64,000 bases of DNA from contig NZ_JAFBCA010000001.1 of assembly GCF_016907475.1 (NCBI RefSeq), forward strand, positions 3,038,001-3,102,000. Reading direction: 5' to 3'. This DNA is from Nocardioides cavernae (GTDB lineage: Bacteria > Actinomycetota > Actinomycetes > Propionibacteriales > Nocardioidaceae). Shown one piece after another: positions 1-64,000 of this stretch; the first letter of the stretch is position 1; each line of letters starts with the position of its first letter. The notes below the pieces were generated by a model. That model made no database searches. It was not told where the DNA came from and saw nothing but the letters and a program-made list of their open reading frames with translations. The translations under genes were made by a program, and so were the position numbers.

Positions 1-658
1 CCAGGCACGCCGAGGCAGCCGGGTCGCCGGCGAGCACCCGCGCCCCGACGACCTTGTCGACGGCGTTGTGACGCCCGACGTCCTCGCGCACCACGAAGAG
101 CGTGCCGAGCTCGTCGGCCAGCCCCGCCGCATGGACGCCGCCCGTCCGGGCGAAGAGGGTCTGGCGCTCCCGCAGCGCCTCCGGCAGTCGTCGTACGACG
201 GACGCGTCGGGGCGCAGTCCTGCCCAGGGTCGCGTCGTCCTGGTCGCGAGCGCCTCGACCACGCTGTCCTTGCCGCACACGCCGCAGGCGGACGAGCCCG
301 AGGAGGCGCTCTCGTGCCGGTGGGGGAGCGCCGTCGCGCCGTCGACGTCCACCGTCACGACGTTGAACTCCTGCTCGGGAGCGAGGTCGTCGTCGGTGCA
401 GTAGGCGACCTGGCTGATCGACGACGGCGACGCGAGCCCCTCGTTGACGAGCCAACCGGCGGCGAGCTCGAAGTCGTGCCCGGGCGTGCGCATGGTGACC
501 CACGCGCGGCGGGGCTCCAGGCCCAAGGAGCGCACCCGGATCTCGAGCGGCTCCTCGGTGATGAGCCGGTCCTCGCGGGCCACCTCCGAGGCGTCGGTGT
601 GCTCGACGACACGCGTCCGGACGGATGGTCCGGGGCGTCGCGCTCGCTGGGTCGTCAC
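1..658 (-). CDS. fdhD: FdhD, formate dehydrogenase accessory sulfurtransferase (C-terminus cut by window edge)
   Basis: About 219 residues are visible before the gene runs off the left edge. Seen: an N-terminal segment with LITEEPLEIRV, then FELAAGWLVNEG, the conserved cysteine motif ACGVCGKDS, and the FdhD-typical RTGGVHAAGL and EDVGRHNAVDKVVG segments. Known for the family: FdhD receives sulfur from a cysteine desulfurase on the CxxC cysteines and passes it to the molybdenum cofactor of formate dehydrogenase. The start is taken as GTG at 658 because a TAGTGT hexamer ends 6 nt upstream, matching the leaderless arrangement of many genes here. No formate dehydrogenase gene is in the window. 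Confidence 0.93.
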   Translation of the reverse strand, partial: MTTQRARRPGPSVRTRVVEHTDASEVAREDRLITEEPLEIRVRSLGLEPRRAWVTMRTPGHDFELAAGWLVNEGLASPSSISQVAYCTDDDLAPEQEFNVVTVDVDGATALPHRHESASSGSSACGVCGKDSVVEALATRTTRPWAGLRPDASVVRRLPEALRERQTLFARTGGVHAAGLADELGTLFVVREDVGRHNAVDKVVGARVLAGDPAASACL

Positions 659-664
659 CCCACG

Positions 665-670
665 ACACTA
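665..670 (-). promoter_or_regulatory. -10 hexamer TAGTGT for leaderless fdhD
   Basis: TAGTGT on the minus strand with exactly 6 nt to the GTG start at 658. No Shine-Dalgarno lies between. The promoter role is inferred from spacing. Confidence 0.5.
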
Positions 671-744
671 GCCCGGGGACGCGTCTTGCTGGTGGCCGAG
701 ATCACCCCTTCGAGGATGCCGGACGGAAAGCTACTGGTCCGTAG

Positions 745-782
745 GATGTAAGAGCCGCAACGGAGCGGTTAGTTCTTACATC
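745..782. repeat. Inverted repeat upstream of the small ORF
   Basis: The arms GATGTAAGA (745-753) and TCTTACATC (774-782) are perfect 9-bp complements, with an inner CCGC/GCGG match. The dyad is AT-rich against its surroundings and sits in the fdhD/small-ORF divergent intergenic region. It could be an operator or an RNA hairpin in the leader of the 47-residue ORF. Confidence 0.5.
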
Positions 783-831
783 ACTTGCTCATCACGTGAG
801 GGCCGGACGCCCTCGAGAGGACAGATCTTTC

Positions 832-975
832 ATGACCACGCAGCTGCACCTGGCTCTCAGCCTCGTCGATTCACGAGCGCGCTCCACCGAGGACCGCGCG
901 CTCCTGCGGAACGTGGAGATCGCCCTCCGTGAGGAGCGCCGAGCCCGACGCGCCGCGCGACGCGTCACCCGCTGA
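832..975 (+). CDS. Small basic hypothetical protein (47 aa)
   Basis: An ATG ORF preceded by GAGAGGAC, a plausible Shine-Dalgarno about 10 nt upstream. It begins MTTQLHLALSLVDSRAR and ends in an arginine-rich tail (EERRARRAARRVTR). No domain is recognised. Support comes from the RBS, the intergenic dyad upstream and a hairpin just downstream (1021-1052). The basic tail could bind nucleic acid, but that is speculation. Confidence 0.5.
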   Translation: MTTQLHLALSLVDSRARSTEDRALLRNVEIALREERRARRAARRVTR

Positions 976-1020
976 CCCCCCTGCGAGGTCGTCCGCGGAG
1001 ACCCCACCGTCGGGGACACG

Positions 1021-1052
1021 ACACCCTGCCTGAGCTCGCTCTGGCAGGGTGT
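1021..1052 (+). promoter_or_regulatory. Hairpin covering the osmC ribosome binding site (possible terminator of the upstream ORF)
   Basis: Perfect 10-bp arms ACACCCTGCC (1021-1030) and GGCAGGGTGT (1043-1052) with a 12-nt loop. The only Shine-Dalgarno for osmC (AGGG, 1046-1049, 8 nt before ATG 1058) lies in the 3' arm, so folding would hide it. The same hairpin could end transcription of the 47-residue ORF, although the T-run after it is weak. Confidence 0.55.
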
Positions 1053-1057
1053 TCGTC

Positions 1058-1486
1058 ATGACGGACGACAACCTGCGCAGCGTCGAGCTCACCCGCATCG
1101 GCCCGGCCAGGTTCAAGGCGACCAACGCCCGTGGCGGCGAGACCTTCTTCGGCACCGGGGGAGAGGACCCCGACTTCACCCCCATCGAGCTGCTGCTCGC
1201 CGCGATCGCCGGGTGCAGCGCCCTCGACGTCGAGGCCATCACGCACAAGCGCACCTCCAGCACGACGTTCGACGTGCATGCCGAGGGACACAAGGTGCGC
1301 GACGCGGAGGGCAACCACCTGACCGGCATCAGGGTGTCGTTCGACATCGCGTTCCCGGAGGGACCGGACGGCGATGCCGCGCGCGACCGCGTGCAGGCGG
1401 CGATCGACCTGTCTCACGACCGGCTCTGCACGGTCTCGCGGACCGTCCAGCTCGGTGCGGACGTGGAGTACGACCCGGTGTCGTGA
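1058..1486 (+). CDS. OsmC family peroxiredoxin-like protein (142 aa)
   Basis: Seen: a full-length OsmC fold with the first active cysteine in AAIAGCSALDVEAI (about residue 53) and the second in SHDRLCTVSRTV (about residue 124), the pair used by OsmC/Ohr thiol peroxidases to reduce organic or fatty-acid hydroperoxides. A charged HAEGHKVRDAEG strand lies between. A GTG at 1049 is also in frame, but ATG 1058 has the AGGG RBS 8 nt upstream. Expression may be controlled by the hairpin at 1021-1052. The subfamily looks like YhfA/OsmC-related rather than Ohr. Confidence 0.88.
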   Translation: MTDDNLRSVELTRIGPARFKATNARGGETFFGTGGEDPDFTPIELLLAAIAGCSALDVEAITHKRTSSTTFDVHAEGHKVRDAEGNHLTGIRVSFDIAFPEGPDGDAARDRVQAAIDLSHDRLCTVSRTVQLGADVEYDPVS

Positions 1487-1527
1487 CGGGTCATGCCTGA
1501 CTGCGTCCCCGGGCGACGGTTCATCGT

Positions 1528-1838
1528 CGCCGCACGTGTGCGGGAAGTTGCCCTCGAACGGCAGGGCTGGGGGCCACATCCGCCGCACGTGTGCGGGAGG
1601 TTGCCCCTGAACGGCCGGTCCGAGGGCTACAACCGCCGCACGTGCGGGCGTAAGACGCTGCTCCCGCAGAATGCCCGCAGCCGGGCCCAGTAGGGCCACA
1701 ACCGCCGCACGTGTGCGGGAGGTTGCCCCTGAACGGCTGGTCCAGGGGCCACATCCGCCGCACGTGCGCGAGAGGCTGCCCTCGAACAGCCAGCCCAGGG
1801 GCCACCACCGCCGCACGTGTGCGGGATGTTGCCCCTGG
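1528..1838. repeat. Array of six 53-bp repeats, each holding a CCGCAC/GTGCGG palindrome
   Basis: Units start at 1528, 1581, 1634, 1703, 1756 and 1809. Four are exactly 53 bp, the third is 69 bp and divergent in the middle, and the last is truncated. Each opens with CGCCGCACGTGTGCGGGAGG or a close variant, continues TTGCCC, has a variable stretch of about 10 nt and ends GGGGCCACATC. Across unit boundaries GGGGC...CGCAC pairs with GTGCG...GCCCC, giving a long imperfect hairpin per unit on the minus strand. The array lies between the convergent osmC and cyclophilin genes and fills this 380-bp gap. The whole unit is conserved, so there are no CRISPR spacers. Confidence 0.9.
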
Positions 1839-1869
1839 ACCTCACACCGGCCCGGGGCGAGGAGCAGGG

Positions 1870-2601
1870 TCAGCCGACGGTGACCTTCTCGATGGTGACG
1901 TCCTTGTTCGGGGCACCGCCGCCGGCCGGGTGCGCGCCGTCGTTGCCCTCGGCCGCGATCGCGTCGATGGTCTCGAGGCCGGCCTCGTCGATGGTGCCGA
2001 AGACGGTGTAGTTCGGGGGGAACTGCGAGTCGCGGAAGACGAGGAAGAACTGCGACCCGTTGGTGTCGGGGCCGGCGTTGGCCATGGCGAGCGTGCCGGC
2101 CGGGTAGGTCTCGTCGCCGCTCAGCTCGTCGGCGAAGGAGTAGCCGGCCCCGCCGGAACCGGTGCCCGTCGGGTCGCCGCACTGCAGGATGCCGAAGCCC
2201 TCCTGGTCACCGATGCGCGGGCACGGGGTGTCGTCGTAGAACCCCTGGTCGGCGAGCGAGACGAACGAGTTGACCGTGCACGGCGCGGTGGCCGCGTCGA
2301 GGTTGAGCCCGATGTCGCCGAAGTTCGTCGTGATCGTCGCGGTCACGGTGCCCTCGGAGGGGGCCTCGGCGTCCGGTGCGTCGACGTCGCGCGCCGGCTC
2401 CTGGCCGTCCTCGGGATAGTCGCAGGTGGTCGTGGCGCCGGAGGCCTCCGGCGACTCCTCCGTCGACGCCTCGGGCGACTCGCTCGTGGTCTCGGACGCC
2501 GCCGGGTCGGACGCGGAGTCCTTCCCGTCTGCTTCGTTGCCGCACGCGGACAGGGCGAGGACGGACAGGCAGGCGGCCACGGTGGCGAGTCGCTTCAGCA
2601 T
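1870..2601 (-). CDS. Secreted lipoprotein cyclophilin-type peptidyl-prolyl isomerase (243 aa)
   Basis: A signal peptide ends in the lipobox LSAC (Cys about 20), so the mature protein is predicted to be lipid-anchored outside the membrane. Residues about 22-60 are an acidic Ser/Glu/Thr linker. A cyclophilin domain follows from about residue 85, with TITTNFGDIGLNL, VNSFVSLADQGFYDDT, GSGGAGYSFADE, ANAGPDTNGSQFFL and YTVFGTI. It should isomerise Xaa-Pro bonds of exported proteins. Two extra cysteine pairs (TCDYP/TAPC and TPCPR/LQCGD) could form disulfides. A TACCAT hexamer stands 7 nt before ATG, which suggests a leaderless mRNA. Confidence 0.92.
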   Translation of the reverse strand: MLKRLATVAACLSVLALSACGNEADGKDSASDPAASETTSESPEASTEESPEASGATTTCDYPEDGQEPARDVDAPDAEAPSEGTVTATITTNFGDIGLNLDAATAPCTVNSFVSLADQGFYDDTPCPRIGDQEGFGILQCGDPTGTGSGGAGYSFADELSGDETYPAGTLAMANAGPDTNGSQFFLVFRDSQFPPNYTVFGTIDEAGLETIDAIAAEGNDGAHPAGGGAPNKDVTIEKVTVG

Positions 2602-2608
2602 GCGGGTG

Positions 2609-2614
2609 ATGGTA
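2609..2614 (-). promoter_or_regulatory. -10 hexamer TACCAT for the cyclophilin gene
   Basis: TACCAT on the minus strand, 7 nt from ATG 2601 with no RBS between. It is one of the window's recurring leaderless-type promoters. Confidence 0.45.
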
Positions 2615-2626
2615 GCCAGCGCCCCG

Positions 2627-3466
2627 TCACATCTCCTCGTGGGTGTCCGGGTCGCCGCCGAAGAGGCGGCCGTCGGGCTCGGCGAGCCCCGAGATCGCCG
2701 CGACCTCGTCGTCGGTGAGCTCGAAGCCGAACACGTCGAGGTTCTGCGCCTGGCGGGCGGGGTCGGCCGACTTCGGGATCGGGAGCGAGCCCAGCTGCAC
2801 GTGCCAGCGCAGGACGACCTGGCCGGGGGAGACGTCGTGCGCTTCGGCGGCCGTCCGGACGGCTTCCTCCTCGAGGGGCGCGCGCCGCTTGCCCATGGGG
2901 CTCCACGCCTCGGTGCGGATGCCGAGGCGATCGTGGACCTCGCGCATGTGCGCTTGCGGGAACCGCGGGTGCAGCTCGACCTGGTTGACCGCCGGCGTCA
3001 CGCCCGTGTCGTCGATGATGCGCTCGAGGTGCTCCTCGGTGAAGTTGGAGACGCCGATGGACCGCACCAGGCCGTCCTTCTGCAGCTGCACGAGCGCCCG
3101 CCACGCCTCGACGTACGCCCCCTGGCTGGGGTTGGGCCAGTGGATGAGGTGGAGATCCGTGCGCTCGAGCCCGAGGCGGTCCAGCGACTCGCGCACCGAC
3201 GCGATCGCTGCGTCGTACGCGTGGTGGCGGCCCGGGATCTTGCTGGCGACGACCAGCTCGTCGCGGGGGACCCCCGAGCGGCGGATGGCCTCGCCGACCT
3301 CCACCTCGTTCTCGTAGTTCACCGCGGTGTCGACGAGCCGGTAGCCGGACTCGATGGCGGTGCGGATGGCCTCGGTGCCGTCGTCCCCACGCAGCGGGTA
3401 GGTGCCGAAGCCGATCGCGGGGATGCTCGTGCCGTCGTTGAGGTCGTACGTCGGGATGTGGGCCAT
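2627..3466 (-). CDS. Aldo/keto reductase (2,5-diketo-D-gluconate reductase type, 279 aa)
   Basis: Seen: the AKR fold signature with DTAVNYENEVEVGEAIRRSG (catalytic Asp and Tyr), VASKIPG (catalytic Lys), LHLIHWPNP (catalytic His), SIGVSNFTEEHL, VNQVELHPRFPQ and the NADPH-binding PIPKSADPARQAQNL near the C-terminus. The length is normal for single-domain AKRs. It should reduce a carbonyl with NADPH; the substrate cannot be told from sequence. It is monocistronic, with a TAGGTT hexamer 6 nt before its ATG. Confidence 0.93.
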   Translation of the reverse strand: MAHIPTYDLNDGTSIPAIGFGTYPLRGDDGTEAIRTAIESGYRLVDTAVNYENEVEVGEAIRRSGVPRDELVVASKIPGRHHAYDAAIASVRESLDRLGLERTDLHLIHWPNPSQGAYVEAWRALVQLQKDGLVRSIGVSNFTEEHLERIIDDTGVTPAVNQVELHPRFPQAHMREVHDRLGIRTEAWSPMGKRRAPLEEEAVRTAAEAHDVSPGQVVLRWHVQLGSLPIPKSADPARQAQNLDVFGFELTDDEVAAISGLAEPDGRLFGGDPDTHEEM

Positions 3467-3472
3467 GGACCC

Positions 3473-3478
3473 AACCTA
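3473..3478 (-). promoter_or_regulatory. -10 hexamer TAGGTT for the aldo/keto reductase gene
   Basis: TAGGTT with a 6-nt gap to ATG 3466, leaderless arrangement. Confidence 0.55.
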
Positions 3479-3500
3479 GGTCGCCCGGCAAGCACTCGCC

Positions 3501-5216
3501 TCAGCGGTCCAGCTGGAGCTCCTGGGCGTCGATGAGTGCTGACGCGCGGGTCAGCGCCGCCGTGCTGTAGGCACCGATGGCGCGCTCCTCGTGCAGCGCG
3601 TCGCGCATCAGCGAGATGATCTGGCGGTGCAGGAGCACCCGCTGCGAGGCCAGTGTGACGGCCTCCGGACCCCTGTCGGTGCGGGCGTCGCGGACGCGCT
3701 CCAGCCAGGCGAGCGTCTCGGTCGCGACGTCCGGGTCGATCGGGGTGCCGTCGATGACGATCCGGTCCGTGGGTCCCATGGCGGCGGCCGCGGTGGCGGT
3801 GATGTCGTTCACGAGCTCGGCCACCTCGGCGCGTTGCCGGTCCGGGTCGACACCCGAGACGCCGAGCGTGCGGATCAACCACGGCAGGGTGCCCCCGTAG
3901 AGGAGGAGCGAGACGACCGCCACGACGAACGCGACCGTGATCAGCAGGGTCCGCTCGTCGACCTCCTGGCCGATCGTGAGGGCAGCGGCGAGCGTGACGA
4001 CGCCTCGCATCCCCGCCCACGACAGGACCGCCCCGCCGCGCGCGGTGATCGGCTCGCTCTCCTGGTAGGCGACGTCGGCCCTCCCGCGCTCGATCCGGCG
4101 CCGGAACTGCGACATGCGGTGCTGACCACGGGGGCTGTCGATGCGAGGTCCGCCCTCCTGAGCCATCGTGTCGACGTGGTCGCTGATGTGCGTGAGCCGC
4201 TGGCGCAGGGCGTCGAGCCGCGGTCGGCGTCGCCGTTCGAGGAGCACCTGGACGCCGACGAAGCCGATCCGCAGGACGAGCAGCAGGACGAGGACCAGGG
4301 CGGCGATCCCCAGCACCTCGGGCAGGCTGCTGGACGACTCGTCGAGGTCGCGCAGGAGCGACTCGAGCTGCAGGCCCATCAGGAGGAAGACGCCGTTCTC
4401 GACGAGGAACTGGATCGTCAGCCAGTTGGTGCGCTCGGTGAGGCGCTCGCGGGCGCTGAAGGTCCGTACGCCGTGGTGCCCGGTGACCAGGCCCGCCACG
4501 ACGACGGCGACCACGCCCGACGCCTCGGCTTCTTCGGCGGGCAGGAACGCCAGAAACGGCACGATGAAGCTGACCGCCGTCATCAGGACGGGGTCGTCCA
4601 GCTTGCTCCGCAGCCAGACGGTCGAGCGGCCCACGACGTAGCCGATGAGGACGGCGAGCGCCACCGCCCGGACGAAGTCGAAGACCGCGTCGCCCAGGCT
4701 GAATCCCGCGGTGATGGCGAGCAGCGCCGTCCGCAGCACGACCAGCGCAGAGGCATCGTTGAACAGGCTCTCGCCCTCCAGCACCGTCATCAACCGGTGG
4801 GGGAGCCCGAGGCGCTTGCCGATCGCGGTGGCCGCGACCGCGTCCGTGGGGCTGACGACGGCGCCCAGTGCCACGCCGGCCGCGAAGGAGACGTCGGGAA
4901 CGACGAGGTGCACGACGGCACCGACGGCGAGCGCCGAGACGACGACCAGGGTGACCGAGAGCCACGTGATCATGCCGATGCTGCGGCGCAGGTCGAGGAC
5001 GGGCACCTGGACCGCGGTGGCGTACAGCAGCGGCGGCAGGGCTCCGAGCAGGATCCAGTCGGGCTCCAGCTCGAAGTCGGGCGTGCCGGGCACGAGGCTG
5101 AAGGCGATGCCGAGGACCAGCAGGACCAGCGGGGTGGCGATCCCGGTGCGCCGGGACAGCACGGCCGCCACGACGATCGCCATCAGGGCGGCGACGGCGA
5201 GGGTCAGCAGCTCCAC
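3501..5216 (-). CDS. CPA1-family Na+/H+ antiporter (NhaP/NhaK type, 571 aa)
   Basis: The N-terminal ~400 residues hold about 12 hydrophobic segments. Seen: GVALGAVVSPTDAVAATAI and LEGESLFNDASALVV, the paired motifs holding the ion-binding Asp/Asn residues of CPA1 exchangers, and WAGMRGVVTLAAAL in the last membrane segment. The C-terminal ~150 residues are a soluble tail. It should swap external H+ for cytoplasmic Na+ or K+. It follows the Mrp operon on the same strand 31 bp after mrpG, so the locus concentrates cation/proton exchange and pH homeostasis. A TACCCT hexamer 7 nt before the GTG start (inside the gap) suggests an additional own promoter. Confidence 0.93.
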   Translation of the reverse strand: MELLTLAVAALMAIVVAAVLSRRTGIATPLVLLVLGIAFSLVPGTPDFELEPDWILLGALPPLLYATAVQVPVLDLRRSIGMITWLSVTLVVVSALAVGAVVHLVVPDVSFAAGVALGAVVSPTDAVAATAIGKRLGLPHRLMTVLEGESLFNDASALVVLRTALLAITAGFSLGDAVFDFVRAVALAVLIGYVVGRSTVWLRSKLDDPVLMTAVSFIVPFLAFLPAEEAEASGVVAVVVAGLVTGHHGVRTFSARERLTERTNWLTIQFLVENGVFLLMGLQLESLLRDLDESSSSLPEVLGIAALVLVLLLVLRIGFVGVQVLLERRRRPRLDALRQRLTHISDHVDTMAQEGGPRIDSPRGQHRMSQFRRRIERGRADVAYQESEPITARGGAVLSWAGMRGVVTLAAALTIGQEVDERTLLITVAFVVAVVSLLLYGGTLPWLIRTLGVSGVDPDRQRAEVAELVNDITATAAAAMGPTDRIVIDGTPIDPDVATETLAWLERVRDARTDRGPEAVTLASQRVLLHRQIISLMRDALHEERAIGAYSTAALTRASALIDAQELQLDR

Positions 5217-5223
5217 GCCCGTC

Positions 5224-5229
5224 AGGGTA
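5224..5229 (-). promoter_or_regulatory. -10 hexamer TACCCT before the CPA1 antiporter gene
   Basis: TACCCT, 7 nt from GTG 5216, within the 31-bp gap after mrpG. It would allow transcription independent of the Mrp operon. Confidence 0.45.
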
Positions 5230-5246
5230 GCGAGCCTCAGGCGCCG

Positions 5247-5615
5247 TCAGGGGGCGCCGCGTGGCTCCTCGTGGCTCGGACGGTCGCTGAGCTCGTCGAC
5301 CACGAGGAGGTCGTGGCGCACCTGGCCGGCACGGAACGAGGCCCGGCCGACCATGTGGCTGGAGACCACGCTCGTGGCCATCTGCAGCAGCACGATGAGG
5401 GCGAGGATGCCGACCACCCCCGGGTCGCGCAGGCGCAGCGCGACCCCGGTCATCACCAGCACCGTGCCGAGGACCTGCGGCTTCGTGGCCGCGTGCATCC
5501 GGGTGAGCAGGTCGGGCAGGCGGACGACGCCGATGGCGGCGATGAGCGCGAGGACCGCGCCGAGGAGGATGCACACGGCGGCGGCGAGGTCGGCGACCTG
5601 GGTCCAGCTCACCAC
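5247..5615 (-). CDS. mrpG: Mrp/Mnh antiporter subunit G
   Basis: 122 residues, three membrane segments. Seen: the MnhG signature GVVRLPDLLTRMHAATKPQVLG followed by a hydrophobic segment, and a basic then acidic C-tail longer than needed for the three-helix core. It is part of the multi-subunit Mrp Na+(or Li+/K+)/H+ antiporter. Its start overlaps mrpF by 7 bp, so it is translationally coupled. Confidence 0.95.
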   Translation of the reverse strand: MVSWTQVADLAAAVCILLGAVLALIAAIGVVRLPDLLTRMHAATKPQVLGTVLVMTGVALRLRDPGVVGILALIVLLQMATSVVSSHMVGRASFRAGQVRHDLLVVDELSDRPSHEEPRGAP

Positions 5616-5914
5616 TTGCCCCCAGTGCCCGGGTCGTCGCGGTCGCCGGCCTCGAGGTCGTCGCTGCGGCTGGCGTAGCGGGCGACGCTCACCGCGCCCA
5701 CCATGCCGCAGCCGGCGAGCACGACGAGCATCGGGAGCGGGTACGTCACGCCCGAGTGGGCGACGTACAGGCCGGTCGCGCAGACCGTGACCGCGACCAG
5801 CACGTCGAGCGCGACGCTCCGGTCGAGGATCGTCGGTCCGATGGTGAGGCGCACGAGCAGCAGCACGGCGGCGGCGGCGAGCAGCGTGGCTCCGAGGACG
5901 AGCACGACTGTCAT
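5609..5914 (-). CDS. mrpF: Mrp/Mnh antiporter subunit F
   Basis: 101 residues with three predicted membrane helices. Seen: MRLTIGPTILDRSVALDVLV-like core (LTIGPTILDRSVALDVLVAV), typical of MnhF/PhaF. ATG at 5914 overlaps the mrpE stop (ATGA), so it is coupled. Confidence 0.94.
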   Translation of the reverse strand: MTVVLVLGATLLAAAAVLLLVRLTIGPTILDRSVALDVLVAVTVCATGLYVAHSGVTYPLPMLVVLAGCGMVGAVSVARYASRSDDLEAGDRDDPGTGGKW

Positions 5915-6471
5915 GGGTCCTCCCGGTCGGTGGGTCGGGGCGGCAGGGCGCGCAGCAGGCGCTGCTCGAGGTCCAGCGCGGTGCGGCGGAAGTCGTCGGC
6001 GGCCTCCGCGTCGGGTACGTCGATGACGTGGAGGTAGAGCGTGTGCGTGGACCGACGGGCCTCCACGACCACGGACCCCGGGATGAGCGACAGCATGGAC
6101 GCGACGAGGGTCATCATGAAGTCGGACTTGGTCTCGAGGTCGACCGCGACCACGGCGTTGCGCACCGGTCGTCGCCGCAGGACGACGCCGGCCACCTCGA
6201 AGCTCGCCCGCACGACGTCGAGGTGGAAGCGGGCGACCACGCCGAGCAGGGGGAGGGGCCGGACCGAGGAGCCGAGGTCGATGGGGGGCAACGGGAAGGT
6301 GACGCACACCAGCACCGCCACGAGCACGCCCCCGACGACGAGCAGCGGCGTCACGGCGCCCCACAGGGCCAGCCAGACGAGCAGCAGCCAGGCGACCGCG
6401 AGCGGCTGGACGGCGCGGTGCCGCGCGGGACGGGTGGACCCGTCGCGGCGGGTGCGCATGACCGGGCTCAC
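5911..6471 (-). CDS. mrpE: Mrp/Mnh antiporter subunit E
   Basis: 186 residues. Two to three N-terminal membrane segments are followed by a soluble domain. Seen: FHLDVVRASFEVAGVVLR, and MMTLVASMLSLIPGSVVVE with LYLHVIDV, all typical of MnhE. A 20-residue basic N-terminus precedes the first helix. ATGA overlap with mrpD. Required in known Mrp systems for full complex activity. Confidence 0.94.
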   Translation of the reverse strand: MSPVMRTRRDGSTRPARHRAVQPLAVAWLLLVWLALWGAVTPLLVVGGVLVAVLVCVTFPLPPIDLGSSVRPLPLLGVVARFHLDVVRASFEVAGVVLRRRPVRNAVVAVDLETKSDFMMTLVASMLSLIPGSVVVEARRSTHTLYLHVIDVPDAEAADDFRRTALDLEQRLLRALPPRPTDREDP

Positions 6472-8174
6472 GGGTGCTCCTCGGTGAGGACGGAGGAGAG
6501 GTAGGGGGTGCGCTCGTGCAGGTCGCCCGCCGCCCGGTCGGCCAGGGCGTAGAGCGGCCCGGCGATCACCGACAGCAGCACGCTGGCCGCGACGAGACCG
6601 CCTGCCGGCAGCAGCATGCCGAGGGGGGAGTGGCGGGTGTCGTCCCCCGCCTCGATCAGCGTGAACAGGTCGCGGTCGGGCTCGCTGTCGTCGCCGAGGC
6701 GGCGGGCCTCCTCGATGTCACGCCGCGACACGGTGCCCGCGGCGGTGTGCACGTGGCCCCGGTGCTGGTGCATCGCGCGGGTGTCGTGCCCGGGCACCGG
6801 CTCGGTCGCCGCCCCGCCGGCGGTCTCGCCGATGGCCTCGAGCGCCTCGTGGGCCTCGCGGGGGGTGCGCCAGAACGCCACGGCCCACGTCTTCGCGACG
6901 GCGTACAGCGTCAGCAGGCTGGTGGCTGCGCCGGCGGCCACGAGCGTCCAGGCGAGCGGGCTGCCGTCGAGCTGCGCGGCCTGGAACAGCCCGACCTTGC
7001 CGATGAAGCCGGAGAACGGTGGGATGCCCGCGAGGTTCATCGCCGGCACGAAGAAGAGCACGGCCAGCACCGGCGCGATGCGCGCCAGCCCTCCGATGCG
7101 CATCAGCGCGGTGCTGCCGGCCCGGCGCTCGACGAGGCCGAGGACGAGGAAGAGCGCCGTCTGGATGGTGATGTGGTGGACGACGTAGAACGTCGTGCCT
7201 GCCGTGCCGGTGCGGCTGTCGAGCGCGATGCCGAGGATCAGGTAGCCGATGTGGCTGACCAGAGTGAAGGACAGCATGCGCTTGATGTCGGACTGGGCGA
7301 TCGCGCCGAGGATGCCGATGATCATGGTCAGGAGCGCGGCCCACAGGAGCAGGTCGGTGAGCGGGCTGTCAGGGAAGAGCAGGGTCTGCATGCGCAGGAT
7401 CGCGTAGACGCCGACCTTGGTGAGCAGCCCGGCGAACACCGCCGTGACCGGCGCGGGCGCGGTGGGGTAGCTGTCCGGCAGCCACAGCGACAGGGGGAAG
7501 ACGGCCGCCTTGATGGCGAACGTCGTCAGCAGCAGCAGCTGGATCATCATCGACACGTGGTCGGGCAGCTCCGCGAGCCGCTCGGCGAGGTGGGCGAGGG
7601 TGAGCGTGCCGGTGGCCGCGTACGTCACCGCCAGGCTGATGAGGAACAGCGTCGACGAGAGCAGGTTGACCAGCACGTAGATCGTGCCGGCGCGGACCCG
7701 GGCCGCCGTGCCGCCGAGCGTCAGCAGGACGTAGCTGGCGAACAGCAGCATCTCGAAGCTGACGAACAGGTTGAACAGGTCGCCGGCGAGGAACGCGTTG
7801 GCCACGCCTGCCACCAGCACGAGGAACGTCGGGTGGTAGACCGAGATCGGCGCACCCTCCTCGTCCTCCGTCATGCCCTGCCCGACGGAGTAGGCGAGGA
7901 CCGCCAGGGTCACGATGGCGCTGACCAGCAGCATCAGGGCGGCGAGCCGGTCGGCGACGAGGACGATGCCGAGGGTCTCGGGCCACGCGCCGATCCACAC
8001 GGTCTGCGGGCCGTGCCGGTCCGCCTGCACCAGGAGCACGGCCGCCACGACGACGACGGAGCCGAGCACGGCGAGGCTGAGCCAGCGCTGGATGCGCGGG
8101 TGGTGCAGCAGCGCGAGCGAGGCACCCGCTCCGAGGATCGGAAGCAGGACGGGGAGGGGGACGAGGGAGTTCAC
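6468..8174 (-). CDS. mrpD: Mrp/Mnh antiporter subunit D (NuoN/NuoM-like)
   Basis: 568 residues, about 14 membrane helices, homologous to complex I proton-pumping subunits. Seen: LFNLFVSFEMLLFASYVLL (with the conserved Glu), FAIKAAVFPLSLWLPDSYPT (conserved Lys in the channel), APVTAVFAGLLTKVGVYAI, and LSFTLVSHIGYLILG. A hydrophilic insertion of about 70 residues (EALEAIGETAGG to FTLIEAGDD) sits before the last helix and is histidine- and acid-rich. ATGA overlap with mrpC. Confidence 0.96.
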   Translation of the reverse strand: MNSLVPLPVLLPILGAGASLALLHHPRIQRWLSLAVLGSVVVVAAVLLVQADRHGPQTVWIGAWPETLGIVLVADRLAALMLLVSAIVTLAVLAYSVGQGMTEDEEGAPISVYHPTFLVLVAGVANAFLAGDLFNLFVSFEMLLFASYVLLTLGGTAARVRAGTIYVLVNLLSSTLFLISLAVTYAATGTLTLAHLAERLAELPDHVSMMIQLLLLTTFAIKAAVFPLSLWLPDSYPTAPAPVTAVFAGLLTKVGVYAILRMQTLLFPDSPLTDLLLWAALLTMIIGILGAIAQSDIKRMLSFTLVSHIGYLILGIALDSRTGTAGTTFYVVHHITIQTALFLVLGLVERRAGSTALMRIGGLARIAPVLAVLFFVPAMNLAGIPPFSGFIGKVGLFQAAQLDGSPLAWTLVAAGAATSLLTLYAVAKTWAVAFWRTPREAHEALEAIGETAGGAATEPVPGHDTRAMHQHRGHVHTAAGTVSRRDIEEARRLGDDSEPDRDLFTLIEAGDDTRHSPLGMLLPAGGLVAASVLLSVIAGPLYALADRAAGDLHERTPYLSSVLTEEHP

Positions 8175-8662
8175 GTCGACCTCATCTCCTCGGCGTCGGC
8201 GGCGAGCGGGTCGTCGTCCGGGCCCTGGCCGTGGTCTCCGCTGGAGTCGTCGCCGGGGTAGTCGGACGTCGTGGCCTCGTAGGCCTCCGACGTCACGTCC
8301 CGCAGTGCGAGCCTGCGGATGGTGTCGTCCTCGATGTCGTCCTGCACGTCGTCGTGGCCGTTGAGCTGCCAGCTGCGGTAGGCCATGGCGAGCACGAACG
8401 CCGTGGTCGCGAGTGTGATGACGATGGCGGTGAGCACCATCGCCTGGGGGAGCGGGTCCGTGAGGCCGGTGGTGTCACCGCCCTTCGACACGATCGGGGC
8501 GCGTCCCGCGGGACCGCCGGCGACCATGAAGCAGAGGCTGACACCGTTGCCGATCATGACGATGCCGATCAGCACGCGCGAGAGGCTGCGCTCGAGCACC
8601 AGGTAGACACCGCAGCCGAGGAGGGCGGCGGCGACGAGGACGAGGGTCAGGTTGATGGTCAT
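8171..8662 (-). CDS. mrpC: Mrp/Mnh antiporter subunit C (NuoK-like) with acidic tail
   Basis: 163 residues. The first ~110 are the three-helix NuoK/MnhC core (GCGVYLVLERSLSRVLIGIVMIGNGVSL, then DPLPQAMVLTAIVITLATTAF). A roughly 55-residue tail rich in Asp/Glu/Ser follows, absent from the typical ~115-residue MrpC. The start at 8662 overlaps the mrpA stop by 4 bp. The tail should face the cytoplasm; its role is unknown. Confidence 0.94.
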   Translation of the reverse strand: MTINLTLVLVAAALLGCGVYLVLERSLSRVLIGIVMIGNGVSLCFMVAGGPAGRAPIVSKGGDTTGLTDPLPQAMVLTAIVITLATTAFVLAMAYRSWQLNGHDDVQDDIEDDTIRRLALRDVTSEAYEATTSDYPGDDSSGDHGQGPDDDPLAADAEEMRST

Positions 8663-11535
8663 GCGGCCTCCGCCTGCGCCTCGCGCATGGCACGCTGGAT
8701 GTCGCGGTCGATGTGGGAGCCGAGGGCGCGCAGCAGGTCGAGCACCAGTCCGACGACGACCAGGTAGACCCCGACGTCGAAGAGGACCGACGAGACCAGG
8801 TGCAGGTCGCCGAGCAGCGGCAGGTGCAGGTCGATCACCGCGGACTGGAGCACCACACCGCCGAAGGCCATCGGCAGGAGCGCAGCCAGCGCCGCAACGG
8901 CGAGGCCGCCCCCGATCAGGCGCCCGGCGTCCACCGGTGCCGCCTCGTCGAGCTCGTAGCGACCGCCGGCGAGGTAGCGCACGACCAGCGCCAGCCCGGT
9001 GGTCATGCCCGCCGCGAAGCCACCGCCGGGCTCGTTGTGGCCGACGAGCAGGAGGTAGATCGAGATGACGACCAGCGTGTGGAAGAGCAGTCGCACGATG
9101 ACCTCGAAGATGATCGAGCGCTTGTCCGGCGGCAGCGTCCGTGAGCCGGGAAGCCAGGCACGCCGTCCCGGAGCGGTGGCGACCTTCTCGACGCCGGCCG
9201 GGTAGGGGATGTCGTGGACGCGACGGATGTCGGCGCCGCGGGCGTTGACGTACACGAGGCTGGCGACGCCCGTCGCTGCGGCCACGAGCACCGCGAGCTC
9301 GCCGAGCGTGTCCCAGGCACGGGTGTCGACGAGGATGACGTTGACGATGTTGCCGCCACCGCCGAACTCGAGTGCCTGCTCCGGCAGGGCCAGGGAGACG
9401 GGGTCGGCGGTGCGCGCCGCGCCCGCCACCAGGAGGAAGCCGGCGGTCACGACCGCCACGGCCACGCCCAGCGCGACGCGGAGGTAGCGCTGGCGGCTCA
9501 GCGGGCGGTCGGTGAAGTACTCGGGGAGCCGGCGCAGGGCCAGCACGAAGACCACCACGGTCAGCGTCTCGACCAGTGCCTGGGTGAGGGCGAGGTCGGG
9601 CGCGCCCTGCAGGACGAAGAGGAGGGCCGTGCCGTAGCCGGTGACGCCGACGAGCAGGACCGCGCGGATGCGGCGCCGCGAGCGCGCCGTCATCACGGCT
9701 GCTCCGACGATGACGGCGCCGATGACCGCCTGCGCGGGGTTGTCCCATGCCATCACCTGCACGTCGCCGAGGCCACCGAGCAACGTCGAGCCCGGCAGCA
9801 GCACCAGCACGATCAGGATGATCGCGAGGTACGCCGCAGCGGAGCCGCGCTGCACGACACCGGTGACCTCGACCGCCGTGCGGTCGAGCAGGCGCATGCC
9901 GCCGCGGTAGGCCCGCTCCAGGCTCCAGTCGTGGACCAGTGCGGCCTGCACTCGGGCGACCGGCTCGCGGGCGACGAACAGCGCGGCACCCGCGGCGAGC
10001 GTGACGAGGGTGAGCACCAGGGGCAGCCCGACGCCGTGCCACAGCGAGAGCTCGGGCTCGTGGGCCCCGGGCGGGAACTCGTCGGCCTGGGGGTCGAGGA
10101 TCGTGGTGAGCGGCGCACCGAGGAAGCCGAGCACCAGCGAGAGCGCCGCCAGGACGACGGGGGCCGCGATGAACGCGGGCGAGGGGGAGTGGACCGACAC
10201 CGGAGCCTCCACCTCCCGGTTGCCGAAGGCGCCCCACACGAAGCGGGCAGAGTAGGCGGCGGTGAGGATCGACCCGAGGACCACCCCGAGGACGAGCAGC
10301 CAGCCACCCGTCGTACCGATCCCGGTGCCGTCACCGTCGCGGGCGACGTCGACGAGCGCGACCAGCACGCTCTCCTTGGCGACATAGCCGAGGAGCGGGG
10401 GGAGACCCGCCATCGACGCGGCGGCGAGGGTCGCGGCGACGGCAAGGACCGGCAGCCGGCGGCCGAGGCCGGTCAGCTCACGCAGGTCACGCGTGCCGGT
10501 GCTGTGGTCGATCACGCCGACGACCAGGAAGAGGGTCGCCTTGAACAAGGCGTGGGCGAGCAGGAGGGCGAGCCCGGCGAGCATCGCGCTGCGGGTGCCG
10601 GTGCCGAGGACGAGCACGAGGAAGCCGAGCTGGCTGACTGTGCCGTAGGCGAGGAGCAGCTTGAGGTCGTTCTGGCGGAGCGCTCGTACGCCGCCGAGGA
10701 CCATCGTCGCGAGGCCGAGGCCCAGGAGCACCGTGCGCCATCCGGTCACGCCGGCGAAGGCGGGCGCCAGGAGCGCGACGAGGTAGACGCCGGCCTTGAC
10801 CATCGACGCCGCGTGCAGGTAGGCGCTGACGGGGGTCGGTGCCGCCATGGCCGACGGGAGCCAGAAGTGGAAGGGGAGCAGGGCCGACTTGCTGATGGCA
10901 CCCACCAGGAGGAGGTGAACACCGATGGTCACGGCCACGCCCGTGGGCGGGTCGGCCAGGATCTCGGTGATGCGGAACGTCCCGGCGGCCCGCCCGATGA
11001 CGATCGCGCCCACGAGGAGCACGAGGCCGCCGAACGTGGTCACCACGAGCGCCTGGATGGCAGCGCGGCGGCTGGCCCGCCGCTCCGAGTCGTGCCCGAT
11101 CAGGAGGAAGGAGAAGACGGTCGTGAGCTCCCAGAACACGTAGAGCAGCAGCAGGTCGTCGGCCAGGACCAGGCCGAGCATCGAGGCCACGAAGGCGACG
11201 AGCACGCCGGCGAAGCGCGGGACGCCCGGCTCGTCGTCGTCGAAGTACCACGCGCAGTAGGCCAGCACGAGCGCGCCGATGCCGAGCACGATCAGCGACA
11301 TAACCCACTGGAGGGTGCCCATGGCGAGGGCCAGGTCCATGCCGATGCTGCCGACCCACGGGTGGACCTCGACGAGCGTCTCGCCGTCGTCGACTGCGGC
11401 GCCCTGTGCGGCGACCCACGCCGTACCGGCCAGTGGCACCAGCGCGATGGCCAGGAAGGCGCGTCTGCCGGCACGGAGCAACAGCCACGGAGACACGACC
11501 GCCGCCGCCAGCAGAGCGGCGATCAGCAACAGCAC
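8659..11535 (-). CDS. mrpA: Mrp/Mnh antiporter subunit A fused to subunit B
   Basis: 958 residues. Residues 1 to about 500 are the NuoL-like proton channel (DLLLLYVFWELTTVFSFLLIG, KSALLPFHFWLPSAMAAPTP, YGTVSQLGFLVLVLG, HALFKATLFLVVG). Then come a DUF4040-like part (GVTGYGTALLFVLQGAPDLALTQ, about 645-665) and a C-terminal MnhB domain from about residue 805 (RSIIFEVIVRLLFHTLVVIS, GHNEPGGGFAAGM). There is no separate mrpB, so the fusion supplies it. First gene of the mrpAB-C-D-E-F-G operon. GTG start, hydrophobic from residue 1. Confidence 0.96.
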   Translation of the reverse strand: MLLLIAALLAAAVVSPWLLLRAGRRAFLAIALVPLAGTAWVAAQGAAVDDGETLVEVHPWVGSIGMDLALAMGTLQWVMSLIVLGIGALVLAYCAWYFDDDEPGVPRFAGVLVAFVASMLGLVLADDLLLLYVFWELTTVFSFLLIGHDSERRASRRAAIQALVVTTFGGLVLLVGAIVIGRAAGTFRITEILADPPTGVAVTIGVHLLLVGAISKSALLPFHFWLPSAMAAPTPVSAYLHAASMVKAGVYLVALLAPAFAGVTGWRTVLLGLGLATMVLGGVRALRQNDLKLLLAYGTVSQLGFLVLVLGTGTRSAMLAGLALLLAHALFKATLFLVVGVIDHSTGTRDLRELTGLGRRLPVLAVAATLAAASMAGLPPLLGYVAKESVLVALVDVARDGDGTGIGTTGGWLLVLGVVLGSILTAAYSARFVWGAFGNREVEAPVSVHSPSPAFIAAPVVLAALSLVLGFLGAPLTTILDPQADEFPPGAHEPELSLWHGVGLPLVLTLVTLAAGAALFVAREPVARVQAALVHDWSLERAYRGGMRLLDRTAVEVTGVVQRGSAAAYLAIILIVLVLLPGSTLLGGLGDVQVMAWDNPAQAVIGAVIVGAAVMTARSRRRIRAVLLVGVTGYGTALLFVLQGAPDLALTQALVETLTVVVFVLALRRLPEYFTDRPLSRQRYLRVALGVAVAVVTAGFLLVAGAARTADPVSLALPEQALEFGGGGNIVNVILVDTRAWDTLGELAVLVAAATGVASLVYVNARGADIRRVHDIPYPAGVEKVATAPGRRAWLPGSRTLPPDKRSIIFEVIVRLLFHTLVVISIYLLLVGHNEPGGGFAAGMTTGLALVVRYLAGGRYELDEAAPVDAGRLIGGGLAVAALAALLPMAFGGVVLQSAVIDLHLPLLGDLHLVSSVLFDVGVYLVVVGLVLDLLRALGSHIDRDIQRAMREAQAEAA

Positions 11536-11747
11536 AGGCGGTGGTCCTCGTCATCGGTGGAGTTTTCTCAACCGTACAGGCGCAGAACGGCTCATCCGGC
11601 CGCTCGAAGGGGCGCAGCGGAAAGATGGGGGACGGACCCCATGCCGGGGGGATCACACCGTTGTGGTTCCCCGATCCGCACTATCTGACATAATGTCAGT
11701 TATCGGCGAACCCGGTGGAGTCCATCCAGCAGGCAGTGCCGGCGTGT
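11536..11747. promoter_or_regulatory. mrp upstream region with palindrome CTGACAT-A-ATGTCAG at 11685-11699
   Basis: 212 bp without a gene. The 15-bp dyad CTGACAT-A-ATGTCAG is the most AT-rich stretch nearby and lies 150 bp before the mrpA start, in the right place for an operator or promoter of the Mrp operon. No protein can be assigned to it. Confidence 0.45.
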
Positions 11748-12017
11748 CTACTCGTGGTCCTCGACCGAAACCTCGCCGGGCCCGGTGATCGTCCAGATCT
11801 CGCCGTCGCACCAGCCAGCGTCGATCTGGACATACTCTTCGCCGTCGCCGTCGCCGTCCAGAACGTCGAGCGCGGCACGACTGCAACCTTGAAACCCGTG
11901 GTTCCACTCGCCACCGTCCGGTCGCAACTCATCCCCTCGGATGGTCAAGGGTTCGCTGGTCTGGTTGACCACGATGACGCTTCGTCCCAGGCCGGCGTCG
12001 CACCCAGCGAGCAGCAA
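11748..12017 (-). pseudogene. Putative lipoprotein, probably frameshifted at the signal peptide (89 aa intact part)
   Basis: The open frame starts at TTG 12017 and reads LLLAGCDAGLG, a lipobox with almost no residues before it. In another frame, ATG at 12045 gives MALVSARLRIA, a good n-region and start of h-region. Joining the two would recreate a standard lipoprotein signal. The mature part has VVVNQTSEPLTIRG, EWNHGFQGCS and DAGWCDGEIWTI, with a possible Cys pair. Either a one-base frameshift broke the gene or the sequence has an error here. No family is recognised. Confidence 0.45.
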
Positions 12018-12106
12018 TGCGCAACCGAGCGCTCACCAAAGCCATCGTCACCAGCGCGGAGCCGGCTGTCGTTCCCCGATCGCCTGGCTCCGTTGTGAGC
12101 GACAAC

Positions 12107-12316
12107 CTAGGCGAACTTGCCGTACTTCTTGTGCATGGCCTGCCTGGAGACGCCGAGCATCGTCCCGATCTCGGCCCAGGAGAATCCGTGGATCCGAGCC
12201 CGTCGTACGGCCACGGCCTCGGCTGCGGCCAGCTCGTGCTTGGCGCGGGCGATGCGCATCAGCTCTTCCAGGGGGTTTTCCTCCCCCGGGTCCTCGGCGT
12301 CGATTGCAGTCCTCAT
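12107..12316 (-). CDS. Small helix-turn-helix regulator (69 aa)
   Basis: Seen: an acidic N-terminus, a helix LEELMRIARAKHELAAAEAVAVRRAR, then the HTH FSWAEIGTMLGVSRQAMHKKYGKF ending almost at the C-terminus. This single-domain form is common in actinobacteria. Two identical-type dyads GTCAAC-N4-GTTGAC sit immediately upstream, and a TTGACA box is embedded in the distal one, so autoregulation is likely. The partner gene it may control is not evident; the broken lipoprotein lies downstream on the same strand. Confidence 0.75.
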   Translation of the reverse strand: MRTAIDAEDPGEENPLEELMRIARAKHELAAAEAVAVRRARIHGFSWAEIGTMLGVSRQAMHKKYGKFA

Positions 12317-12318
12317 GC

Positions 12319-12362
12319 GTCAACTGTCGTTGACATAACGCAGGTTGTCAACCTTCGTTGAC
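12319..12362 (-). promoter_or_regulatory. Twin operator dyads GTCAAC-N4-GTTGAC before the HTH gene
   Basis: Dyad 1 at 12319-12334 and dyad 2 at 12347-12362 have the same arms and 4-nt spacers and are 28 bp apart centre to centre. Dyad 1 is 2 bp from the ATG, so a bound regulator would cover the start site. Dyad 2 contains a minus-strand TTGACA (12346-12351) that could be the -35 box. Confidence 0.65.
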
Positions 12363-12404
12363 GATCTGCCGACCAACGCGGAGGCTCCGAGTCACGTCGT
12401 GACC

Positions 12405-12800
12405 TCACGCCTCCGCGATCTTCCGACCGGCGCGCGGTTGCTCCTTCGTCAGGTGGAGCAGCCACTGCGAGCCACCGGTATGGATCAGCGCGAGGCGTCG
12501 GGAGCCCTCACGACCGTGCAGGGTGAGGACGAGTCGCCGTTCGTCGCGCGAGTGCTCCTCCCAGGTCCCGGTGTCGGCGACGGACTTGTGCTCGTCCTCG
12601 TAGTCGACGTGGTCCAGGTCGTGGTCGTCCACCGCGATGGCCAATCGGTCGTGGCGACCGTCCTCCGGCAGCCCCTTGGGCACCGCCCAGCTGCGCAGCA
12701 CCCCGTCCTCCTCGAGCCGCAGGTCGAAGTGCGGGCTCGGCCGTCGGTGGTCGTGCAGGACGAACCTGGGCAGCTCCGGCACGGAAGGATCCCGCCTCAC
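12405..12800 (-). CDS. Stand-alone LigD-type 3'-phosphoesterase-like domain protein (131 aa)
   Basis: Seen: FVLHDHRRPSPHFDLRLEEDGVLRSWAVPKG, the first motif of the phosphoesterase module of bacterial NHEJ ligase LigD, with the histidine and HFDLRLE metal/phosphate residues kept. The usual second block (VPEGEYG...WDRG) is replaced by a shorter KSVADTGTWEEHS, so catalysis is uncertain. C-terminal WLLHLTKEQ matches the end of the domain. The known family trims 3' ends of DNA/RNA. GTG at 12800 overlaps the thioesterase stop by 4 bp, so the two form an operon. No ligase or polymerase domain is present. Confidence 0.8.
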   Translation of the reverse strand: MRRDPSVPELPRFVLHDHRRPSPHFDLRLEEDGVLRSWAVPKGLPEDGRHDRLAIAVDDHDLDHVDYEDEHKSVADTGTWEEHSRDERRLVLTLHGREGSRRLALIHTGGSQWLLHLTKEQPRAGRKIAEA

Positions 12801-13237
12801 CCGAGGCGTCGGAGCTGGTACGTCCCGACGGTCGTCGCCACGACCTCGCCTGCGGCGTCGGTGAGCGTCGCCTCGAGCTCGAACTCGCCCCGGCCCGTCG
12901 CCAGCGCGTCGGCACGCACCCGCGCGACCTCGTCCTCCGACAGCGACGCCGAGGCGCGTACGACGCCCAGCGCGGGCCGGCGGAACCTGATCGCGGACTC
13001 CTTGACGAGCGGCACGAACCCGGCGAGCTCGCCCTCCAGGTCGAAGGTGGTCAGGCTCAGCAGCCCACCCAGCATCTCGGCAACGCTGAACAAGGAACCG
13101 GCGTAGGTGACACCGAAGTGGTTGACGTTGGGCTCCGGCGGCAGCTCGGCCGCGGCGAAACCCGGTCGGACCTCGATGACGCGGATCCCCATGGCCTCCA
13201 GGATCGGGACCGACCCAACGGCCTGGACTGCCTCCAC
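12797..13237 (-). CDS. Hotdog-fold thioesterase-like protein (DUF4442/PaaI type, 146 aa)
   Basis: Seen: hotdog core with GIRVIEVRPGFAAAELPPEPN, HFGVTYAGSLFSVAEMLGG (the helix and Asn/His region of YiiD-C/PaaI-like thioesterases) and paired strands GRGEFELEATLTDAAGEVVAT. The start is chosen as GTG 13237 because a minus-strand promoter TTGCGG-17-TATACG inside and beside the RAE places the first transcribed base on this codon; an ATG at 13255 is also in frame but only 4 bp from the RAE. It shares the RAE with helR and is followed by the phosphoesterase gene. The acyl substrate is unknown. Confidence 0.78.
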   Translation of the reverse strand: MEAVQAVGSVPILEAMGIRVIEVRPGFAAAELPPEPNVNHFGVTYAGSLFSVAEMLGGLLSLTTFDLEGELAGFVPLVKESAIRFRRPALGVVRASASLSEDEVARVRADALATGRGEFELEATLTDAAGEVVATTVGTYQLRRLG

Positions 13238-13243
13238 TCTCAA

Positions 13244-13272
13244 CGTATAGGCCATCAGGGGGCTTGCCGCAA
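13244..13272 (-). promoter_or_regulatory. Leftward RAE promoter TTGCGG-17-TATACG
   Basis: The -35 TTGCGG (13267-13272) is the right half of the RAE read on the minus strand. The -10 TATACG (13244-13249) is 17 bp away and ends 6 nt before GTG 13237, predicting a leaderless transcript. Confidence 0.6.
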
Positions 13273-13278
13273 GGCCCC
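13259..13278. promoter_or_regulatory. Rifamycin-associated element (RAE)
   Basis: GGGGCTTGCCGCAAGGCCCC is a full match to the RAE consensus known from actinomycetes (GGGGCTTGC-N-GCAAGGCCCC), a cis-element that drives rifamycin-induced genes, including helR and rifamycin-modifying enzymes. It lies between the helR start (13302) and the divergent thioesterase gene, and both directions have TTGC of the element in the -35 position. Confidence 0.9.
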
Positions 13279-13294
13279 GGTCAGGCTTCACACT
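13264..13294 (+). promoter_or_regulatory. helR: Rightward RAE promoter for helR
   Basis: TTGCCG (13264-13269) inside the RAE as -35, and CACACT (13289-13294) as -10, 7 nt before GTG 13302. The 19-bp spacer is long; TTCACA at 13287 would give 17. A leaderless helR mRNA is predicted. Confidence 0.5.
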
Positions 13295-13301
13295 GCACGG
13301 C

Positions 13302-15503
13302 GTGACGCAGCAGGACACCCACCTCGACACCATGCCCTTCGCCCTCCCCCGCGCCCTCGCGGCCAAGTCCGACCCGTCCCTGATCGACCGCGACAGGGAG
13401 CACTTCACCCGGATCGCCACCGGGCTCGAGCGAGCGATCACCGACCTCGAGGAGCGCCTGGCGGAGGTGCGGCGGACCGCGGTGCGCCACGGCACGGCCG
13501 CCCTCGAGCGCGACCAGGAGGTGCACCGGCTGGCCACGAGGCTGCGAGCCCTGCGGCGCTACGACCTCGACCTCTGCCTCGGCCGCATCGTCCACTTCAC
13601 CCCCGAGAACGGCGACGAGCAGGACGGCGGGACGACGTACATCGGACGGTTCGGACTCGCCGACTCCGACGGCCGCCGGCTGCTCGTCGACTGGCGCTCG
13701 CCTGCCGCCGAGCCGTTCTTCGCCGCCACCCACGCGCACCCGCAGGGCCTGGTGAGCCGGCGTCGCTACCGCTGGGTCGGCGGGCGGATCGTCGACTACT
13801 GGGACGAGGCCTTCACCGAGGAGGGGCTGACCCACACCGCGGCACTCGACGACCAGTCGGCCTTCATCGCCACCCTCGGCGGGAGCCGTACGCCCCGGAT
13901 GCGCGACGTGCTGGGAACCATCCAGGCCGACCAGGACGCCATCGTCCGGGCCGGGTCGCGTGGAGCACTCGTCGTCGACGGTGGTCCCGGCACCGGCAAG
14001 ACGGTCGTTGCGCTCCACCGCACGGCCTACCTCCTCTACGCCGATCCGAGGCTGGGGCACCGGCGCGGGGGCGTGCTCTTCGTGGGCCCGCACGCGCCCT
14101 ACCTCGCGTACGTCGGCGACGTGCTGCCGAGCCTCGGGGAGGAAGGCGTGCAGACGTGCACCGTCCGCGACCTGGTCCCCGAGGCGGCCCGTGGGCCCGA
14201 GGGCGATGCGCAGGTCGCCGGGCTCAAGGCCGACCTGCGGATGGTCGAGGCGATCGAGCCGGCCGTGGCGCTCTACGAGGAGCCGCCCACCGAGCCGTAC
14301 CTCGTCGAGACGGCGTGGGGCGACGTCCGGATCACTGCGTCCGAGTGGGCCGAGGCCTTCGACTCCCCCGACCCGGGCACGCCCCACAACCTCGCCCGCG
14401 ACGACGTCTGGGACGAGGTCCTCACGATCCTCGTCGACAAGGCCGCGGACGTCGTCGAGGACCTCTCCCCCGACGAGCTCCGACGCGTGCTCGACGGCCA
14501 CGTCGGTCTGCGGGACACCTTCGACCGGGCCTGGCCGCTGATCGAGCACACCGACCTGGTGGGCGACCTCTGGACGGTGCCGGCCTACCTGCGCCGCTGC
14601 GCTCCCTGGCTCGACCCCGACGAGGTCCGGGCCCTGCGTCGCGACGACCCCGAGGCGTGGACGTACGCCGACCTGCCGCTGCTCGACGCCGCCCGGCTGC
14701 GGCTCGGTGACCCCGAGTCGTCGCGACGACGACGGCGTACACAGGCCGCCGAGGCGCGCGAACGCGCCCGGATGGGCGAGGTGATCGACGACCTGCGCAC
14801 CACGGCACGCGAGACGGGCGCCGACGAGTTCGGCGACGGCCTGGTGTCGATGCTCGTCCACGACGACCTGCAGACGGCCCTGGTCGACGACGCGGCGCTC
14901 CCGACGTCCGACGTCGACCTCCTGACCGGGCCGTTCGCCCACGTGGTCGTCGACGAGGCGCAGGAGCTCAGCGATGCCGAGTGGGCGATGCTGCTGCGTC
15001 GTTGCCCGTCGCGCAGCCTCACTGTCGTCGGCGACCGCGCGCAGGCCCGCCACGGCTTCGCCGAGTCGTGGACGGAGCGGCTGGCACGCGTCGGCCTCAC
15101 GGACGTCGCTGTCGCGCCGCTGACCGTCAACTACCGCACGCCGGCCGAGGTGATGGCCGAGGCCGAGCCGGTGATCCGCGCGGCGCTCCCCGAGGCCAAC
15201 GTGCCCACGTCCGTCCGCGAGAGCGGGATCCCCGTGCTCCACGCGCCTGTCGCCGAGCGCGACGCGATCATCGAGGGCTGGCTGGCCGAGCACGCCGACG
15301 GGACAGCGGTGGTCGTCGGCGACCCCACCTGGGTCGACACGGCGCGCGTCCGCTCCCTCGCACCCGAGCTGGTCAAGGGACTCGAGTTCGACCTCGTGGT
15401 GCTCGTAGACCCCGAGGGCTTCGGGGACGGCGTGTCCGGCGCGGTCGACCGCTACGTCGCGATGACCCGCGCCACGCAACGGCTGGTGGTGCTCACGACG
15501 TGA
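13302..15503 (+). CDS. helR: HelR-type RNA polymerase recycling motor ATPase (733 aa)
   Basis: Seen: an N-terminal coiled arm (SLIDRDREHFTRIATGLERAI), LLVDWRSPAAEPFF, Walker A GGPGTGKTVVALHR (about 226-235), Walker B-like VVVDEAQELSDAEW (about 548), VGDRAQAR, LTVNYRTPAEVM and a final VAMTRATQRLVVL, the order of UvrD-like HelD proteins. Known for the family: HelD/HelR enters the RNA polymerase channels, removes nucleic acid and, for HelR, displaces bound rifamycin. The upstream RAE supports the HelR rather than general HelD assignment. The helicase arm motifs are shortened compared with UvrD. GTG start; the 3' end overlaps the convergent ABM gene by 11 bp. Confidence 0.92.
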   Translation: MTQQDTHLDTMPFALPRALAAKSDPSLIDRDREHFTRIATGLERAITDLEERLAEVRRTAVRHGTAALERDQEVHRLATRLRALRRYDLDLCLGRIVHFTPENGDEQDGGTTYIGRFGLADSDGRRLLVDWRSPAAEPFFAATHAHPQGLVSRRRYRWVGGRIVDYWDEAFTEEGLTHTAALDDQSAFIATLGGSRTPRMRDVLGTIQADQDAIVRAGSRGALVVDGGPGTGKTVVALHRTAYLLYADPRLGHRRGGVLFVGPHAPYLAYVGDVLPSLGEEGVQTCTVRDLVPEAARGPEGDAQVAGLKADLRMVEAIEPAVALYEEPPTEPYLVETAWGDVRITASEWAEAFDSPDPGTPHNLARDDVWDEVLTILVDKAADVVEDLSPDELRRVLDGHVGLRDTFDRAWPLIEHTDLVGDLWTVPAYLRRCAPWLDPDEVRALRRDDPEAWTYADLPLLDAARLRLGDPESSRRRRRTQAAEARERARMGEVIDDLRTTARETGADEFGDGLVSMLVHDDLQTALVDDAALPTSDVDLLTGPFAHVVVDEAQELSDAEWAMLLRRCPSRSLTVVGDRAQARHGFAESWTERLARVGLTDVAVAPLTVNYRTPAEVMAEAEPVIRAALPEANVPTSVRESGIPVLHAPVAERDAIIEGWLAEHADGTAVVVGDPTWVDTARVRSLAPELVKGLEFDLVVLVDPEGFGDGVSGAVDRYVAMTRATQRLVVLTT

Positions 15504-15855
15504 GGTCGGGACGCCTGAACGCGCTGGCGTACGACGTCGTGCCGACCGCGATCGAGTACTCCTCGTAGTAGTCGGCGACGCCGTGCCGCATCGCCTCGCG
15601 GTGCCTCGGGTGGTCGCGCCAGCCGCGATGGCTCTCCTCGTCGGCGAACGTCACGATCGTCGCTCGCTCGCCGTCCTCGGACACGAACAGCTTCGTCTCC
15701 ACGAAGCCCGGCATCGACCGGGCCAGCGCGGTGATGACCTGCAGCTCCTCGACGTAGGCGTCACGGGCGGCGTCGCGGAGGCGGTTGCGGAAGACGGTCA
15801 CGACCTGGCCCTCGTGCGGGCGGGCACGGTCGTGGTGGGCCTCCTGCTGCGTCAC
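15493..15855 (-). CDS. Antibiotic biosynthesis monooxygenase (ABM) domain protein (120 aa)
   Basis: Seen: QVVTVFRNRLRDAARDAY, ELQVITALARSMPGFVETKLF, and GERATIVTFADEESHRGWRDH with HREAMR, the ABM ferredoxin-like fold found in small quinol or heme-linked monooxygenases. GTG at 15855 overlaps the mmuM stop (GTGA), so it is the second gene of a two-gene operon. The function is likely oxidative or unknown; many ABM proteins have no assigned substrate. Confidence 0.82.
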   Translation of the reverse strand: MTQQEAHHDRARPHEGQVVTVFRNRLRDAARDAYVEELQVITALARSMPGFVETKLFVSEDGERATIVTFADEESHRGWRDHPRHREAMRHGVADYYEEYSIAVGTTSYASAFRRPDLTS

Positions 15856-16754
15856 CGGGCGAGTGTGGCACGCAGGGCCGTGATGTCGGCGGTGCCGACG
15901 CGGCAGCACCCGCCGACGAGTCGCGCCCCGGCCGCCACCCAGGCCGCGACGTCGGCCGGGTCGAACGCCGAGCGGCCCTCCCACGACCGGGTCGCGGCGT
16001 TCCAGCCCTGCCCGGAGTTGGGGTAGACGACCGCGGGGCCGTGCGCGCCCGCGAAGGGAACGGCGGCACCGGCGTCTGCGGGCGAGGAGCAGTTGACCCC
16101 AACGGCGACGACCTCGGTGACGCCGGCCGCCATCGCGAAGGCCTCACCGATGGGCTCGCCGGCCCGGGTGAGCCCGTCGGCGGTGGACAGCGACAGCCAG
16201 GCGGGCACGCCGCTGCCGTCGAGCTCGGCGAGCACGGCCTCGACCTCGGCGAGGCAGGGGATGGTCTCGATCGCGAGCAGGTCGGCGTGATCCCCCACGG
16301 TCGAGGCGAGCACGTCGAGCCGGGGTCGGTGGAAGGCGCGCAGCCCGGCCACGTCGAGGTCGTAGTCACCGCGGTACTCCGAGCCGTCGGCCAGCACCGC
16401 GCCGTACGGGCCGACCGAGGCCGCGACCCACCCGTCGGGTGCCACGGCGTCACGCGCGGCGGCGGCCAGCTCGACGCTCCGGCGCAGCAGGCGCTCGACC
16501 TCGTCGCGGTCCGCCCCCTCGGCGCCGAAGCCCTCGAACGACACCTGGTACGACGCCGTGGTCGCCACTTCTGCGCCCGCCCTGAAGAACTCGCGATGGG
16601 CCCGCTCGATGGCCGCCGGGTCGTCGCGCAGCAACCGCGCCGACCACAGGTCGCTCGACAGGTCGTGGCCGTGCTCCTCGAGCAGCGTGGCCAGGCCGCC
16701 GTCGAGGACGACGGGGCGCTCGGCGATGGCGGTCCGGAGGTCCGTGCGGGTCAT
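15852..16754 (-). CDS. mmuM: Homocysteine S-methyltransferase (300 aa)
   Basis: Seen: VVLDGGLATLLEEHGHDL at the N-terminus, TTASYQVSFEGF, AASVGPYGAVLADGSEY, AIETIPCLAEVEAV, GVNCSSPAD and GGCCRVGTADI; the Cys of GVNC and the CC pair are the three zinc ligands. It methylates L-homocysteine with S-methylmethionine or S-adenosylmethionine to give methionine. Length is normal. CAGACT ends 6 nt before ATG and may be its -10. Confidence 0.94.
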   Translation of the reverse strand: MTRTDLRTAIAERPVVLDGGLATLLEEHGHDLSSDLWSARLLRDDPAAIERAHREFFRAGAEVATTASYQVSFEGFGAEGADRDEVERLLRRSVELAAAARDAVAPDGWVAASVGPYGAVLADGSEYRGDYDLDVAGLRAFHRPRLDVLASTVGDHADLLAIETIPCLAEVEAVLAELDGSGVPAWLSLSTADGLTRAGEPIGEAFAMAAGVTEVVAVGVNCSSPADAGAAVPFAGAHGPAVVYPNSGQGWNAATRSWEGRSAFDPADVAAWVAAGARLVGGCCRVGTADITALRATLAR

Positions 16755-16816
16755 GCCCAGAGTCTGGCACCCGAGGGGTGTGACGACCCGCGGGTCTCGT
16801 CGGCGACCATCACCAC

Positions 16817-17608
16817 GTGCCAGAGGGACACACCATCCACCGACTCGCCCGCCGCCATGCCCGGCTGCTGGGCGGGCAGCACGTGTCCGCAGACAGTCCG
16901 CAGGGCCGCTTCGAGGACGGGGCGAGCCTGCTCGACGGTCGCGTGCTCGGCGCCACCGACGCGTGGGGCAAGCACCTCTTCCACCGCTACGACGACCTGT
17001 GGCTGCATGTGCACCTCGGCCTCTACGGGAAGTTCCGCGACGGCACCCTCCCGGCGCCGGCCGCGCGGGGCGCCCTGCGGCTCCGGCTCGTGGGCGGCGG
17101 CCACTGGCTGGAGCTGCGTGGACCGACCGCCTGCGAGGTGCTCACCGACGCGGAGCGCAAGCTCGTCCTGGCCAGGCTCGGTCCCGACCCGCTCCGGCGG
17201 CGACCGGACGCCGAGGCGTTCGTCGCCCGGGTGCTGCGCAGCCGCGCCCCGGTCGCCACCCTCCTGATGGACCAGTCGGTCGTGGCGGGGGTCGGCAACG
17301 TCTACCGCGCCGAGGTGTTGTTCCGCCAGCGGCTCGACCCGCTGCGTCCGGGGCGCCACCACGACGCGGCCGTGCTGCACGCCCTGTGGGACGACCTCGT
17401 GGTCCTGCTTCGCGCCGGCGTCCGGGCGGGGCGCATCGTCACGACGATGCCCGACGACCGCGAACGTCCGTCGGGCCGCCCGCGCCGCGTCGACGCCCAC
17501 TACGTCTACGGCCGTGCCGAGCTGCCCTGCCGGATCTGCGGAATGCCCGTCCAGGACACGCAGATCGCCGCCCGGCGGCTGTTCTGGTGCCCCGTCTGCC
17601 AGGCATAG
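16817..17608 (+). CDS. Fpg/Nei family DNA glycosylase (Nei2-like endonuclease VIII, 263 aa)
   Basis: Seen: PEGHT after the start (catalytic Pro2-Glu3), WGKHLFHRY with the phosphate-binding Lys, VHLGLYGKF, helix-two-turn-helix VAGVGNVYRAEVLF, and a zinc finger CRICGMPVQD...CPVC at the C-terminus. It removes oxidised pyrimidines and nicks by beta/delta elimination. Start is GTG at 16817, required to keep PEG at positions 2-4 after removal of fMet. Convergent with the uvrA-like gene. Confidence 0.94.
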   Translation: MPEGHTIHRLARRHARLLGGQHVSADSPQGRFEDGASLLDGRVLGATDAWGKHLFHRYDDLWLHVHLGLYGKFRDGTLPAPAARGALRLRLVGGGHWLELRGPTACEVLTDAERKLVLARLGPDPLRRRPDAEAFVARVLRSRAPVATLLMDQSVVAGVGNVYRAEVLFRQRLDPLRPGRHHDAAVLHALWDDLVVLLRAGVRAGRIVTTMPDDRERPSGRPRRVDAHYVYGRAELPCRICGMPVQDTQIAARRLFWCPVCQA

Positions 17609-17636
17609 CGGATCAGCCCGACCAGCAGGGGCAGCG

Positions 17637-20000
<2,364 letters not shown>

Positions 20001-20176
20001 GGTGCGCGTCTCCCCTGTCGTGTGGCCTGTCGTGTGGCGGGCCGGCCGAGCCGCACCCGCGCCCCTCCCGTGGCGGGGGCAATCCTGCCAGTACGACGCC
20101 TCGCGCGCCGATGGTGTGACCGGCACCCGCCCCTCGGGTGGGGTGCAAGGTTTGTCCAACGTGTCAGTGTCGAGAC

Positions 20177-20656
20177 ATGAGCACCCACGACCGGACCCTG
20201 ACCGTTGCCGAGATCATGGAGGAGACCGACATCGCCGTGCTGACGTACGTGTCGCTCGACGGACACCTCGTCTCCACGCCGATGGGCACGCAGGACTTCG
20301 AGGACCCGGCCACCACGTGGTTCCTCACCGAGCGCAGCAGTGACAAGGTGCGGGCGATCGAGGCCGACCCGCGGGTCAACGTGTCCTACTCCAGCAAGGC
20401 CGGCTGGGTCTCGCTGACCGGCACCGCCCACGTCAGTGACGACCGCGCCAAGCTCCGCGACCTCTGGGACGCCTCGGCCGGCGCCTTCATGTCCGGCGGT
20501 CCCGACGACCCCGACAACGTGCTGCTGCGCATCGACGGTGCGACGGCGGAGTACTGGGAGTCCCCCGGCAAGGTCGCGATCGCCGTGCAGATGGCCAAGG
20601 GGCTCCTCAGCGACGACAAGCCCGACCTCGGCGACAACGACACCGTGCAGCTCTGA
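20177..20656 (+). CDS. Pyridoxamine 5'-phosphate oxidase family protein (general stress protein 26 type, 159 aa)
   Basis: Seen: IMEETDIAVLTYVSLDGHLVSTPMG, TTWFLTERSSDKVRAIEADPRVNVSYSS and WVSLTGTAHVSDDRAK, the split-barrel flavin-binding fold of the GSP26/PPOX group. It likely binds FMN or F420 and acts as a redox stress protein. The start at 20177 has CAGTGT 6 nt before it as a possible -10. It is followed 12 bp later by the SRPBCC gene. Confidence 0.85.
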   Translation: MSTHDRTLTVAEIMEETDIAVLTYVSLDGHLVSTPMGTQDFEDPATTWFLTERSSDKVRAIEADPRVNVSYSSKAGWVSLTGTAHVSDDRAKLRDLWDASAGAFMSGGPDDPDNVLLRIDGATAEYWESPGKVAIAVQMAKGLLSDDKPDLGDNDTVQL

Positions 20657-20668
20657 GCGGGGCGCCTC

Positions 20669-21469
20669 GTGCTCGTCGACGCCCACGGTCCCGCCACCGC
20701 CGACGAGTCGTGGCGGCGCTTCACCACGCCTGCGACCTGGCCGTCGTGGGCACCTCTGATCCGTGAGGTCGAGGCGTCCGACGACGTGCTGGCCGTCGGT
20801 ACCACCGGTCGGGTGCACGGCCCGGGCGGTGTGGCCATCGACTTCGAGGTCACTCGCGTCGACCCGGCCCTGCGGTCGTGGACGTGGCGGGCCGGGCGCG
20901 GGCCCGCCGCGGTGTCGATGGACCACCACGTCGTCCCGGCACCCGGTGGCGGCAGCCGGGCGATGCTCCGCGTGCCCGCGCCCGCCGCTGCCGTGCTCCA
21001 GCCGTACCGGCTGCCCGCCGGCGCGGCGCTGCGCGGGCTCGTGCGCGAGCCCGGTGGCGAGGGTGCGCCCGAGGCCGTCGAGTCGTTCGACTTCGCCTTC
21101 GCACCCAACTACGTCGGCCCCGCGCGCGCCTTCGGCGTCACCCCGGCCACGACCACGGTGGAGGTCGGCCCCGCGTGGCTCTTCATCCGCTACGGCCCGT
21201 GGCGCCTGGTGACACCGCGGACCAACCTTGCCTCGGCCGAGCTCACCGGCGGCTTCGCGTGGCACCGCACCGCGGGTCCGCCGCACCTGTCGCTCAGCGA
21301 CCGCGGCGTCTCGTTCACGACGAACGGCGACCGTGCCCTCTGCCTGACCTTCCACGAGCCCGTCCCCGCGATCGACCCCACCGGCACCATCACCCACCCG
21401 GGCGCCACGATCGCCGTGGCCGACCCGCGCAGGCTCGCGTCCGCGCTCGGCTTCTCACTCGACGAGTAG
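20669..21469 (+). CDS. SRPBCC-domain protein with C-terminal extension (266 aa)
   Basis: N-terminal ~90 residues resemble a polyketide-cyclase/START-like fold (ESWRRFTTPATWPSWAPLIREVE, VDPALRSWTWRAG). The C-terminal ~130 residues (AFAPNYVGPARAFGVTPATTTVEV, TNLASAELTGGFAWHRTAGPP) look like a separate conserved beta domain seen in actinobacterial proteins of unknown role, with a possible catalytic or ligand region around GGFAWH. GTG start 12 bp after the PPOX gene, so likely in one transcript. No activity can be given. Confidence 0.65.
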   Translation: MLVDAHGPATADESWRRFTTPATWPSWAPLIREVEASDDVLAVGTTGRVHGPGGVAIDFEVTRVDPALRSWTWRAGRGPAAVSMDHHVVPAPGGGSRAMLRVPAPAAAVLQPYRLPAGAALRGLVREPGGEGAPEAVESFDFAFAPNYVGPARAFGVTPATTTVEVGPAWLFIRYGPWRLVTPRTNLASAELTGGFAWHRTAGPPHLSLSDRGVSFTTNGDRALCLTFHEPVPAIDPTGTITHPGATIAVADPRRLASALGFSLDE

Positions 21470-21507
21470 CGGGTGCCGAAGGCCCATCCGGGCTAGGGTC
21501 GCAGAGC

Positions 21508-22233
21508 ATGGACATGCTGCGGGGCGCAAAGATCGCCGAGGCCGGACTGACCGAGTGGCGCAAGCTGGCGCAGGGACTGCACGCGCGCTACCTGACGGCC
21601 GACTTCGCCACGGGAGTGCGCTTCGTCGCTGCAGTGGGCGAGGCAGGCGACGAGGTCGGGCACCACCCGCGCGTGACGATCGGCCAGGGGCACGTCGACC
21701 TCGAGCTGGTCACCGCCGACGCGATCTACCGCGACGACGAGGGCACCGAGCACGTCGTCGAGTGGGTGACCCAGCAGGACGTCGACCTCGCCCGCCGGGT
21801 CACCGAGATCGCTGCGGAGCACCGGCTGGACGCCGACCCGGCGTCGGTCAGCGAGATCGAGCTCGGCCTCGACGCGGCCGGCTCGGCCACCGTCGCCCCC
21901 GTGTGGGCAGCCCTCCTGACGGGCGACGCCGCGTCCCAGGGCCGGGGATCGCCCGGCGACGAGGTGCGCGACGCGACGGGTCGTGTGCCGAACCTGTGGT
22001 TCGACGACCTTGCCGCCGACGCTGTCCCGGGTCAGCGGTTCCACGTCGAGGTCTACGTGGCGCCCGAGGTCGCCGCTCAGCGGGTCGCCGCCGCCGTCGC
22101 CGCGGGCGGGACCGTCGTCGACGACAGCAACGCCCCCGGGCTCACCGTGGTCGCCGACCAGGAGGGCAACCGGGGGGTCATATGCGCCGACACGTCCGCC
22201 GAGACCGAGGACCGAACGGGGTCGGCGTCCTAG
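21508..22233 (+). CDS. Fusion of pterin-4a-carbinolamine dehydratase domain and VOC domain (241 aa)
   Basis: Residues about 1-105 match PCD/DCoH (EWRKLAQGLHARYLTADFATGVRFVAAVGEAGDEVGHHPRVTIGQ), including the HHP motif that binds the pterin. Residues about 110-225 are VOC/glyoxalase-like (SEIELGLDAAGSATVAPVWAALL, NLWFDDL, RFHVEVYVAPEVAAQRVAAAVA). Known PCD dehydrates 4a-hydroxytetrahydropterin; the VOC half could act on another substrate. ATG 21508 has TAGGGT 8 nt upstream. Confidence 0.82.
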   Translation: MDMLRGAKIAEAGLTEWRKLAQGLHARYLTADFATGVRFVAAVGEAGDEVGHHPRVTIGQGHVDLELVTADAIYRDDEGTEHVVEWVTQQDVDLARRVTEIAAEHRLDADPASVSEIELGLDAAGSATVAPVWAALLTGDAASQGRGSPGDEVRDATGRVPNLWFDDLAADAVPGQRFHVEVYVAPEVAAQRVAAAVAAGGTVVDDSNAPGLTVVADQEGNRGVICADTSAETEDRTGSAS

Positions 22234-22236
22234 GGT
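22231..22236 (+). promoter_or_regulatory. -10 hexamer TAGGGT overlapping a stop codon
   Basis: TAGGGT whose TAG is the stop codon of the PCD-VOC gene, with 6 nt to ATG 22243. It gives the next gene its own leaderless-type promoter even though the two are adjacent. Confidence 0.5.
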
Positions 22237-22242
22237 CCCGGT

Positions 22243-22872
22243 ATGGGAATCGTGCACAGGGCCACGTTGTCGCCGTCCAAGCAGGAGCTCGTCGAGGCGT
22301 GGCTGCCGAGCCGTCCGTGGGCAGAGGGCCGCACGATCGCCGGGAAGGTCGCGGAGTACCGGTTCGACGACCCCGACGGCGAGGTGGGTGTCGAGACGAT
22401 TCTCTGGCACACCGAGGACGGGTCCGTGCTGCAGACCCCGCTGACCTATCGCGCCGCCCCGCTCGCCGGCGCCGAGTCGCACCTCATCGCCACCACTGCC
22501 CACTCCGTCCTCGGCGAGCGGTGGGTCTACGACGGGTGCGGCGACCCCGTGTGGGCACGGACCCTGGCTGCCGCGATCCTCACCGGTGCGCGGCAGTCGC
22601 AGATGTTCTTCGAGGAGGACGGCCGCAGGATCGACATCCCGGCGCGCATGGAGGTGCGCGGCAGCGGCCGGGGCGATGCCGCCGACGTGCCCGAGATCGA
22701 CCGCGTGGACTCCGTGACCGACGACGGCGCCGTCACGACCGTGCTCGCGGGCGCGGTCGACCTCGCAGTCGCCCGCATCGTGGGTACGCCGCTGGGCGAG
22801 GGCCGACACCTCGACGGGACGGTCGGCGAGTCCGAGGAGCGGATCGTCCTCGCCGTCCTGCGCCGAGGCTGA
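22243..22872 (+). CDS. Maltokinase N-terminal-cap-like domain protein (209 aa)
   Basis: Seen: LVEAWLPSRPWAEG, VAEYRFDDPDGEVGVETILW, LQTPLTYRAAPLAGAE and GERWVYDGCGDPVWARTLAAAILTGARQSQ, the pattern of the stand-alone maltokinase cap domain (Mak_N_cap) proteins of actinobacteria. No kinase catalytic lobe is present. The role is unknown; in maltokinase this cap helps shape the sugar pocket. Confidence 0.72.
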   Translation: MGIVHRATLSPSKQELVEAWLPSRPWAEGRTIAGKVAEYRFDDPDGEVGVETILWHTEDGSVLQTPLTYRAAPLAGAESHLIATTAHSVLGERWVYDGCGDPVWARTLAAAILTGARQSQMFFEEDGRRIDIPARMEVRGSGRGDAADVPEIDRVDSVTDDGAVTTVLAGAVDLAVARIVGTPLGEGRHLDGTVGESEERIVLAVLRRG

Positions 22873-22883
22873 GCGCCGCTCAG
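22869..22883. terminator. Short hairpin over the convergent stop codons
   Basis: CTGAGC (22869-22874), GCC loop, GCTCAG (22878-22883). It overlaps the stops of the cap-domain gene and the glycosylase gene. It is weak and lacks a T-run. Confidence 0.35.
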
Positions 22884-23995
22884 GGGCGCGCGACCTCGAG
22901 CCCCAGCCACTCCCCCAGCGCGTCGAGCTCGGCGTGCACCCGCCGGCGCCGCGCCGCGGACCAGTCGCCGTCCTCGTGCACCGCGTCGACGATCAGCACG
23001 CCCGCCTCACGGTCGGCCGTCGCATCGACCTTGCCGACCAGCTCGTCGCCGTCGAGCACCGGCATCGCCCAGTAGCCCCACTGACGCGTCGCGGCGGGCT
23101 TGTACATCTCCAGCTGGTAGTCGAAGCCGAACACGTCCTCCATCCGCTTCCGGTCGAAGACCAGCCGGTCCAGCGGGGAGAGGATCGCGGTGCGGCCCTC
23201 GAAGTCGTCGAGGTCGTCCAGCCGGTCGGGGTCCACGCGCCACAGCCCGCGTACGCCGTCGATGCGGGCCGCCGCGCCCGTGCCGCGGACGTCGTACCTC
23301 TCGTCCCACGCCTCGAGGGCCCGCGGGCGGGCGATGCCGAGCGCCCGCAGTCGCCGTGCGGCGAGCGCCTGGTGCGCCTCCTCCGCGGGCACTGCCGGGT
23401 CGCCGGGGTGGATGCGCTCGGCGAGGTCCCAGCGCCGCTCACGGCCCTCGCGCGAGGCGACCGCGACCTCGCCGCGCGCCTCCAGGCACTCGAGGAGCTT
23501 CATCACGTTCTTGTCGTTGGTCCACCCGGTCGAGCGCCAGGGCACCTCGCAGGTGTCCGGCAGGTCACGCGCTGCGGTCGGGCCCTCCGCGCGGAGCAGC
23601 GCCAGGATGTCGCGGCGACAGCCCTCGTTGGCGGCCACCCAGTCGGCGACGTCCTCCTGCCACTCCTTGAGCGGCGGCTCACCGGGCCAGGCGTCCATGT
23701 CGGCGCGGTGCAGCGCGACGTCCTCACTGGGCAGCAGCATGGCCCGCAGCTCGACGAGAGCGCCGTCGCCGACGAGCTCCTCGAGGTCCTCCGGCGCGTA
23801 CGCGCTCCCGAGGCGGGTCCACAGGGCGAGGTCGGCGTGGTGCGCGACGACGCGGGTGAGGTCGACCTGCAGGAAGCCGAGGTGCCGCACCGCCTCCAGC
23901 ACGTCGCCGGGTCGCGGCGTGGCGAGCAGCTGGGCGCGTACGGCGATGCGGCGGGCCTGTCGCGGCGACAGCTCGAGGCTCGGAGGGGCGCCCAT
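22880..23995 (-). CDS. YcaQ/AlkZ-family winged-helix DNA glycosylase (371 aa)
   Basis: Seen: LSPRQARRIAVRAQLL, HLGFLQVDLTRVV (a Q-x-D catalytic motif, as in the YcaQ/AlkX branch; AlkZ has Q-x-Q), HRADMDAWPGEPP, three winged-helix-like segments (LLALLRAEGPTAARDL and others) and ILSPLDRLVFDRKRMEDVFGFDYQLEMYKP near the C-terminus. Members excise bulky or cross-linked bases. The alternative in older annotation is a generic winged-helix protein. A TAGGAT hexamer ends 6 nt before ATG. Confidence 0.88.
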   Translation of the reverse strand: MGAPPSLELSPRQARRIAVRAQLLATPRPGDVLEAVRHLGFLQVDLTRVVAHHADLALWTRLGSAYAPEDLEELVGDGALVELRAMLLPSEDVALHRADMDAWPGEPPLKEWQEDVADWVAANEGCRRDILALLRAEGPTAARDLPDTCEVPWRSTGWTNDKNVMKLLECLEARGEVAVASREGRERRWDLAERIHPGDPAVPAEEAHQALAARRLRALGIARPRALEAWDERYDVRGTGAAARIDGVRGLWRVDPDRLDDLDDFEGRTAILSPLDRLVFDRKRMEDVFGFDYQLEMYKPAATRQWGYWAMPVLDGDELVGKVDATADREAGVLIVDAVHEDGDWSAARRRRVHAELDALGEWLGLEVARP

Positions 23996-24001
23996 GCGCA
24001 G

Positions 24002-24007
24002 ATCCTA
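24002..24007 (-). promoter_or_regulatory. -10 hexamer TAGGAT for the YcaQ-type gene
   Basis: TAGGAT with 6 nt to ATG 23995, leaderless pattern. Confidence 0.55.
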
Positions 24008-24044
24008 GGACCGGAGACCGGTGTGTCGGGGCCACGCCGGCATG

Positions 24045-24077
24045 GCCCGAACGGGTCATTCCTGACCCAGATCGGGC
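24045..24077. repeat. Nested palindrome in the ycaQ/small-ORF divergent gap
   Basis: Inner arms GGGTCA (24053-24058) and TGACCC (24063-24068) with a TTCC loop. Outer arms GCCCGA (24045-24050) and TCGGGC (24072-24077). Together they make a 33-bp operator-like dyad between divergent genes. Confidence 0.5.
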
Positions 24078-24130
24078 ATTACCGGCCGGTTCCCGCCCGC
24101 ACCGCGCCCGGCGGTGCGACCGTTGACGGC

Positions 24131-24277
24131 ATGTGGGACACCGTCGAGACCAGCTCGGTCCACCTCTCTCACGACCTGCCGTGCAGCGAGTGCGGCCACG
24201 GTCGTCACACCTACCTGCCGTGCTCGGACACGTGCAGCTGCGCCTACGGGCGCGACCGCGTGCTCAGCAACGCCTGA
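24131..24277 (+). CDS. Small cysteine-rich protein (48 aa)
   Basis: An ATG ORF beginning MWDTVETSSVHLSHDLPCSEC, with five cysteines: C-x2-C, then C-x3-C-x-C, plus histidines in ECGHGRHTYL. This suggests a small zinc-binding knuckle. No SD is clear. Size, cysteine pattern and its place behind the palindrome support a real gene, perhaps a conserved actinobacterial orphan. Function unknown. Confidence 0.55.
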   Translation: MWDTVETSSVHLSHDLPCSECGHGRHTYLPCSDTCSCAYGRDRVLSNA

Positions 24278-24298
24278 GCCGCCACCCCAGAGCCGGCC

Positions 24299-26095
24299 TC
24301 AGCGCTCGCGCACCGAGTCGTCCTTCGCACGCCGCCTGACCCGACGGTTGACCTTCGACACGAACCTCTCGCGCGGCGGCGGGTTGCCGTCCTCGTCGAG
24401 GGCGTAGGACTCCACCTTCGCCAGCCGCGGCCGGTCGTGGTCATCCACGACCTCACCCGTGACCCACCACATGCGCAGGCTCGGGCCGGCCAACCGGAGG
24501 AAGGCCAGGTTGTTGTCGAACCACGGCCCCTCGGCGTAGGTCCACGTGAGGGGCGCGTCGGGCACCCGCGCCGACTTCGACGCCAGCCGCCCCATGGGCC
24601 CCGCGACGCCGTAGGAGAGCACCGCGGTCGCGAAACGCATGTTGCGTGAGAGCGGGTTGCGGATCGGCGAGCAGACCGCCTGCAGCACAGTGGAGCGCAG
24701 CGCCGGACCACCGTGGCTCGGCCGTGCCTCGCTGACGTAGCTGTGGTGCACGTCGCCGGAGAGGAACGTGACGGTGGACGGCGCCCGCCCACGCTTGCCG
24801 GCGGCGACCTCCATCGCCTGGCGGGCGACCTGCTGGAAGCTGGTCTGGAACGCGCCCCAGTGCTCGAGGTCGACCAGCTGGCGGAGCTTCTCCCCCGCCC
24901 GGCCGCCGCGCTCTCCCCACGCGCCCTGCGCGAGCGCCTCGCTGAACGCCTCGAGGTGGTGGAGGCCGCGGGCGAGCAGGAACGGCAGCGACGTGCCGAT
25001 CAACAGGTGGTCGACGTCGCCGCGCAGCTGCTCGTCGAGCCAGGCCGCCTCGTCGTCGTCGAGCAGCGCGCGGTCGTCCGGGTCGAGCTTGCGGGCCGCG
25101 CGAGAGTCGACGACGACGAGGCGGGCCTGCGTGTCGAAGTCGCGGGTGTAGCTCCACCGGTAGGTCTGGGGCTGCTGGTCGACCCGGTCCGCGAAGTCGT
25201 CGAGGAACGGTCCGAGGTCCTGCTCGGCATCGCCCCGGTGCGCCAGCACCTGCGCGTACACCTCGTCCTTCTCCCGCTCGGCGGGCGACAGGTTGCCGAG
25301 GTGCTGGTAGACCCAGTACGACGCCAGGCCGGAGACGATGCGGCCGTGCCACCACGACGTTGCCTCCATCTCGCGGCGCCAGTCCATCGAGGTGTTCCAG
25401 TCGTCGCGGATGTCGTGGTCGTCGAAGATCATCGCGCTGGGCACGGTCGACAGCAGCCACCGGTTGGCGGGGTCGGACCAGGCGAGCTTGTAGAGGTGGG
25501 CGTACTCCTCGTAGTCCTTGAGCTCGGTCCAGGGCGCCTGCTCGATGTCGCGCCGCGACTCGATGAACTCCCGCATCGCGTCGGTGGTCTCGTCGGCGTA
25601 GACCTGGTCGCCGAGGAAGAGCACCAGGTCGGGCAGCCGGTCCGGGTCGAGGTCCGCGTCGGACGGGTCGGCGGCCTCGACCTGGCCGGCGACGCGCAAC
25701 GCCCACGCGCGCAGGGCGTCGACGCCGTGGGTCTTGTTGCCCTTCTCGTCGTGGGAGACCGACGTGCGGCAGGAGCCGAACGACAGGTGGAGGGGACGCC
25801 CCGCCTCCAAGGTGGCGATGACGGGGTCCGGGAACGGCGACCCGGCGGGCGGCCAGACCCGGTCGTCGTCGATCGCGAGGGAGTAGGCCTCGGTGGTGCC
25901 GGGCTCGAGGCCGTCGAGCTCGACGAGGGCGTAGTGGTGGTCGTGGACCACGAACGTCGGGGCGGTCGCCGAGGCGGCGCCACGGGTGACCGTGACGGTC
26001 GCGGGAGCGGCCGTCTCGACCCAGATGGCCGCCGACGTCTCGTCGACGTAGCGGAGCAGAGGGCCCAGGAGCAGTCGGTCGTCGGGTGTCGTCAT
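24299..26095 (-). CDS. Alkaline phosphatase D (PhoD)-like metallophosphatase (598 aa)
   Basis: Seen: an N-terminal Fn3-like part (LLRYVDETSAAIWVETAAPATV), LHLSFGSCRTS, LVLFLGDQVYADETTD (metal-binding GDQxYAD), MIFDDHDIRDDWN (DDHD), RLVVVDSRAARKL and TVTFLSGDVHHSYVSEA (GDVHH). These are the PhoD metal ligands. There is no signal peptide, unlike secreted PhoD, so it is probably cytoplasmic. ATG 26095 overlaps the dehydrogenase stop by 4 bp (ATGA). Acts on phosphomono- or diesters; substrate not evident. Confidence 0.9.
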   Translation of the reverse strand: MTTPDDRLLLGPLLRYVDETSAAIWVETAAPATVTVTRGAASATAPTFVVHDHHYALVELDGLEPGTTEAYSLAIDDDRVWPPAGSPFPDPVIATLEAGRPLHLSFGSCRTSVSHDEKGNKTHGVDALRAWALRVAGQVEAADPSDADLDPDRLPDLVLFLGDQVYADETTDAMREFIESRRDIEQAPWTELKDYEEYAHLYKLAWSDPANRWLLSTVPSAMIFDDHDIRDDWNTSMDWRREMEATSWWHGRIVSGLASYWVYQHLGNLSPAEREKDEVYAQVLAHRGDAEQDLGPFLDDFADRVDQQPQTYRWSYTRDFDTQARLVVVDSRAARKLDPDDRALLDDDEAAWLDEQLRGDVDHLLIGTSLPFLLARGLHHLEAFSEALAQGAWGERGGRAGEKLRQLVDLEHWGAFQTSFQQVARQAMEVAAGKRGRAPSTVTFLSGDVHHSYVSEARPSHGGPALRSTVLQAVCSPIRNPLSRNMRFATAVLSYGVAGPMGRLASKSARVPDAPLTWTYAEGPWFDNNLAFLRLAGPSLRMWWVTGEVVDDHDRPRLAKVESYALDEDGNPPPRERFVSKVNRRVRRRAKDDSVRER

Positions 26096-27108
26096 GGCTG
26101 GAGGAGCACCTTGATCGCGCGGCGCTCGTCCATCGCCCGGTAGCCCTCGGCCGACTCGGCCATCGGCAGCGTCAGGTCGAAGACCTTCCCCGGGTCGATG
26201 GCACCGGACAGCACGCGGTCGAGCAGGTCGGGCAGGTAGCGGCGCACGGGAGCCATGCCACCGGCGAGGCCGACGTTCTTCTGGAACATGCGACGCACCG
26301 GCAGCTCGACACCGTGCGGCACGCCGACGAAGCCGACGGTCGAGCCCGGTCGCGCGACGGTGAACGCCGTCTTCATCGCGCCGTCGGTGCCGACGCACTC
26401 GAGGACGGCGTCGGCCCCCACCCCGTCGGTGAGGTCGGCGATGCGCGCCTCGCCCTCCTTGCCGCGCTCGGCGACCACGTGGGTCGCCCCGAAGGCGCGG
26501 GCGATCTCCTGGCGGGGCTCGTGGCGCGACATCGCGATCACCCGCTCGGCGCCCATCTGGGCCGCGGCCAGGACGCCGCTGAGGCCCACCGCGCCGTCGC
26601 CGACCACGACGACGGTGTGGCCGGGCTGCACGCCCGCGGCGACCGCGGCGTGCCACCCGGTCGCCATCACGTCGGTCAGGGCCAGCAGGGACGGGATGAG
26701 CTCGTCGTCGGGCATCCCGTCCGTGGCGACGAGGCTGCCGTCGGCCTGGGTCACCCGGGCGTACTCGCCCTGTCCGCTCTGGGTGACCCCGAGGTTGACG
26801 CACGCCGACTGCATGCCTGCACGGCAGTGCGCGCAGGTGTTGTCGCAGTGGCAGAACGGCACGATCACGAAGTCGCCGACCTTGGTGGTCGAGACGTCCG
26901 AGCCCACCTCCTCCACGACGCCGACGCACTCGTGGCCGATGGTCGAGCCCGCACTGACGTCGTTCTCGCCGCGGTAGGGCCACAGGTCGGAGCCGCAGAT
27001 GCAGCCCGCGACCACCTTGACGATGGCGTCGGTGGGCTCCTCGATACGCGGGTCGGGCACGTCCTCGAAGCGGATGTCGCCGGGCGCATGGATGGTGGTT
27101 GCACGCAT
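26092..27108 (-). CDS. Zinc-dependent alcohol dehydrogenase (MDR family, 338 aa)
   Basis: Seen: GCICGSDLWPYRG (catalytic Cys), GHECVGVVEEVG (catalytic His-Glu), a structural zinc lobe CHCDNTCAHCRAGMQSAC, and the Rossmann motif VVVVGDGAVGLSGVLAA. This group includes enzymes acting on secondary alcohols or S-hydroxymethyl thiols. First gene of the two-gene operon with the phosphatase. CAGGAT 6 nt before ATG may be its -10. Confidence 0.93.
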   Translation of the reverse strand: MRATTIHAPGDIRFEDVPDPRIEEPTDAIVKVVAGCICGSDLWPYRGENDVSAGSTIGHECVGVVEEVGSDVSTTKVGDFVIVPFCHCDNTCAHCRAGMQSACVNLGVTQSGQGEYARVTQADGSLVATDGMPDDELIPSLLALTDVMATGWHAAVAAGVQPGHTVVVVGDGAVGLSGVLAAAQMGAERVIAMSRHEPRQEIARAFGATHVVAERGKEGEARIADLTDGVGADAVLECVGTDGAMKTAFTVARPGSTVGFVGVPHGVELPVRRMFQKNVGLAGGMAPVRRYLPDLLDRVLSGAIDPGKVFDLTLPMAESAEGYRAMDERRAIKVLLQP

Positions 27109-27193
27109 GCGGCGATCCTGCCACGGCGGTCGGCAGCCGCCCCCTCCCTGGGGGCGAGCGTCCCGGACCGGCCCCGGAGTGCCGATCTCGCTT

Positions 27194-27215
27194 TATCTCA
27201 TATCTGAGATACCGT
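27194..27215 (+). promoter_or_regulatory. Palindromic operator TATCTCA-TATC-TGAGATA and -10 TACCGT
   Basis: A perfect 7-bp dyad (27194-27211) overlaps the first bases of TACCGT (27210-27215), which is 7 nt before ATG 27223. A regulator bound here would block the promoter. The adjacent gene has an XRE DNA-binding domain, so autorepression is a likely reading. Confidence 0.6.
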
Positions 27216-27222
27216 GATCCGC

Positions 27223-28746
27223 ATGGCTGACTACAAGGGTCGCATCGGCAACCTCATCCGCGACGCCCGCAAGCACCGCGGGCTCACCCAGCACCAGCTG
27301 GCAGAGCTGCTCGGCACGAGCCAGAGCGCCATCAACCGCATCGAGAAGGGTCACCAGAACCTCTCCCTCGAGATGCTCGCGCGCATCGGCGCGGCTCTCG
27401 ACTCCGAGATCGTCGCCCTCGGCGCGGGGCCCACGCACCTGCGCGTCGACGGTCCGACGACGCTGTCCGGCTCGATCGACGTGAAGACCTCCAAGAACGC
27501 CGGTGTGGCGCTGCTGTGCGCCTCCCTGCTCAACAAGGGTCGTACGACGCTGCGCAAGGTCGCCCGCATCGAGGAGGTCAACCGACTGCTCGAGGTGCTC
27601 AACTCCCTCGGCGTGGCCACCCGCTGGGTCGGCGACGACAACGACCTGGAGATCATCCCGCCCGCCGACCTCAACCTGGCCGCGATCGACGAGGCCGCGG
27701 CGCGACGCACGCGCTCGGTGATCATGTTCCTCGGCCCGCTGCTGCACCGCTACGACGAGTTCGACCTTCCCTACGCCGGTGGCTGCAACCTGGGTGAGCG
27801 CACGGTCGAGCCGCACATGTCGGCGCTGCGACCCTTCGGCCTCGAGGTGAAGGCGAGCGACGGGAGCTATCACGCCAGCGTCAACCGCACCATCGAGCCT
27901 TCCCGGCCGATCGTGCTGACCGAGCGCGGCGACACGGTCACCGAGAACGCCCTCATGGCCGCGGCGCTCCACCCCGGCACGACCGTGATCCGCAACGCCT
28001 CGTCCAACTACATGGTCCAGGACCTGTGCTTCTACCTCCAGCGCCTGGGCGTCGAGGTCGAGGGCATCGGCACCACGACGCTCAAGGTCACCGGCCGGTC
28101 GTCCATCGACGTCGACGTGGACTACGCCCCCGCCGAGGACCCGATCGAGGCGATGTCGCTCCTGGCCGCCGCCATCGTCACCAAGTCGTCCATCACCATC
28201 CGCCGGGTGCCGATCGAGTTCCTCGAGATCGAGCTGGCGACCCTGGAGGAGATGGGCTTCCGCTACGACCGCTCCCCCGAGTACGCCGCCCTCAACGGCG
28301 AGACCCGGCTGGTCGACATCACCACGCATCCCTCCGAGCTCCGCGCGCCTCTCGACAAGATCCACCCGATGCCGTTCCCCGGCCTCAACATCGACAACCT
28401 GCCGTTCTTCGCCGTGATCGCCGCCGTGGCCGAGGGCCAGACGCTCCTCCACGACTGGGTCTACGAGAACCGCGCCATCTACCTCACCGAGCTCAACAAG
28501 CTCGGGGCACAGGTCAAGCTCCTCGACCCGCACCGCGTGCTGATCGAGGGGCCGACGCACTTCTCGGGCGCGGAGATCGTCTGCCCGCCCGCCCTGCGCC
28601 CGGCCGTCGTGCTGCTCATCGCGATGCTCGCCTCGAAGGGCCGCAGCGTGCTGCGCTCGACGTACGTCATCCACCGCGGCTACGAGGACCTCGCCGAGCG
28701 CCTCAACGAGCTCGGCGCCAACATCGAGACCTTCCGGGACATCTGA
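27223..28746 (+). CDS. XRE helix-turn-helix domain fused to a MurA-like enolpyruvyl transferase (507 aa)
   Basis: Residues about 5-65 are a Cro/XRE HTH (IRDARKHRGLTQHQLAELLGTSQSAINRIEKGHQNLS). The rest is a full UDP-GlcNAc 1-carboxyvinyltransferase fold: LSGSIDVKTSKNAGVALLCASLL (Lys-Asn pair), LPYAGGCNLGERTVEPHMSAL (catalytic Cys kept), and PALRPAVVLLIAMLASKGRS. Known MurA starts peptidoglycan synthesis; this looks like a paralogue that may sense the pathway and control its own promoter, which is an inference. GTG 27214 is in frame, but ATG 27223 fits the -10. Confidence 0.93.
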   Translation: MADYKGRIGNLIRDARKHRGLTQHQLAELLGTSQSAINRIEKGHQNLSLEMLARIGAALDSEIVALGAGPTHLRVDGPTTLSGSIDVKTSKNAGVALLCASLLNKGRTTLRKVARIEEVNRLLEVLNSLGVATRWVGDDNDLEIIPPADLNLAAIDEAAARRTRSVIMFLGPLLHRYDEFDLPYAGGCNLGERTVEPHMSALRPFGLEVKASDGSYHASVNRTIEPSRPIVLTERGDTVTENALMAAALHPGTTVIRNASSNYMVQDLCFYLQRLGVEVEGIGTTTLKVTGRSSIDVDVDYAPAEDPIEAMSLLAAAIVTKSSITIRRVPIEFLEIELATLEEMGFRYDRSPEYAALNGETRLVDITTHPSELRAPLDKIHPMPFPGLNIDNLPFFAVIAAVAEGQTLLHDWVYENRAIYLTELNKLGAQVKLLDPHRVLIEGPTHFSGAEIVCPPALRPAVVLLIAMLASKGRSVLRSTYVIHRGYEDLAERLNELGANIETFRDI

Positions 28747-28762
28747 GACGCGCAGGGCCGTG

Positions 28763-28792
28763 TCGAGATCCCACCCTCGTGGTGGGTCTCGA
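28763..28792. terminator. Bidirectional hairpin between the MurA-like gene and the zinc-ribbon gene
   Basis: Left arm TCGAGATCCCACC (28763-28775), loop ctcgt, right arm GGTGGGTCTCGA (28781-28792), with one bulged base. It sits between two convergent stops. The text beyond it (GATACGCC...CTCGACCACCGAGG) resembles an extragenic repeat common in high-GC actinobacteria. Confidence 0.6.
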
Positions 28793-28837
28793 TACGCCTA
28801 GCTCGTGCCTCGCTCGGCCACTCGACCACCGAGGGAC

Positions 28838-29098
28838 TCAGCTGAAGAGCGTCTCCACCCAGGCCCGGGAGACCTTGCCCGCGGCGGGCGGGGCGGTCAT
28901 GTCGGCGGTGATCCGGGGCAGGGGTGCGGTGTGCTGGCCGGCGTTGCGGTGCCAGTCGTTCTCGGCCTCGACCAGCATCCCCAGGTCGGCGCGCGCGAGG
29001 AACACCCCGTGCCCCTCGGGGCACGAGCTGACCGTCGCCTCGCCGTGGGTCCGCTCATCCATCTCGACACCGCACCGGGGACACGTCATGCTCTCCAT
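28838..29098 (-). CDS. TFIIB-type zinc-ribbon protein (86 aa)
   Basis: Seen: MTCPRCGVEMDERTHGEATVSSCPEGHGVFL, a zinc ribbon with CxxC and a single C-P-E-G-H in the second knuckle, in the style of zf-TFIIB proteins. Then a helical segment and a Pro/Ala-rich tail. ATG 29098 is preferred because TACCGT ends 6 nt upstream; ATG 29089 has a GGAGAG Shine-Dalgarno instead. No function can be given. Confidence 0.75.
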   Translation of the reverse strand: MESMTCPRCGVEMDERTHGEATVSSCPEGHGVFLARADLGMLVEAENDWHRNAGQHTAPLPRITADMTAPPAAGKVSRAWVETLFS

Positions 29099-29104
29099 CC
29101 CCTG

Positions 29105-29127
29105 ACGGTACCGCTGACCCCCATACT
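29105..29127. promoter_or_regulatory. Divergent leaderless-type promoters: TACCGT (minus) and CATACT (plus)
   Basis: TACCGT on the minus strand (29105-29110) is 6 nt from ATG 29098, and CATACT on the plus strand (29122-29127) is 6 nt from GTG 29134. The whole gap between the two starts is 35 bp. Confidence 0.5.
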
Positions 29128-29133
29128 TCTCGC

Positions 29134-29937
29134 GTGGAACCACCGCACCCGACTGGACCGGCCTACCTCGACGCCCGACGCCCGCTGGCCTTCGCCCACC
29201 GCGGCGGCGCCTACCACCCGGACATCGAGGGCCTCGAGAACACGCTCGCGGCGTTCACCCACGCGGTCGAGCTGGGCTACACCTACCTCGAGACCGACGT
29301 CCACGTGACCAGCGACGGGGTGCTGCTGGCCTTCCACGACACGGTCCTGGACCGGGTGACCGACCGCACCGGCAGCATCGCGGACTCGACGTACGACGAG
29401 GTGCGGCAGGCGATGATCGGCGGGCGCGAGCGGGTGCCGACCCTGGCCGACCTCTTCGACACCTTCCCCGGGGCGCGGTTCAACATCGACCTCAAGTCCG
29501 AGGGCGCGGTCGAGTCGCTCGCGCGCTTCATCGAGGAGCGCGACGCGTGGGACCGGGTGCTCGTCGGCTCCTTCTCCGGCCGCCGGATGAACGCCTTCCG
29601 CCGGCGCACGGGGGGCCGGGTGGCCACCTCGGCCCACCCGCTGGAGGTGGTCGCCTTCGTGCTCTCCCCCAGCGCCCGGCTCGCCCGGTGGCTCACCCGT
29701 GGCCGACCGGTGGCGTTGCAGGTGCCCCACCGTCGCGGTCGCCTGCTCGTGGTCTCGCGCGGGCTCGTACGACGTGCCCAGGCGGCAGGCGTCCAGGTGC
29801 ACGTGTGGACGATCGACGACCCAATTGAGATGAACGCCCTCCTGGACCGTGGTGTCGACGGCATCATGACCGATCGCACGGACATACTCAGGGACGTGCT
29901 CCGCGCCCGCGGACAGTGGAACGGCCCCGACCAGTGA
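29134..29937 (+). CDS. Glycerophosphodiester phosphodiesterase (267 aa)
   Basis: Seen: LAFAHRGGAYHPDIEGLENTL (catalytic His-Arg), YLETDVHVTSDGVLLAFHD (metal Glu/Asp and second His), RFNIDLKSE, and VWTIDDPIEMNALLDRGVDGIMTDR. It hydrolyses deacylated phospholipids to glycerol-3-phosphate and an alcohol. No signal peptide, so cytoplasmic. Start is GTG, leaderless type. It probably shares a transcript with the MFS gene 28 bp downstream. Confidence 0.94.
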   Translation: MEPPHPTGPAYLDARRPLAFAHRGGAYHPDIEGLENTLAAFTHAVELGYTYLETDVHVTSDGVLLAFHDTVLDRVTDRTGSIADSTYDEVRQAMIGGRERVPTLADLFDTFPGARFNIDLKSEGAVESLARFIEERDAWDRVLVGSFSGRRMNAFRRRTGGRVATSAHPLEVVAFVLSPSARLARWLTRGRPVALQVPHRRGRLLVVSRGLVRRAQAAGVQVHVWTIDDPIEMNALLDRGVDGIMTDRTDILRDVLRARGQWNGPDQ

Positions 29938-29965
29938 CGTCCGGGGACCGCATGGAGGGGGACGC

Positions 29966-31327
29966 ATGACCGACGTGGACGGCGGGATCGCCAACCTCAA
30001 GCCGCTGGAGCAGGCTCGGGAGCAGAAGGCCTGGTACTGGTACGACTGGGCCAACAGCGCCTACACGACCACCATCGGCACCGTCTTCTTCGGCCCCTAC
30101 TTCATCAACCTGGCCGAGAACGCCGTCGGGGGCGAGGACGGACGGTTCGAGGTCGCCGGGCTCTCGCTCCCGCCGGACTCGCTGTTCTTCTGGCTGATCA
30201 CGGTCTCCACGATCCTGTCCGCGCTGATCCTGCCGCCGCTGGGGGCGTACGCCGACCGCGTGGCGAACAAGAAGCGGCTGCTGGCGACCCTGGCCTGGAT
30301 CGGCTCGTTCTTCGCCGCCCTGATCTTCTTCGCCACCGGCGACAACTGGGAGCTCGCCGCCGTCGGCATCGTGCTGGGCAACCTGTTCTTCGGCGCCGCC
30401 GGCGTGGTCAACGACTCGATCCTGCCGCTCATCTCCGACGAGGACGACCGGGACAGGGTGTCCTCTCGCGGCTGGGCGTTCGGCTACCTCGGCGGCGGTC
30501 TCCTGCTCGTGCTCAACCTGGCCGTCTACCTCGGCCACGAGGCCCTCGGGCTCGACGAGGCGCTCGCGGCCCGCCTCTGCATGCTGTCGGCCGCCGTGTG
30601 GTGGGCCGGCTTCACCTTCATCCCCTACCTCCGGCTCAACGACCACCCGCCGGTCGCCGTCGAGCAGGTCGAGGGCAACGCGATCCGTCGCAGCTTCGGC
30701 CAGCTCGGCGCCACCCTGCGCGACATGCGCCAGTACCCGATGGCGCTGACGTTCCTGATCGCCTACCTCTTCTTCAACGACGGGATCCAGACCGTCATCG
30801 CGTCCGCGTCGGTCTACGGCTCCGAGGAGCTCGGCCACGGCCAGACGATCCTGATCGCGACCATCCTCATGGTGCAGTTCGTCGCCTTCGGCGGTGCGCT
30901 GCTCTTCGGCCGGCTCGCCGGCCGGATCGGCGCCAAGCGGACCATCCTGATGGGCCTCGCCATCTGGTGCGTCATCGTGACCGCGGGCCTGTTCCTGCCC
31001 GCTGGCAACGTCGCCCTCTTCCTGCTCATGGGCGTGGCGATCGGCATCGTCCTCGGCGGCACCCAGGCCCTCGCCCGGTCCTACTTCTCGCTCCTGATCC
31101 CCCGGGGCAAGGAGGCGGAGTACTTCAGCTTCTACCACGCGATGGACCGCGGGACGTCGTGGTTCGGCACGGCCACCTTCGGCATCGTGCTGGCCATCAC
31201 CGACTCCTACCGGCCGGCGCTGTTCGCCCTGATCGCCTTCTTCGTCATCGGTGGCCTGCTGCTCACCCGGGTCGACACCGAGCGGGGCATCCGCGAGGCC
31301 GGCAACGACGTACCCGCCGTGATCTGA
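29966..31327 (+). CDS. MFS transporter, UMF1/Atg22-like family (453 aa)
   Basis: Seen: YWYDWANSAYTTTIGTVFFG, the first-helix signature of this family, PPLGAYADRVANKKRLLATLAWIG, VSSRGWAFGYLGGGLLLV, YLFFNDGIQTVIASASVYGSEEL, GALLFGRLAGRIGAKRTI and ALARSYFSLLIPRGKEAEYFSFYH. About 12 helices. The substrate is not known for bacterial members; Atg22 exports amino acids from vacuoles. Ends before a strong hairpin. Confidence 0.9.
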   Translation: MTDVDGGIANLKPLEQAREQKAWYWYDWANSAYTTTIGTVFFGPYFINLAENAVGGEDGRFEVAGLSLPPDSLFFWLITVSTILSALILPPLGAYADRVANKKRLLATLAWIGSFFAALIFFATGDNWELAAVGIVLGNLFFGAAGVVNDSILPLISDEDDRDRVSSRGWAFGYLGGGLLLVLNLAVYLGHEALGLDEALAARLCMLSAAVWWAGFTFIPYLRLNDHPPVAVEQVEGNAIRRSFGQLGATLRDMRQYPMALTFLIAYLFFNDGIQTVIASASVYGSEELGHGQTILIATILMVQFVAFGGALLFGRLAGRIGAKRTILMGLAIWCVIVTAGLFLPAGNVALFLLMGVAIGIVLGGTQALARSYFSLLIPRGKEAEYFSFYHAMDRGTSWFGTATFGIVLAITDSYRPALFALIAFFVIGGLLLTRVDTERGIREAGNDVPAVI

Positions 31328-31363
31328 GCCCGCCGTCGGCCTGGCCCGCACCCCGGTCGGCAG

Positions 31364-31385
31364 ACTTCACCCCCTGGGGTGAAGT
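31364..31385 (+). terminator. Terminator hairpin after the MFS gene
   Basis: ACTTCACCCC-CT-GGGGTGAAGT, a perfect 10-bp stem 37 nt after the MFS stop, with TTCG following. The T-run is short. Confidence 0.65.
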
Positions 31386-31425
31386 TCGTCTCGCCTGAGC
31401 GTGGCCGACGACACCACGAATCCAC

Positions 31426-31451
31426 GGAATTGTGCTGGCCCCGCTACCGTT
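31426..31451 (+). promoter_or_regulatory. rbpA: SigR-type (ECF thiol-stress) promoter for rbpA
   Basis: GGAAT (31426-31430), exactly 18 bp spacer, GTT (31449-31451). This matches the SigR/SigH consensus GGAAT-N18/19-GTT, which is known to drive rbpA in Streptomyces. It implies a leader of about 130 nt. Confidence 0.75.
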
Positions 31452-31586
31452 GAAGATCGTAGAAGTTCCAGGGGCAGCCGAGCCGCGTCGTCACGAGCGG
31501 CGTCACGATCCACGGTCTGGCTCGTTGCACCTGGAGAACCCGAACACAACACAACGGGTGTCAGCAACCCAATGGAGGTGGGCACG

Positions 31587-31967
31587 GTGGCGGAGCGCAC
31601 ACTACGTGGCGCACGGCTCGGCGGCCAGAGTTTCGAGGATGAGCGCGGCATCGAGTTCGCAGCTCGTCAGCAGGTCGGTTATCGGTGCAAGCAGGGACAT
31701 GACTTCGAGGTCACGATGTCGGTCGAGGCCGACATCCCGGCAGTGTGGGAGTGCCCGCGCTGCGGCGCCGAAGCGCTGAGCACCGCGGGCATCCTCCCGG
31801 AGGCCAAGGTCGAGAAGCCGGCTCGTACGCACTGGGACATGCTCCTGGAGCGTCGCTCGGAGAAGGAGCTCGAGGACATCCTCAAGGAGCGCCTCGAGCT
31901 GCTGCGCGGCGGCGAGATCGGCCCGGCGCACCTGCACCGCGCCAACAAGAAGAAGCGGGTCAGCTGA
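31587..31967 (+). CDS. rbpA: RNA polymerase-binding protein RbpA (126 aa)
   Basis: Seen: MAERTLRGARLGGQSFEDERG (N-terminal tail), a zinc-binding RbpA core domain YRCKQGHDFEVTMSVEADIPAVWECPRCG, the linker with PARTHWDMLLERRSEKELEDILKERL and the sigma-interacting C-terminal helix region. It stabilises the holoenzyme with the primary sigma factor and helps open complex formation. GTG 31587 is chosen because GGAGG (31574-31578) is 8 nt upstream. Expression likely also responds to thiol stress through the SigR-type promoter. Confidence 0.97.
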   Translation: MAERTLRGARLGGQSFEDERGIEFAARQQVGYRCKQGHDFEVTMSVEADIPAVWECPRCGAEALSTAGILPEAKVEKPARTHWDMLLERRSEKELEDILKERLELLRGGEIGPAHLHRANKKKRVS

Positions 31968-31991
31968 CCGCCTGATCCAGCTGGTGCAGCG

Positions 31992-32552
31992 TCACTCGAC
32001 GACGTCGCCCCGGACCACCGGGCCCCCGGGCCCAGGTCCGGGGCGTTCGTCGTCTCCGGGACCGAAACCGGTTCCGAAGCCAGGCCCGAACCCCGGTCCG
32101 GCCCCCGGGCGTCCGAACGGCGTCCCGAAGGTGGGCGCGACCACGAGGCGGCGCTCGACGACCTTGGTCAGCAGTCGGCGAGCAACGGGCCGGGTGAACG
32201 GCAGGATCAGCACGATCCCGGCGATGTCCAGGACGAAGCCGGGGCTGAGCATCAACGTGCCGCCGATGAGGATCAGGGCTCCGTCGGCGATCTCGCGGGC
32301 GGGCATCCGGCCGTGCTGGAGCGCCTCGCGCAGTGCCGTCCACGCACGACCGCCCTCGCGCTTGATCAGCCACGCGCCGAGCATGCTGTCCAGGACGAGC
32401 AGGACGATCGTCCACCAGGGTCCCACGAGCTGGCCGACCTGCAGGATGGCCCAGATCTCGACCAGCGGCACGACGACGAACGCGACGGCGAGGACCGGGC
32501 GCACCCAGCGGCGGCGGCGTCGCGGACCTGAGGGCGGGGTGGGTGAGGTCAT
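31992..32552 (-). CDS. fxsA: FxsA family membrane protein (186 aa)
   Basis: Seen: [84 protein letters not shown], the family's four-helix pattern. The C-tail is rich in Gly, Pro and Phe repeats ([15 protein letters not shown]). Start ATG 32552 overlaps ppm1 by 4 bp. FxsA was first known from suppression of phage exclusion in E. coli; the role here is unknown. Confidence 0.88.
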
Positions 32553-33301
32553 GCCCGCACCCTGGACCGTCGCAGCTGCCGGCGACGCTCGGAGAGCCCC
32601 CACCGGGTGATCATGCGCAGCGACTCGCTCGCGACCTGGCCGCTCATCTTGGAGTCGCCGCGCTCGCGCTCGATGAACTCGATCGGCACCTCCGTCAGGC
32701 GGAGGCCGCGGCTCACGGTGCGGTAGGCGAGGTCGGTCTGGAACACGTATCCAGTAGACCTCACCGAGCCAAGGTCGATCGCCTCGAGTGTCGTACGACG
32801 GAACAGGCGGTAGCCGGCGGTCGCGTCCTTGACGCGGATCCCGAGCAGCAGCCGGACGTAGAGGTTGCCGCCGCGCGACAGCAGCAGGCGCTGGGCGGGC
32901 CAGTTGACCACCGAGCCGCCCGGGACGTAGCGCGAGCCGATCACGAGGTCGGCGGTGTGCAGGGCGTCGATGAGCCGCTGCAGCTGCTCGGGCTGGTGGG
33001 AGCCGTCGGCGTCCATCTCGCCGATGACGTCGTAGCCGGCGCGGAGCGCGACGTCGAAGCCGTGGAGGTAGGCGGCGCCCAGTCCGGCCTTCTCGGTGCG
33101 GTGCACGACCTGCACGGCCGGGTCGGCGGCGGCCAGGCGGTCGGCGAGGTCACCGGTGCCGTCGGGACTGTTGTCGTCGACGACCAGCACGTCGACGCCG
33201 GGCTGGGCGGCACGCAGCCGCCCGACGATCCACTCGAGGTTCTCCGACTCGTTGTAGGTCGGGACGACCATCACACAGCGGCCGAGGCCGTCGACACTCA
33301 C
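32549..33301 (-). CDS. ppm1: Polyprenol monophosphomannose synthase (DPM1-type GT2, 250 aa)
   Basis: Seen: [58 protein letters not shown] (DxD-like DAD), [14 protein letters not shown] and [20 protein letters not shown]. It transfers mannose from GDP-Man to polyprenyl phosphate for lipoarabinomannan-type glycolipids and protein O-mannosylation. It overlaps the lnt stop by 4 bp; in mycobacteria the two activities are fused, here they stay separate and coupled. No TM anchor is present. Confidence 0.94.
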
Positions 33302-34863
33302 GCGGGAGTACCTCGCTCTAGGGGTTGCCGGGGCTGCTGGGGCTCCTGCAGGTGGTGGTCGGCGCGGTCGCGCTGCCGGCGACGACGATAGGTGACGAGC
33401 ACGAAAGCCGTGTGCAGGACGAGGAAGAGCATCACGAGTCGTCCGGGCCAGACGCCGAGCCGGACAGCGAGGGTGCGGGTCGTGCTGAGGCCGACGTCCT
33501 CCACGAGGACCTCCTGCCCGCGTGCCGGGACCGAGGCGACGACGGAGCCGTCAGGGCGTACGACGCCGGAGATGCCGTTGATCGCTGCCACCACGACCCA
33601 GCGACCGGTCTCCTGCGCGCGTAGACGGCTGATCTCGAACTGCTGCGCGAGCTGGCCGGTGCGGCTGAACATCGCGTTGCTCGTCTGCACCGTGACCAGC
33701 TCGGCGCCGCGCGACACCTGGCCGGCGATGCCCTCGTCGTAGGCCACGTCGAAGCAGATCGCGTCGGCCACGCGCAGGCCGCCGATCCGGATCGGCTCCA
33801 GGCTGGTGCCGCGGACCATGTCGCGCGGCACCTCGGTGAGCCGGCCGTAGGTCGACGGCATCCAGCTGCTGCCGCGGAACGGGATGTACTCGCCGTAGGG
33901 CACCGGGTGCCGCTTGGTGTAGCGGTCGCCGCTGCCGAGGCCGGGCTGGTAGACGATCCCCTGGTTGAGCACCTGGGTGTCGTCGAGCGGGTTGCTGTTG
34001 GTGCCGCCCACGAGGATCGGCACGCCGATCGCGTCGGAGGCCGCGACTATGCCGGCATGGACCTCGGTGTCGAGGAACGGGTCGACGGCCGTGGAGTTCT
34101 CCGGCCAGACCACGAAGTCGGGGAGCGGCTCGTCCCCCGCGGCGACCGCGTCGGCGAGGTCCTCGGTGAGCCGCACGTGGTTGGCCGTCACCTCACGATG
34201 GACGGCCGGCACGTTGAGCCCCGTGCCGGGCACGTCGCCCTGCACGGCCGCGACCGTGGCCGTGCCGCTGCGCTCGAGCGGAAACGGCACGAGTGCCGGC
34301 GCGAGGGTCACGACGGCCAGCCCGGCCACGACGGCGTACGTCGCCCGCGTGGGCGAGCGCGCGTGCAGCACGACCCACGCGAGCGTCGTGCCGGTCAGCG
34401 CGACGAGGAAGCTGACGCCCGTCATGCCGATCCACGGCAGGGCGTCGGCCCACGGCGTGTCGGCGGTCGCGTAGACCAGCCGGCCGAACGGCATCCCGCT
34501 GAAGGGGAACCCGCTGCGCCACGTCTCGATCCCGACCCACCAGAGCGCGGCGAGGACCGGCCACGCGCGCACCCGCATGCTCCACGAGATCCCGATGCCG
34601 AGCGGCACGAAGAAGGCCGCCTCCATCGCGCACATCGCGATCCACGCGTCCGTGCCGACCGAGCGCATCCAGACCATCACGGCGTAGACGAAGGCCACGC
34701 CGAAGACCAGGCTCGGGAGCCACGCCCGTCGCGGTCCGAGGCCACGCACGCACAGGACGAGCACCGCGATCGCGAGGGGCATCAGCCACGAGTACCCGAC
34801 CGGCTCGAACGCAGCCGCCAGCGCGAGCCCGCCGGCGAGGGCGAGGAGGCAGCGGAGCAACAC
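33298..34863 (-). CDS. lnt: Apolipoprotein N-acyltransferase (521 aa)
   Basis: Seen: about seven N-terminal membrane segments, then a nitrilase-like domain with [14 protein letters not shown] (catalytic Glu, about 253), [15 protein letters not shown] (Lys, about 316) and [11 protein letters not shown] (Cys, about 369), and a final membrane segment. It acylates the N-terminal Cys of lipoproteins; at least two lipoproteins are encoded here. GTG 34863 is preferred because TACGGT ends 6 nt upstream; another GTG at 34947 would add 28 non-hydrophobic residues. Confidence 0.92.
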
Positions 34864-34869
34864 GCACAG

Positions 34870-34875
34870 ACCGTA
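34870..34875 (-). promoter_or_regulatory. -10 hexamer TACGGT for the lnt-ppm1-fxsA operon
   Basis: TACGGT with 6 nt to GTG 34863, leaderless type. It would head the lnt, ppm1 and fxsA genes. Confidence 0.5.
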
Positions 34876-35243
34876 GCCGACGGCCCGATGGGGAGGATCG
34901 AGTGCCTGCAGCGGTGCGGGAGGAACCGGGGGGCTTCGGACCAACACGCACCCGTCTGGCTGACGAGCGCGCGAAGTTGTCTACGGCCCCGTGGTCCCTC
35001 CCGCATCCAGCCCCCGCGGGGCGCCGCCGACCGGTCGACGGGCGGTGGGCACCGCTGGCTCCGCGTGCCCCACGCTCGTCTCCGCTCTGTCGAAGGCGCC
35101 ACCCGCGAGCTGCACAGGCGGACCCGGGAACCCTCTCGCCCTCGCGAGGAGGTGTCAACACCTCCCTGACCTGCGACGACGTGCGTTCCTGCAGGTCAAC
35201 GGACCGGGGGTCGGGCGAAACTTGTCCGACAAATCTCAGCGCT
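34876..35243. other. Gene-free gap between kal and lnt
   Basis: About 370 bp. I see no convincing ORF: the open frames lack RBS, leaderless spacing and family motifs. A small dyad TTGTC-C-GACAA lies at 35222-35232 and may be part of a promoter. Base composition is unremarkable. Confidence 0.5.
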
Positions 35244-35272
35244 GTCGGCGTGTCGACGCATGACACGCCGAC
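35244..35272 (-). terminator. Hairpin after kal
   Basis: GTCGGCGTGTC (35244-35254), 7-nt loop, GACACGCCGAC (35262-35272), a perfect 11-bp stem 9 bp past the kal stop. On the minus strand it is followed by a stretch containing ATTTGTC. It probably ends the kdd-kamD-kamE-kal transcript. Confidence 0.7.
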
Positions 35273-35281
35273 GATGGGGAA

Positions 35282-35680
35282 TCAGCCGCGCGGTGCGGGC
35301 GGGACGACGACCGTGCCTGTCGCGGTCGTGGCGACCACCGGCGGGTCGAGGACCTCCGCGCGCCCGGGTGCGTCGTCGCTCGGAGCGCCCCTCCCGACGA
35401 CGTTCACGGCGAAGTCCATCACCCGGCTCCGCGTCCCCTCCTTCACCAGCGTCGCGGTGATCTCGAGGACGTCGCCGGCCCGGACGGGCGCCCGGAACTG
35501 CACGTCGGAGTAGGACGCGAACAAGCCTTCGTCGCCGTCGAGGACGATGCACATCTCCGTGGCCACGTCGCCGAACAGGCCGAGGCTGTAGGCCCCGTCG
35601 ACGAGGTTGCCGGCGTAGTGGGCGTGGGAGTAGGGGACGTAGCGGCGGTGGGTGACCACGGTGCCGGTGCGATCGCTCAT
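35282..35680 (-). CDS. kal: 3-aminobutyryl-CoA ammonia-lyase (132 aa)
   Basis: Seen: a hotdog-fold protein with THRRYVPYSHAHYAGNLVDGAYSLGLFGDVATEM, ASYSDVQFRAPVRAGDVLEI and VMDFAVNVVG, matching Kal of the clostridial lysine fermentation. It removes ammonia from 3-aminobutyryl-CoA to give crotonyl-CoA. ATG 35680 overlaps kamE by 4 bp. Last gene of the cluster before a terminator. Confidence 0.88.
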   Translation of the reverse strand: MSDRTGTVVTHRRYVPYSHAHYAGNLVDGAYSLGLFGDVATEMCIVLDGDEGLFASYSDVQFRAPVRAGDVLEITATLVKEGTRSRVMDFAVNVVGRGAPSDDAPGRAEVLDPPVVATTATGTVVVPPAPRG

Positions 35681-36414
35681 GAAGCCTTCTCCTGGGTGAG
35701 TCGGTGGACGATGAACGACGCGACCTCGCCCGGCGTCGTACCCCTGCTGAAGACGCGGTCGACGCCGAGCTCGCCCGCCATCGTCTCGTCGAAGCGAGGT
35801 CCGCCGACGACGAGCAGGGGGCGCTTGGCTGCCGGGTAGGCCTCGCGGAAGGCCGCGGACATCTCGCGGGTGTTGAGCAGGTGGGCGTCGCGCTGGGTGA
35901 CCACCTGCGAGACGAGCACGGCGTCGGCCTTCTCCTCGCGGGCGGCCTCGACGAGCTGCGGGACGGACACCTGGGCGCCGAGGTTCACGACCTTGAGCTC
36001 GCGGTAGTACTCCAGGCCCTTCTCCCCCGCGAACCCCTTGATGTTGAGGATCGCGTCGATGCCGACGGTGTGGGCGTCGGTGCCGATGCAGCCGCCCACG
36101 ACCACCAGGCGGCGGCGCATCGACCGCTTGATCGCGGCGTTGGCCTCCTTGGGCGTCAGCAGCGGGTAGTCGCGCTCCACGACCTCGACCGTGCTCGGGT
36201 CGACGAGGTGGTTGACCCGGCCGTAGACGACGAAGAACGTGAAGCCCTCCCCCATCGGCTTGGCGTGGACGACCAGCGCCGGGTCCATGCCCATCTTGTT
36301 GGCCAGCTGCGCCGCGGCGCCCTCGGCGACCTTGGAGTGCTCGATCGGGAGCGTGAAGGACAGCTGCACCATGCCGTCGCCGGTGGTGTCGCCGTAGGGA
36401 CGGATGAGGCTCAC
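35677..36414 (-). CDS. kamE: Lysine 5,6-aminomutase beta subunit (B12- and PLP-binding, 245 aa)
   Basis: Seen: the cobalamin-binding motif D113-x-H115-x-x-G118 within GTDAHTVGID, NIKGFAGEKGLEYYREL (the region holding the PLP-binding lysine in known KamE), VVNLGAQVSVPQLVEAA and a final GGPRFDETMAGELGVDRVFS. With KamD it moves the terminal amino group of beta-lysine (or D-lysine) from C6 to C5. Overlaps kamD by 4 bp (ATGA). Confidence 0.95.
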   Translation of the reverse strand: MSLIRPYGDTTGDGMVQLSFTLPIEHSKVAEGAAAQLANKMGMDPALVVHAKPMGEGFTFFVVYGRVNHLVDPSTVEVVERDYPLLTPKEANAAIKRSMRRRLVVVGGCIGTDAHTVGIDAILNIKGFAGEKGLEYYRELKVVNLGAQVSVPQLVEAAREEKADAVLVSQVVTQRDAHLLNTREMSAAFREAYPAAKRPLLVVGGPRFDETMAGELGVDRVFSRGTTPGEVASFIVHRLTQEKAS

Positions 36415-38000
36415 TTGTCTCCTTCGAGGATCTCGGTCGCCGGGTTGTAGTAGTCGGGCGCCTTCTCCGCGACGCCGTCGAGGCCCCTGCCCTTGTCGGC
36501 CGGGCGCTTCATCAGGCCGAAGGTGCCGTCGGCGATCGCCGAGAGCAGCGGCGGCTCCCCCGGGACGCTGCGGTCGGCCTTGATGTCCTCGAGCAGGCCG
36601 ATCGCCTCACCCAGCACCTCGCGGGCGCGGGAGGCGATGAACCCGTCGGGCGACGGGTGGAAGTCCTCGCGCAGGTTGCCGGCGGCGTTCATCACGTAAC
36701 GGACGTTCTGCAGGGCCAGGTCTCGGTCGGAGATCCACGGGGTCACGACCGCCTCGGTCATCATGCCCACGAGCAGGATGCCCTGGCCGGTCATGGCACC
36801 GACGAGGTTGAAGAAGCCGTCGAGCAGGTAGCCCTTGAAGATGTCGCCGGTCATGTGCCGCGTGGGCGGCATCCACTTGAGCGGCGCGTCCGGGAACAGC
36901 TCGCGGGCGAGCATGGCGTGGGCCAGCTCGAGCCGGAACGAGTCGGGCACCTCGGGGTCGATCTCGAAGGCGTGGCCCAGGCCCAGCTGCCAGTCCTCGA
37001 GACCGGCCTCCTTGGCGAAGTACTCGTTGAGCAGCTGGCTCGTCGTGACCGTGTGGGCGGCCTCGATCGCGTCGGCGGTGGTGAGGTAGTTGTCCTCGCC
37101 GGTGTTGATGATGATCCCCGCCCGGGCGTGGACCTGTCGGCTGAAGCGCTGGTCGACGAAGGTGCGGATCGGGTTGATGTCGCGGAAGAGGATCCCGTAC
37201 ATCGAGTCGTTGAGCATCATGTCGAGCCGCTCGAGGCCGGCCAGCGCAGCGATCTCCGGCATGCACAGTCCGGAGGCGTAGTTGGTGAGGCGGACGTAGC
37301 GACCGAGCTCCCTCGACGTCTCGTCGAGGGCGGCCCGCATGAGGCGGAAGTTCTCCTGCGTGGCGTAGGTGCCGGCGAAGCCCTCGCGGGTGGCGCCCTC
37401 CGGGACGAAGTCGAGCAGCGACTGGCCGGTCGAGCGGATCACGGCGATGACGTCGGCGCCCTCGCGGGCGGCGGCCTGCGCCTGCGGGATGTCCTCGTGG
37501 ATGTCGCCGGTGGCGACGATGAGGTAGATCCAGGGCTTGCTCGGGGCGTCGCCGACCTTCGCGATCATCCGCTCGCGGGCGACACGCTGCCGGTCGACCT
37601 GCTTGATGCCGGCCCCGACCGCCTTGCGGGCGGCGGCGCTTGCGCGCTTCGCGTCCCTGCCCTCGGGCACGCGGAACGTCACCGAGCCGGCGGCCGCCTT
37701 CTGGGCGAGCGTGAGCAGGTCGTCGCCCTCGCCGCGGAGCAGGGCGTCCCACACCGGCAGGCTGACCCCGTGCTCGAGCCCGACGTCGGCGCGTACGACG
37801 TCGGCGAGCCGGTTGACCCACGGGGTGCCGTCGGGGTCGGCGCCGCCGAGCCCGGCGAGGCGCAGGGTGGCGCGCTCGACGCTCACCGTGGTGTGGCGCT
37901 GGGCGAGGTCGACGATCGGCTTGCCGACCTGGCGGGCCAGCGTGCGGGCACGGCGTACGTCGCCGCGGTCGATGCCGAGGGCGCTCGTGGGGCGGGCCAT
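36411..38000 (-). CDS. kamD: Lysine 5,6-aminomutase alpha subunit (529 aa)
   Basis: Seen: DVRRARTLARQVGKPIVDLAQRHTTVS, PWIYLIVATGDIHEDIPQAQAAAREGADVIAVIRSTGQSLLDFVPEG, RTFVDQRFSRQVHARAGIIINTGEDNYLTTADAIEAAHTVTTSQLLNEYFAKEAGLEDWQLGLGHAFEI, all typical of KamD. This is the TIM-barrel catalytic subunit. It starts 1 bp from the kdd stop. The usual reactivation proteins are not adjacent. Confidence 0.95.
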   Translation of the reverse strand: MARPTSALGIDRGDVRRARTLARQVGKPIVDLAQRHTTVSVERATLRLAGLGGADPDGTPWVNRLADVVRADVGLEHGVSLPVWDALLRGEGDDLLTLAQKAAAGSVTFRVPEGRDAKRASAAARKAVGAGIKQVDRQRVARERMIAKVGDAPSKPWIYLIVATGDIHEDIPQAQAAAREGADVIAVIRSTGQSLLDFVPEGATREGFAGTYATQENFRLMRAALDETSRELGRYVRLTNYASGLCMPEIAALAGLERLDMMLNDSMYGILFRDINPIRTFVDQRFSRQVHARAGIIINTGEDNYLTTADAIEAAHTVTTSQLLNEYFAKEAGLEDWQLGLGHAFEIDPEVPDSFRLELAHAMLARELFPDAPLKWMPPTRHMTGDIFKGYLLDGFFNLVGAMTGQGILLVGMMTEAVVTPWISDRDLALQNVRYVMNAAGNLREDFHPSPDGFIASRAREVLGEAIGLLEDIKADRSVPGEPPLLSAIADGTFGLMKRPADKGRGLDGVAEKAPDYYNPATEILEGDK

Positions 38001-38001
38001 G

Positions 38002-39081
38002 TCAGATCCTCCGCTCGAAGAGTCCGCGGACGCCGGCGTCGCCGCGTAGCAGCTCCATCGCGTAGGCGGCGTGGCCCGGGACGTAGCCGTTGCCGACGAG
38101 CATCCGCACGTCGGCGGCCAGGCCCTCCGCGCCCAGGGCGGCGGCGCTGAAGCTGGTGGCCATGGAGAAGAAGATCACGGTGCCGCCCTCGGCGGTGGCG
38201 AGGATGGCGCCGCCCTCGCACCCGGGGACGTCGACGCACACGACCGTGACGTCCGCCGGGCCGCCGGCGGCGGTGACGGCGTCCCGCAGCGCGATCGGGT
38301 CGCGGGCGTCAGCGACCGCGACGGCGTCGGCGAGGCCGGCAGCGGTGAGCAGGTCGTGCTCACCCTCGTGGGGCACGACGCCGATCGTGCGGGCGGCACC
38401 GGCCTTGCGGGCGGCGGCCAGGCTGAGGGAGCCGGACTTGCCCGCCCCTCCGATGACGGCGACGACCGGGGCGTGACCGCGGGCGACGTACTCCTCCACG
38501 ACGCGGGCGGTGAGTGCCGGGGCTCCGCACACGTCCATCACGCTGAGCGACAGGGCGGGTTCGAGGTCGTCGGGGATGACGGCGGCGATCGATCGGCCGA
38601 AGAGCACGGCGTAGCCGTCGCACGGCACCTGCTCGCTGTCGCCGTCCCAGCGGGCCAGGCCGTCCTCGATGACGAGCGGGGTCAGCGTGAGGCTGACCAG
38701 GGTCGCGACGCGGTCCCCCACCGCGAGGCCGAGCGGCGACTCGGGTCCGACCTCCTCGACGGTGCCGACGAGCATCCCGCCGGAGCCCGTCTCGGGGTTC
38801 TGCATCTTGCCGCGGCTGGCGACGATGTCGAGCACCTCGGCGCGGACCGCGTCGCCGTGCTTCTCGCCGTACTTCGTGTGCTTGCGCTCGAGCTGGCGGA
38901 ACGACGCGGCGTCGAGGTTGAGCCGCTCGACGCGGATGCGCACCTCGTCGGGCCAGAGCTCGGCGCGGGTGTCGAGCCGGCGGGCGGCCTGGGGCAGCAC
39001 CGCACCCTCGTCGAGGACGCGGTGCAGGCCGGTCGGGTCGCTGGTGCGGACGTCCGCCTGGATGTCCGAGGAGGTCTTCAT
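38002..39081 (-). CDS. kdd: L-erythro-3,5-diaminohexanoate dehydrogenase (359 aa)
   Basis: Seen: LRVERLNLDAASFRQL-like N-terminus (RIRVERLNLDAASFRQLERK), KMQNPETGSGGMLVGTVEEVG, PALTARVVEEYV, and the Rossmann motif VVAVIGGAGKSGSLSLAAARKAGA. It oxidises 3,5-diaminohexanoate to 5-amino-3-oxohexanoate with NAD(P)+. ATG 39081 has AAGGA about 9 nt upstream. It is the first gene of the minus-strand operon and diverges from kamA. Confidence 0.92.
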   Translation of the reverse strand: MKTSSDIQADVRTSDPTGLHRVLDEGAVLPQAARRLDTRAELWPDEVRIRVERLNLDAASFRQLERKHTKYGEKHGDAVRAEVLDIVASRGKMQNPETGSGGMLVGTVEEVGPESPLGLAVGDRVATLVSLTLTPLVIEDGLARWDGDSEQVPCDGYAVLFGRSIAAVIPDDLEPALSLSVMDVCGAPALTARVVEEYVARGHAPVVAVIGGAGKSGSLSLAAARKAGAARTIGVVPHEGEHDLLTAAGLADAVAVADARDPIALRDAVTAAGGPADVTVVCVDVPGCEGGAILATAEGGTVIFFSMATSFSAAALGAEGLAADVRMLVGNGYVPGHAAYAMELLRGDAGVRGLFERRI

Positions 39082-39255
39082 GCAGGGCATCCTTCTAGGT
39101 TCGTCGCGTTGAACCGCAAATCTTGCGGCGTGGCATTGGACTCGCCGCATGTTCTCCACGTACTCTCCCAGATGTGTCGCCGCACACACAACCGGCGCGC
39201 CGTCAGACCTGACCCCGCCGCCCGAGGCGGTCCGGGGCCACCGCGAGGAGAACCC
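39082..39255. promoter_or_regulatory. Divergent control region of the lysine cluster
   Basis: 174 bp between kdd and kamA. Seen: dyad CCGCAA-ATC-TTGCGG (39114-39128), and the sequence GCGGCG...CGCCGC following it; CGCCGCA recurs three times. These could bind a regulator controlling both directions. kamA has a GAGGAG RBS just before ATG. Confidence 0.5.
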
Positions 39256-40722
39256 ATGAGCATCGAGACCGCCACCTCGCTGGAGGGGGCACTCGCCACC
39301 GGCCAGCCCTACCCCTACCAGCGGGTCGAGCTCGTCGAGCCCGACTGGACGCGCTTCCCCGGCTGGTCCGACGTGACCGCCGCGGACTGGGCGTCCGTCC
39401 AGTGGCAGCGCGCCCACTGCATCAAGAACGTCAAGCAGCTGCGCGAGCTGATGGGCGACCTCCTCGACGAGCGCTTCTACGCCGACCTCGAGCGCGACCA
39501 GGCCGAGCGGGCCACGATGTCGATGCTCGTCCCGCCGCAGATGATGAACACGATGGTGCCGACGGTGTCGCCGGCGGGCCCGGGCTCGCTGACCGAGGCG
39601 TTCTACGCCGACCCGGTGCGCCACTACATGGTCCCGGTCTTCAGCGACCGCCGCACCGACTGGCCCTCCCACCCGCACGCCGCGCGCGACTCGCTCCACG
39701 AGCACGACATGTGGGCGACCGAGGGCCTCACCCACCGCTACCCCACCAAGGTGCTCGCCGAGCTGCTGCCGACGTGCCCGCAGTACTGCGGCCACTGCAC
39801 CCGCATGGACCTCGTCGGCAACTCGACCGCGGTCATCGACAAGCTGAAGTTCGCCGGCAAGCCCAACGACCGGCTCGGCGACATGATCGACTACCTGCGT
39901 CGTACGCCGTCCGTGCGCGACGTCGTGGTCTCCGGCGGCGACGTCGCCAACATGCCGTGGCCGCGTCTCGAGGCGTTCCTCATGGCGGTGCTCGAGGTGG
40001 ACAACATCCGCGACATCCGGCTCGCGACCAAGGCCCTCATCGGCCTGCCGCAGCACTGGCTGCAGCCCGACGTGGTCGAGGGCGTCGCCCGTGTCGCCGC
40101 GGTCGCGCGCTCGCGCGGCGTCTCGCTCGCGATGCACACCCACGCCAACCACGCGAACTCCATCACGCCGATCGTGGCCGAGGCCTCGCGGGCGATGCTC
40201 GACGCCGGCCTGCGCGACGTACGCAACCAGGGGGTGCTGCTCGACGGCGTCAACGCCGACCCGCACGCCCTGCTCGACCTGTGCTTCCGGCTCCTCGACG
40301 GCGCGCAGATCATGCCCTACTACTTCTACATGTGCGACATGATCCCGTTCTCGGAGCACTGGCGGGTCTCGCTCGCCGACGCGCAGCGCCTGCAGCACCA
40401 CATCATGGGCTACCTGCCGGGCTTCGCCACGCCGCGCATCGTCTGCGACGTGCCCTTCGTCGGCAAGCGCTGGGTCCACCAGAACGCCGACTACGACACC
40501 GAGCACGGCATCTCCTACTGGACGAAGAACTACCGCACCTCGATCGAGGCCGACGACATCGAGGCCCTCTCGCGCTACTACGAGTACTACGACCCGATCC
40601 ACACCCTCCCCGAGTCCGGCCAGCAGTGGTGGGAGCAGCACGGGCGCCTCGACGAGGCCTCCCTCAAGGCCGCCGAGATGGCCGAGGCGTCGCGCCGTAC
40701 GGCTGCCCTCCAGGCCTGGTAG
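39256..40722 (+). CDS. kamA: L-lysine 2,3-aminomutase (radical SAM, 488 aa)
   Basis: Seen: radical SAM cluster C174-PQY-C178-GH-C181 in TCPQYCGHCTRMDLVGNST, VSGGDVANMPWPRLEAFLM, LRDVRNQGVLLDGVN, MPYYFYMCDMIPFSEHWR and LPGFATPRIVCDVPFVGK, the typical KamA order, with PLP expected at the lysine of the last block. It converts L-lysine to L-beta-lysine. The clostridial CRHCTRRR motif reads CGHCTRMDLVG here, so the branch is distant. Clear SD GAGGAG. Divergent from kdd. Confidence 0.92.
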   Translation: MSIETATSLEGALATGQPYPYQRVELVEPDWTRFPGWSDVTAADWASVQWQRAHCIKNVKQLRELMGDLLDERFYADLERDQAERATMSMLVPPQMMNTMVPTVSPAGPGSLTEAFYADPVRHYMVPVFSDRRTDWPSHPHAARDSLHEHDMWATEGLTHRYPTKVLAELLPTCPQYCGHCTRMDLVGNSTAVIDKLKFAGKPNDRLGDMIDYLRRTPSVRDVVVSGGDVANMPWPRLEAFLMAVLEVDNIRDIRLATKALIGLPQHWLQPDVVEGVARVAAVARSRGVSLAMHTHANHANSITPIVAEASRAMLDAGLRDVRNQGVLLDGVNADPHALLDLCFRLLDGAQIMPYYFYMCDMIPFSEHWRVSLADAQRLQHHIMGYLPGFATPRIVCDVPFVGKRWVHQNADYDTEHGISYWTKNYRTSIEADDIEALSRYYEYYDPIHTLPESGQQWWEQHGRLDEASLKAAEMAEASRRTAALQAW

Positions 40723-40759
40723 GTCCGCCGCCTGCCCGCCCCGCGGTCCCGCAACCTGT

Positions 40760-40804
40760 CGAAGTCCCCGCACGTGCGGGGACTTCGTCACGTGTAGGCC
40801 GCTG
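40760..40804. repeat. Palindrome copy 1 (28 bp) plus GTGTAGGCC motif
   Basis: CGAAGTCCCCGCAC (40760-40773) and its perfect complement GTGCGGGGACTTCG (40774-40787), followed by CGTGTAGGCCGCTGC (40791-40805). The same palindrome recurs at 41903 and 58402. It is 37 bp after kamA and could also end its transcript. Confidence 0.85.
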
Positions 40805-40904
40805 CAACACCCACTGTGTGTCGGACTCGCCCTCCAAGTAGGCGTTCTCCACAGAGGGACGGCCTCGGTGTTTGTCCACAATCGTCGGGCGGGCATCCAG
40901 GGGC

Positions 40905-41846
40905 ATGACTGATTTCCAGCTCTCCCCCACTGACGTGCGTCTACGGCGCGACCTCGTTGACGAGGGCTACACGGACCGCGACATCCGACGACACGTACGG
41001 TCCGGGTCGCTGACGAAGCTGCGGTACGGCGCCTACGTGCCGACAGATCTGGTCAAGGGCCTCGATGCAGTTGGCATGATGCGTGCGCGGTCGCGAGCGG
41101 TCCTGAGGACAGCGCATCCGTCGTCAGTCCTCAGCCACCAGTGCGCGCTGGCCGAGTACGACGTCCCGCTGTGGGGAATCGAGCTGGGTCTCACCCACGT
41201 GACACGAACCGACGGGCGACCGGGGCGACGCGAGGCGGGGGTCGTCCATCATCGAGCGACGCTCGGCAAACGCCAGTGGCTGCTCCGCGACGGCGTCCGC
41301 GTGGTCAGACCTGCCCGCGCGGTGATCGAGGTGGTGACGTCCAATCGCCCGGAGGTCGGCCTCGTGGTGGCGTGCGGAGTGCTGCACCTCGGTCTGTCCA
41401 CGGAGGCCGAGCTCGCCGAGGCCGCATCGCTCACGCGGCACTGGCCGTTCAGTCTGAACACGCGCATCGTCCTGTCGCGTGCTGATCGGCGCCTCACCAA
41501 TGTCGCAGAGGCACGGGTGTGGCACTTCTTCCACGAGCAGCGCATCCCGCGCCCCGAACCCCAGGTCGACGTGTTCGACGCCGCCGGGAACCTGCTCGGC
41601 ATCGTCGACTTCCTGTGGCGCCGCCTGGGCGTCTTCCTCGAGTTCGACGGCCGCATCAAGTACGAGCAGCACCGCCGGCCTGGCGAGACCGTCGCCGACT
41701 ACGTGCTGCGAGAGAAGCGCCGCGAGGAGCAGATCTGCCTGGCCACCGGCTGGATCTGCATTCGAATCACCTGGGAAGACCTTGCACGCCCGCTGGTCCT
41801 GGCCGATCGGATCCGGCGAGCGCTGGCGCGCCGCGCGCAGGGCTGA
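40905..41846 (+). CDS. AbiEi-like winged-helix N-domain with nuclease-like C-domain (313 aa)
   Basis: N-terminal part: DLVDEGYTDRDIRRHVRSGSLTKLRYGAYVP, the wHTH-plus-turn typical of AbiEi antitoxin N-domains, then SVLSHQCALAEYDVPLWG. C-terminal part: PQVDVFDAAGNLLGIVDFLWRRLGVFLEFDGRIKYEQ...EKRREEQI, a PD-(D/E)xK/DUF559-like fold with candidate residues in VDF, EFDGRIKY. This form is widespread in actinobacteria as orphan genes. No AbiEii toxin lies next to it. Both ends are flanked by the 28-bp palindrome. ATG 40905 is chosen; longer frames exist upstream. Confidence 0.7.
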   Translation: MTDFQLSPTDVRLRRDLVDEGYTDRDIRRHVRSGSLTKLRYGAYVPTDLVKGLDAVGMMRARSRAVLRTAHPSSVLSHQCALAEYDVPLWGIELGLTHVTRTDGRPGRREAGVVHHRATLGKRQWLLRDGVRVVRPARAVIEVVTSNRPEVGLVVACGVLHLGLSTEAELAEAASLTRHWPFSLNTRIVLSRADRRLTNVAEARVWHFFHEQRIPRPEPQVDVFDAAGNLLGIVDFLWRRLGVFLEFDGRIKYEQHRRPGETVADYVLREKRREEQICLATGWICIRITWEDLARPLVLADRIRRALARRAQG

Positions 41847-41870
41847 GCCGAGTTGGAGGAGCAGTCTGGC

Positions 41871-41930
41871 GCGTGTAGGCCGTTGCGGCCGCCTACACGC
41901 GACGAAGTCCCCGCACGTGCGGGGACTTCG
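41871..41930. repeat. Double palindrome, copy 2
   Basis: First palindrome: GCGTGTAGGC (41871-41880), 10-nt loop, GCCTACACGC (41891-41900). Second: the 28-bp palindrome at 41903-41930, identical to copies 1 and 3. It lies between convergent genes and could be a bidirectional terminator. Confidence 0.85.
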
Positions 41931-41968
41931 ATCGGGGATCGGTATCGCTGCCGCATGCAGAAGGGGCG

Positions 41969-42619
41969 TCAGAGGCGGGCGAGGAGGACCGGGGCGCCGG
42001 GGCCGGTGAGGTGATCGGGGGCGACGGGGCGGCCGTAGAGGACCAGCAGGAGGATCTCGGTCGAGGCGAGGACGTCGGGGCCCGAGCCATGGGTCCAGTC
42101 GCTGTCGGTGGCCACGAGGCGCACGCCGGCGACCCGGCGTCGCGCGCTCCCGCCGACCACCACGTTCAGCGGCCAGGGAGTAGCCATGCTGAACTCGGCG
42201 AGCGGGGCGAGCACCTCGGCCGGCACCTGTGCCGGGATCCCGAGGGGGCGACGTACGTCTATCCCGTGCACGACGGCGTCGGCCAGCGCAGCAACCGGGG
42301 GCATGCCGATCGGTGTCGCGCCGGTCCGTGCGTTGTCGCGCAGCTGGGCGAGGATGGCCTCGTGGCCGCGCTCGGACCAGCCGACGGCCGAGCGGGCGAT
42401 CATCCGGTTCATCGAGAACCCGTGCCGCCCCATCGCGGCCGCTCCGGCACCGATGCCCAGAACCGGGGCCCAGGCGAGGTGGGCGGCGACGTCGATCACC
42501 CGCCACTCCGAGCACAGCGAGGGGGCGACCCACTGGTCGGGTTCGAGCCCCACGAGCGTCTCGATGAAGCCGTCGCGCAGCGTGCGGGTCAGCTCCGACA
42601 CAGTGGTCGCCCCATTCAT
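41969..42619 (-). CDS. Maleylpyruvate isomerase/DinB-like (TIGR03083-type) family protein (216 aa)
   Basis: Seen: a DinB-like metal-binding N-domain with QWVAPSLCSEWRVIDVAAHLAW, ALADAVVHGIDVRRPLGIP (the third ligand region) and a C-domain with RRVAGVRLVATDSDWTHGSGP. Known members are mycothiol-dependent isomerases or transferases, so a thiol-linked reaction is likely, but the substrate is unknown. ATG 42619 overlaps the TetR stop by 4 bp; it is probably a target of that regulator. Confidence 0.82.
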   Translation of the reverse strand: MNGATTVSELTRTLRDGFIETLVGLEPDQWVAPSLCSEWRVIDVAAHLAWAPVLGIGAGAAAMGRHGFSMNRMIARSAVGWSERGHEAILAQLRDNARTGATPIGMPPVAALADAVVHGIDVRRPLGIPAQVPAEVLAPLAEFSMATPWPLNVVVGGSARRRVAGVRLVATDSDWTHGSGPDVLASTEILLLVLYGRPVAPDHLTGPGAPVLLARL

Positions 42620-43176
42620 GCTGCTCGCCACCCGAGGGCGTCGATGAGGGTGCGCACGCGCCCCGCGACGTCGAGGCCGGGCGTCGGCAGCGCCAGCTCG
42701 TGGAAGACGAGGCCCGTGACGTAGTTCGCCATGATCCCGTAGTCCCGCTCCGGGTGGCGGGAACCGGCACGACGTACGAGGTCCAGCGCCCAGGTGTCGA
42801 CCTCGTCCGCCCCGACTGCGTAGAAGGCGCGCAGCGCGGGCGTGCGGGCGGCCTCCGCGTGGAGCATGTAACGGGCAAGCGTCGTGGCACGGTCGACGCC
42901 GAGCGCGCGGTGGGCGAAGGCTCCGAACGCCGACGCAAGCCCCTCGCGCGACGCCTCGATCTCCCCGTTCGGGCCGGAGGCCATCTCCATCTCCCGCTCG
43001 ATGCAGCGCTGCGTCACGCCCTCGACCAGCGCCCGGTTCGTCGGGAACCGCACTTCCGTGGAGCCGGCGGCGACCCCGGCCCGGGCGTCCACCGCGTCGT
43101 GGGTCAGTCCGCTGACTCCCTGGTCGGCGACGAGCTCGATGCCTGCGTCGAGCAGCTGGGCACGGAGATCTGCCAT
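42616..43176 (-). CDS. TetR family regulator 1 (186 aa)
   Basis: N-terminal HTH: DLRAQLLDAGIELVADQGVSGLTHDAVDARAGVAAGSTEVRFPTNRALVEGVTQR. C-domain is helical and ends YVTGLVFHELALPTPGLDVAG...LIDALGW, almost the same as in the next TetR gene. It overlaps the MDMPI-type gene. A perfect 14-bp palindrome lies just upstream. It probably represses its own operon. Confidence 0.9.
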   Translation of the reverse strand: MADLRAQLLDAGIELVADQGVSGLTHDAVDARAGVAAGSTEVRFPTNRALVEGVTQRCIEREMEMASGPNGEIEASREGLASAFGAFAHRALGVDRATTLARYMLHAEAARTPALRAFYAVGADEVDTWALDLVRRAGSRHPERDYGIMANYVTGLVFHELALPTPGLDVAGRVRTLIDALGWRAA

Positions 43177-43184
43177 CCCTAACA

Positions 43185-43198
43185 ACTACACGTGTAGT
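43185..43198. promoter_or_regulatory. Operator palindrome ACTACAC-GTGTAGT
   Basis: A perfect 14-bp palindrome 9 bp before the ATG of TetR 1, in the 31-bp gap after TetR 2. It is a standard position for a TetR autorepression site; the core TGTAGT/ACTACA could bind either paralogue. Confidence 0.65.
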
Positions 43199-43207
43199 GC
43201 CTGCGCG

Positions 43208-43777
43208 TCAAGAGGCTTCGCCGACGGTCCAGCCCAGGGTGTCGATCACCGCGCGGATCCTGGCCCTGGCGTCAAGGTCGGGCGACGGCAACGCGAGCTC
43301 GTGCAGCACGAGCCCGGTGACGTAGTTGGCGAGGAGGCCGACGTCCCGGTGCGGGTCACGCGAGCCGGCGCGAGTGATGAGGTCGAGGCCCCACGTGTCG
43401 ACCTGGTCGGCACCGAGCGCCATCCCCGCGCGAAGCCCCGGGTTCTGAGCGGTCTCGACGAGGATGGCATAGCGGGCGAGTGTCACCATCCTGTCGGGAC
43501 CGAGCGCGCGGTCGACGAAGCGGCCCAGCGCCTCGGCGACGCCGTCCGGTGTCGGGTCGACCTGGTCGCGCGGCCCGGTGGCCATCTCCCGCTCGCGGAC
43601 GATGAACCGCTCGACGATGCCGAGCACCAGCGCCTCGCGGGTGCGGAAGTAGTTGGACGTCGACCCCGCAGGCAGGTCGGCGGCCGCGTCGACGGCGCGG
43701 TGCGTCAGCCCGCGCATCCCCTGGGTCCCGACCAGCTCGAGGGCCGTGTCCAGCAGCAGCGTGCGACGGTCAACCAT
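43208..43777 (-). CDS. TetR family regulator 2 (189 aa)
   Basis: HTH: RRTLLLDTALELVGTQGMRGLTHRAVDAAADLPAGSTSNYFRTREALVLGIVER. C-terminal part FVDRALGPDRMVTLARYAILVETAQNPGLRAG and YVTGLVLHELALPSPDLDARARIRAVIDTLGW is closely similar to TetR 1, so the two come from a tandem duplication with later divergence. The start is 7 bp from the Lrp stop. Confidence 0.9.
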   Translation of the reverse strand: MVDRRTLLLDTALELVGTQGMRGLTHRAVDAAADLPAGSTSNYFRTREALVLGIVERFIVREREMATGPRDQVDPTPDGVAEALGRFVDRALGPDRMVTLARYAILVETAQNPGLRAGMALGADQVDTWGLDLITRAGSRDPHRDVGLLANYVTGLVLHELALPSPDLDARARIRAVIDTLGWTVGEAS

Positions 43778-43784
43778 CCCGCGG

Positions 43785-44237
43785 TCAGTCGACGGGTCGG
43801 TTCTCGAACGGCGTCGACAGCACGATGGTGGTGCGGGTGGAGACGCTCGCGACTGCGCGGATCCGCGCCAGCAGCTCTTCGAGCGCGAGTGGCGTGGCGA
43901 CGCGGATCTTGAGGATGTAGGACTCCTCGCCCGCCACCGACCAGCACGACTCGATCTCCGTGATGCCCCTGAGCCGGTCGGGGTAGTCGTCGGGCTGCGA
44001 CGGGTCGATCGGCGTGATCGAGATGAAGGCGGTCAGCGGGCGACCGAGCTGGTCGTGGTCGACGGTCGCCCCGTAGCCCATGATCAGCCCGCGCTGCTCG
44101 AGACGCTTGACGCGCTGGTGCACCGCGGACGTCGACAGGTCGGTCGCCTTGCCCAGGTCGGTGAAGGACATGCGTCCGTCAGCGGCCAGCAGCGCGAGGA
44201 TCTGCCGGTCCTTGGACTCGACCTCGGAGGAGCTCAC
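43785..44237 (-). CDS. Lrp/AsnC family regulator (150 aa)
   Basis: Seen: SKDRQILALLAADGRMSFTDLGKATDLSTSAVHQRVKRLEQRGLIMGYGATVD (HTH) and a RAM domain FISITPIDPSQPD, GEESYILKIRVATPLALEELLARIRAVASVSTRTTIVLSTPFE. It likely senses an amino acid or related ligand. GTG 44237 has TAGGGT 7 nt upstream, so it is the chosen start; GTG 44246 would be right against the TAGG and lacks an RBS. Confidence 0.93.
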   Translation of the reverse strand: MSSSEVESKDRQILALLAADGRMSFTDLGKATDLSTSAVHQRVKRLEQRGLIMGYGATVDHDQLGRPLTAFISITPIDPSQPDDYPDRLRGITEIESCWSVAGEESYILKIRVATPLALEELLARIRAVASVSTRTTIVLSTPFENRPVD

Positions 44238-44244
44238 GCGCGAC

Positions 44245-44250
44245 ACCCTA
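44245..44250 (-). promoter_or_regulatory. -10 hexamer TAGGGT of the Lrp gene
   Basis: TAGGGT, 7 nt from GTG 44237. It overlaps the last codons and stop of the exonuclease gene (44248). Confidence 0.55.
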
Positions 44251-45183
44251 GTGTGAGCCGGACAGCGCCTCCACCAGGCGCACGGCAGACGAGCCGAGCC
44301 CCCACTGCGCGTCGAGGGCGACGACGGCGTCGTGGTCGGCGGGCGTACGGGGACGGGTCAGGTCGCGCCCCCCTAGGTCGAGGTCACGGCGTACGGCGAC
44401 CACGCGGGGCGCGACGGAGAGGTAGTCGGCAGCCGCCTTGATCTTGCCGCGCGGTCCGGGACCCATGTCGGAGTCGGGGTCGCCGGCCGCGGCGATGACG
44501 GCGTCGATGGTGCCGAACCTGTTGAGCAGCGTCGCCGCGGTCTTGTCCCCCACGCCGGCGACCCCGGGCAGGCCGTCGGACGCGTCCCCGCGCAGCGTTG
44601 CGAGGTCGGCGTACTGGTGGGCGTCGACGCCGTACTTGCCGCGCACCCACGCGTTGTCGACCCGCTCGTGCTTGCTGACGCCGCGGGCGACGTAGAGCAC
44701 CCGCACCTCGGCGTCGTCGTCGACGAGCTGGAAGAGGTCGCGGTCGCCGGTCACGATGTCGACCGCCATGCCGGCGTCGGTGGCGAGGGTGCCGATGACG
44801 TCGTCGGCCTCCATCTCGGCGTGCCCCACGACCGGGATGCCGTAGGCCTCGAGCACCGACAGGATGACCGGGATCTGCGCCTCGAGGGGGTCGGGCACCT
44901 CCTCGACGTCCGGCTTCGGTCCCGGCACCTCGCGCACCACGCGGTGGGCCTTGTAGGAGGGGAGCAGGTCGACGCGCCACTGCGGGCGCCAGTCGTCGTC
45001 CCAGCAGCACGCCAGGTGGGTGGGGTCGTACTCCCCCACGAGGCGGCTGATGAAGTCCATCAGTCCGCGCACGGCGTTGACGGGGGTGCCGTCCGGCGCC
45101 CGCACGGAGTCGGGCACGCCGAAGAACGCCCGGAAGTAGAGCGAGGCGGTGTCGAGCAGCAGGAGACGGTCGCCGGTGGCCAT
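44248..45183 (-). CDS. 5'-3' exonuclease (Pol I N-domain type, 311 aa)
   Basis: Seen: LLLLDTASLYFRAFFGVPDSVRAPDGTPVNAVRGLMDFI, PTHLACCWDDDWRPQWRVDLLPSYKAHR, MEADDVIGTLATD, IVTGDRDLFQLVDDD and the H3TH DGLPGVAGVGDKTAATLL. These are the acidic metal residues and DNA-binding motif of flap/5'-nucleases. A free-standing form besides DNA polymerase I is common in actinobacteria. It should remove RNA primers or flaps. Same strand as the Lrp gene. Confidence 0.95.
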   Translation of the reverse strand: MATGDRLLLLDTASLYFRAFFGVPDSVRAPDGTPVNAVRGLMDFISRLVGEYDPTHLACCWDDDWRPQWRVDLLPSYKAHRVVREVPGPKPDVEEVPDPLEAQIPVILSVLEAYGIPVVGHAEMEADDVIGTLATDAGMAVDIVTGDRDLFQLVDDDAEVRVLYVARGVSKHERVDNAWVRGKYGVDAHQYADLATLRGDASDGLPGVAGVGDKTAATLLNRFGTIDAVIAAAGDPDSDMGPGPRGKIKAAADYLSVAPRVVAVRRDLDLGGRDLTRPRTPADHDAVVALDAQWGLGSSAVRLVEALSGSH

Positions 45184-45258
45184 GGCCGGAAGCCTTCCAC
45201 ATCACTGGCCGGCCGGTTCCGACCCCGCACCGCGGCGAGCCCGTCGGTCCCTTGCGCG

Positions 45259-48063
45259 TCAGTCGGCCAGCACGCTGTAGGCGATCACGCCGCGCTTGAG
45301 CAGCCGGGCGGTCGCCCGCGCCGTCTCGCGCAGCTCCCGCTCCCCCGCCGCGTCGGCGACCTGGCCGCACAGGTCGAGCAGCTGCTTCATCCAGCGCACG
45401 AAGTCGCCGGCGGACAGCCCGGTCACCATCAGCACGTCGTCGAGGGCGTCGCCCTCGGCCCAGCGCCACGCCGCCCAGGCGAAGCCCATGTCGGGCTCGC
45501 GGAGGAAGTCGAGGTGGTGGTCCCGCTCGAGCGCGTCGAGCTGGCCCCAGAGGCGGACGAGCTCGCCGAGCACCGGCCGCACCTGGCCGCCGGGCATCTT
45601 GGGCGAGGTGGCGTCGTCGGCGCGTCGCGCCTCGAACACCAGCGCCGACAGCACGGCCGCCAGCTCGGAGGGGGCGAGCCCGTCGAACAGCCCGGCCCGG
45701 ATCGCCTCGGCCGCGACGAGGTCCATGTCGGTGTAGATCCGCCGCAGGTGCGAACCCTTCTCGGTGACCTTGTCGCCCTCGAGGTAGCCGAGCGCGGCCA
45801 GGACGTCGCAGACGCGGTCGAAGGTGCGCGCGACCGTGTTGGTGCGGTTGTCCACCCGCCGCTTCAGGGTCTCGGTGTCGCGCTGGAGCTTGAACCAGCG
45901 CTCCGCCCACCGCGAGTGGTCCTCACGCTCGGGGCACTGGTGGCACGGGTGCGCCTTGAGCTCGGTGCGCAGGCGGGCGACCTCCCGGTCCGTGGCGGTG
46001 TCGCCGAAGGTGTCACCCTGCTTGGCGCGCCGCTCCCCCGGGGCGTCGAGGTCGTGGGCCTTGGCGCGGAGCGCCGTCGCGAGGTCGCGCCGCATCCCCG
46101 GGTTGCGACCGTTGAACGACTTGGGGATCCGCAGCCGCCCGACGGCCTCCACCGGGGTCGGGAAGTCCATCGGTGCGAGCCGCCGCGCCTGGCGGTCGGC
46201 GGTGAGGACGTAGGGGCGTGGCTCGTCGCCCGAGTGGCCCGGGTCGATCACGACCGCGAGGCCGCTGAACTTGCCGGCGGGCACGTGGATCACGTCGCCG
46301 GGGCGCAGCTTGCCGAGCGACCGCATCGCCTCCTCGCGGCGGTCCATGCGGCGCTCCCGGGCGGCCCCCTTCTCGAGGTCGGAGATCTGCCGGCGCAGGG
46401 CGGCGTACTCCATGAAGTCGCCGACGTGGCACGTAGCGGCCTCGCGGTAGCCGTCGAGGGCCTCCTCGGCCTTGTGCACCTGCCTGGCCAGCCCGACGAC
46501 CGCCTTGTCGGCCTGGAACTGGGCGAAGGACTGCTCGAGCAGCTCACGCGACGTCGCGCGGCCGAACTGGTGCACGAGGTTGACCGCCATGTTGTAGGAC
46601 GGTCGGAAGGAGGAGCGGAGCGGGTAGGTGCGGGTGGAGGCCAGACCGGCGACCTCGCCGGGGTTCATCCCCGGTTGGTAGAGCACGACGCCGTGGCCCT
46701 CGATGTCGAGGCCACGCCGCCCCGCGCGCCCGGTGAGCTGGGTGTACTCCCCCGGCGTCAGGTTGGCGTGGGTCTCGCCGTTCCACTTCGACAGCTTCTC
46801 GATCACCACCGTGCGGGCCGGCATGTTGATGCCGAGCGCCAGGGTCTCGGTGGCGAAGACGACCTTGACCATGCCCTCCTGGAACAGCTCCTCGACGACC
46901 TGCTTGAACGCCGGCAGCAGCCCGGCGTGGTGCGCGGCGACGCCGCGGGTCAGTCCGTCGAGGAACTCGTGGTAGCCCAGGACGTGGAGGTCCTCCTCGG
47001 GCAGGGTGCGGGATGCCTCCTCGACCCGGGCGAAGATCTCGTCGCGCTCGGCGGCGGTCGTCAGGCGGGTGTTGGCCTGGACGAGCTGGGTCACCGCCGC
47101 GTCGCACCCGGCCCGGCTGAAGATGAACACGATCGCCGGCAGCAGGCCCTCGCGGTCGAGTCGCTCGACGACCTCGACGCGGCTCGGGATCCACACCCGA
47201 CGCCCGTTGCCCACCGACCGGGGGTTCTTCGGCGACCCGGGCTTGCCCTTGCGCGGCGAACGCCGGTCGCGCATCAGCCGCGAGCTCGCCCAGTCGTCGC
47301 GGGCGATGCGGGTCAGCTCGTCGTTGACCGGCGCGCCCTCCTTCACGAAGCCGGCGCTGGCGTCGACGTCGGAGGAGGCGAAGAGGTCGAGCAGCCGGCG
47401 GCCGACCATGACGTGCTGGAACAGCGGCACCGGCCGCTTCTCCTCCAGGATCGTCGTGGTCTCACCGCGGACCGTGGCCAGCCACTCGCCGAACTCCTCG
47501 GCGTTGGAGACCGTCGCCGAGAGGGACACCAGGGTCACCGACTCCGGGAGGTGGATGATGACCTCCTCCCACACCGCGCCGCGCATCCGGTCAGCGAGGT
47601 AGTGCACCTCGTCCATGACCACGAACCCGAGGCCGAGCAACGTGCGGGACCCGGCGTAGAGCATGTTGCGCAGCACCTCGGTGGTCATCACGACCACGGG
47701 CGCCTCGCCGTTGACCACGTTGTCGCCGGTCAGCAGGCCCACCTTGTCGGCGCCGTAGCGCTTCACCAGGTCGTGGTACTTCTGGTTGGACAGGGCCTTG
47801 ATCGGCGTCGTGTAGAACGCCTTGCGCCCGGTCTGGAGCGCCAGGTGGATGGCGAACTCGCCAACGACGGTCTTGCCGGACCCGGTCGGGGCCGCGACGA
47901 GCACGCCGCGGCCGTCCTCGATCTCCCGGCAGGCGCGGAGCTGGAAGTCGTCGAGCTCGAAGCCGTAGAGGCCCTCGAAGTCCTTGAGCATCGGGAAGGG
48001 CTTCTCGCGCTGGAACGCCGCGTAGCGCTCGGCGGGCGTGGGCTGGTCGTCGTGCTCGGTCAT
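45259..48063 (-). CDS. helY: DEAD/DEAH-box helicase, HelY/Ski2-like (934 aa)
   Basis: Seen: DFEGLYGFELDDFQLRACREIEDG, VAAPTGSGKTVVGEFAIHL (Walker A), VVMDEVHYLADRMRGAVWEE (DEVH), SLSATVSNAEEFGEWL, VFATETLALGINMPARTVVIEKLSKWNG and LTGRAGRRGLDIEG. The C-terminal half holds Ski2-like DSHCT parts and the cysteine cluster KAHPCHQCPEREDH. It unwinds RNA. The gene is a usual neighbour of tatC/pafBC in actinobacteria. ATG 48063. Confidence 0.95.
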   Translation of the reverse strand: MTEHDDQPTPAERYAAFQREKPFPMLKDFEGLYGFELDDFQLRACREIEDGRGVLVAAPTGSGKTVVGEFAIHLALQTGRKAFYTTPIKALSNQKYHDLVKRYGADKVGLLTGDNVVNGEAPVVVMTTEVLRNMLYAGSRTLLGLGFVVMDEVHYLADRMRGAVWEEVIIHLPESVTLVSLSATVSNAEEFGEWLATVRGETTTILEEKRPVPLFQHVMVGRRLLDLFASSDVDASAGFVKEGAPVNDELTRIARDDWASSRLMRDRRSPRKGKPGSPKNPRSVGNGRRVWIPSRVEVVERLDREGLLPAIVFIFSRAGCDAAVTQLVQANTRLTTAAERDEIFARVEEASRTLPEEDLHVLGYHEFLDGLTRGVAAHHAGLLPAFKQVVEELFQEGMVKVVFATETLALGINMPARTVVIEKLSKWNGETHANLTPGEYTQLTGRAGRRGLDIEGHGVVLYQPGMNPGEVAGLASTRTYPLRSSFRPSYNMAVNLVHQFGRATSRELLEQSFAQFQADKAVVGLARQVHKAEEALDGYREAATCHVGDFMEYAALRRQISDLEKGAARERRMDRREEAMRSLGKLRPGDVIHVPAGKFSGLAVVIDPGHSGDEPRPYVLTADRQARRLAPMDFPTPVEAVGRLRIPKSFNGRNPGMRRDLATALRAKAHDLDAPGERRAKQGDTFGDTATDREVARLRTELKAHPCHQCPEREDHSRWAERWFKLQRDTETLKRRVDNRTNTVARTFDRVCDVLAALGYLEGDKVTEKGSHLRRIYTDMDLVAAEAIRAGLFDGLAPSELAAVLSALVFEARRADDATSPKMPGGQVRPVLGELVRLWGQLDALERDHHLDFLREPDMGFAWAAWRWAEGDALDDVLMVTGLSAGDFVRWMKQLLDLCGQVADAAGERELRETARATARLLKRGVIAYSVLAD

Positions 48064-48135
48064 GCGGGGTCCCCGCGGCGTTGTTCGGAGGAGCGGAGCG
48101 GAGGAGAAGAACGTCGTGGGGTGCTCATGGGGTCC

Positions 48136-49041
48136 TCATGCAATCACGTCCAGCGCGCCGGGAACGCACTCGACGGTCAGGGGCAGCGGGCCGAAGCGCT
48201 CGCCGTCGGCGTACGACACGATGCCGGGCGCCGCCACGGTGACGCTCCGCACCCGCCGGTGGACGTACTCCGCCACGCCGTCGATCCGCCCGGTGAACAG
48301 GCGCGGGTAGGAACGGACCAGCTTGGGCTTGCTCATCCGGGTGATGACCACGACGTCGAGCAGCCCGTCGTCGAGGAGGGCGCCCTCGGTGATCCGGAGC
48401 CCGCCCCCGAACGACGGTCCGTTGCCCACGGCGACGAGCATCGCCTCGTGCTCGACGGTCTCGCCGTCGAGCTGCAGCACGTAGGGGATCGGGCGGAACG
48501 TGCGGAGCTCGGCCAGCGTGGCGATGTTGTAGCGCATCTGGCCACGGGGCCAGGTCATCGCGTTGGCCCGCTCGTTGACGATCGCGTCGAAACCCGCGGC
48601 GAGCACGGTCACGAACCACCGGTCGCCGCTGCGGGCCAGGTCGATGGTGCGCCGCCGCGACGCGATGACGCGGTCGGCGGCCGCCACGGGGTCGGTGCGC
48701 GGGAGGTCGAGGTAGCGCGCGAAGTCGTTGCCGGTGCCGCTGGGGATCACGCCGAGGGGTGTGCCGGTGCCGGCCACGGCCTGCACGCCGAGGTGCACGA
48801 GGCCGTCGCCGCCGCACACCACGAGGGCCTCGACACCGTCGGCGACGCACGCGCGGGCCAGGTCGGCCGCCTCGTCGGCGTCGCGACCCGCGAGGTTGCG
48901 CACGACGAAGCCGCTCTCCCGCAGCCGGGCCAGGGCGGCGTCGCGATGGCGTGCCCCCTTGCCGCGACCCGACGTCGGGTTGGTCAGCAGGGCGATCTCC
49001 CGCCCCCGCACGAGGCGGTCGGGCGCAGCCGGGTCGTGCAT
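48136..49041 (-). CDS. Diacylglycerol/lipid kinase (DagK family, 301 aa)
   Basis: Seen: IALLTNPTSGRGKGARHRDAALARL, VVCGGDGLVHLGVQAVAGT, LGVIPSGTGNDFARYLDL (GTGND), VLAAGFDAIVNERAN and NGPSFGGGLRITEGALLDDGLLDVVVI, all of the DAGK/YegS family. It phosphorylates diacylglycerol or related lipids to recycle them. It is a usual neighbour in this cluster. TAGGGT ends 6 nt before ATG. Confidence 0.94.
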   Translation of the reverse strand: MHDPAAPDRLVRGREIALLTNPTSGRGKGARHRDAALARLRESGFVVRNLAGRDADEAADLARACVADGVEALVVCGGDGLVHLGVQAVAGTGTPLGVIPSGTGNDFARYLDLPRTDPVAAADRVIASRRRTIDLARSGDRWFVTVLAAGFDAIVNERANAMTWPRGQMRYNIATLAELRTFRPIPYVLQLDGETVEHEAMLVAVGNGPSFGGGLRITEGALLDDGLLDVVVITRMSKPKLVRSYPRLFTGRIDGVAEYVHRRVRSVTVAAPGIVSYADGERFGPLPLTVECVPGALDVIA

Positions 49042-49047
49042 GGCGCG

Positions 49048-49053
49048 ACCCTA
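49048..49053 (-). promoter_or_regulatory. -10 hexamer TAGGGT of the lipid kinase gene
   Basis: TAGGGT with 6 nt to ATG 49041. Confidence 0.55.
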
Positions 49054-49118
49054 TCCCCCGGCACCGACCGGACGGCTCGACTCTCCCGCACGCCCGGCGC
49101 CAGCGCGCCGGTGGCGGG

Positions 49119-49529
49119 TCAGCCCAGCCGCAGCAGGACGGCGTACCGCTCGGTGCGTGCCCCGACCGCGCGGGCCAGCCGACCGAGGGCGTCGAGCACC
49201 AGCTCGGGACCGAAGCGGGTCCCCGGGACGGCCAGGACCATGCGCGAGCCGTGCTCGCCGATCACGACCTGTCCGTGGCGCCACGCCTGGTGGACCCGCA
49301 GCCGGGTCGCGTCGTCCACGACCGGAGCCGGGTAGGCCTCGTCGACCGCGAGCAGGTCGCACACGATCTCCTGGGCCACCTCTGCCCGGTCGTCGGGCTG
49401 GTCCGCCGCCAGCCGACCCCGGACGAGGTGCCCGGTCTGCAGGCCCTCGTCGGCGCGCCAGACCACGTCGCCGGTGCCCAGCCACTCCGGCAGGTCGAAC
49501 GGGTCGATGTCGGTGAGGGTGGCCTGCAT
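49119..49529 (-). CDS. Hypothetical protein (136 aa)
   Basis: No domain is recognised. It starts MQATLTDIDPFDLPEWLGTGDVVWRADEG and ends GARTERYAVLLRLG; helix-strand alternation and a balanced charge suggest a small globular cytosolic protein. It lies between tatC and the lipid kinase gene, where actinobacterial genomes often carry such an orphan. CAGGGT 6 nt before ATG is a possible -10. Confidence 0.7.
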   Translation of the reverse strand: MQATLTDIDPFDLPEWLGTGDVVWRADEGLQTGHLVRGRLAADQPDDRAEVAQEIVCDLLAVDEAYPAPVVDDATRLRVHQAWRHGQVVIGEHGSRMVLAVPGTRFGPELVLDALGRLARAVGARTERYAVLLRLG

Positions 49530-49559
49530 GGGTCCACCCTGTCAGAGCCGGCCGGGGCC

Positions 49560-50396
49560 TCAGATGGAGGACAGCTCGTCGGGCGAGAGGCCGGCGTTGG
49601 GTGCGCGGCGGGCGCGACGCTTGTCGTTGAACCGCGCGATGGCCTCCGAGGCGAAGAACAGCAGCACCATCGGGACCGCCATCAGGGTCATCGTGAAGGG
49701 GTCGGCCGACGGCGTCGCGACGGCAGCGAAGATGAAGGTGCCGATGACGATCCATGGCCGGTAGGCCTTGAGCGCGGACCCCTTCACCACGCCGGCGAAG
49801 TTGAGCAGCACGACGAAGACCGGGATGTTGAAGGCCAGCCCGAACACGAAGAGCGTGCGGGTGAAGAACTGCAGGTAGTCGTTGAAGTCGATGAGGTTGG
49901 TGACGCCGTCGGGGTTGAAGCCGATCAGCACCTCCAGGGCGATCGGCAGGGTCACGTAGCCCAGGACGATGCCGGTGAGGAAGAGCGGACCGGCGACCGC
50001 CACGAAGATGCGGCTCATCTTCCGCTCCTGGGCATAGAGCCCGGGCAGCACGAAGGCCCAGATCTGGTAGAGCCAGTAGGGCGCGGTCACGATGGCGGCG
50101 GCGAAGCCGCACAGGGTCAACCAGAGGAGAAGGCCCGCGCCTGCGCCGCTGGTCGTGGCGATCGACGTGCCTTCCGCCAGTGTCTTCTGGGCGTCCTGGT
50201 AGGGGCCGTAGACGGCGTCGTAGATCGCATGGCGGAAGACGATCGCCACCGCGAGAGCGACGCCGAACACCAGCAGGCAGCGCAGCAGCCGCGCGCGGAA
50301 CTCGCGGAAGTGGTCGGCGAGTGCCATCCGTCCGTCGGGGCCGACAGCATCGGGCGACGGCCCCTTGAACAGGCCGACGAGACCGGCAATCCTCAC
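49560..50396 (-). CDS. tatC: Sec-independent protein translocase subunit TatC (278 aa)
   Basis: Seen: the N-terminal LADHFREFRARLLRCLLVFGVALA (family signature HLxELRxRL with variant), six membrane helices, LWLTLCGFAAAIVTAPYWLYQIWAFVLPGLYAQERKM and FNDYLQFFTRTLFVFGLAFNIPVFVVLL. The conserved Glu/Pro region binds the twin-arginine signal. Follows tatA by 20 bp; together they export folded proteins. The C-tail is basic and then acidic. Confidence 0.97.
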   Translation of the reverse strand: MRIAGLVGLFKGPSPDAVGPDGRMALADHFREFRARLLRCLLVFGVALAVAIVFRHAIYDAVYGPYQDAQKTLAEGTSIATTSGAGAGLLLWLTLCGFAAAIVTAPYWLYQIWAFVLPGLYAQERKMSRIFVAVAGPLFLTGIVLGYVTLPIALEVLIGFNPDGVTNLIDFNDYLQFFTRTLFVFGLAFNIPVFVVLLNFAGVVKGSALKAYRPWIVIGTFIFAAVATPSADPFTMTLMAVPMVLLFFASEAIARFNDKRRARRAPNAGLSPDELSSI

Positions 50397-50416
50397 GCTC
50401 TTCTGGACTCCGGCGA

Positions 50417-50716
50417 TCAGGCGGTGGTGTCGTCGCGCCGCTCGCGCAGCACCTCACCGGAGGTGTCGTTGCGCACCTCGCCACCCGCGGCCGGGTCGTG
50501 GGCCTCGTTGCGGGCCTCGATCTCGCGCTGCTCGGGGGTCTTCTCGGCGTCGTCATCGTCGCGGAGGCTCTTGGTCTCCGTCTTGAAGATGCGCAGCGCC
50601 TGTCCCGAGCTACGGGCCAGGTCGGGCAGCTTGGCGGCACCGAACACGAGCACCACGATCGCCAGGATCACGAGCCACTCCAGGCCCTGCGGCATGCCGA
50701 TCATCGGGTCGATCAT
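50417..50716 (-). CDS. tatA: Sec-independent protein translocase subunit TatA (99 aa)
   Basis: Seen: QGLEWLVILAIVVLVFGAAKLPDLARSSGQALRIFKTETKSL, one membrane helix and amphipathic helix with FGxxKLP; the tail is acidic and long. ATG 50716 has GGAG about 9 nt upstream. It works with TatC. Placed 46 bp from pafC, in the normal actinobacterial order pafB-pafC-tatA-tatC. Confidence 0.95.
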   Translation of the reverse strand: MIDPMIGMPQGLEWLVILAIVVLVFGAAKLPDLARSSGQALRIFKTETKSLRDDDDAEKTPEQREIEARNEAHDPAAGGEVRNDTSGEVLRERRDDTTA

Positions 50717-50762
50717 GTGGGTCACTCCGTCGTTGGTGGTGTGGTGGATCACGTGCTGGGGG

Positions 50763-51758
50763 TCACTCGGAGTCTACGCCGTCGTCCTCGTACATGCGGA
50801 GCGCCGTCCGGGCTGCGGTCGTGAAAGCGTCGGCGTACGCCGCTGGCGCAAGGAGCTCGGCGTGGGGCGCCAGGCGCAGGAGCAGGGACTTCACCCATTC
50901 CTCGCTGGCCACCTCGAGGTCGACGTCGATCGTGCCGTCGGGCCCCGGTCGCCTGCCGGTCACCGGGTAGTACTCGACGACCCAGCGCGCCTGGGGTGCC
51001 AGCCGCAGGGTGACGGTCGTGGTCTCGGCGTCGGTGAACCAGCCGCCGGTGAGGTCTCGGGCACGCGCGCCGGGGTCGGCGACGGGGCTGTCGAGCTCCG
51101 TGGCGGCCACGATGCGGTCCACCCGGAAGGCGCGGTCGCCGCCGGCGGTGTGGCACCAGGCGTCGAGGTAGAGCAGGTCCTCGACCCGGGCGAGCCCGCG
51201 GGGATCGACGACCCGGCGGGACTCCCGGTCGCGGGACGGCACGTGGTAGGTGATCTCGACCTGGTGGCCGTGGGCCAGCGCCGACTCCAGCACGGGAACG
51301 ACGGCGCTGCTCTCGAGCGGCGTCGGCGTGACGTGGAGGCGGAGCAGTCCCTCGCCGTCCTGCCCGGCGGCCTCCTCGAGCTTGGCCAGGGTCCGCTCGA
51401 TGACCTCGCGGGCCTCAGCGGGGGCGGTGTCGACCATCGTGCGCAGCGCCACGACGAGCGAGGTGGCCTCGGCGGGCGAGAAGCGCACCGGCCGGGCGAG
51501 GTAGTCGGCGTTGTCGACCCGGATGATCCGGTCGCCCTCCAGCGCCTCGAGGTCGACCTCGATCAGGTCACCGGGCAGCCCGGGCGACACCCCGGTCATG
51601 AACAGCAGCCGCAGGTCGCGCTCGATCTGGTCGGCGTCGGTGCCGAAGTGGGCGGCGGCGTCCTCCAGGCGCACCTCGCCGCGTGCCAGGAGGTACGGCA
51701 CCAGCGCGAGCAGGCGCGCCACCTGGTCGGGCGCGGTGTCACCGGTCTGCGTGCTCAT
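50763..51758 (-). CDS. pafC: PafC, WYL-domain transcription regulator (331 aa)
   Basis: Seen: HTH part QVARLLALVPYLLARGEVRLEDAAAHFGTDADQIERDLRLLFMTGVSP, then WYL-like core EITYHVPSRDRESRRVVDPRGLARVEDLLYLDAWCHTAGGDRAFRVDRI and the WCX end. With PafB it forms the heterodimer that activates DNA-damage genes independently of LexA/RecA in actinobacteria. ATG 51758 overlaps pafB by 4 bp. Confidence 0.94.
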   Translation of the reverse strand: MSTQTGDTAPDQVARLLALVPYLLARGEVRLEDAAAHFGTDADQIERDLRLLFMTGVSPGLPGDLIEVDLEALEGDRIIRVDNADYLARPVRFSPAEATSLVVALRTMVDTAPAEAREVIERTLAKLEEAAGQDGEGLLRLHVTPTPLESSAVVPVLESALAHGHQVEITYHVPSRDRESRRVVDPRGLARVEDLLYLDAWCHTAGGDRAFRVDRIVAATELDSPVADPGARARDLTGGWFTDAETTTVTLRLAPQARWVVEYYPVTGRRPGPDGTIDVDLEVASEEWVKSLLLRLAPHAELLAPAAYADAFTTAARTALRMYEDDGVDSE

Positions 51759-52735
51759 GACGCCTCCCCCGAGCCGGCCACGGCGCGGAGCCGGGCGACC
51801 ACGTCGTCGCGCAGGGACTGCGGCGCCACCACGACCGCGTCGGCGCCGTAGGTGAGCACCTCGTCGGCCAGCTCGTGCACGGGCCCCTGGACGACAACGG
51901 CGTCCCACCCGGGGCGGTCGGCGATCGGCGTCACCGACTCCGCGCGCCGGCGCAGGCCGACACCGGTGCCCTGCCGCAACCTGACCTCGGCCCGGACGGA
52001 CGGGTACGACGGCGAGAGCCGCCGGGCGACCTCGCGCACGTCGGTGCCGGGCGGGACGTCGTACGCCCCGGACCTGCCGCTCGCGCGGACGGTGCCGACG
52101 ATCCGCGAGAGCCGGAAGACGCGCTCGGCGCCACGGTCGACGTCGAAGCCGACGACGTACCACCGGCCCGAGGAGCGAGCGAGGCCCCAGGGCTGGACCC
52201 GACGGGTGGTCGGCGCGGTCTCGTCGGCGCGCTGGTAGGGGAAGCCGACCTGGCGCCGCTTGCCGATCGCGTCCCACAGGGGCTCGAAGGCCGGCTCGTC
52301 GGCGGTGATGGCCGGGGCGACGACCTCGAGGCGCGACGGGTCGATCTCGACGCCCTGGCCCTTCAGCTTGGCCAGCGCGCGGCCCGTCGCCTTCGCGAGG
52401 GTCGCCTGCTGCCAGACCTGGGCGGCCAGGCCGAGGACAGCTGCCTCGTCGGACTCGAACCTGATCTCCGGGAGCGAGGTCTGCTCGGTCGGGATGCGGT
52501 AGCCGATCTCGTCGTCGAAGAACGCGTCAGCGCTCCCGACCTCGATCACGGCGCCGATCTGTCGCAGGGCGTCCTTGTCGCGCTCGAAGGCACGCTCGAA
52601 CGCCTCGTCGCCGGCCGGCCCGCGGGCGTGCTCGGGGTAGCACGCCTCGCGGATCGCGTCCTTGCCGATGAAGCGCTTGGCGCCGAGCAGCAGGATGTGG
52701 AGGTTCATCAGCCGTTCTGCCCGTGGCTGCACCAT
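51755..52735 (-). CDS. pafB: PafB, WYL-domain transcription regulator (326 aa)
   Basis: Seen: AERLMNLHILLLGAKRFIGKDAIREACYPEHARG (HTH), RIPTEQTSLPEIRFESDEAAVLGLAAQVWQQATL, WYL-like VGFPYQRADETAPTTRRVQPWGLARSSGRWYVVGFDVDRGAERVFRLSRIVG. Partner of PafC. The name comes from the Pup cluster, but the protein controls DNA repair genes. Confidence 0.95.
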   Translation of the reverse strand: MVQPRAERLMNLHILLLGAKRFIGKDAIREACYPEHARGPAGDEAFERAFERDKDALRQIGAVIEVGSADAFFDDEIGYRIPTEQTSLPEIRFESDEAAVLGLAAQVWQQATLAKATGRALAKLKGQGVEIDPSRLEVVAPAITADEPAFEPLWDAIGKRRQVGFPYQRADETAPTTRRVQPWGLARSSGRWYVVGFDVDRGAERVFRLSRIVGTVRASGRSGAYDVPPGTDVREVARRLSPSYPSVRAEVRLRQGTGVGLRRRAESVTPIADRPGWDAVVVQGPVHELADEVLTYGADAVVVAPQSLRDDVVARLRAVAGSGEAS

Positions 52736-52770
52736 TCCAGTCCCCCTCTCCCCTGCGCCTGTCGGTCGGG

Positions 52771-53730
52771 TCAGGAAGCGCCGAGGATGTCGACGACGAA
52801 GAACAGGGTGTCGGTGCCCTTGATCCCGGCCTGCTCGTTGCCCTGCTCGCCGTAGCCGTCGGCCGGCGGGATCTCCAGGATCACGCGCGAGCCGACGGTG
52901 CGACCCACGAGGCGCTCGTCCCAGCCCGGGATGACCTGGCCGACGCCGATCGGGAACTCGGCGGGCTCGCCGCTGTAGGACTCGTCGAACGGCTTGTCGG
53001 CGTCGTAGACCTGACCGAGGTAGTTGACGGTGAGGGTCTGGCCGGCCTTCACCTTGGCGCCGTCGCCCTTCACGAGGGTGGTGGCGATCAGCTTGCCGGT
53101 GGGCTTGTGGGCGGTGCTGAAGTCGAGGCCGGTGATGACGCCGTCCTTCTCGACCAGCTCCGGCGCCCAGCCCGCGGGCTTCTTGTCCTCGCCCTGCGGG
53201 CCGTCGAGCGGCGGCACCGTCTCGGACCGGCCGAGGATGTCGACGACCGCCAGGACGGCGTCCTTGTTGCCGATGCCGATGTCGGGGCGCCCGCCCTCAC
53301 CGAACGCCTCCTCGGCGCTGGTGAGCAGCACGACGCGGTCGCCGACCTGGTTGCCGATGACGGTCTCGCGCAGGAACGGCAGGATGTCCTCCGACATCTC
53401 CACCGACTGCGGCGCGCCGTCCTTGGTCCAGGTGCTCTGCGCCTCCTTCTCGGTGAAGCCGTTGCCGATCCACCAGTTGGCCTTCACGGTGTCGCCCTCG
53501 GCGACCTCCTCGCCGTCGCCCTCGACGAGGACCTCGGTCTCGTCCTTCGAGCCGTCGAGGCGGCCGTCGAAGGTGACCTTCGGCTCCGAGCCCTGGTCGC
53601 CCTCGATGGTCACCGAGCTGAGGGACTCGCCGCCCTCCTGCGGGTCGCTGGAGCCGGAGCCGCAAGCGGCCAGTCCGAGCATGCTGAAGGAGAGGACACC
53701 GCTGAGGGCAGCGGAACGTACACGAGACAC
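52771..53730 (-). CDS. FKBP-type peptidyl-prolyl isomerase lipoprotein with two FKBP domains (319 aa)
   Basis: A signal peptide ends in the lipobox GLAAC. The first FKBP domain (about 80-190) is degenerate: EGDTVKANWWIGNGFTEKEAQSTW, RVVLLTSAEEAFGEGG. The second (about 215-318) is standard: VKAGQTLTVNYLGQVYDADKPFDESYSG, FPIGVGQVIPGWDERLVGRTVGSRVILEIPPADGYG, DTLFFVVDILG. It folds proteins outside the membrane. GTG start with AGGTG nearby. Its place between pafA and pafB is common in actinobacteria. Confidence 0.93.
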   Translation of the reverse strand: MSRVRSAALSGVLSFSMLGLAACGSGSSDPQEGGESLSSVTIEGDQGSEPKVTFDGRLDGSKDETEVLVEGDGEEVAEGDTVKANWWIGNGFTEKEAQSTWTKDGAPQSVEMSEDILPFLRETVIGNQVGDRVVLLTSAEEAFGEGGRPDIGIGNKDAVLAVVDILGRSETVPPLDGPQGEDKKPAGWAPELVEKDGVITGLDFSTAHKPTGKLIATTLVKGDGAKVKAGQTLTVNYLGQVYDADKPFDESYSGEPAEFPIGVGQVIPGWDERLVGRTVGSRVILEIPPADGYGEQGNEQAGIKGTDTLFFVVDILGAS

Positions 53731-53839
53731 GGATTCACCTGTTCGATCGGTCGGCGTTGCCCGGACACCCTATCCAGCACACCCCACGCCAACCGCCGCG
53801 ACACCACCGCGACGCCCGCGCGGGCAGGTCACGGGGAGG

Positions 53840-55201
53840 TCACATGCCGTCGATGAGGCGCTGCACCCGCTCGTCGTACGCCTTGAACGGGTCCTTGCAC
53901 AGCACGGTGCGCTGCGCCTGGTCGTTGAGCTTGAGGTGCACCCAGTCGACGGTGAAGTCGCGGCGACGCTCCTGCGCGCGCCGGATGAACTCGCCTCGAA
54001 GGCGCGCGCGCGTGTTCTGCGGCGGCACGCTCTTGGCCTCGAAGATCTTCAGGTCGCTGCTCACGCGGGCGACGGCACCGCGCTTCTCGAGCAGGTAGTA
54101 GAGCCCGCGCCCCCGGTGGATGTCGTGATAGGCGAGGTCGAGCTGCGCGATACGGGCGTCGCCGAGGGAGAGACCGTTCTTGGCGCGGTAGCGCTCGATG
54201 AGCTTGAGCTTGATGACCCAGTCGATCTCGCGGTCCACCAGGCCGAGGTCGTCGGACTCGACGGCCTTGAGCCCGCGCTCCCACAGGTCGAGCGCCCGCT
54301 CGATGGTCGGCGTGGAGATCTGGCGCCGGTCGACGAAGTCGCGGGCCTTGCCGAGGTACTCGGCCTGGATCTCCAGCGCGCTCGCCTCGCGGCCATTGGC
54401 CAGACGCACCTTGCGGCGGCCGGTCGGGTCGTGGCTGATCTCGCGGATCGCGCGGATCGGGTTCTCCATCGTGAGGTCGCGCATCACCACGCCCTCTTCG
54501 ATCATCCGCAGCACGAGGTCGCAGGACGCCACCTTGAGCATCGTGGTCGTCTCGCTCATGTTGGAGTCGCCGACGATGACGTGGAGGCGCCGGAACCGCT
54601 CCGCGTCGGCGTGCGGCTCGTCGCGGGTGTTGATGATGGGCCGGCTGCGGGTGGTGGCGCTGCTGACGCCCTCCCAGATGTGCTCGGCACGCTGGCTCAC
54701 GCTGTACGACGCACCGCGCGGCGTCATCACGACCTTGCCTGCGCCGACGACGATCTGCCGGGTCACCAGGAACGGGATCAGGATGTCGGCCAGCCTGCTG
54801 AACTCCCCCGCGCGGCCGACGAGGTAGTTCTCGTGGCAGCCGTAGGAGTTGCCGGCGGAGTCGGTGTTGTTCTTGAAGAGGTAGATGTCGCCGGCGATGC
54901 CCTCCTCGTGCAGGCGCGCCTCGGCGTCGAGCAGCAGGCCCTCGAGGATGCGCTCGCCCGCCTTGTCGTGCGTGACGAGGTCGACGATGTCGTCGCACTC
55001 CGGTGTGGCGTACTCCGGGTGGCTGCCCACGTCGAGGTAGAGCCGCGCGCCGTTGCGGAGGAACACGTTGGACGAGCGACCCCAGCTGACGACCTTGCGG
55101 AAGAGGTAGCGGGCGACCTCGTCGGGGCTCAGCCGGCGCTGCCCCTTGAACGTGCACGTGACGCCGTACTCGTTCTCGATGCCGAAGATCCGCCGGTCCA
55201 T
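53840..55201 (-). CDS. pafA: Pup-protein ligase PafA (453 aa)
   Basis: Seen: [16 protein letters not shown] (catalytic Glu9 of the glutamine synthetase-like fold), [87 protein letters not shown] and [32 protein letters not shown] at the C-terminus. It makes an isopeptide bond between the C-terminal Glu of Pup and a substrate lysine. TAGGGT 6 nt before ATG. Confidence 0.97.
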
Positions 55202-55207
55202 GGACCC

Positions 55208-55213
55208 ACCCTA
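55208..55213 (-). promoter_or_regulatory. -10 hexamer TAGGGT of pafA
   Basis: TAGGGT with 6 nt to ATG 55201, leaderless type. Confidence 0.55.
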
Positions 55214-55268
55214 GGACCGCGGACCACGTCGGGACCGTCACTCCGCGCCGAAACTTGCCCCGGCTGCC

Positions 55269-55274
55269 TAGGTT
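55269..55274 (+). promoter_or_regulatory. -10 hexamer TAGGTT of the divergent hypothetical gene
   Basis: TAGGTT with 6 nt to ATG 55281. Confidence 0.55.
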
Positions 55275-55280
55275 GCGGGC

Positions 55281-55751
55281 ATGGATGAGCAGGCTCCTGA
55301 CTCCCGTCCCGACTCCCCACTCCAGTCCTGGCCCGCGCACGTCGCGACCGCCGTGGTCACCGGCGTCGCCACGACCTACATGCCGGTGCAGCGCTGGTCG
55401 CGTCCGACCCGCTGGGCGCTGCACGGTGGGATGGGAGCGCTCGCCGCGGGCGCCGTCGGCCTCTTCCTGCGCGCCCCCGGCAAGCTCGTCGAACCGGAGG
55501 AGCAGGATGCGCCTCCGTTCACGCTGAGCCCTGCGGCCAAGGCCGGGATCGCCGTCGCGTTCGGCACCACGATCGCCGCGATGAGCCGCGGCGGCCAGTC
55601 GGCGGACGCGTGGGCCGAGGGCGCCCTCACCCGGCGGGGCGTACGTCGTCCGCGACTGTGGATGGGCGTCGCCGCGGCAGGTGCCTCGCTGGCGGTGAGC
55701 GCCTCCGACAAGCGCCGGGCGGCTCGGGAACAGGCGTCGTCCACGTCCTGA
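55281..55751 (+). CDS. Membrane-associated hypothetical protein (156 aa)
   Basis: Seen: an acidic N-terminus, a helix HVATAVVTGVATTYM, a second hydrophobic block GGMGALAAGAVGLFL, and two more weaker ones (AKAGIAVAFGTTIAAMSRGG; MGVAAAGASLAVSAS). The end is basic. No family is recognised. It is on the plus strand inside the Pup-proteasome region, which suggests lineage-specific insertion rather than a core part. Confidence 0.7.
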   Translation: MDEQAPDSRPDSPLQSWPAHVATAVVTGVATTYMPVQRWSRPTRWALHGGMGALAAGAVGLFLRAPGKLVEPEEQDAPPFTLSPAAKAGIAVAFGTTIAAMSRGGQSADAWAEGALTRRGVRRPRLWMGVAAAGASLAVSASDKRRAAREQASSTS

Positions 55752-55797
55752 CAGGCCGCTCTTGACGGCCGGCCGTCACTCGGGCGAGCGTTTCCCC

Positions 55798-56208
55798 ATG
55801 GGACCTCGCCACCTCGTCGCGACCGTGCTGGTCGCGCCGGACGTCGTCCAGGACCTCGAGCTGAGGGTGATGACCGACGACATGTGGCTGTGGCCCGTGC
55901 GCTCGGCACCCGTGGTCGTCGACGGAGCGCGGATGGAGTTCCAGCTCCGCCGGCGGCTGATCGAGCAGCGGCGTGGTGCCTGGGACGATGCCTCCGACTG
56001 GACGCCCGCCTGGATCGGTTTCGGCGCCGCCTGGCACGAGTTCGGTCCGGAGGGCAACGCGCGTCCCTCGGGTCCCCTCCCCTGGGCCGCACACCAGCGG
56101 TTGTGGAGCGCGCTGGCCGAGTTCGAGTCGTCGGTGCGCTACCGCCGACGCCTCAACGGCATCCCCACCGAGCCGACGGCGGAGTGGCCGGGACTCAACC
56201 TGCGCTGA
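55798..56208 (+). CDS. Hypothetical protein (136 aa)
   Basis: No domain recognised. It begins MGPRHLVATVLVAPDVVQDLELRVMTDDMWLWPVRSAPVV and has a helix-rich, Trp-rich middle (DDASDWTPAWIGFGAAWHEFGP). It follows the membrane protein by 46 bp on the same strand and could be in the same transcript. No RBS is clear. The in-frame extension to 55762 has no better start. Confidence 0.6.
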   Translation: MGPRHLVATVLVAPDVVQDLELRVMTDDMWLWPVRSAPVVVDGARMEFQLRRRLIEQRRGAWDDASDWTPAWIGFGAAWHEFGPEGNARPSGPLPWAAHQRLWSALAEFESSVRYRRRLNGIPTEPTAEWPGLNLR

Positions 56209-56229
56209 GGGCTCGAGGTCTGAGGCCGC

Positions 56230-57213
56230 TCAGACCTGACCGGGCTCCGTCGGCGGCGGCGGTGTGCCGGGCGTCGGAGGCTGGCCCGGCTCGGGAGCCG
56301 GCGGGGGCGGTGCGACCGGCGGCGCGACCGGGGGCGCGACCGGGGGCGCGGTGGGCGGCGGGGCGACGGGCGGCTCGCCCGTGACCGGGTCCTCGAGGGG
56401 CGGCGTGGCTCCGGAGACCTGGTCGGTGGGGTCGGCAGGGTCGTCCTGACCGGACTGCCGCGGACCTGACCCGGCGAGCGCGTCCTCGGGTGCCGCCTCG
56501 TCGGCCTGCTCGGGGCCGCGCTCGCCGAGGATCTCGGCGAGCCGCGTCTCGCGCAGCCGGAGGAACTTCCGGGGCTGGGTGCGGGTGCGGTCGAGGGCGG
56601 CGACCTCGAGGTCGCCGGCCGGGATCACCCGGTCCTCGGACTCGCCGTGACCCAGGGCCGCGACCGCGACGCGGAGCGTCTCCTCCAGCGACCCGCCGCC
56701 GACGTAGTGCTCGGCGAGATGGCCTGCGACCGTGTCGGCCGCCCCACCCATCACGGCGTAGCCGTGCTCGTCGGCCACCTGGCCGTCGTAGGTGAGCCGG
56801 TAGAGCTGGTCGTCCTCGGCAGCGTCACCGACCTCGGCGACGAAGATCTCGACCTCGTAGGGCTTCTCGCCGCCCGAGGAGAAGATCGTGCCGAGCGTCT
56901 GGGCATAGGCGTTGGCGAGGCCGCGACCGGTGACGTCGCGCCGGTCGTAGGCGTAGCCGCGCATGTCGGCGAGGCGTACGCCGGCGATCCGGAGGTTCTC
57001 GAACTCGTTGTAGCGACCGACCGCCGCGAAGGCGATCCGGTCGTAGATCTCGCTGACCTTGTGCAGCGCCTGGGAGGGGTTCTCCGAGACGAACAGGACC
57101 CCGTCGGCGTATTGGACGGCGATGACGGAACGACCGCGGGCGATGCCCTTGCGGGCGAAGTCGGCTCGGTCCTTCATCAGCTGCTCGGGCGAGACGTAGA
57201 ACGGCATGCTCAT
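56230..57213 (-). CDS. prcA: Proteasome alpha subunit with proline-rich tail (327 aa)
   Basis: Residues 1 to about 240 are the PrcA core: [88 protein letters not shown]. Known PrcA is about 250 residues; this one adds a C-terminal tail of roughly 80 residues, almost only Pro, Ala, Val, Gly and Thr with repeats of PPVAPP. It forms the outer rings that gate substrate entry. It starts 23 bp after prcB. Confidence 0.96.
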
Positions 57214-57236
57214 GTGGCTGTGACTCCTACGTCAGA

Positions 57237-58067
57237 TCAGGTGAGGGCCGCGGCCGGGCCGTCGGGGCGCTGCATCCGGGCGGCGATGATCCGGTCGGCG
57301 ATCGCCGAGACCTCGTCATCGGGCAGCCGCCGACCGCCGTCGGGCGTGATCACGTGGACCACCGGGAAGATGCGGCGGGTCAGGTCGGGGCCGCCGGTGG
57401 CCGAGTCGTCGTCGGCGGCGTCGTAGAGCGCCTGGACCACGGCCGTGACCGCGCCCTCGGCGTCGAGGTCGTCGCGGTAGAGCTTCTTGAGCGAGCCGCG
57501 GGCGAACAGCGAGCCGGAGCCGACGGAGTGGAAGGCCGTCTCCTCGTAGCGTCCGCCGGTCACGTCGTAGCTGAAGATGCGGCCCTGGTCAGCGATGAGG
57601 TCGTAGCCGGCGAACAACGGCACGACGGCGAGGCCCTGCATCGCCAGGCCGAGGTTGGCGCGGATGAGGGCGGCGAGCCGGTTGGCCTTGCCGTCCATCG
57701 ACAGCGTCGTGCCCTCGATCTTCTCGTAGTGCTCGAGCTCGGTCTGGAACAGCCGGACCATCTCGACGGCGAGGCCCGCGGTGCCGGCGATGCCGACCAC
57801 GGAGAACTCGTCGGCCGGGAAGACCTTCTCGATGTCGCGCTGGGCGATGATGTTGCCCATCGTCGCGCGCCGGTCGCCGGCCATGACCACGCCGCCGGCG
57901 AAGGTGGCCGCGACGATCGTGGTGCCGTGCGGCGCCAGGCTGCCGGCGTCGCCGGTGGGGACCGCGCGCCGCGACGGGAGCAGGTCGGGCGCCTGGACGC
58001 CGAGGAAGTCGGCGAAGCTCGACGTCCCGGGGGTCATGTAGGACGCAGGCAGGCGGGAGTCGCTCAT
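57237..58067 (-). CDS. prcB: Proteasome beta subunit (276 aa, with propeptide)
   Basis: Seen: a propeptide of 48 residues ending LAPHG, then the catalytic Thr49 in [23 protein letters not shown]. The core continues [56 protein letters not shown] and [23 protein letters not shown]. It is the protease subunit of the 20S core. ATG 58067 is preferred; a GTG at 58076 would overlap the pup stop and add MSR. Confidence 0.97.
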
Positions 58068-58072
58068 GCGGC

Positions 58073-58270
58073 TCACTGACCGCCCTTCTGGATGAATGAC
58101 TTCACGAAGTCCTCGGCGTTGGTCTCGAGGACCTCGTCGATCTCGTCGAGGATCGCGTCGACGTCCTCGTCGATCATCTCCTTGCGCTCGGCGACGTCGG
58201 ACTCCACGACCTCCTCGGTCGCCGACTCCTCCTGCGAGGACTTGCGCGGCTGCTTCTGCTCCTGGGCCAT
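58073..58270 (-). CDS. pup: Prokaryotic ubiquitin-like protein Pup (65 aa)
   Basis: Seen: [65 protein letters not shown]. It is intrinsically disordered, and the central coiled region binds Arc. The C-terminus is GGQ, so Dop must first deamidate the Gln to Glu before PafA can attach it. It comes directly before prcB. The TAGGGT hexamer ends 6 nt before ATG; Dop is a separate transcription step upstream. Confidence 0.98.
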
Positions 58271-58276
58271 GCCTCG

Positions 58277-58304
58277 ACCCTATCCACTCCCGCCGACGCC
58301 ACAA
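58277..58304 (-). promoter_or_regulatory. pup-prcB-prcA promoter TTGTGG-16-TAGGGT
   Basis: -35 TTGTGG (58299-58304), 16-bp spacer, -10 TAGGGT (58277-58282), 6 nt to ATG 58270. This places pup's first base near the transcription start. Confidence 0.65.
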
Positions 58305-58380
58305 GGACGTTCACCCTCGGCGGACGGGCGCGTCGTGCCTCCACGGAGGACTTGGCGGGGAAGTCCGACACCTGGAGGGG

Positions 58381-58432
58381 GTTGCAACCGCCTACGAGCG
58401 TCGAAGTCCCCGCACGTGCGGGGACTTCGACG
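58381..58432. repeat. Double palindrome, copy 3, between dop and pup
   Basis: The 28-bp palindrome CGAAGTCCCCGCAC/GTGCGGGGACTTCG at 58402-58429, extended here to 34 bp (58399-58432). The left flank GTTGCAACCGCCTACGAGCG (58381-58400) is a degraded match of the right arm of the first palindrome at 41881-41900. It lies 17 bp after the dop stop, so it may end dop transcripts before pup. Confidence 0.85.
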
Positions 58433-58448
58433 GGAACGAGCACAGCCG

Positions 58449-59969
58449 TCAGCGGGTGATCGCCGCGACGAGGGCCTGGGCGGAGTCGCTGCGGTCGATC
58501 AGCTCGCCGACGTGGGCGCGCGTGCCGCGGAGGGGGTCGATGGTGGGGACCCGCTGGAGCGACTCACGGCCAGGGAGGTCGAAGATCACCGAGTCCCACG
58601 ACGCGGCGGCCACCGAGTCGGCGTACTTGTCGAGGCAGCGACCGCGGAAGTAGGCGCGGGTGTCGACCGGCGGGTCGTGCATGGCCGCCTCGATCGTCGC
58701 GTCGTCGAGCAGCCGCTCGATGCGACCGGCGGCGGCCAAACGGTGGTAGAGCCCCTTGTCGGGTCGTACGTCGGCGTACTGCAGGTCGATGAGGTGCAGC
58801 TTGGCGTCGTCCCAGTCGAGGTCGTCGCGGTCGCGGTACTGGGTGAGCAGCTTGAGCTTGGCGACCCAGTCGAGCTCCCCGGCGCACTCCATCGGGTCGC
58901 GCTCGAGCCGGGTCAGCACCGACTCCCAGCGGGCGAGGACGTCCACGGTCTGCTCGTCGGCATCGGCGCCGTAGCGGTCCTCGACGTACTTGCGGGCGAG
59001 GTCGAGGTACTCGAGCTGCAGCTGTACGGCGGTGAGCCGGCGCCCGTCGCGCAGGGTGACGAGCTGCCGCAGCGTCGGGTCGTGCGAGACGTCGCGGAGC
59101 GCCTTGACGGCCCCCTCGACGCTCAGGTCGCGGTCGATGAAGGCGTCCTCGATCATCGCGAGCACGAGCGCGGTGGTGCCGGTCTTGAGGTAGATCGAGA
59201 CCTCGGCGAGGTTGGCGTCGCCGAGGATGACGTGGAGACGGCGGTAGACGGCGGGGTCGGCGTGCGGCTCGTCGCGGGTGTTGATGATCGGTCGCTTGAG
59301 GGTCGTCTCGAGCCCCACCTCGACCTCGAAGTAGTCGGCGCGCTGGCTGATCTGGAAGCCACGCTCGGGTGTCGTGTCGCGCCCGTCCTGTCCGATGCCG
59401 ACCCGGCCCGCGCCGGTGACCACCTGGCGGGATACGAAGAACGGCGTCAGGTGGCGCACGATCTCGGCGAACGGGGTGGAGCGCCGCATCAGGTAGTTCT
59501 CGTGGGCGCCGTAGGACGCACCCTTGTTGTCGGTGTTGTTCTTGTAGAGCACGATCGGGGTGCTGCCCGGCACCTGCGCCGCCATCCGCGACGCGTCGAG
59601 CATCACCTGCTCCCCCGCCTTCTCCCAGCGGACGACGTCGAGCGGCGTCGTCACCTCCGGCGAGGAGTACTCCGGGTGCGCGTGGTCGACGTAGAGCCGC
59701 GCACCGTTGGTGAGGATGACGTTGGCCAGGCCGAGGTCCTCGTCGGTGAGCTGGCTCGGGTCGGCCACCTGCCGGGCCATGTCGAAGCCGCGAGCGTCAC
59801 GCAGCGGCGACTCCTCCTCGAAGTCCCAGCGCGCCCGCCGCGCCTTCACCGTCGAGCTGGCGTAGGCGTTGACGATCTGGGAGGACGCCACCATCGGGTT
59901 GGCCGACGGCTGTCCCTGCACGGAGATGCCGTACTCGACCTCCGTGCCCATCACGCGCCGTACGCTCAT
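58449..59969 (-). CDS. dop: Pup deamidase/depupylase Dop (506 aa)
   Basis: Seen: [37 protein letters not shown], a Dop-loop region near residue 40-75 ([22 protein letters not shown]), [50 protein letters not shown], and [37 protein letters not shown]. Homologous to PafA but longer because of the loop. It deamidates Pup's Gln and removes Pup from proteins. The ATG is 3 nt from the methyltransferase start on the other strand. Confidence 0.97.
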
Positions 59970-59981
59970 GTGATGAGCCTA
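59961..59981. promoter_or_regulatory. Face-to-face leaderless promoters of dop and the methyltransferase gene
   Basis: Plus strand: TACGCT (59961-59966), 6 nt to ATG 59973. Minus strand: TAGGCT (59976-59981), 6 nt to ATG 59969. Each hexamer is built from the first codons of the other gene, and the region is an 11-bp near-perfect inverted repeat around GTG. Both genes cannot be read fully at once. Confidence 0.6.
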
Positions 59982-60596
59982 CGGGTGTGGGACGAGCGCG
60001 TGCTGCCGCGCCTGACCGACCGGAGCCTGCGGGGCCCCGAGCTTGACGAGCTGCGCAGGGCCGTCTGCGCCGGCCTGACCGGGCGGGTGCTCGAGATCGG
60101 CTTCGGCAGCGGGCTCAACGTCCCCTGGTATCCCGGCGGGGTCACGTCGGTGGCCGCGATCGAGCCGTCGGACCTCGCCTGGGAGCTCTCCCAGCGCCGG
60201 CGGTCAGCCAGCGACGTCACGGTCGTCCGCGCCGGGCTCGACGGCCAGCGGCTCGACCTGCCGGACGACTCGCACGACAGCGCGCTGGTGACGTTCAGCC
60301 TGTGCACGGTGGCGGACCCGCTGCTGGCGCTGCGGGAGGCGCGGCGGGTGGTGCGCGACGGTGGGCGGCTGCACGCGCTCGAGCACGGCGTGGCACCCGA
60401 GGAGTCCGTACGCCGGTGGCAGCGTCGGATGGAGCCCGTGCAGCGAACCGTCTTCGCCGGCTGCCACCTGACCCGCGACGTGCCGGACCTGCTCACGTCC
60501 GCCGGGTGGCGGGTCGAGGACCGGGAGCAGGACTACCTGCCCGGACCGGCCCTCGCCCGGCCGTGGACGTACGTCTACCGGCTGGTAGCCGGCTGA
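59973..60596 (+). CDS. SAM-dependent methyltransferase (class I, 207 aa)
   Basis: Seen: [38 protein letters not shown] (motif I and acidic end of strand 2), [49 protein letters not shown]. This is a Methyltransf_11-type enzyme, as in UbiE/phospholipid methyltransferases. Substrate unknown. ATG 59973 is leaderless; no SD. Divergent from dop. Confidence 0.88.
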
Positions 60597-60615
60597 GACG
60601 ACGTGGGGCAGACGA

Positions 60616-60693
60616 TCAGCGTCCGCGACGGAGGAACCCGACGAGGAACAGCACGATGACGACGATGACGACGATGATCAGAATGGTTCGCAT
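60616..60693 (-). CDS. Single-helix membrane micropeptide (25 aa)
   Basis: An ORF too short for standard callers: MRT, then ILIIVVIVVIVLFLVGFL, ending RRGR. It is a single membrane helix with a basic C-terminus. A TAGGTT hexamer stands exactly 6 nt before ATG, the same as known genes in this window, which supports expression. No family is known to me. Confidence 0.6.
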   Translation of the reverse strand: MRTILIIVVIVVIVLFLVGFLRRGR

Positions 60694-60699
60694 CCCGTC

Positions 60700-60705
60700 A
60701 ACCTA
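60700..60705 (-). promoter_or_regulatory. -10 hexamer TAGGTT of the micropeptide gene
   Basis: TAGGTT with 6 nt to ATG 60693. Confidence 0.5.
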
Positions 60706-60760
60706 GTGCGCGCACGCACCGCGACCACACCCTCCCAGGGGTGTCCGGCCGACGTGTTGC

Positions 60761-61108
60761 TCAGTCGCCGCGGGACTGCCAGGCATGCGCGACGTTCACG
60801 GCGACGATCCCCCCGAGCGTGACCAGCAGCGCCAGGAACTGGTCGTTCACGCCGAGCACGATGCTGATCGGGATGAACGCCACCAACGAGATGATGCCGA
60901 GGGCCAGCTGGCGGGCACCTGCACCGGCCACTGCGGCCGTACGACGCTGCTGCAGCTCGCCCCGCTCGGCCGCGCGGCGCTCCACCGCACGCTCGATGCG
61001 GTCGGCGAAGCCGTCCACGAGCTCGGCGTCGTAGCGGGCACCGAGCTCGCGCCGGGCCGACAGGGCGGCCTCGATGTCGCCGTGGCCGAGGTCGTCCTGG
61101 TGGCTCAT
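60761..61108 (-). CDS. Integral membrane protein of the arc locus (115 aa)
   Basis: The N-terminal half is a charged helix (DIEAALSARRELGARYDAELVDGFADRIERAVERRAAER), followed by two membrane helices (QLALGIISLVAFIPISIVLG; FLALLVTLGGIVAVNVAHA). This is a common actinobacterial orphan; no function is known. Next to arc, 7 bp after its stop, so likely co-transcribed. Confidence 0.75.
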   Translation of the reverse strand: MSHQDDLGHGDIEAALSARRELGARYDAELVDGFADRIERAVERRAAERGELQQRRTAAVAGAGARQLALGIISLVAFIPISIVLGVNDQFLALLVTLGGIVAVNVAHAWQSRGD

Positions 61109-61115
61109 GCGCGGC

Positions 61116-62861
61116 TCAGAGGTACTGGCCGGTGTTGGCGACCGTGTCGATCGAGCGACCCGGCTCGGTGCCCTGCTTTCCGGTGATGAGCGTGCGGATG
61201 AAGACGATCCGCTCGCCCTTCTTGCCCGAGATCCGCGCCCAGTCGTCGGGGTTGGTGGTGTTGGGCAGGTCCTCGTTCTCCTTGAACTCGTCCACGCACG
61301 CCTGGAGCATGTGCTGGACCCGGAGACCGCGCTGCGCGGGGTTGAGGTCGCTGTCGAGGAAGTCCTTGATCGCCATCTTCTTGGCCCGGTCGACGATGTT
61401 CTGGATCATCGCGCCGGAGTTGAAGTCCTTGAAGTAGAGGACCTCCTTGTCGCCATTGGCGTAGGTGACCTCGAGGAAGCGGTTCTCCTCCGACTCGGTG
61501 TACATCCGTTCCACCGTGGCGCGGATCATCGCGTTGACGGTGGCGGTGCGGTCCTGGCCGAACTCGGTGAGGTCCTCGGCGTGCAGCGGCAGGCTCGGGG
61601 TCAGGTACTTCGAGAAGATGTCGCGCGCCGACTCCGCGTCGGGGCGCTCGATCTTGATCTTCACGTCGAGGCGACCGGGCCGCAGGATGGCGGGGTCGAT
61701 CATGTCCTCGCGGTTGGAGGCACCGATCACGAGGACGTTCTCGAGAGCCTCGACGCCGTCGATCTCGCTGAGCAGCTGGGGCACGATCGTGTTCTCCACG
61801 TCGGAGGACACGCCCGAGCCGCGGGTGCGGAAGAGCGAGTCCATCTCGTCGAAGAAGACGATGACCGGGGTGCCGAGCGAGGCCTTCTCGCGCGCCCGCT
61901 GGAAGACCAGGCGGATGTGCCGCTCGGTCTCGCCGACGTACTTGTTGAGCAGCTCGGGTCCCTTGATGTTGAGGAAGTAGGACTTCCCCGACGCCCCGGT
62001 GCGCTCGGAGACCTTCTTGGCCAGCGAGTTGGCGACCGCCTTGGCGATCAGGGTCTTGCCGCAGCCGGGCGGGCCGTAGAGCAGCACCCCCTTCGGGGGC
62101 TTGAGCTCGTGGTCCTTGAACAGCTCGGGGTGCAGGTAGGGCAGCTCGACCGCGTCGCGGATCGCGTCGATCTGGGTGGTGAGGCCGCCGATCTGCGTGT
62201 AGTCGATGTCGGGCACCTCCTCCAGGACGAGCTCCTCGACCTCCGACTTCGGGACGACCTCGTAGACGTAGCCGGCACGAGTGTCGAGCAGCAGCGAGTC
62301 ACCAGCGCGGATCGTGACGTCCTCGGCGCGCAGCGGCTCGGCGAGGCGCACGACGCGCTCCTCGTCGGCGTTGGCGATCACGAGCGCGCGGTCGCCGTCG
62401 GCGAGGATCTCCTTCAGCATGACGACCTCGCCCACCTGCTCGAAGTCGAGGGCGGCGACGACGTTGAGGGCCTCGTTGAGCATGACCTCCTGGCCGCGCA
62501 CGAGGCCGTCGAGCTCGACGGCGGGGCTGACGCTGACGCGCAGCTTGCGCCCGCCGGTGAAGACGTCGACGGAGTCGTCGTCGTTGCGCCCGAGGAACGT
62601 GCCGAAGCCCGCCGGCGGCTGTGCCAGCCGGTCGACCTCCTCCTTGAGCGTGGTGATCTGGTCGCGCGCGTCGCGCAGCGTCTGGGCGAGCCGCTCGTTC
62701 TGGCTCGAGACGGCCGCCAGGGACCGCTGCGCGTCGGCCAGCCGGGTCTCCAGGCCGCGCGACTGACCGGGCAGGTCCTCCAGGCGGCGGCGCAGGTCGG
62801 TGACCTCGTCCTCCAGGTAGCGCACCTGAGTGGCAAGTTGCTCGCGGGTCGGCTCAGTCAT
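61116..62861 (-). CDS. arc: Proteasome-associated AAA+ ATPase (ARC/Mpa, 581 aa)
   Basis: Seen: an N-terminal coiled coil ([24 protein letters not shown]) that binds Pup, two OB-type domains, AAA+ Walker [18 protein letters not shown] (about 260-275), Walker [19 protein letters not shown] (about 330), and the C-terminus TGQYL that docks to the 20S core. It unfolds pupylated proteins and passes them to the proteasome. The start at 62861 has a strong SD (AGGAGGTGCG). The usual neighbour trmI is upstream. Confidence 0.97.
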
Positions 62862-62963
62862 CTCGCACCTCCTGCTCAGTGACACTACCCATGGATCCAC
62901 GGGACGGAAGTGAATATCTCGCCGTGTTGATCACCGTTTCGCAACGCAGGCGTGAGGGGTGCG

Positions 62964-63506
62964 TCAACCGCCGTTGAGACGTCGGATCGTGTCCAGCTCC
63001 GCCTGCGTCATGTCCCCCGATGCCTCGAGCACCTGCTGGAGCACCGCCGACTTCCCGGCGAGGTAGGTGTCGATGTCCATCCCCGGGTCGGCCGCCAGCG
63101 CCTGCTTCACGGCGGCGTACGCCTCGCGCAGGTCGTCCTGGGACCGGAGCACGTCGCGGACAGCGAGGTGGTTGCGCACGTTCAGGGTGCCGGCGGTGCA
63201 GACGTAGACGTTGCGACGCGGCTCGTCAGGCGCGTGGAACGCTTCGCGGCCGGCGACACCGAGGTCGCCGCGATGTTCGTAGCCGATCGACTCCAGCGCC
63301 GCGATCGCGCCGGGCACGTCCTGCGCGTCGACGACGACGTCGATGTCGAGGATCGGCTTCGCCGCCAGCCCCGGGACCGACGTGGAGCCGACGTGCTCGA
63401 CCGTGGCGGAGGCGATGCCGGCGAGGGCGTCGTGCAGCACCGCTGCGACGTCGTCGTACTGCTCGGCCCACCGCGGCGACCAGTCGACGACCTCGATTCC
63501 GCTCAC
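62964..63506 (-). CDS. GrpB family (UPF0157) nucleotidyltransferase-like protein (180 aa)
   Basis: Seen: VVDWSPRWAEQYDDVAAVLHDAL, ATVEHVGSTSVPGLAAKPILDIDVVV (GS motif and Asp pair of the NTase fold), YVCTAGTLNVRNHLAVRDVLRS, LREAYAAVKQALA. Its activity is unknown. GTG 63506 overlaps the trmI stop (GTGA), so it is coupled. Unusual neighbour for trmI-arc, where such an insertion is not typical. Confidence 0.88.
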   Translation of the reverse strand: MSGIEVVDWSPRWAEQYDDVAAVLHDALAGIASATVEHVGSTSVPGLAAKPILDIDVVVDAQDVPGAIAALESIGYEHRGDLGVAGREAFHAPDEPRRNVYVCTAGTLNVRNHLAVRDVLRSQDDLREAYAAVKQALAADPGMDIDTYLAGKSAVLQQVLEASGDMTQAELDTIRRLNGG

Positions 63507-64000
63507 TCGTCGTCGGAGTCGAGGTGCGCGGGGTTGACCGGCGGGATGTCCGCGGGGCGCGGGCCGGTGTAGTCCGGACCGTAGGCGCCGGGCGCGGGAC
63601 GCCGGGTCTTGCGTGGCGGCTGCTCCCCCGGCGCCATGCGGCGCGCGGTGACGAGGAAGGCGGTGTGCCCGATCATCTTGTGCCCGGGTCGCACGGCGAG
63701 GCCCTCCACGTGCCAGTCGCGCACGAGGGACTCCCACGCCTGCGGTTCGGTGAAGCCGCCGTGGACGCGCAGGGTCTCGACCACGCGGGAGAGCTGGGTG
63801 GTGGTGGCGACGTAGGCGCAGACGATGCCGCCGGGCACGAGCGCGTCGGCGACCGCATCGACGCAGTTCCACGGGTCCAGCATGTCGAGGATGACGCGGT
63901 CGGCCTGGCCGCCCAGCGCGGGCAGGCCCTCCTTGAGGTCGCCGAGCCGCAGGTCCCAGGCCGGGTGGGTCTGGCCCTCGGGGGCGGAGAAGAACTGGTT
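63503..64000 (-). CDS. trmI: tRNA (adenine-58-N1)-methyltransferase TrmI (N-terminus off the window)
   Basis: The visible 165 residues: NQFFSAPEGQTHPAWDLRLGDL, ADRVILDMLDPWNCVDAVADALVPGGIVCAYVATTTQLSRVVETLR, AWESLVRDWHVEGLAVRPGHKMIGHTAFLVTARR, which is the C-terminal half of TrmI. It methylates A58 in the T-loop of tRNAs. The trmI-arc pair is conserved in actinobacteria. The tail (GAYGPDYTGPRPADIPPVNP) is proline-rich. Confidence 0.94.
   Translation of the reverse strand, partial: NQFFSAPEGQTHPAWDLRLGDLKEGLPALGGQADRVILDMLDPWNCVDAVADALVPGGIVCAYVATTTQLSRVVETLRVHGGFTEPQAWESLVRDWHVEGLAVRPGHKMIGHTAFLVTARRMAPGEQPPRKTRRPAPGAYGPDYTGPRPADIPPVNPAHLDSDDE

Follow-up and report, generated by a model that had tools for sequence, protein, structure and literature searches.

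The RAE that precedes helR in the 64,000-nucleotide stretch of Nocardioides cavernae DNA analysed here (the window) is probably best explained as the common −35 region of two back-to-back promoters, of which the antisense one would lead into a hairpin RNA or, at this locus, into the gene of a hotdog thioesterase-like protein. In one group of Nocardioides the second promoter appears to run an unrelated enzyme gene. Mirror-symmetric promoter-like elements, a co-varying hairpin, a conserved thioesterase-helR pair and the GTG start predicted for the thioesterase are established by sequence and comparison; we infer in addition that the two promoters are both active and mutually exclusive and that the hairpin terminates transcription.

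The RAE of the window and its flanking genes

The host genome consists of one contig of 4.85 Mb, and the closest named relatives of its helR are from Nocardioides. The locus comprises the following features:

12405-12800, minus strand: stand-alone LigD_N 3'-phosphoesterase-like gene with a 4-nt overlap at the thioesterase stop
12797-13237, minus strand: hotdog thioesterase-like gene (DUF4442 / YiiD_C in Pfam; match to 1sh8 (PA5026), E 7e-28)
13235-13237, minus strand: predicted antisense RNA start and thioesterase GTG start codon
13242-13249, minus strand: antisense −10-like element TATACGTT, read as TACGTT at the mirror position (19-nt spacer) or as TATACG (17-nt spacer)
13259-13277 (20-mer to 13278): RAE GGGGCTTGCCGCAAGGCCC, a 19-bp inverted repeat centred on 13268, with both −35-like boxes inside
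13289-13294, plus strand: sense −10-like CACACT, 21-26 nt from the RAE centre, 5' of helR
13302-15503, plus strand: helR, RNA polymerase recycling motor / rifamycin protection, GTG start, predicted leaderless

HelR scored 1168.7 bits against the NCBIfam model motor_HelR (NF041254), above the cut-off of 750. The thioesterase-like protein surpassed the Pfam gathering scores of DUF4442 (53.9 vs 25) and YiiD_C (41 vs 27) and stayed below the cut-off of NCBIfam yiiD_Cterm (TIGR02447; 44.4, cut-off 97.1). Likewise, the phosphoesterase-like protein, a short stand-alone form, scored above the gathering score of Pfam LigD_N (68 vs 31.1) and below the cut-off of NCBIfam LigD_PE_dom (TIGR02777; 68.4, cut-off 144). 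Behind the phosphoesterase gene lies the gene of a small helix-turn-helix-like protein (69 aa; 12107-12316, minus strand), 5' of which GTCAAC/GTTGAC repeats were noticed by eye at 12320-12365 and could be its operator. In locus L015 the thioesterase frame breaks off after about 120 residues and passes into a stretch resembling this helix-turn-helix protein, as if a deletion had fused the two genes.

The inverted repeat at 13259-13277 fits the known RAE consensus, as an earlier sequence-only reading of this DNA had noted, and the same repeat stands 5' of other rifamycin genes. The element precedes the rifamycin-protection gene helR and overlaps the sense −35. The element had been called perfect in that reading, which holds for its match to the RAE family and fails for the palindrome, one of whose nine arm pairs is unmatched (13262 G / 13274 G); the unmatched pair is usual for RAEs, with A or G at centre +6 in 53 of 56 helR sites. 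The identical 19-mer was found at RAE sites elsewhere, e.g. in genomes G179 and G112. When up to 3 mismatches were allowed, an idealised 19-bp palindrome matched the window at a single place, the RAE (shuffle mean 0.02), and the pattern GGGGCTTGCNGCAAGNCCC has one mismatch-free occurrence in the whole genome, again at 13259-13277. All other genomic places need 3 mismatches and represent background, with 4 hits on the forward and 5 on the reverse strand compared with 28 and 27 in a reversed-pattern control.

On the plus strand, TTGCCG (13264-13269) is separated by 19 nt from CACACT (13289-13294), which is followed after 7 nt by GTG 13302. On the minus strand, 17 nt separate TTGCGG (13272-13267) from TATACG (13249-13244), and a further 6 nt lead to GTG 13237. 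When re-read from the sequence, the coordinates given previously for the RAE, its boxes and the two starts proved correct, with a sense spacer of 19 nt. The predicted antisense RNA start is ambiguous within 13235-13237. Across the 15 loci of the Nocardioides clade described below, the antisense −10-like block TATACGTT is invariant, and the helR GTG lies at centre +34 to +36 in all 15.

An alternative thioesterase start, ATG 13255, shares one frame with GTG 13237 and was rejected: its frame runs into TGA in locus L199 and is shifted relative to the gene in L199, L200 and L206, the codon is ATC in L219, and ATG 13255 sits upstream of where the RNA is predicted to begin. The equivalent of GTG 13237 is retained in all four loci despite these changes, which makes GTG 13237 the likely start, at most 2 nt from the predicted RNA start. 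The comparison thus backs the divergent, probably leaderless starts around one RAE that had been proposed from the sequence, with GTG 13237 favoured over ATG 13255.

Mirrored elements and hairpins at RAEs in general

An RAE was present in 158 of the 394 genomes surveyed, and 75 survey sites were taken among the matches listed. Together with the helR loci and 52 further sites they gave 197 usable sites, L099 and L103 having been left out of the original 199 as they were cut by contig ends. In nine of the 80 helR loci, all 80 taken from named genomes, the scanned stretch (which in some lacks upstream DNA) contained no RAE at up to 3 mismatches, and these nine were not counted. Merging of sites at least 85% alike left 185, and setting aside the 10 remaining rows of the Nocardioides clade left 175. 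The survey sites and part of the 52 further ones were oriented by the promoter features themselves, which is a source of bias; the 56 helR-oriented loci, the non-redundant helR-oriented sites (52/53) and the orientation-free count are free of it.

Ungapped alignment on the RAE centre revealed the antisense block also in species without the thioesterase. When the 56 helR loci from outside the clade were oriented solely by helR, A22 was present in 56 and T26 in 55 on the antisense strand, and both were present in all 56 on the sense strand; these positions correspond to the pair of bases most strongly conserved in sigma-70-type −10 elements. Irrespective of orientation, 169 of the 175 non-redundant sites outside the clade carried nAnnnT on both strands 21-26 nt from the centre, a match that none of 32 other mirrored offsets showed in more than 3 sites. 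The stricter antisense TAnnnT was found at 21-26 in 170 of 175 sites, and no other offset between 13 and 45 had it in more than 2. Sense nAnnnT occupied the mirror place in 173 of 175, a loose motif that, on that strand alone, reached up to 40 of 175 at other offsets. The sense −10 is mostly CAGAAT or CACAAT (113/175), and the antisense one, mostly TAnnTT, is nearer consensus. GG stands at centre −33/−34 in 154 of 175 sites, and a mirrored G was seen at centre ±17 on each strand of the helR loci (51/56 antisense, 46/56 sense).

The antisense element accompanied every class of downstream gene, namely helR (96/98), monooxygenase (28/29), Rph (13/13), Arr (11/11), Rgt (7/8) and others (15/16). 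Representatives of the rifampin monooxygenase and Arr classes scored above their cut-offs (871 bits, cut-off 800, and 172.2, cut-off 130), and those of the Rph and Rgt clusters had these families as their best matches but fell short of the cut-offs; the Rph representative is truncated at the end of its locus. The proposal that one RAE is shared by two directions therefore stands for this locus and falls as a peculiarity of it, given the antisense element at 170 of 175 other sites.

In 96 of 175 sites a stem of at least 7 bp begins at the predicted antisense +1 (centre −33), compared with 15 at the sense mirror, and the profile of stem frequency over positions 16 to 65 peaks at centre −33. Such a stem is followed by at least three T in the next 8 nt in 59 of 175 sites on the antisense side and in one at the sense mirror. 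Perfect 8-bp stems occurred at 35 sites, with 2.6 expected from chimaeras (maximum of 200 shuffles, 7), an excess from which it follows that the stem arms co-vary. The co-varying arms point to an RNA structure and, with the U-rich tail, to early termination. Under a looser stem rule, 55% of true sites and 39% of chimaeras of different sites paired, which means that sequence conservation by itself accounts for part of the stem signal. An earlier and looser terminator scan, now superseded, had found a terminator at 51 of 129 sites (sense control 1/129; mononucleotide shuffles 222/2580). The +1 stem is missing in 79 of 175 sites, nearly absent at arr (1/11) and found in none of the 13 thioesterase loci, which belong to related species, so that this contrast may be one event. 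Rfam gave no family at gathering scores at the hairpin in 9 loci, and no match with E up to 1 in 12200-13700 of the window.

The thioesterase-RAE-helR arrangement in Nocardioides

A tblastn search with the thioesterase over the 80 helR loci placed it beside the RAE in 12, all from Nocardioides with helR at least 80% identical, or 13 including the window. Among close relatives, L012, L013 and L016 have the RAE and helR and lack the thioesterase at that place. A thioesterase search in 215 Nocardioides genomes gave 64 matches, 28 of them close (E 1.2e-57 or better), whose neighbourhood was judged by coordinates against the RAE-plus-sense pattern. The RAE lies directly beside the thioesterase in 18 of the 28 close genomes and, as a variant RAE, in a nineteenth (G428), and helR (80-100% identical) is found across the RAE from the thioesterase in all 19. 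The search for the same divergent pair that the sequence-only reading had suggested, carried out here in Nocardioides, thus found thioesterase, RAE and helR together in 19 of 215 genomes. That reading had also placed a thioesterase-phosphoesterase operon under the RAE; the thioesterase part of the claim is conserved to this extent, whereas a LigD-type phosphoesterase immediately 3' of the thioesterase is present in only 6 of 13 clade loci.

Several genomes depart from this arrangement. G549 and G463 keep an RAE 5' of the thioesterase (an exact palindrome and one with a single mismatch to the pattern) but no longer have helR or the sense −10 beside it, and the sole helR-like gene left in the genome is a distant paralogue, 32% identical. 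In G464, G475 and G476 the TTGC half-site, TATAC and GTG are kept, the palindrome is absent and helR is about 3 kb away; because these three relatives keep promoter remnants without the palindrome, the thioesterase does not seem strictly to need the RAE. In four others (G402, G450, G523 and G432) the thioesterase immediately follows a homocysteine S-methyltransferase gene; about 4 kb of sequence there contains no RAE, and the genome has no close helR. In the window, the homocysteine S-methyltransferase gene is on the far side of helR, and G549 and the four RAE-less genomes are therefore compatible with helR deletions. In a tree of 34 thioesterases, the 23 close ones group together (support 84/72, which is not strong) and the rearranged states are scattered among them. 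The clade thus offers natural variants of the locus: paired, helR-less, palindrome-less and thioesterase-less. In L016/L200, helR keeps the RAE and the antisense block, and a relic of that promoter persists at the thioesterase, about 3 kb off, as though separation of the two genes had involved a promoter duplication.

Readings of the antisense arm and other genes beside RAEs

If the RAE is the common −35 region of back-to-back promoters, RNA polymerase would sit on it in either direction, presumably one at a time; since each half of the palindrome supplies the −35-like box of one direction, binding of one polymerase should keep out a second. The sense arm, TTGCSG-19-cAnaaT, would drive a rifamycin-protection gene, here helR, leaderless from GTG 13302. 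The antisense arm, TTGCSG with TATAnnTT at the mirror position, would start RNA about 31-33 nt from the centre, and at many RAEs a hairpin is predicted to form right from the start of this RNA, often with a U-rich sequence behind it, so that the RNA would end after about 25-35 nt. In the Nocardioides clade, which has no such hairpin, the antisense promoter would instead face the thioesterase, leaderless or nearly so from GTG 13237, with the phosphoesterase behind it in some species.

The RAE might instead be the operator of a rifamycin-responsive factor, with the TATA block forming part of that operator or a UP-like element, no antisense promoter and an accidental position of the thioesterase start. 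We consider this quite improbable, even if the literature does guess at a factor on the palindrome (PMC10719064, PMC12802891). The TATA block does sit where a UP element of the sense promoter would be expected, and conservation reaches beyond the −10, e.g. to the G at 17 nt on both strands, but an operator leaves unexplained why a hairpin with a U-rich tail stands at the antisense +1 and on that strand only (59 vs 1 of 175), why its stems co-vary and why thioesterase genes keep TTGC..TATAC..GTG without the palindrome.

Regulation of the two putative promoters can be pictured in different ways, since a factor on the palindrome would meet both arms alike, predicting co-regulation, and competition between the arms predicts opposite changes. 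That rifamycin induces both arms through the RAE, bringing thioesterase and phosphoesterase into the rifamycin response as the sequence-only reading had it, is somewhat unlikely: a bound activator could act both ways from a palindrome equidistant from the two −10-like elements, the pair is conserved in 19 genomes and two genomes without close helR keep the RAE, but three relatives have lost the palindrome, the phosphoesterase is contiguous in no more than 6 of 13 loci and, if the arms compete, the thioesterase would fall rather than rise. The antisense arm may also be a plain constitutive promoter merely used by the thioesterase, which would then be no rifamycin gene; to this we give limited credence, as half-site, TATAC and GTG survive without the RAE in L199, L200 and L206 and four genomes carry the thioesterase behind the methyltransferase gene without any RAE, although G549 and G463 keep the RAE 5' of the thioesterase despite the loss of helR, losses that may be recent. 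Finally, the RAE could sense rifamycin without a dedicated regulator, its arms competing, the antisense one yielding a useless self-terminating hairpin and rifamycin tipping the balance to the sense arm. This appears unlikely; simple competition does not obviously give induction, because a polymerase arrested on the antisense arm still covers the sense −35. If true, the RAE would be an actinobacterial counterpart, of other geometry, of the Bacillus subtilis helD alarm, and some lineages would have placed genes on the decoy arm.

The window's RAE resembles the known RAE of actinobacterial helR, rox, rgt, rph and arr genes in having the same 19-bp palindrome over the sense −35, an overlap reported for mycobacterial helD (PMC10719064). 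The known RAE is described there as a sense element, possibly bound by a factor, whereas here it also carries a mirror antisense promoter-like element. How RAEs sense rifamycin was, according to a 2026 paper, still to be elucidated (PMC12802891). The B. subtilis helD dual-promoter rifampicin alarm likewise has sense and antisense promoters before a helD-type gene; these face each other, at 45-100 bp under the rule by which the authors searched, and polymerase arrest relieves the interference between them (PMC12802891). A stronger antisense promoter, relieved by rifampicin, is a further mark of that alarm. The −10-like elements at RAEs, in contrast, point away from each other around a common −35 region, with TAnnnT on the antisense arm and mostly CAGAAT or CACAAT on the sense arm; RAE genes were set apart from the alarm by its authors (PMC12802891). 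In the bidirectional promoters that Warman et al. studied in E. coli (PMC12825309), symmetry permits binding in either direction and one event blocks the other. These share a −10, with starts 10-23 bp apart in five cases, and basal activity in the five was too low for polymerase competition (PMC12825309); RAEs differ in their common −35, with −10-like elements 21-26 nt on either side and predicted starts about 65 bp apart.

No antisense promoter at an RAE was described in the titles or abstract openings of the literature searched, whose scope excluded the primary RAE/HelR papers and bioRxiv, and the parts of the RAE literature consulted make no mention of a mirror antisense promoter, a +1 hairpin or an antisense-arm gene. 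We provisionally regard the putative antisense promoter as new within the literature covered. If RAEs do carry one, the half-palindrome deletion reported for Mycobacterium abscessus (PMC10719064) also hits it and needs re-reading.

Other genes, too, start near the antisense +1 in some lineages. Candidates were picked by length and GC3, and five representatives were checked in Pfam: AraC-type regulators in L158 (+21) and L075 (+12), an Imm5-like gene in L073 (+19), a methyltransferase in L098 (ATG at +3) and an MDMPI_N gene in L071 (+16). Replacement of the terminator by a gene was not supported as a general rule: where a gene starts within 120 nt, 16 of 26 sites have the hairpin, and where none does, 89 of 149 (Fisher p = 1.0). 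A post hoc split (3/10 hairpins for genes starting by +26, 13/16 for later ones; p = 0.015) is a lead only.

On the sense side, L131, L135, L169, L181 and L223 have an RAE 5' of HelD-type proteins 36-38% identical to the window's HelR and, because RAEs precede such distant proteins, the element is not confined to the close HelR group. In L145, the frame chosen downstream of the RAE encodes a drrA-type ABC transporter ATPase (TIGR01188; 338 bits, cut-off 312.45), possibly a rifamycin exporter under RAE control.
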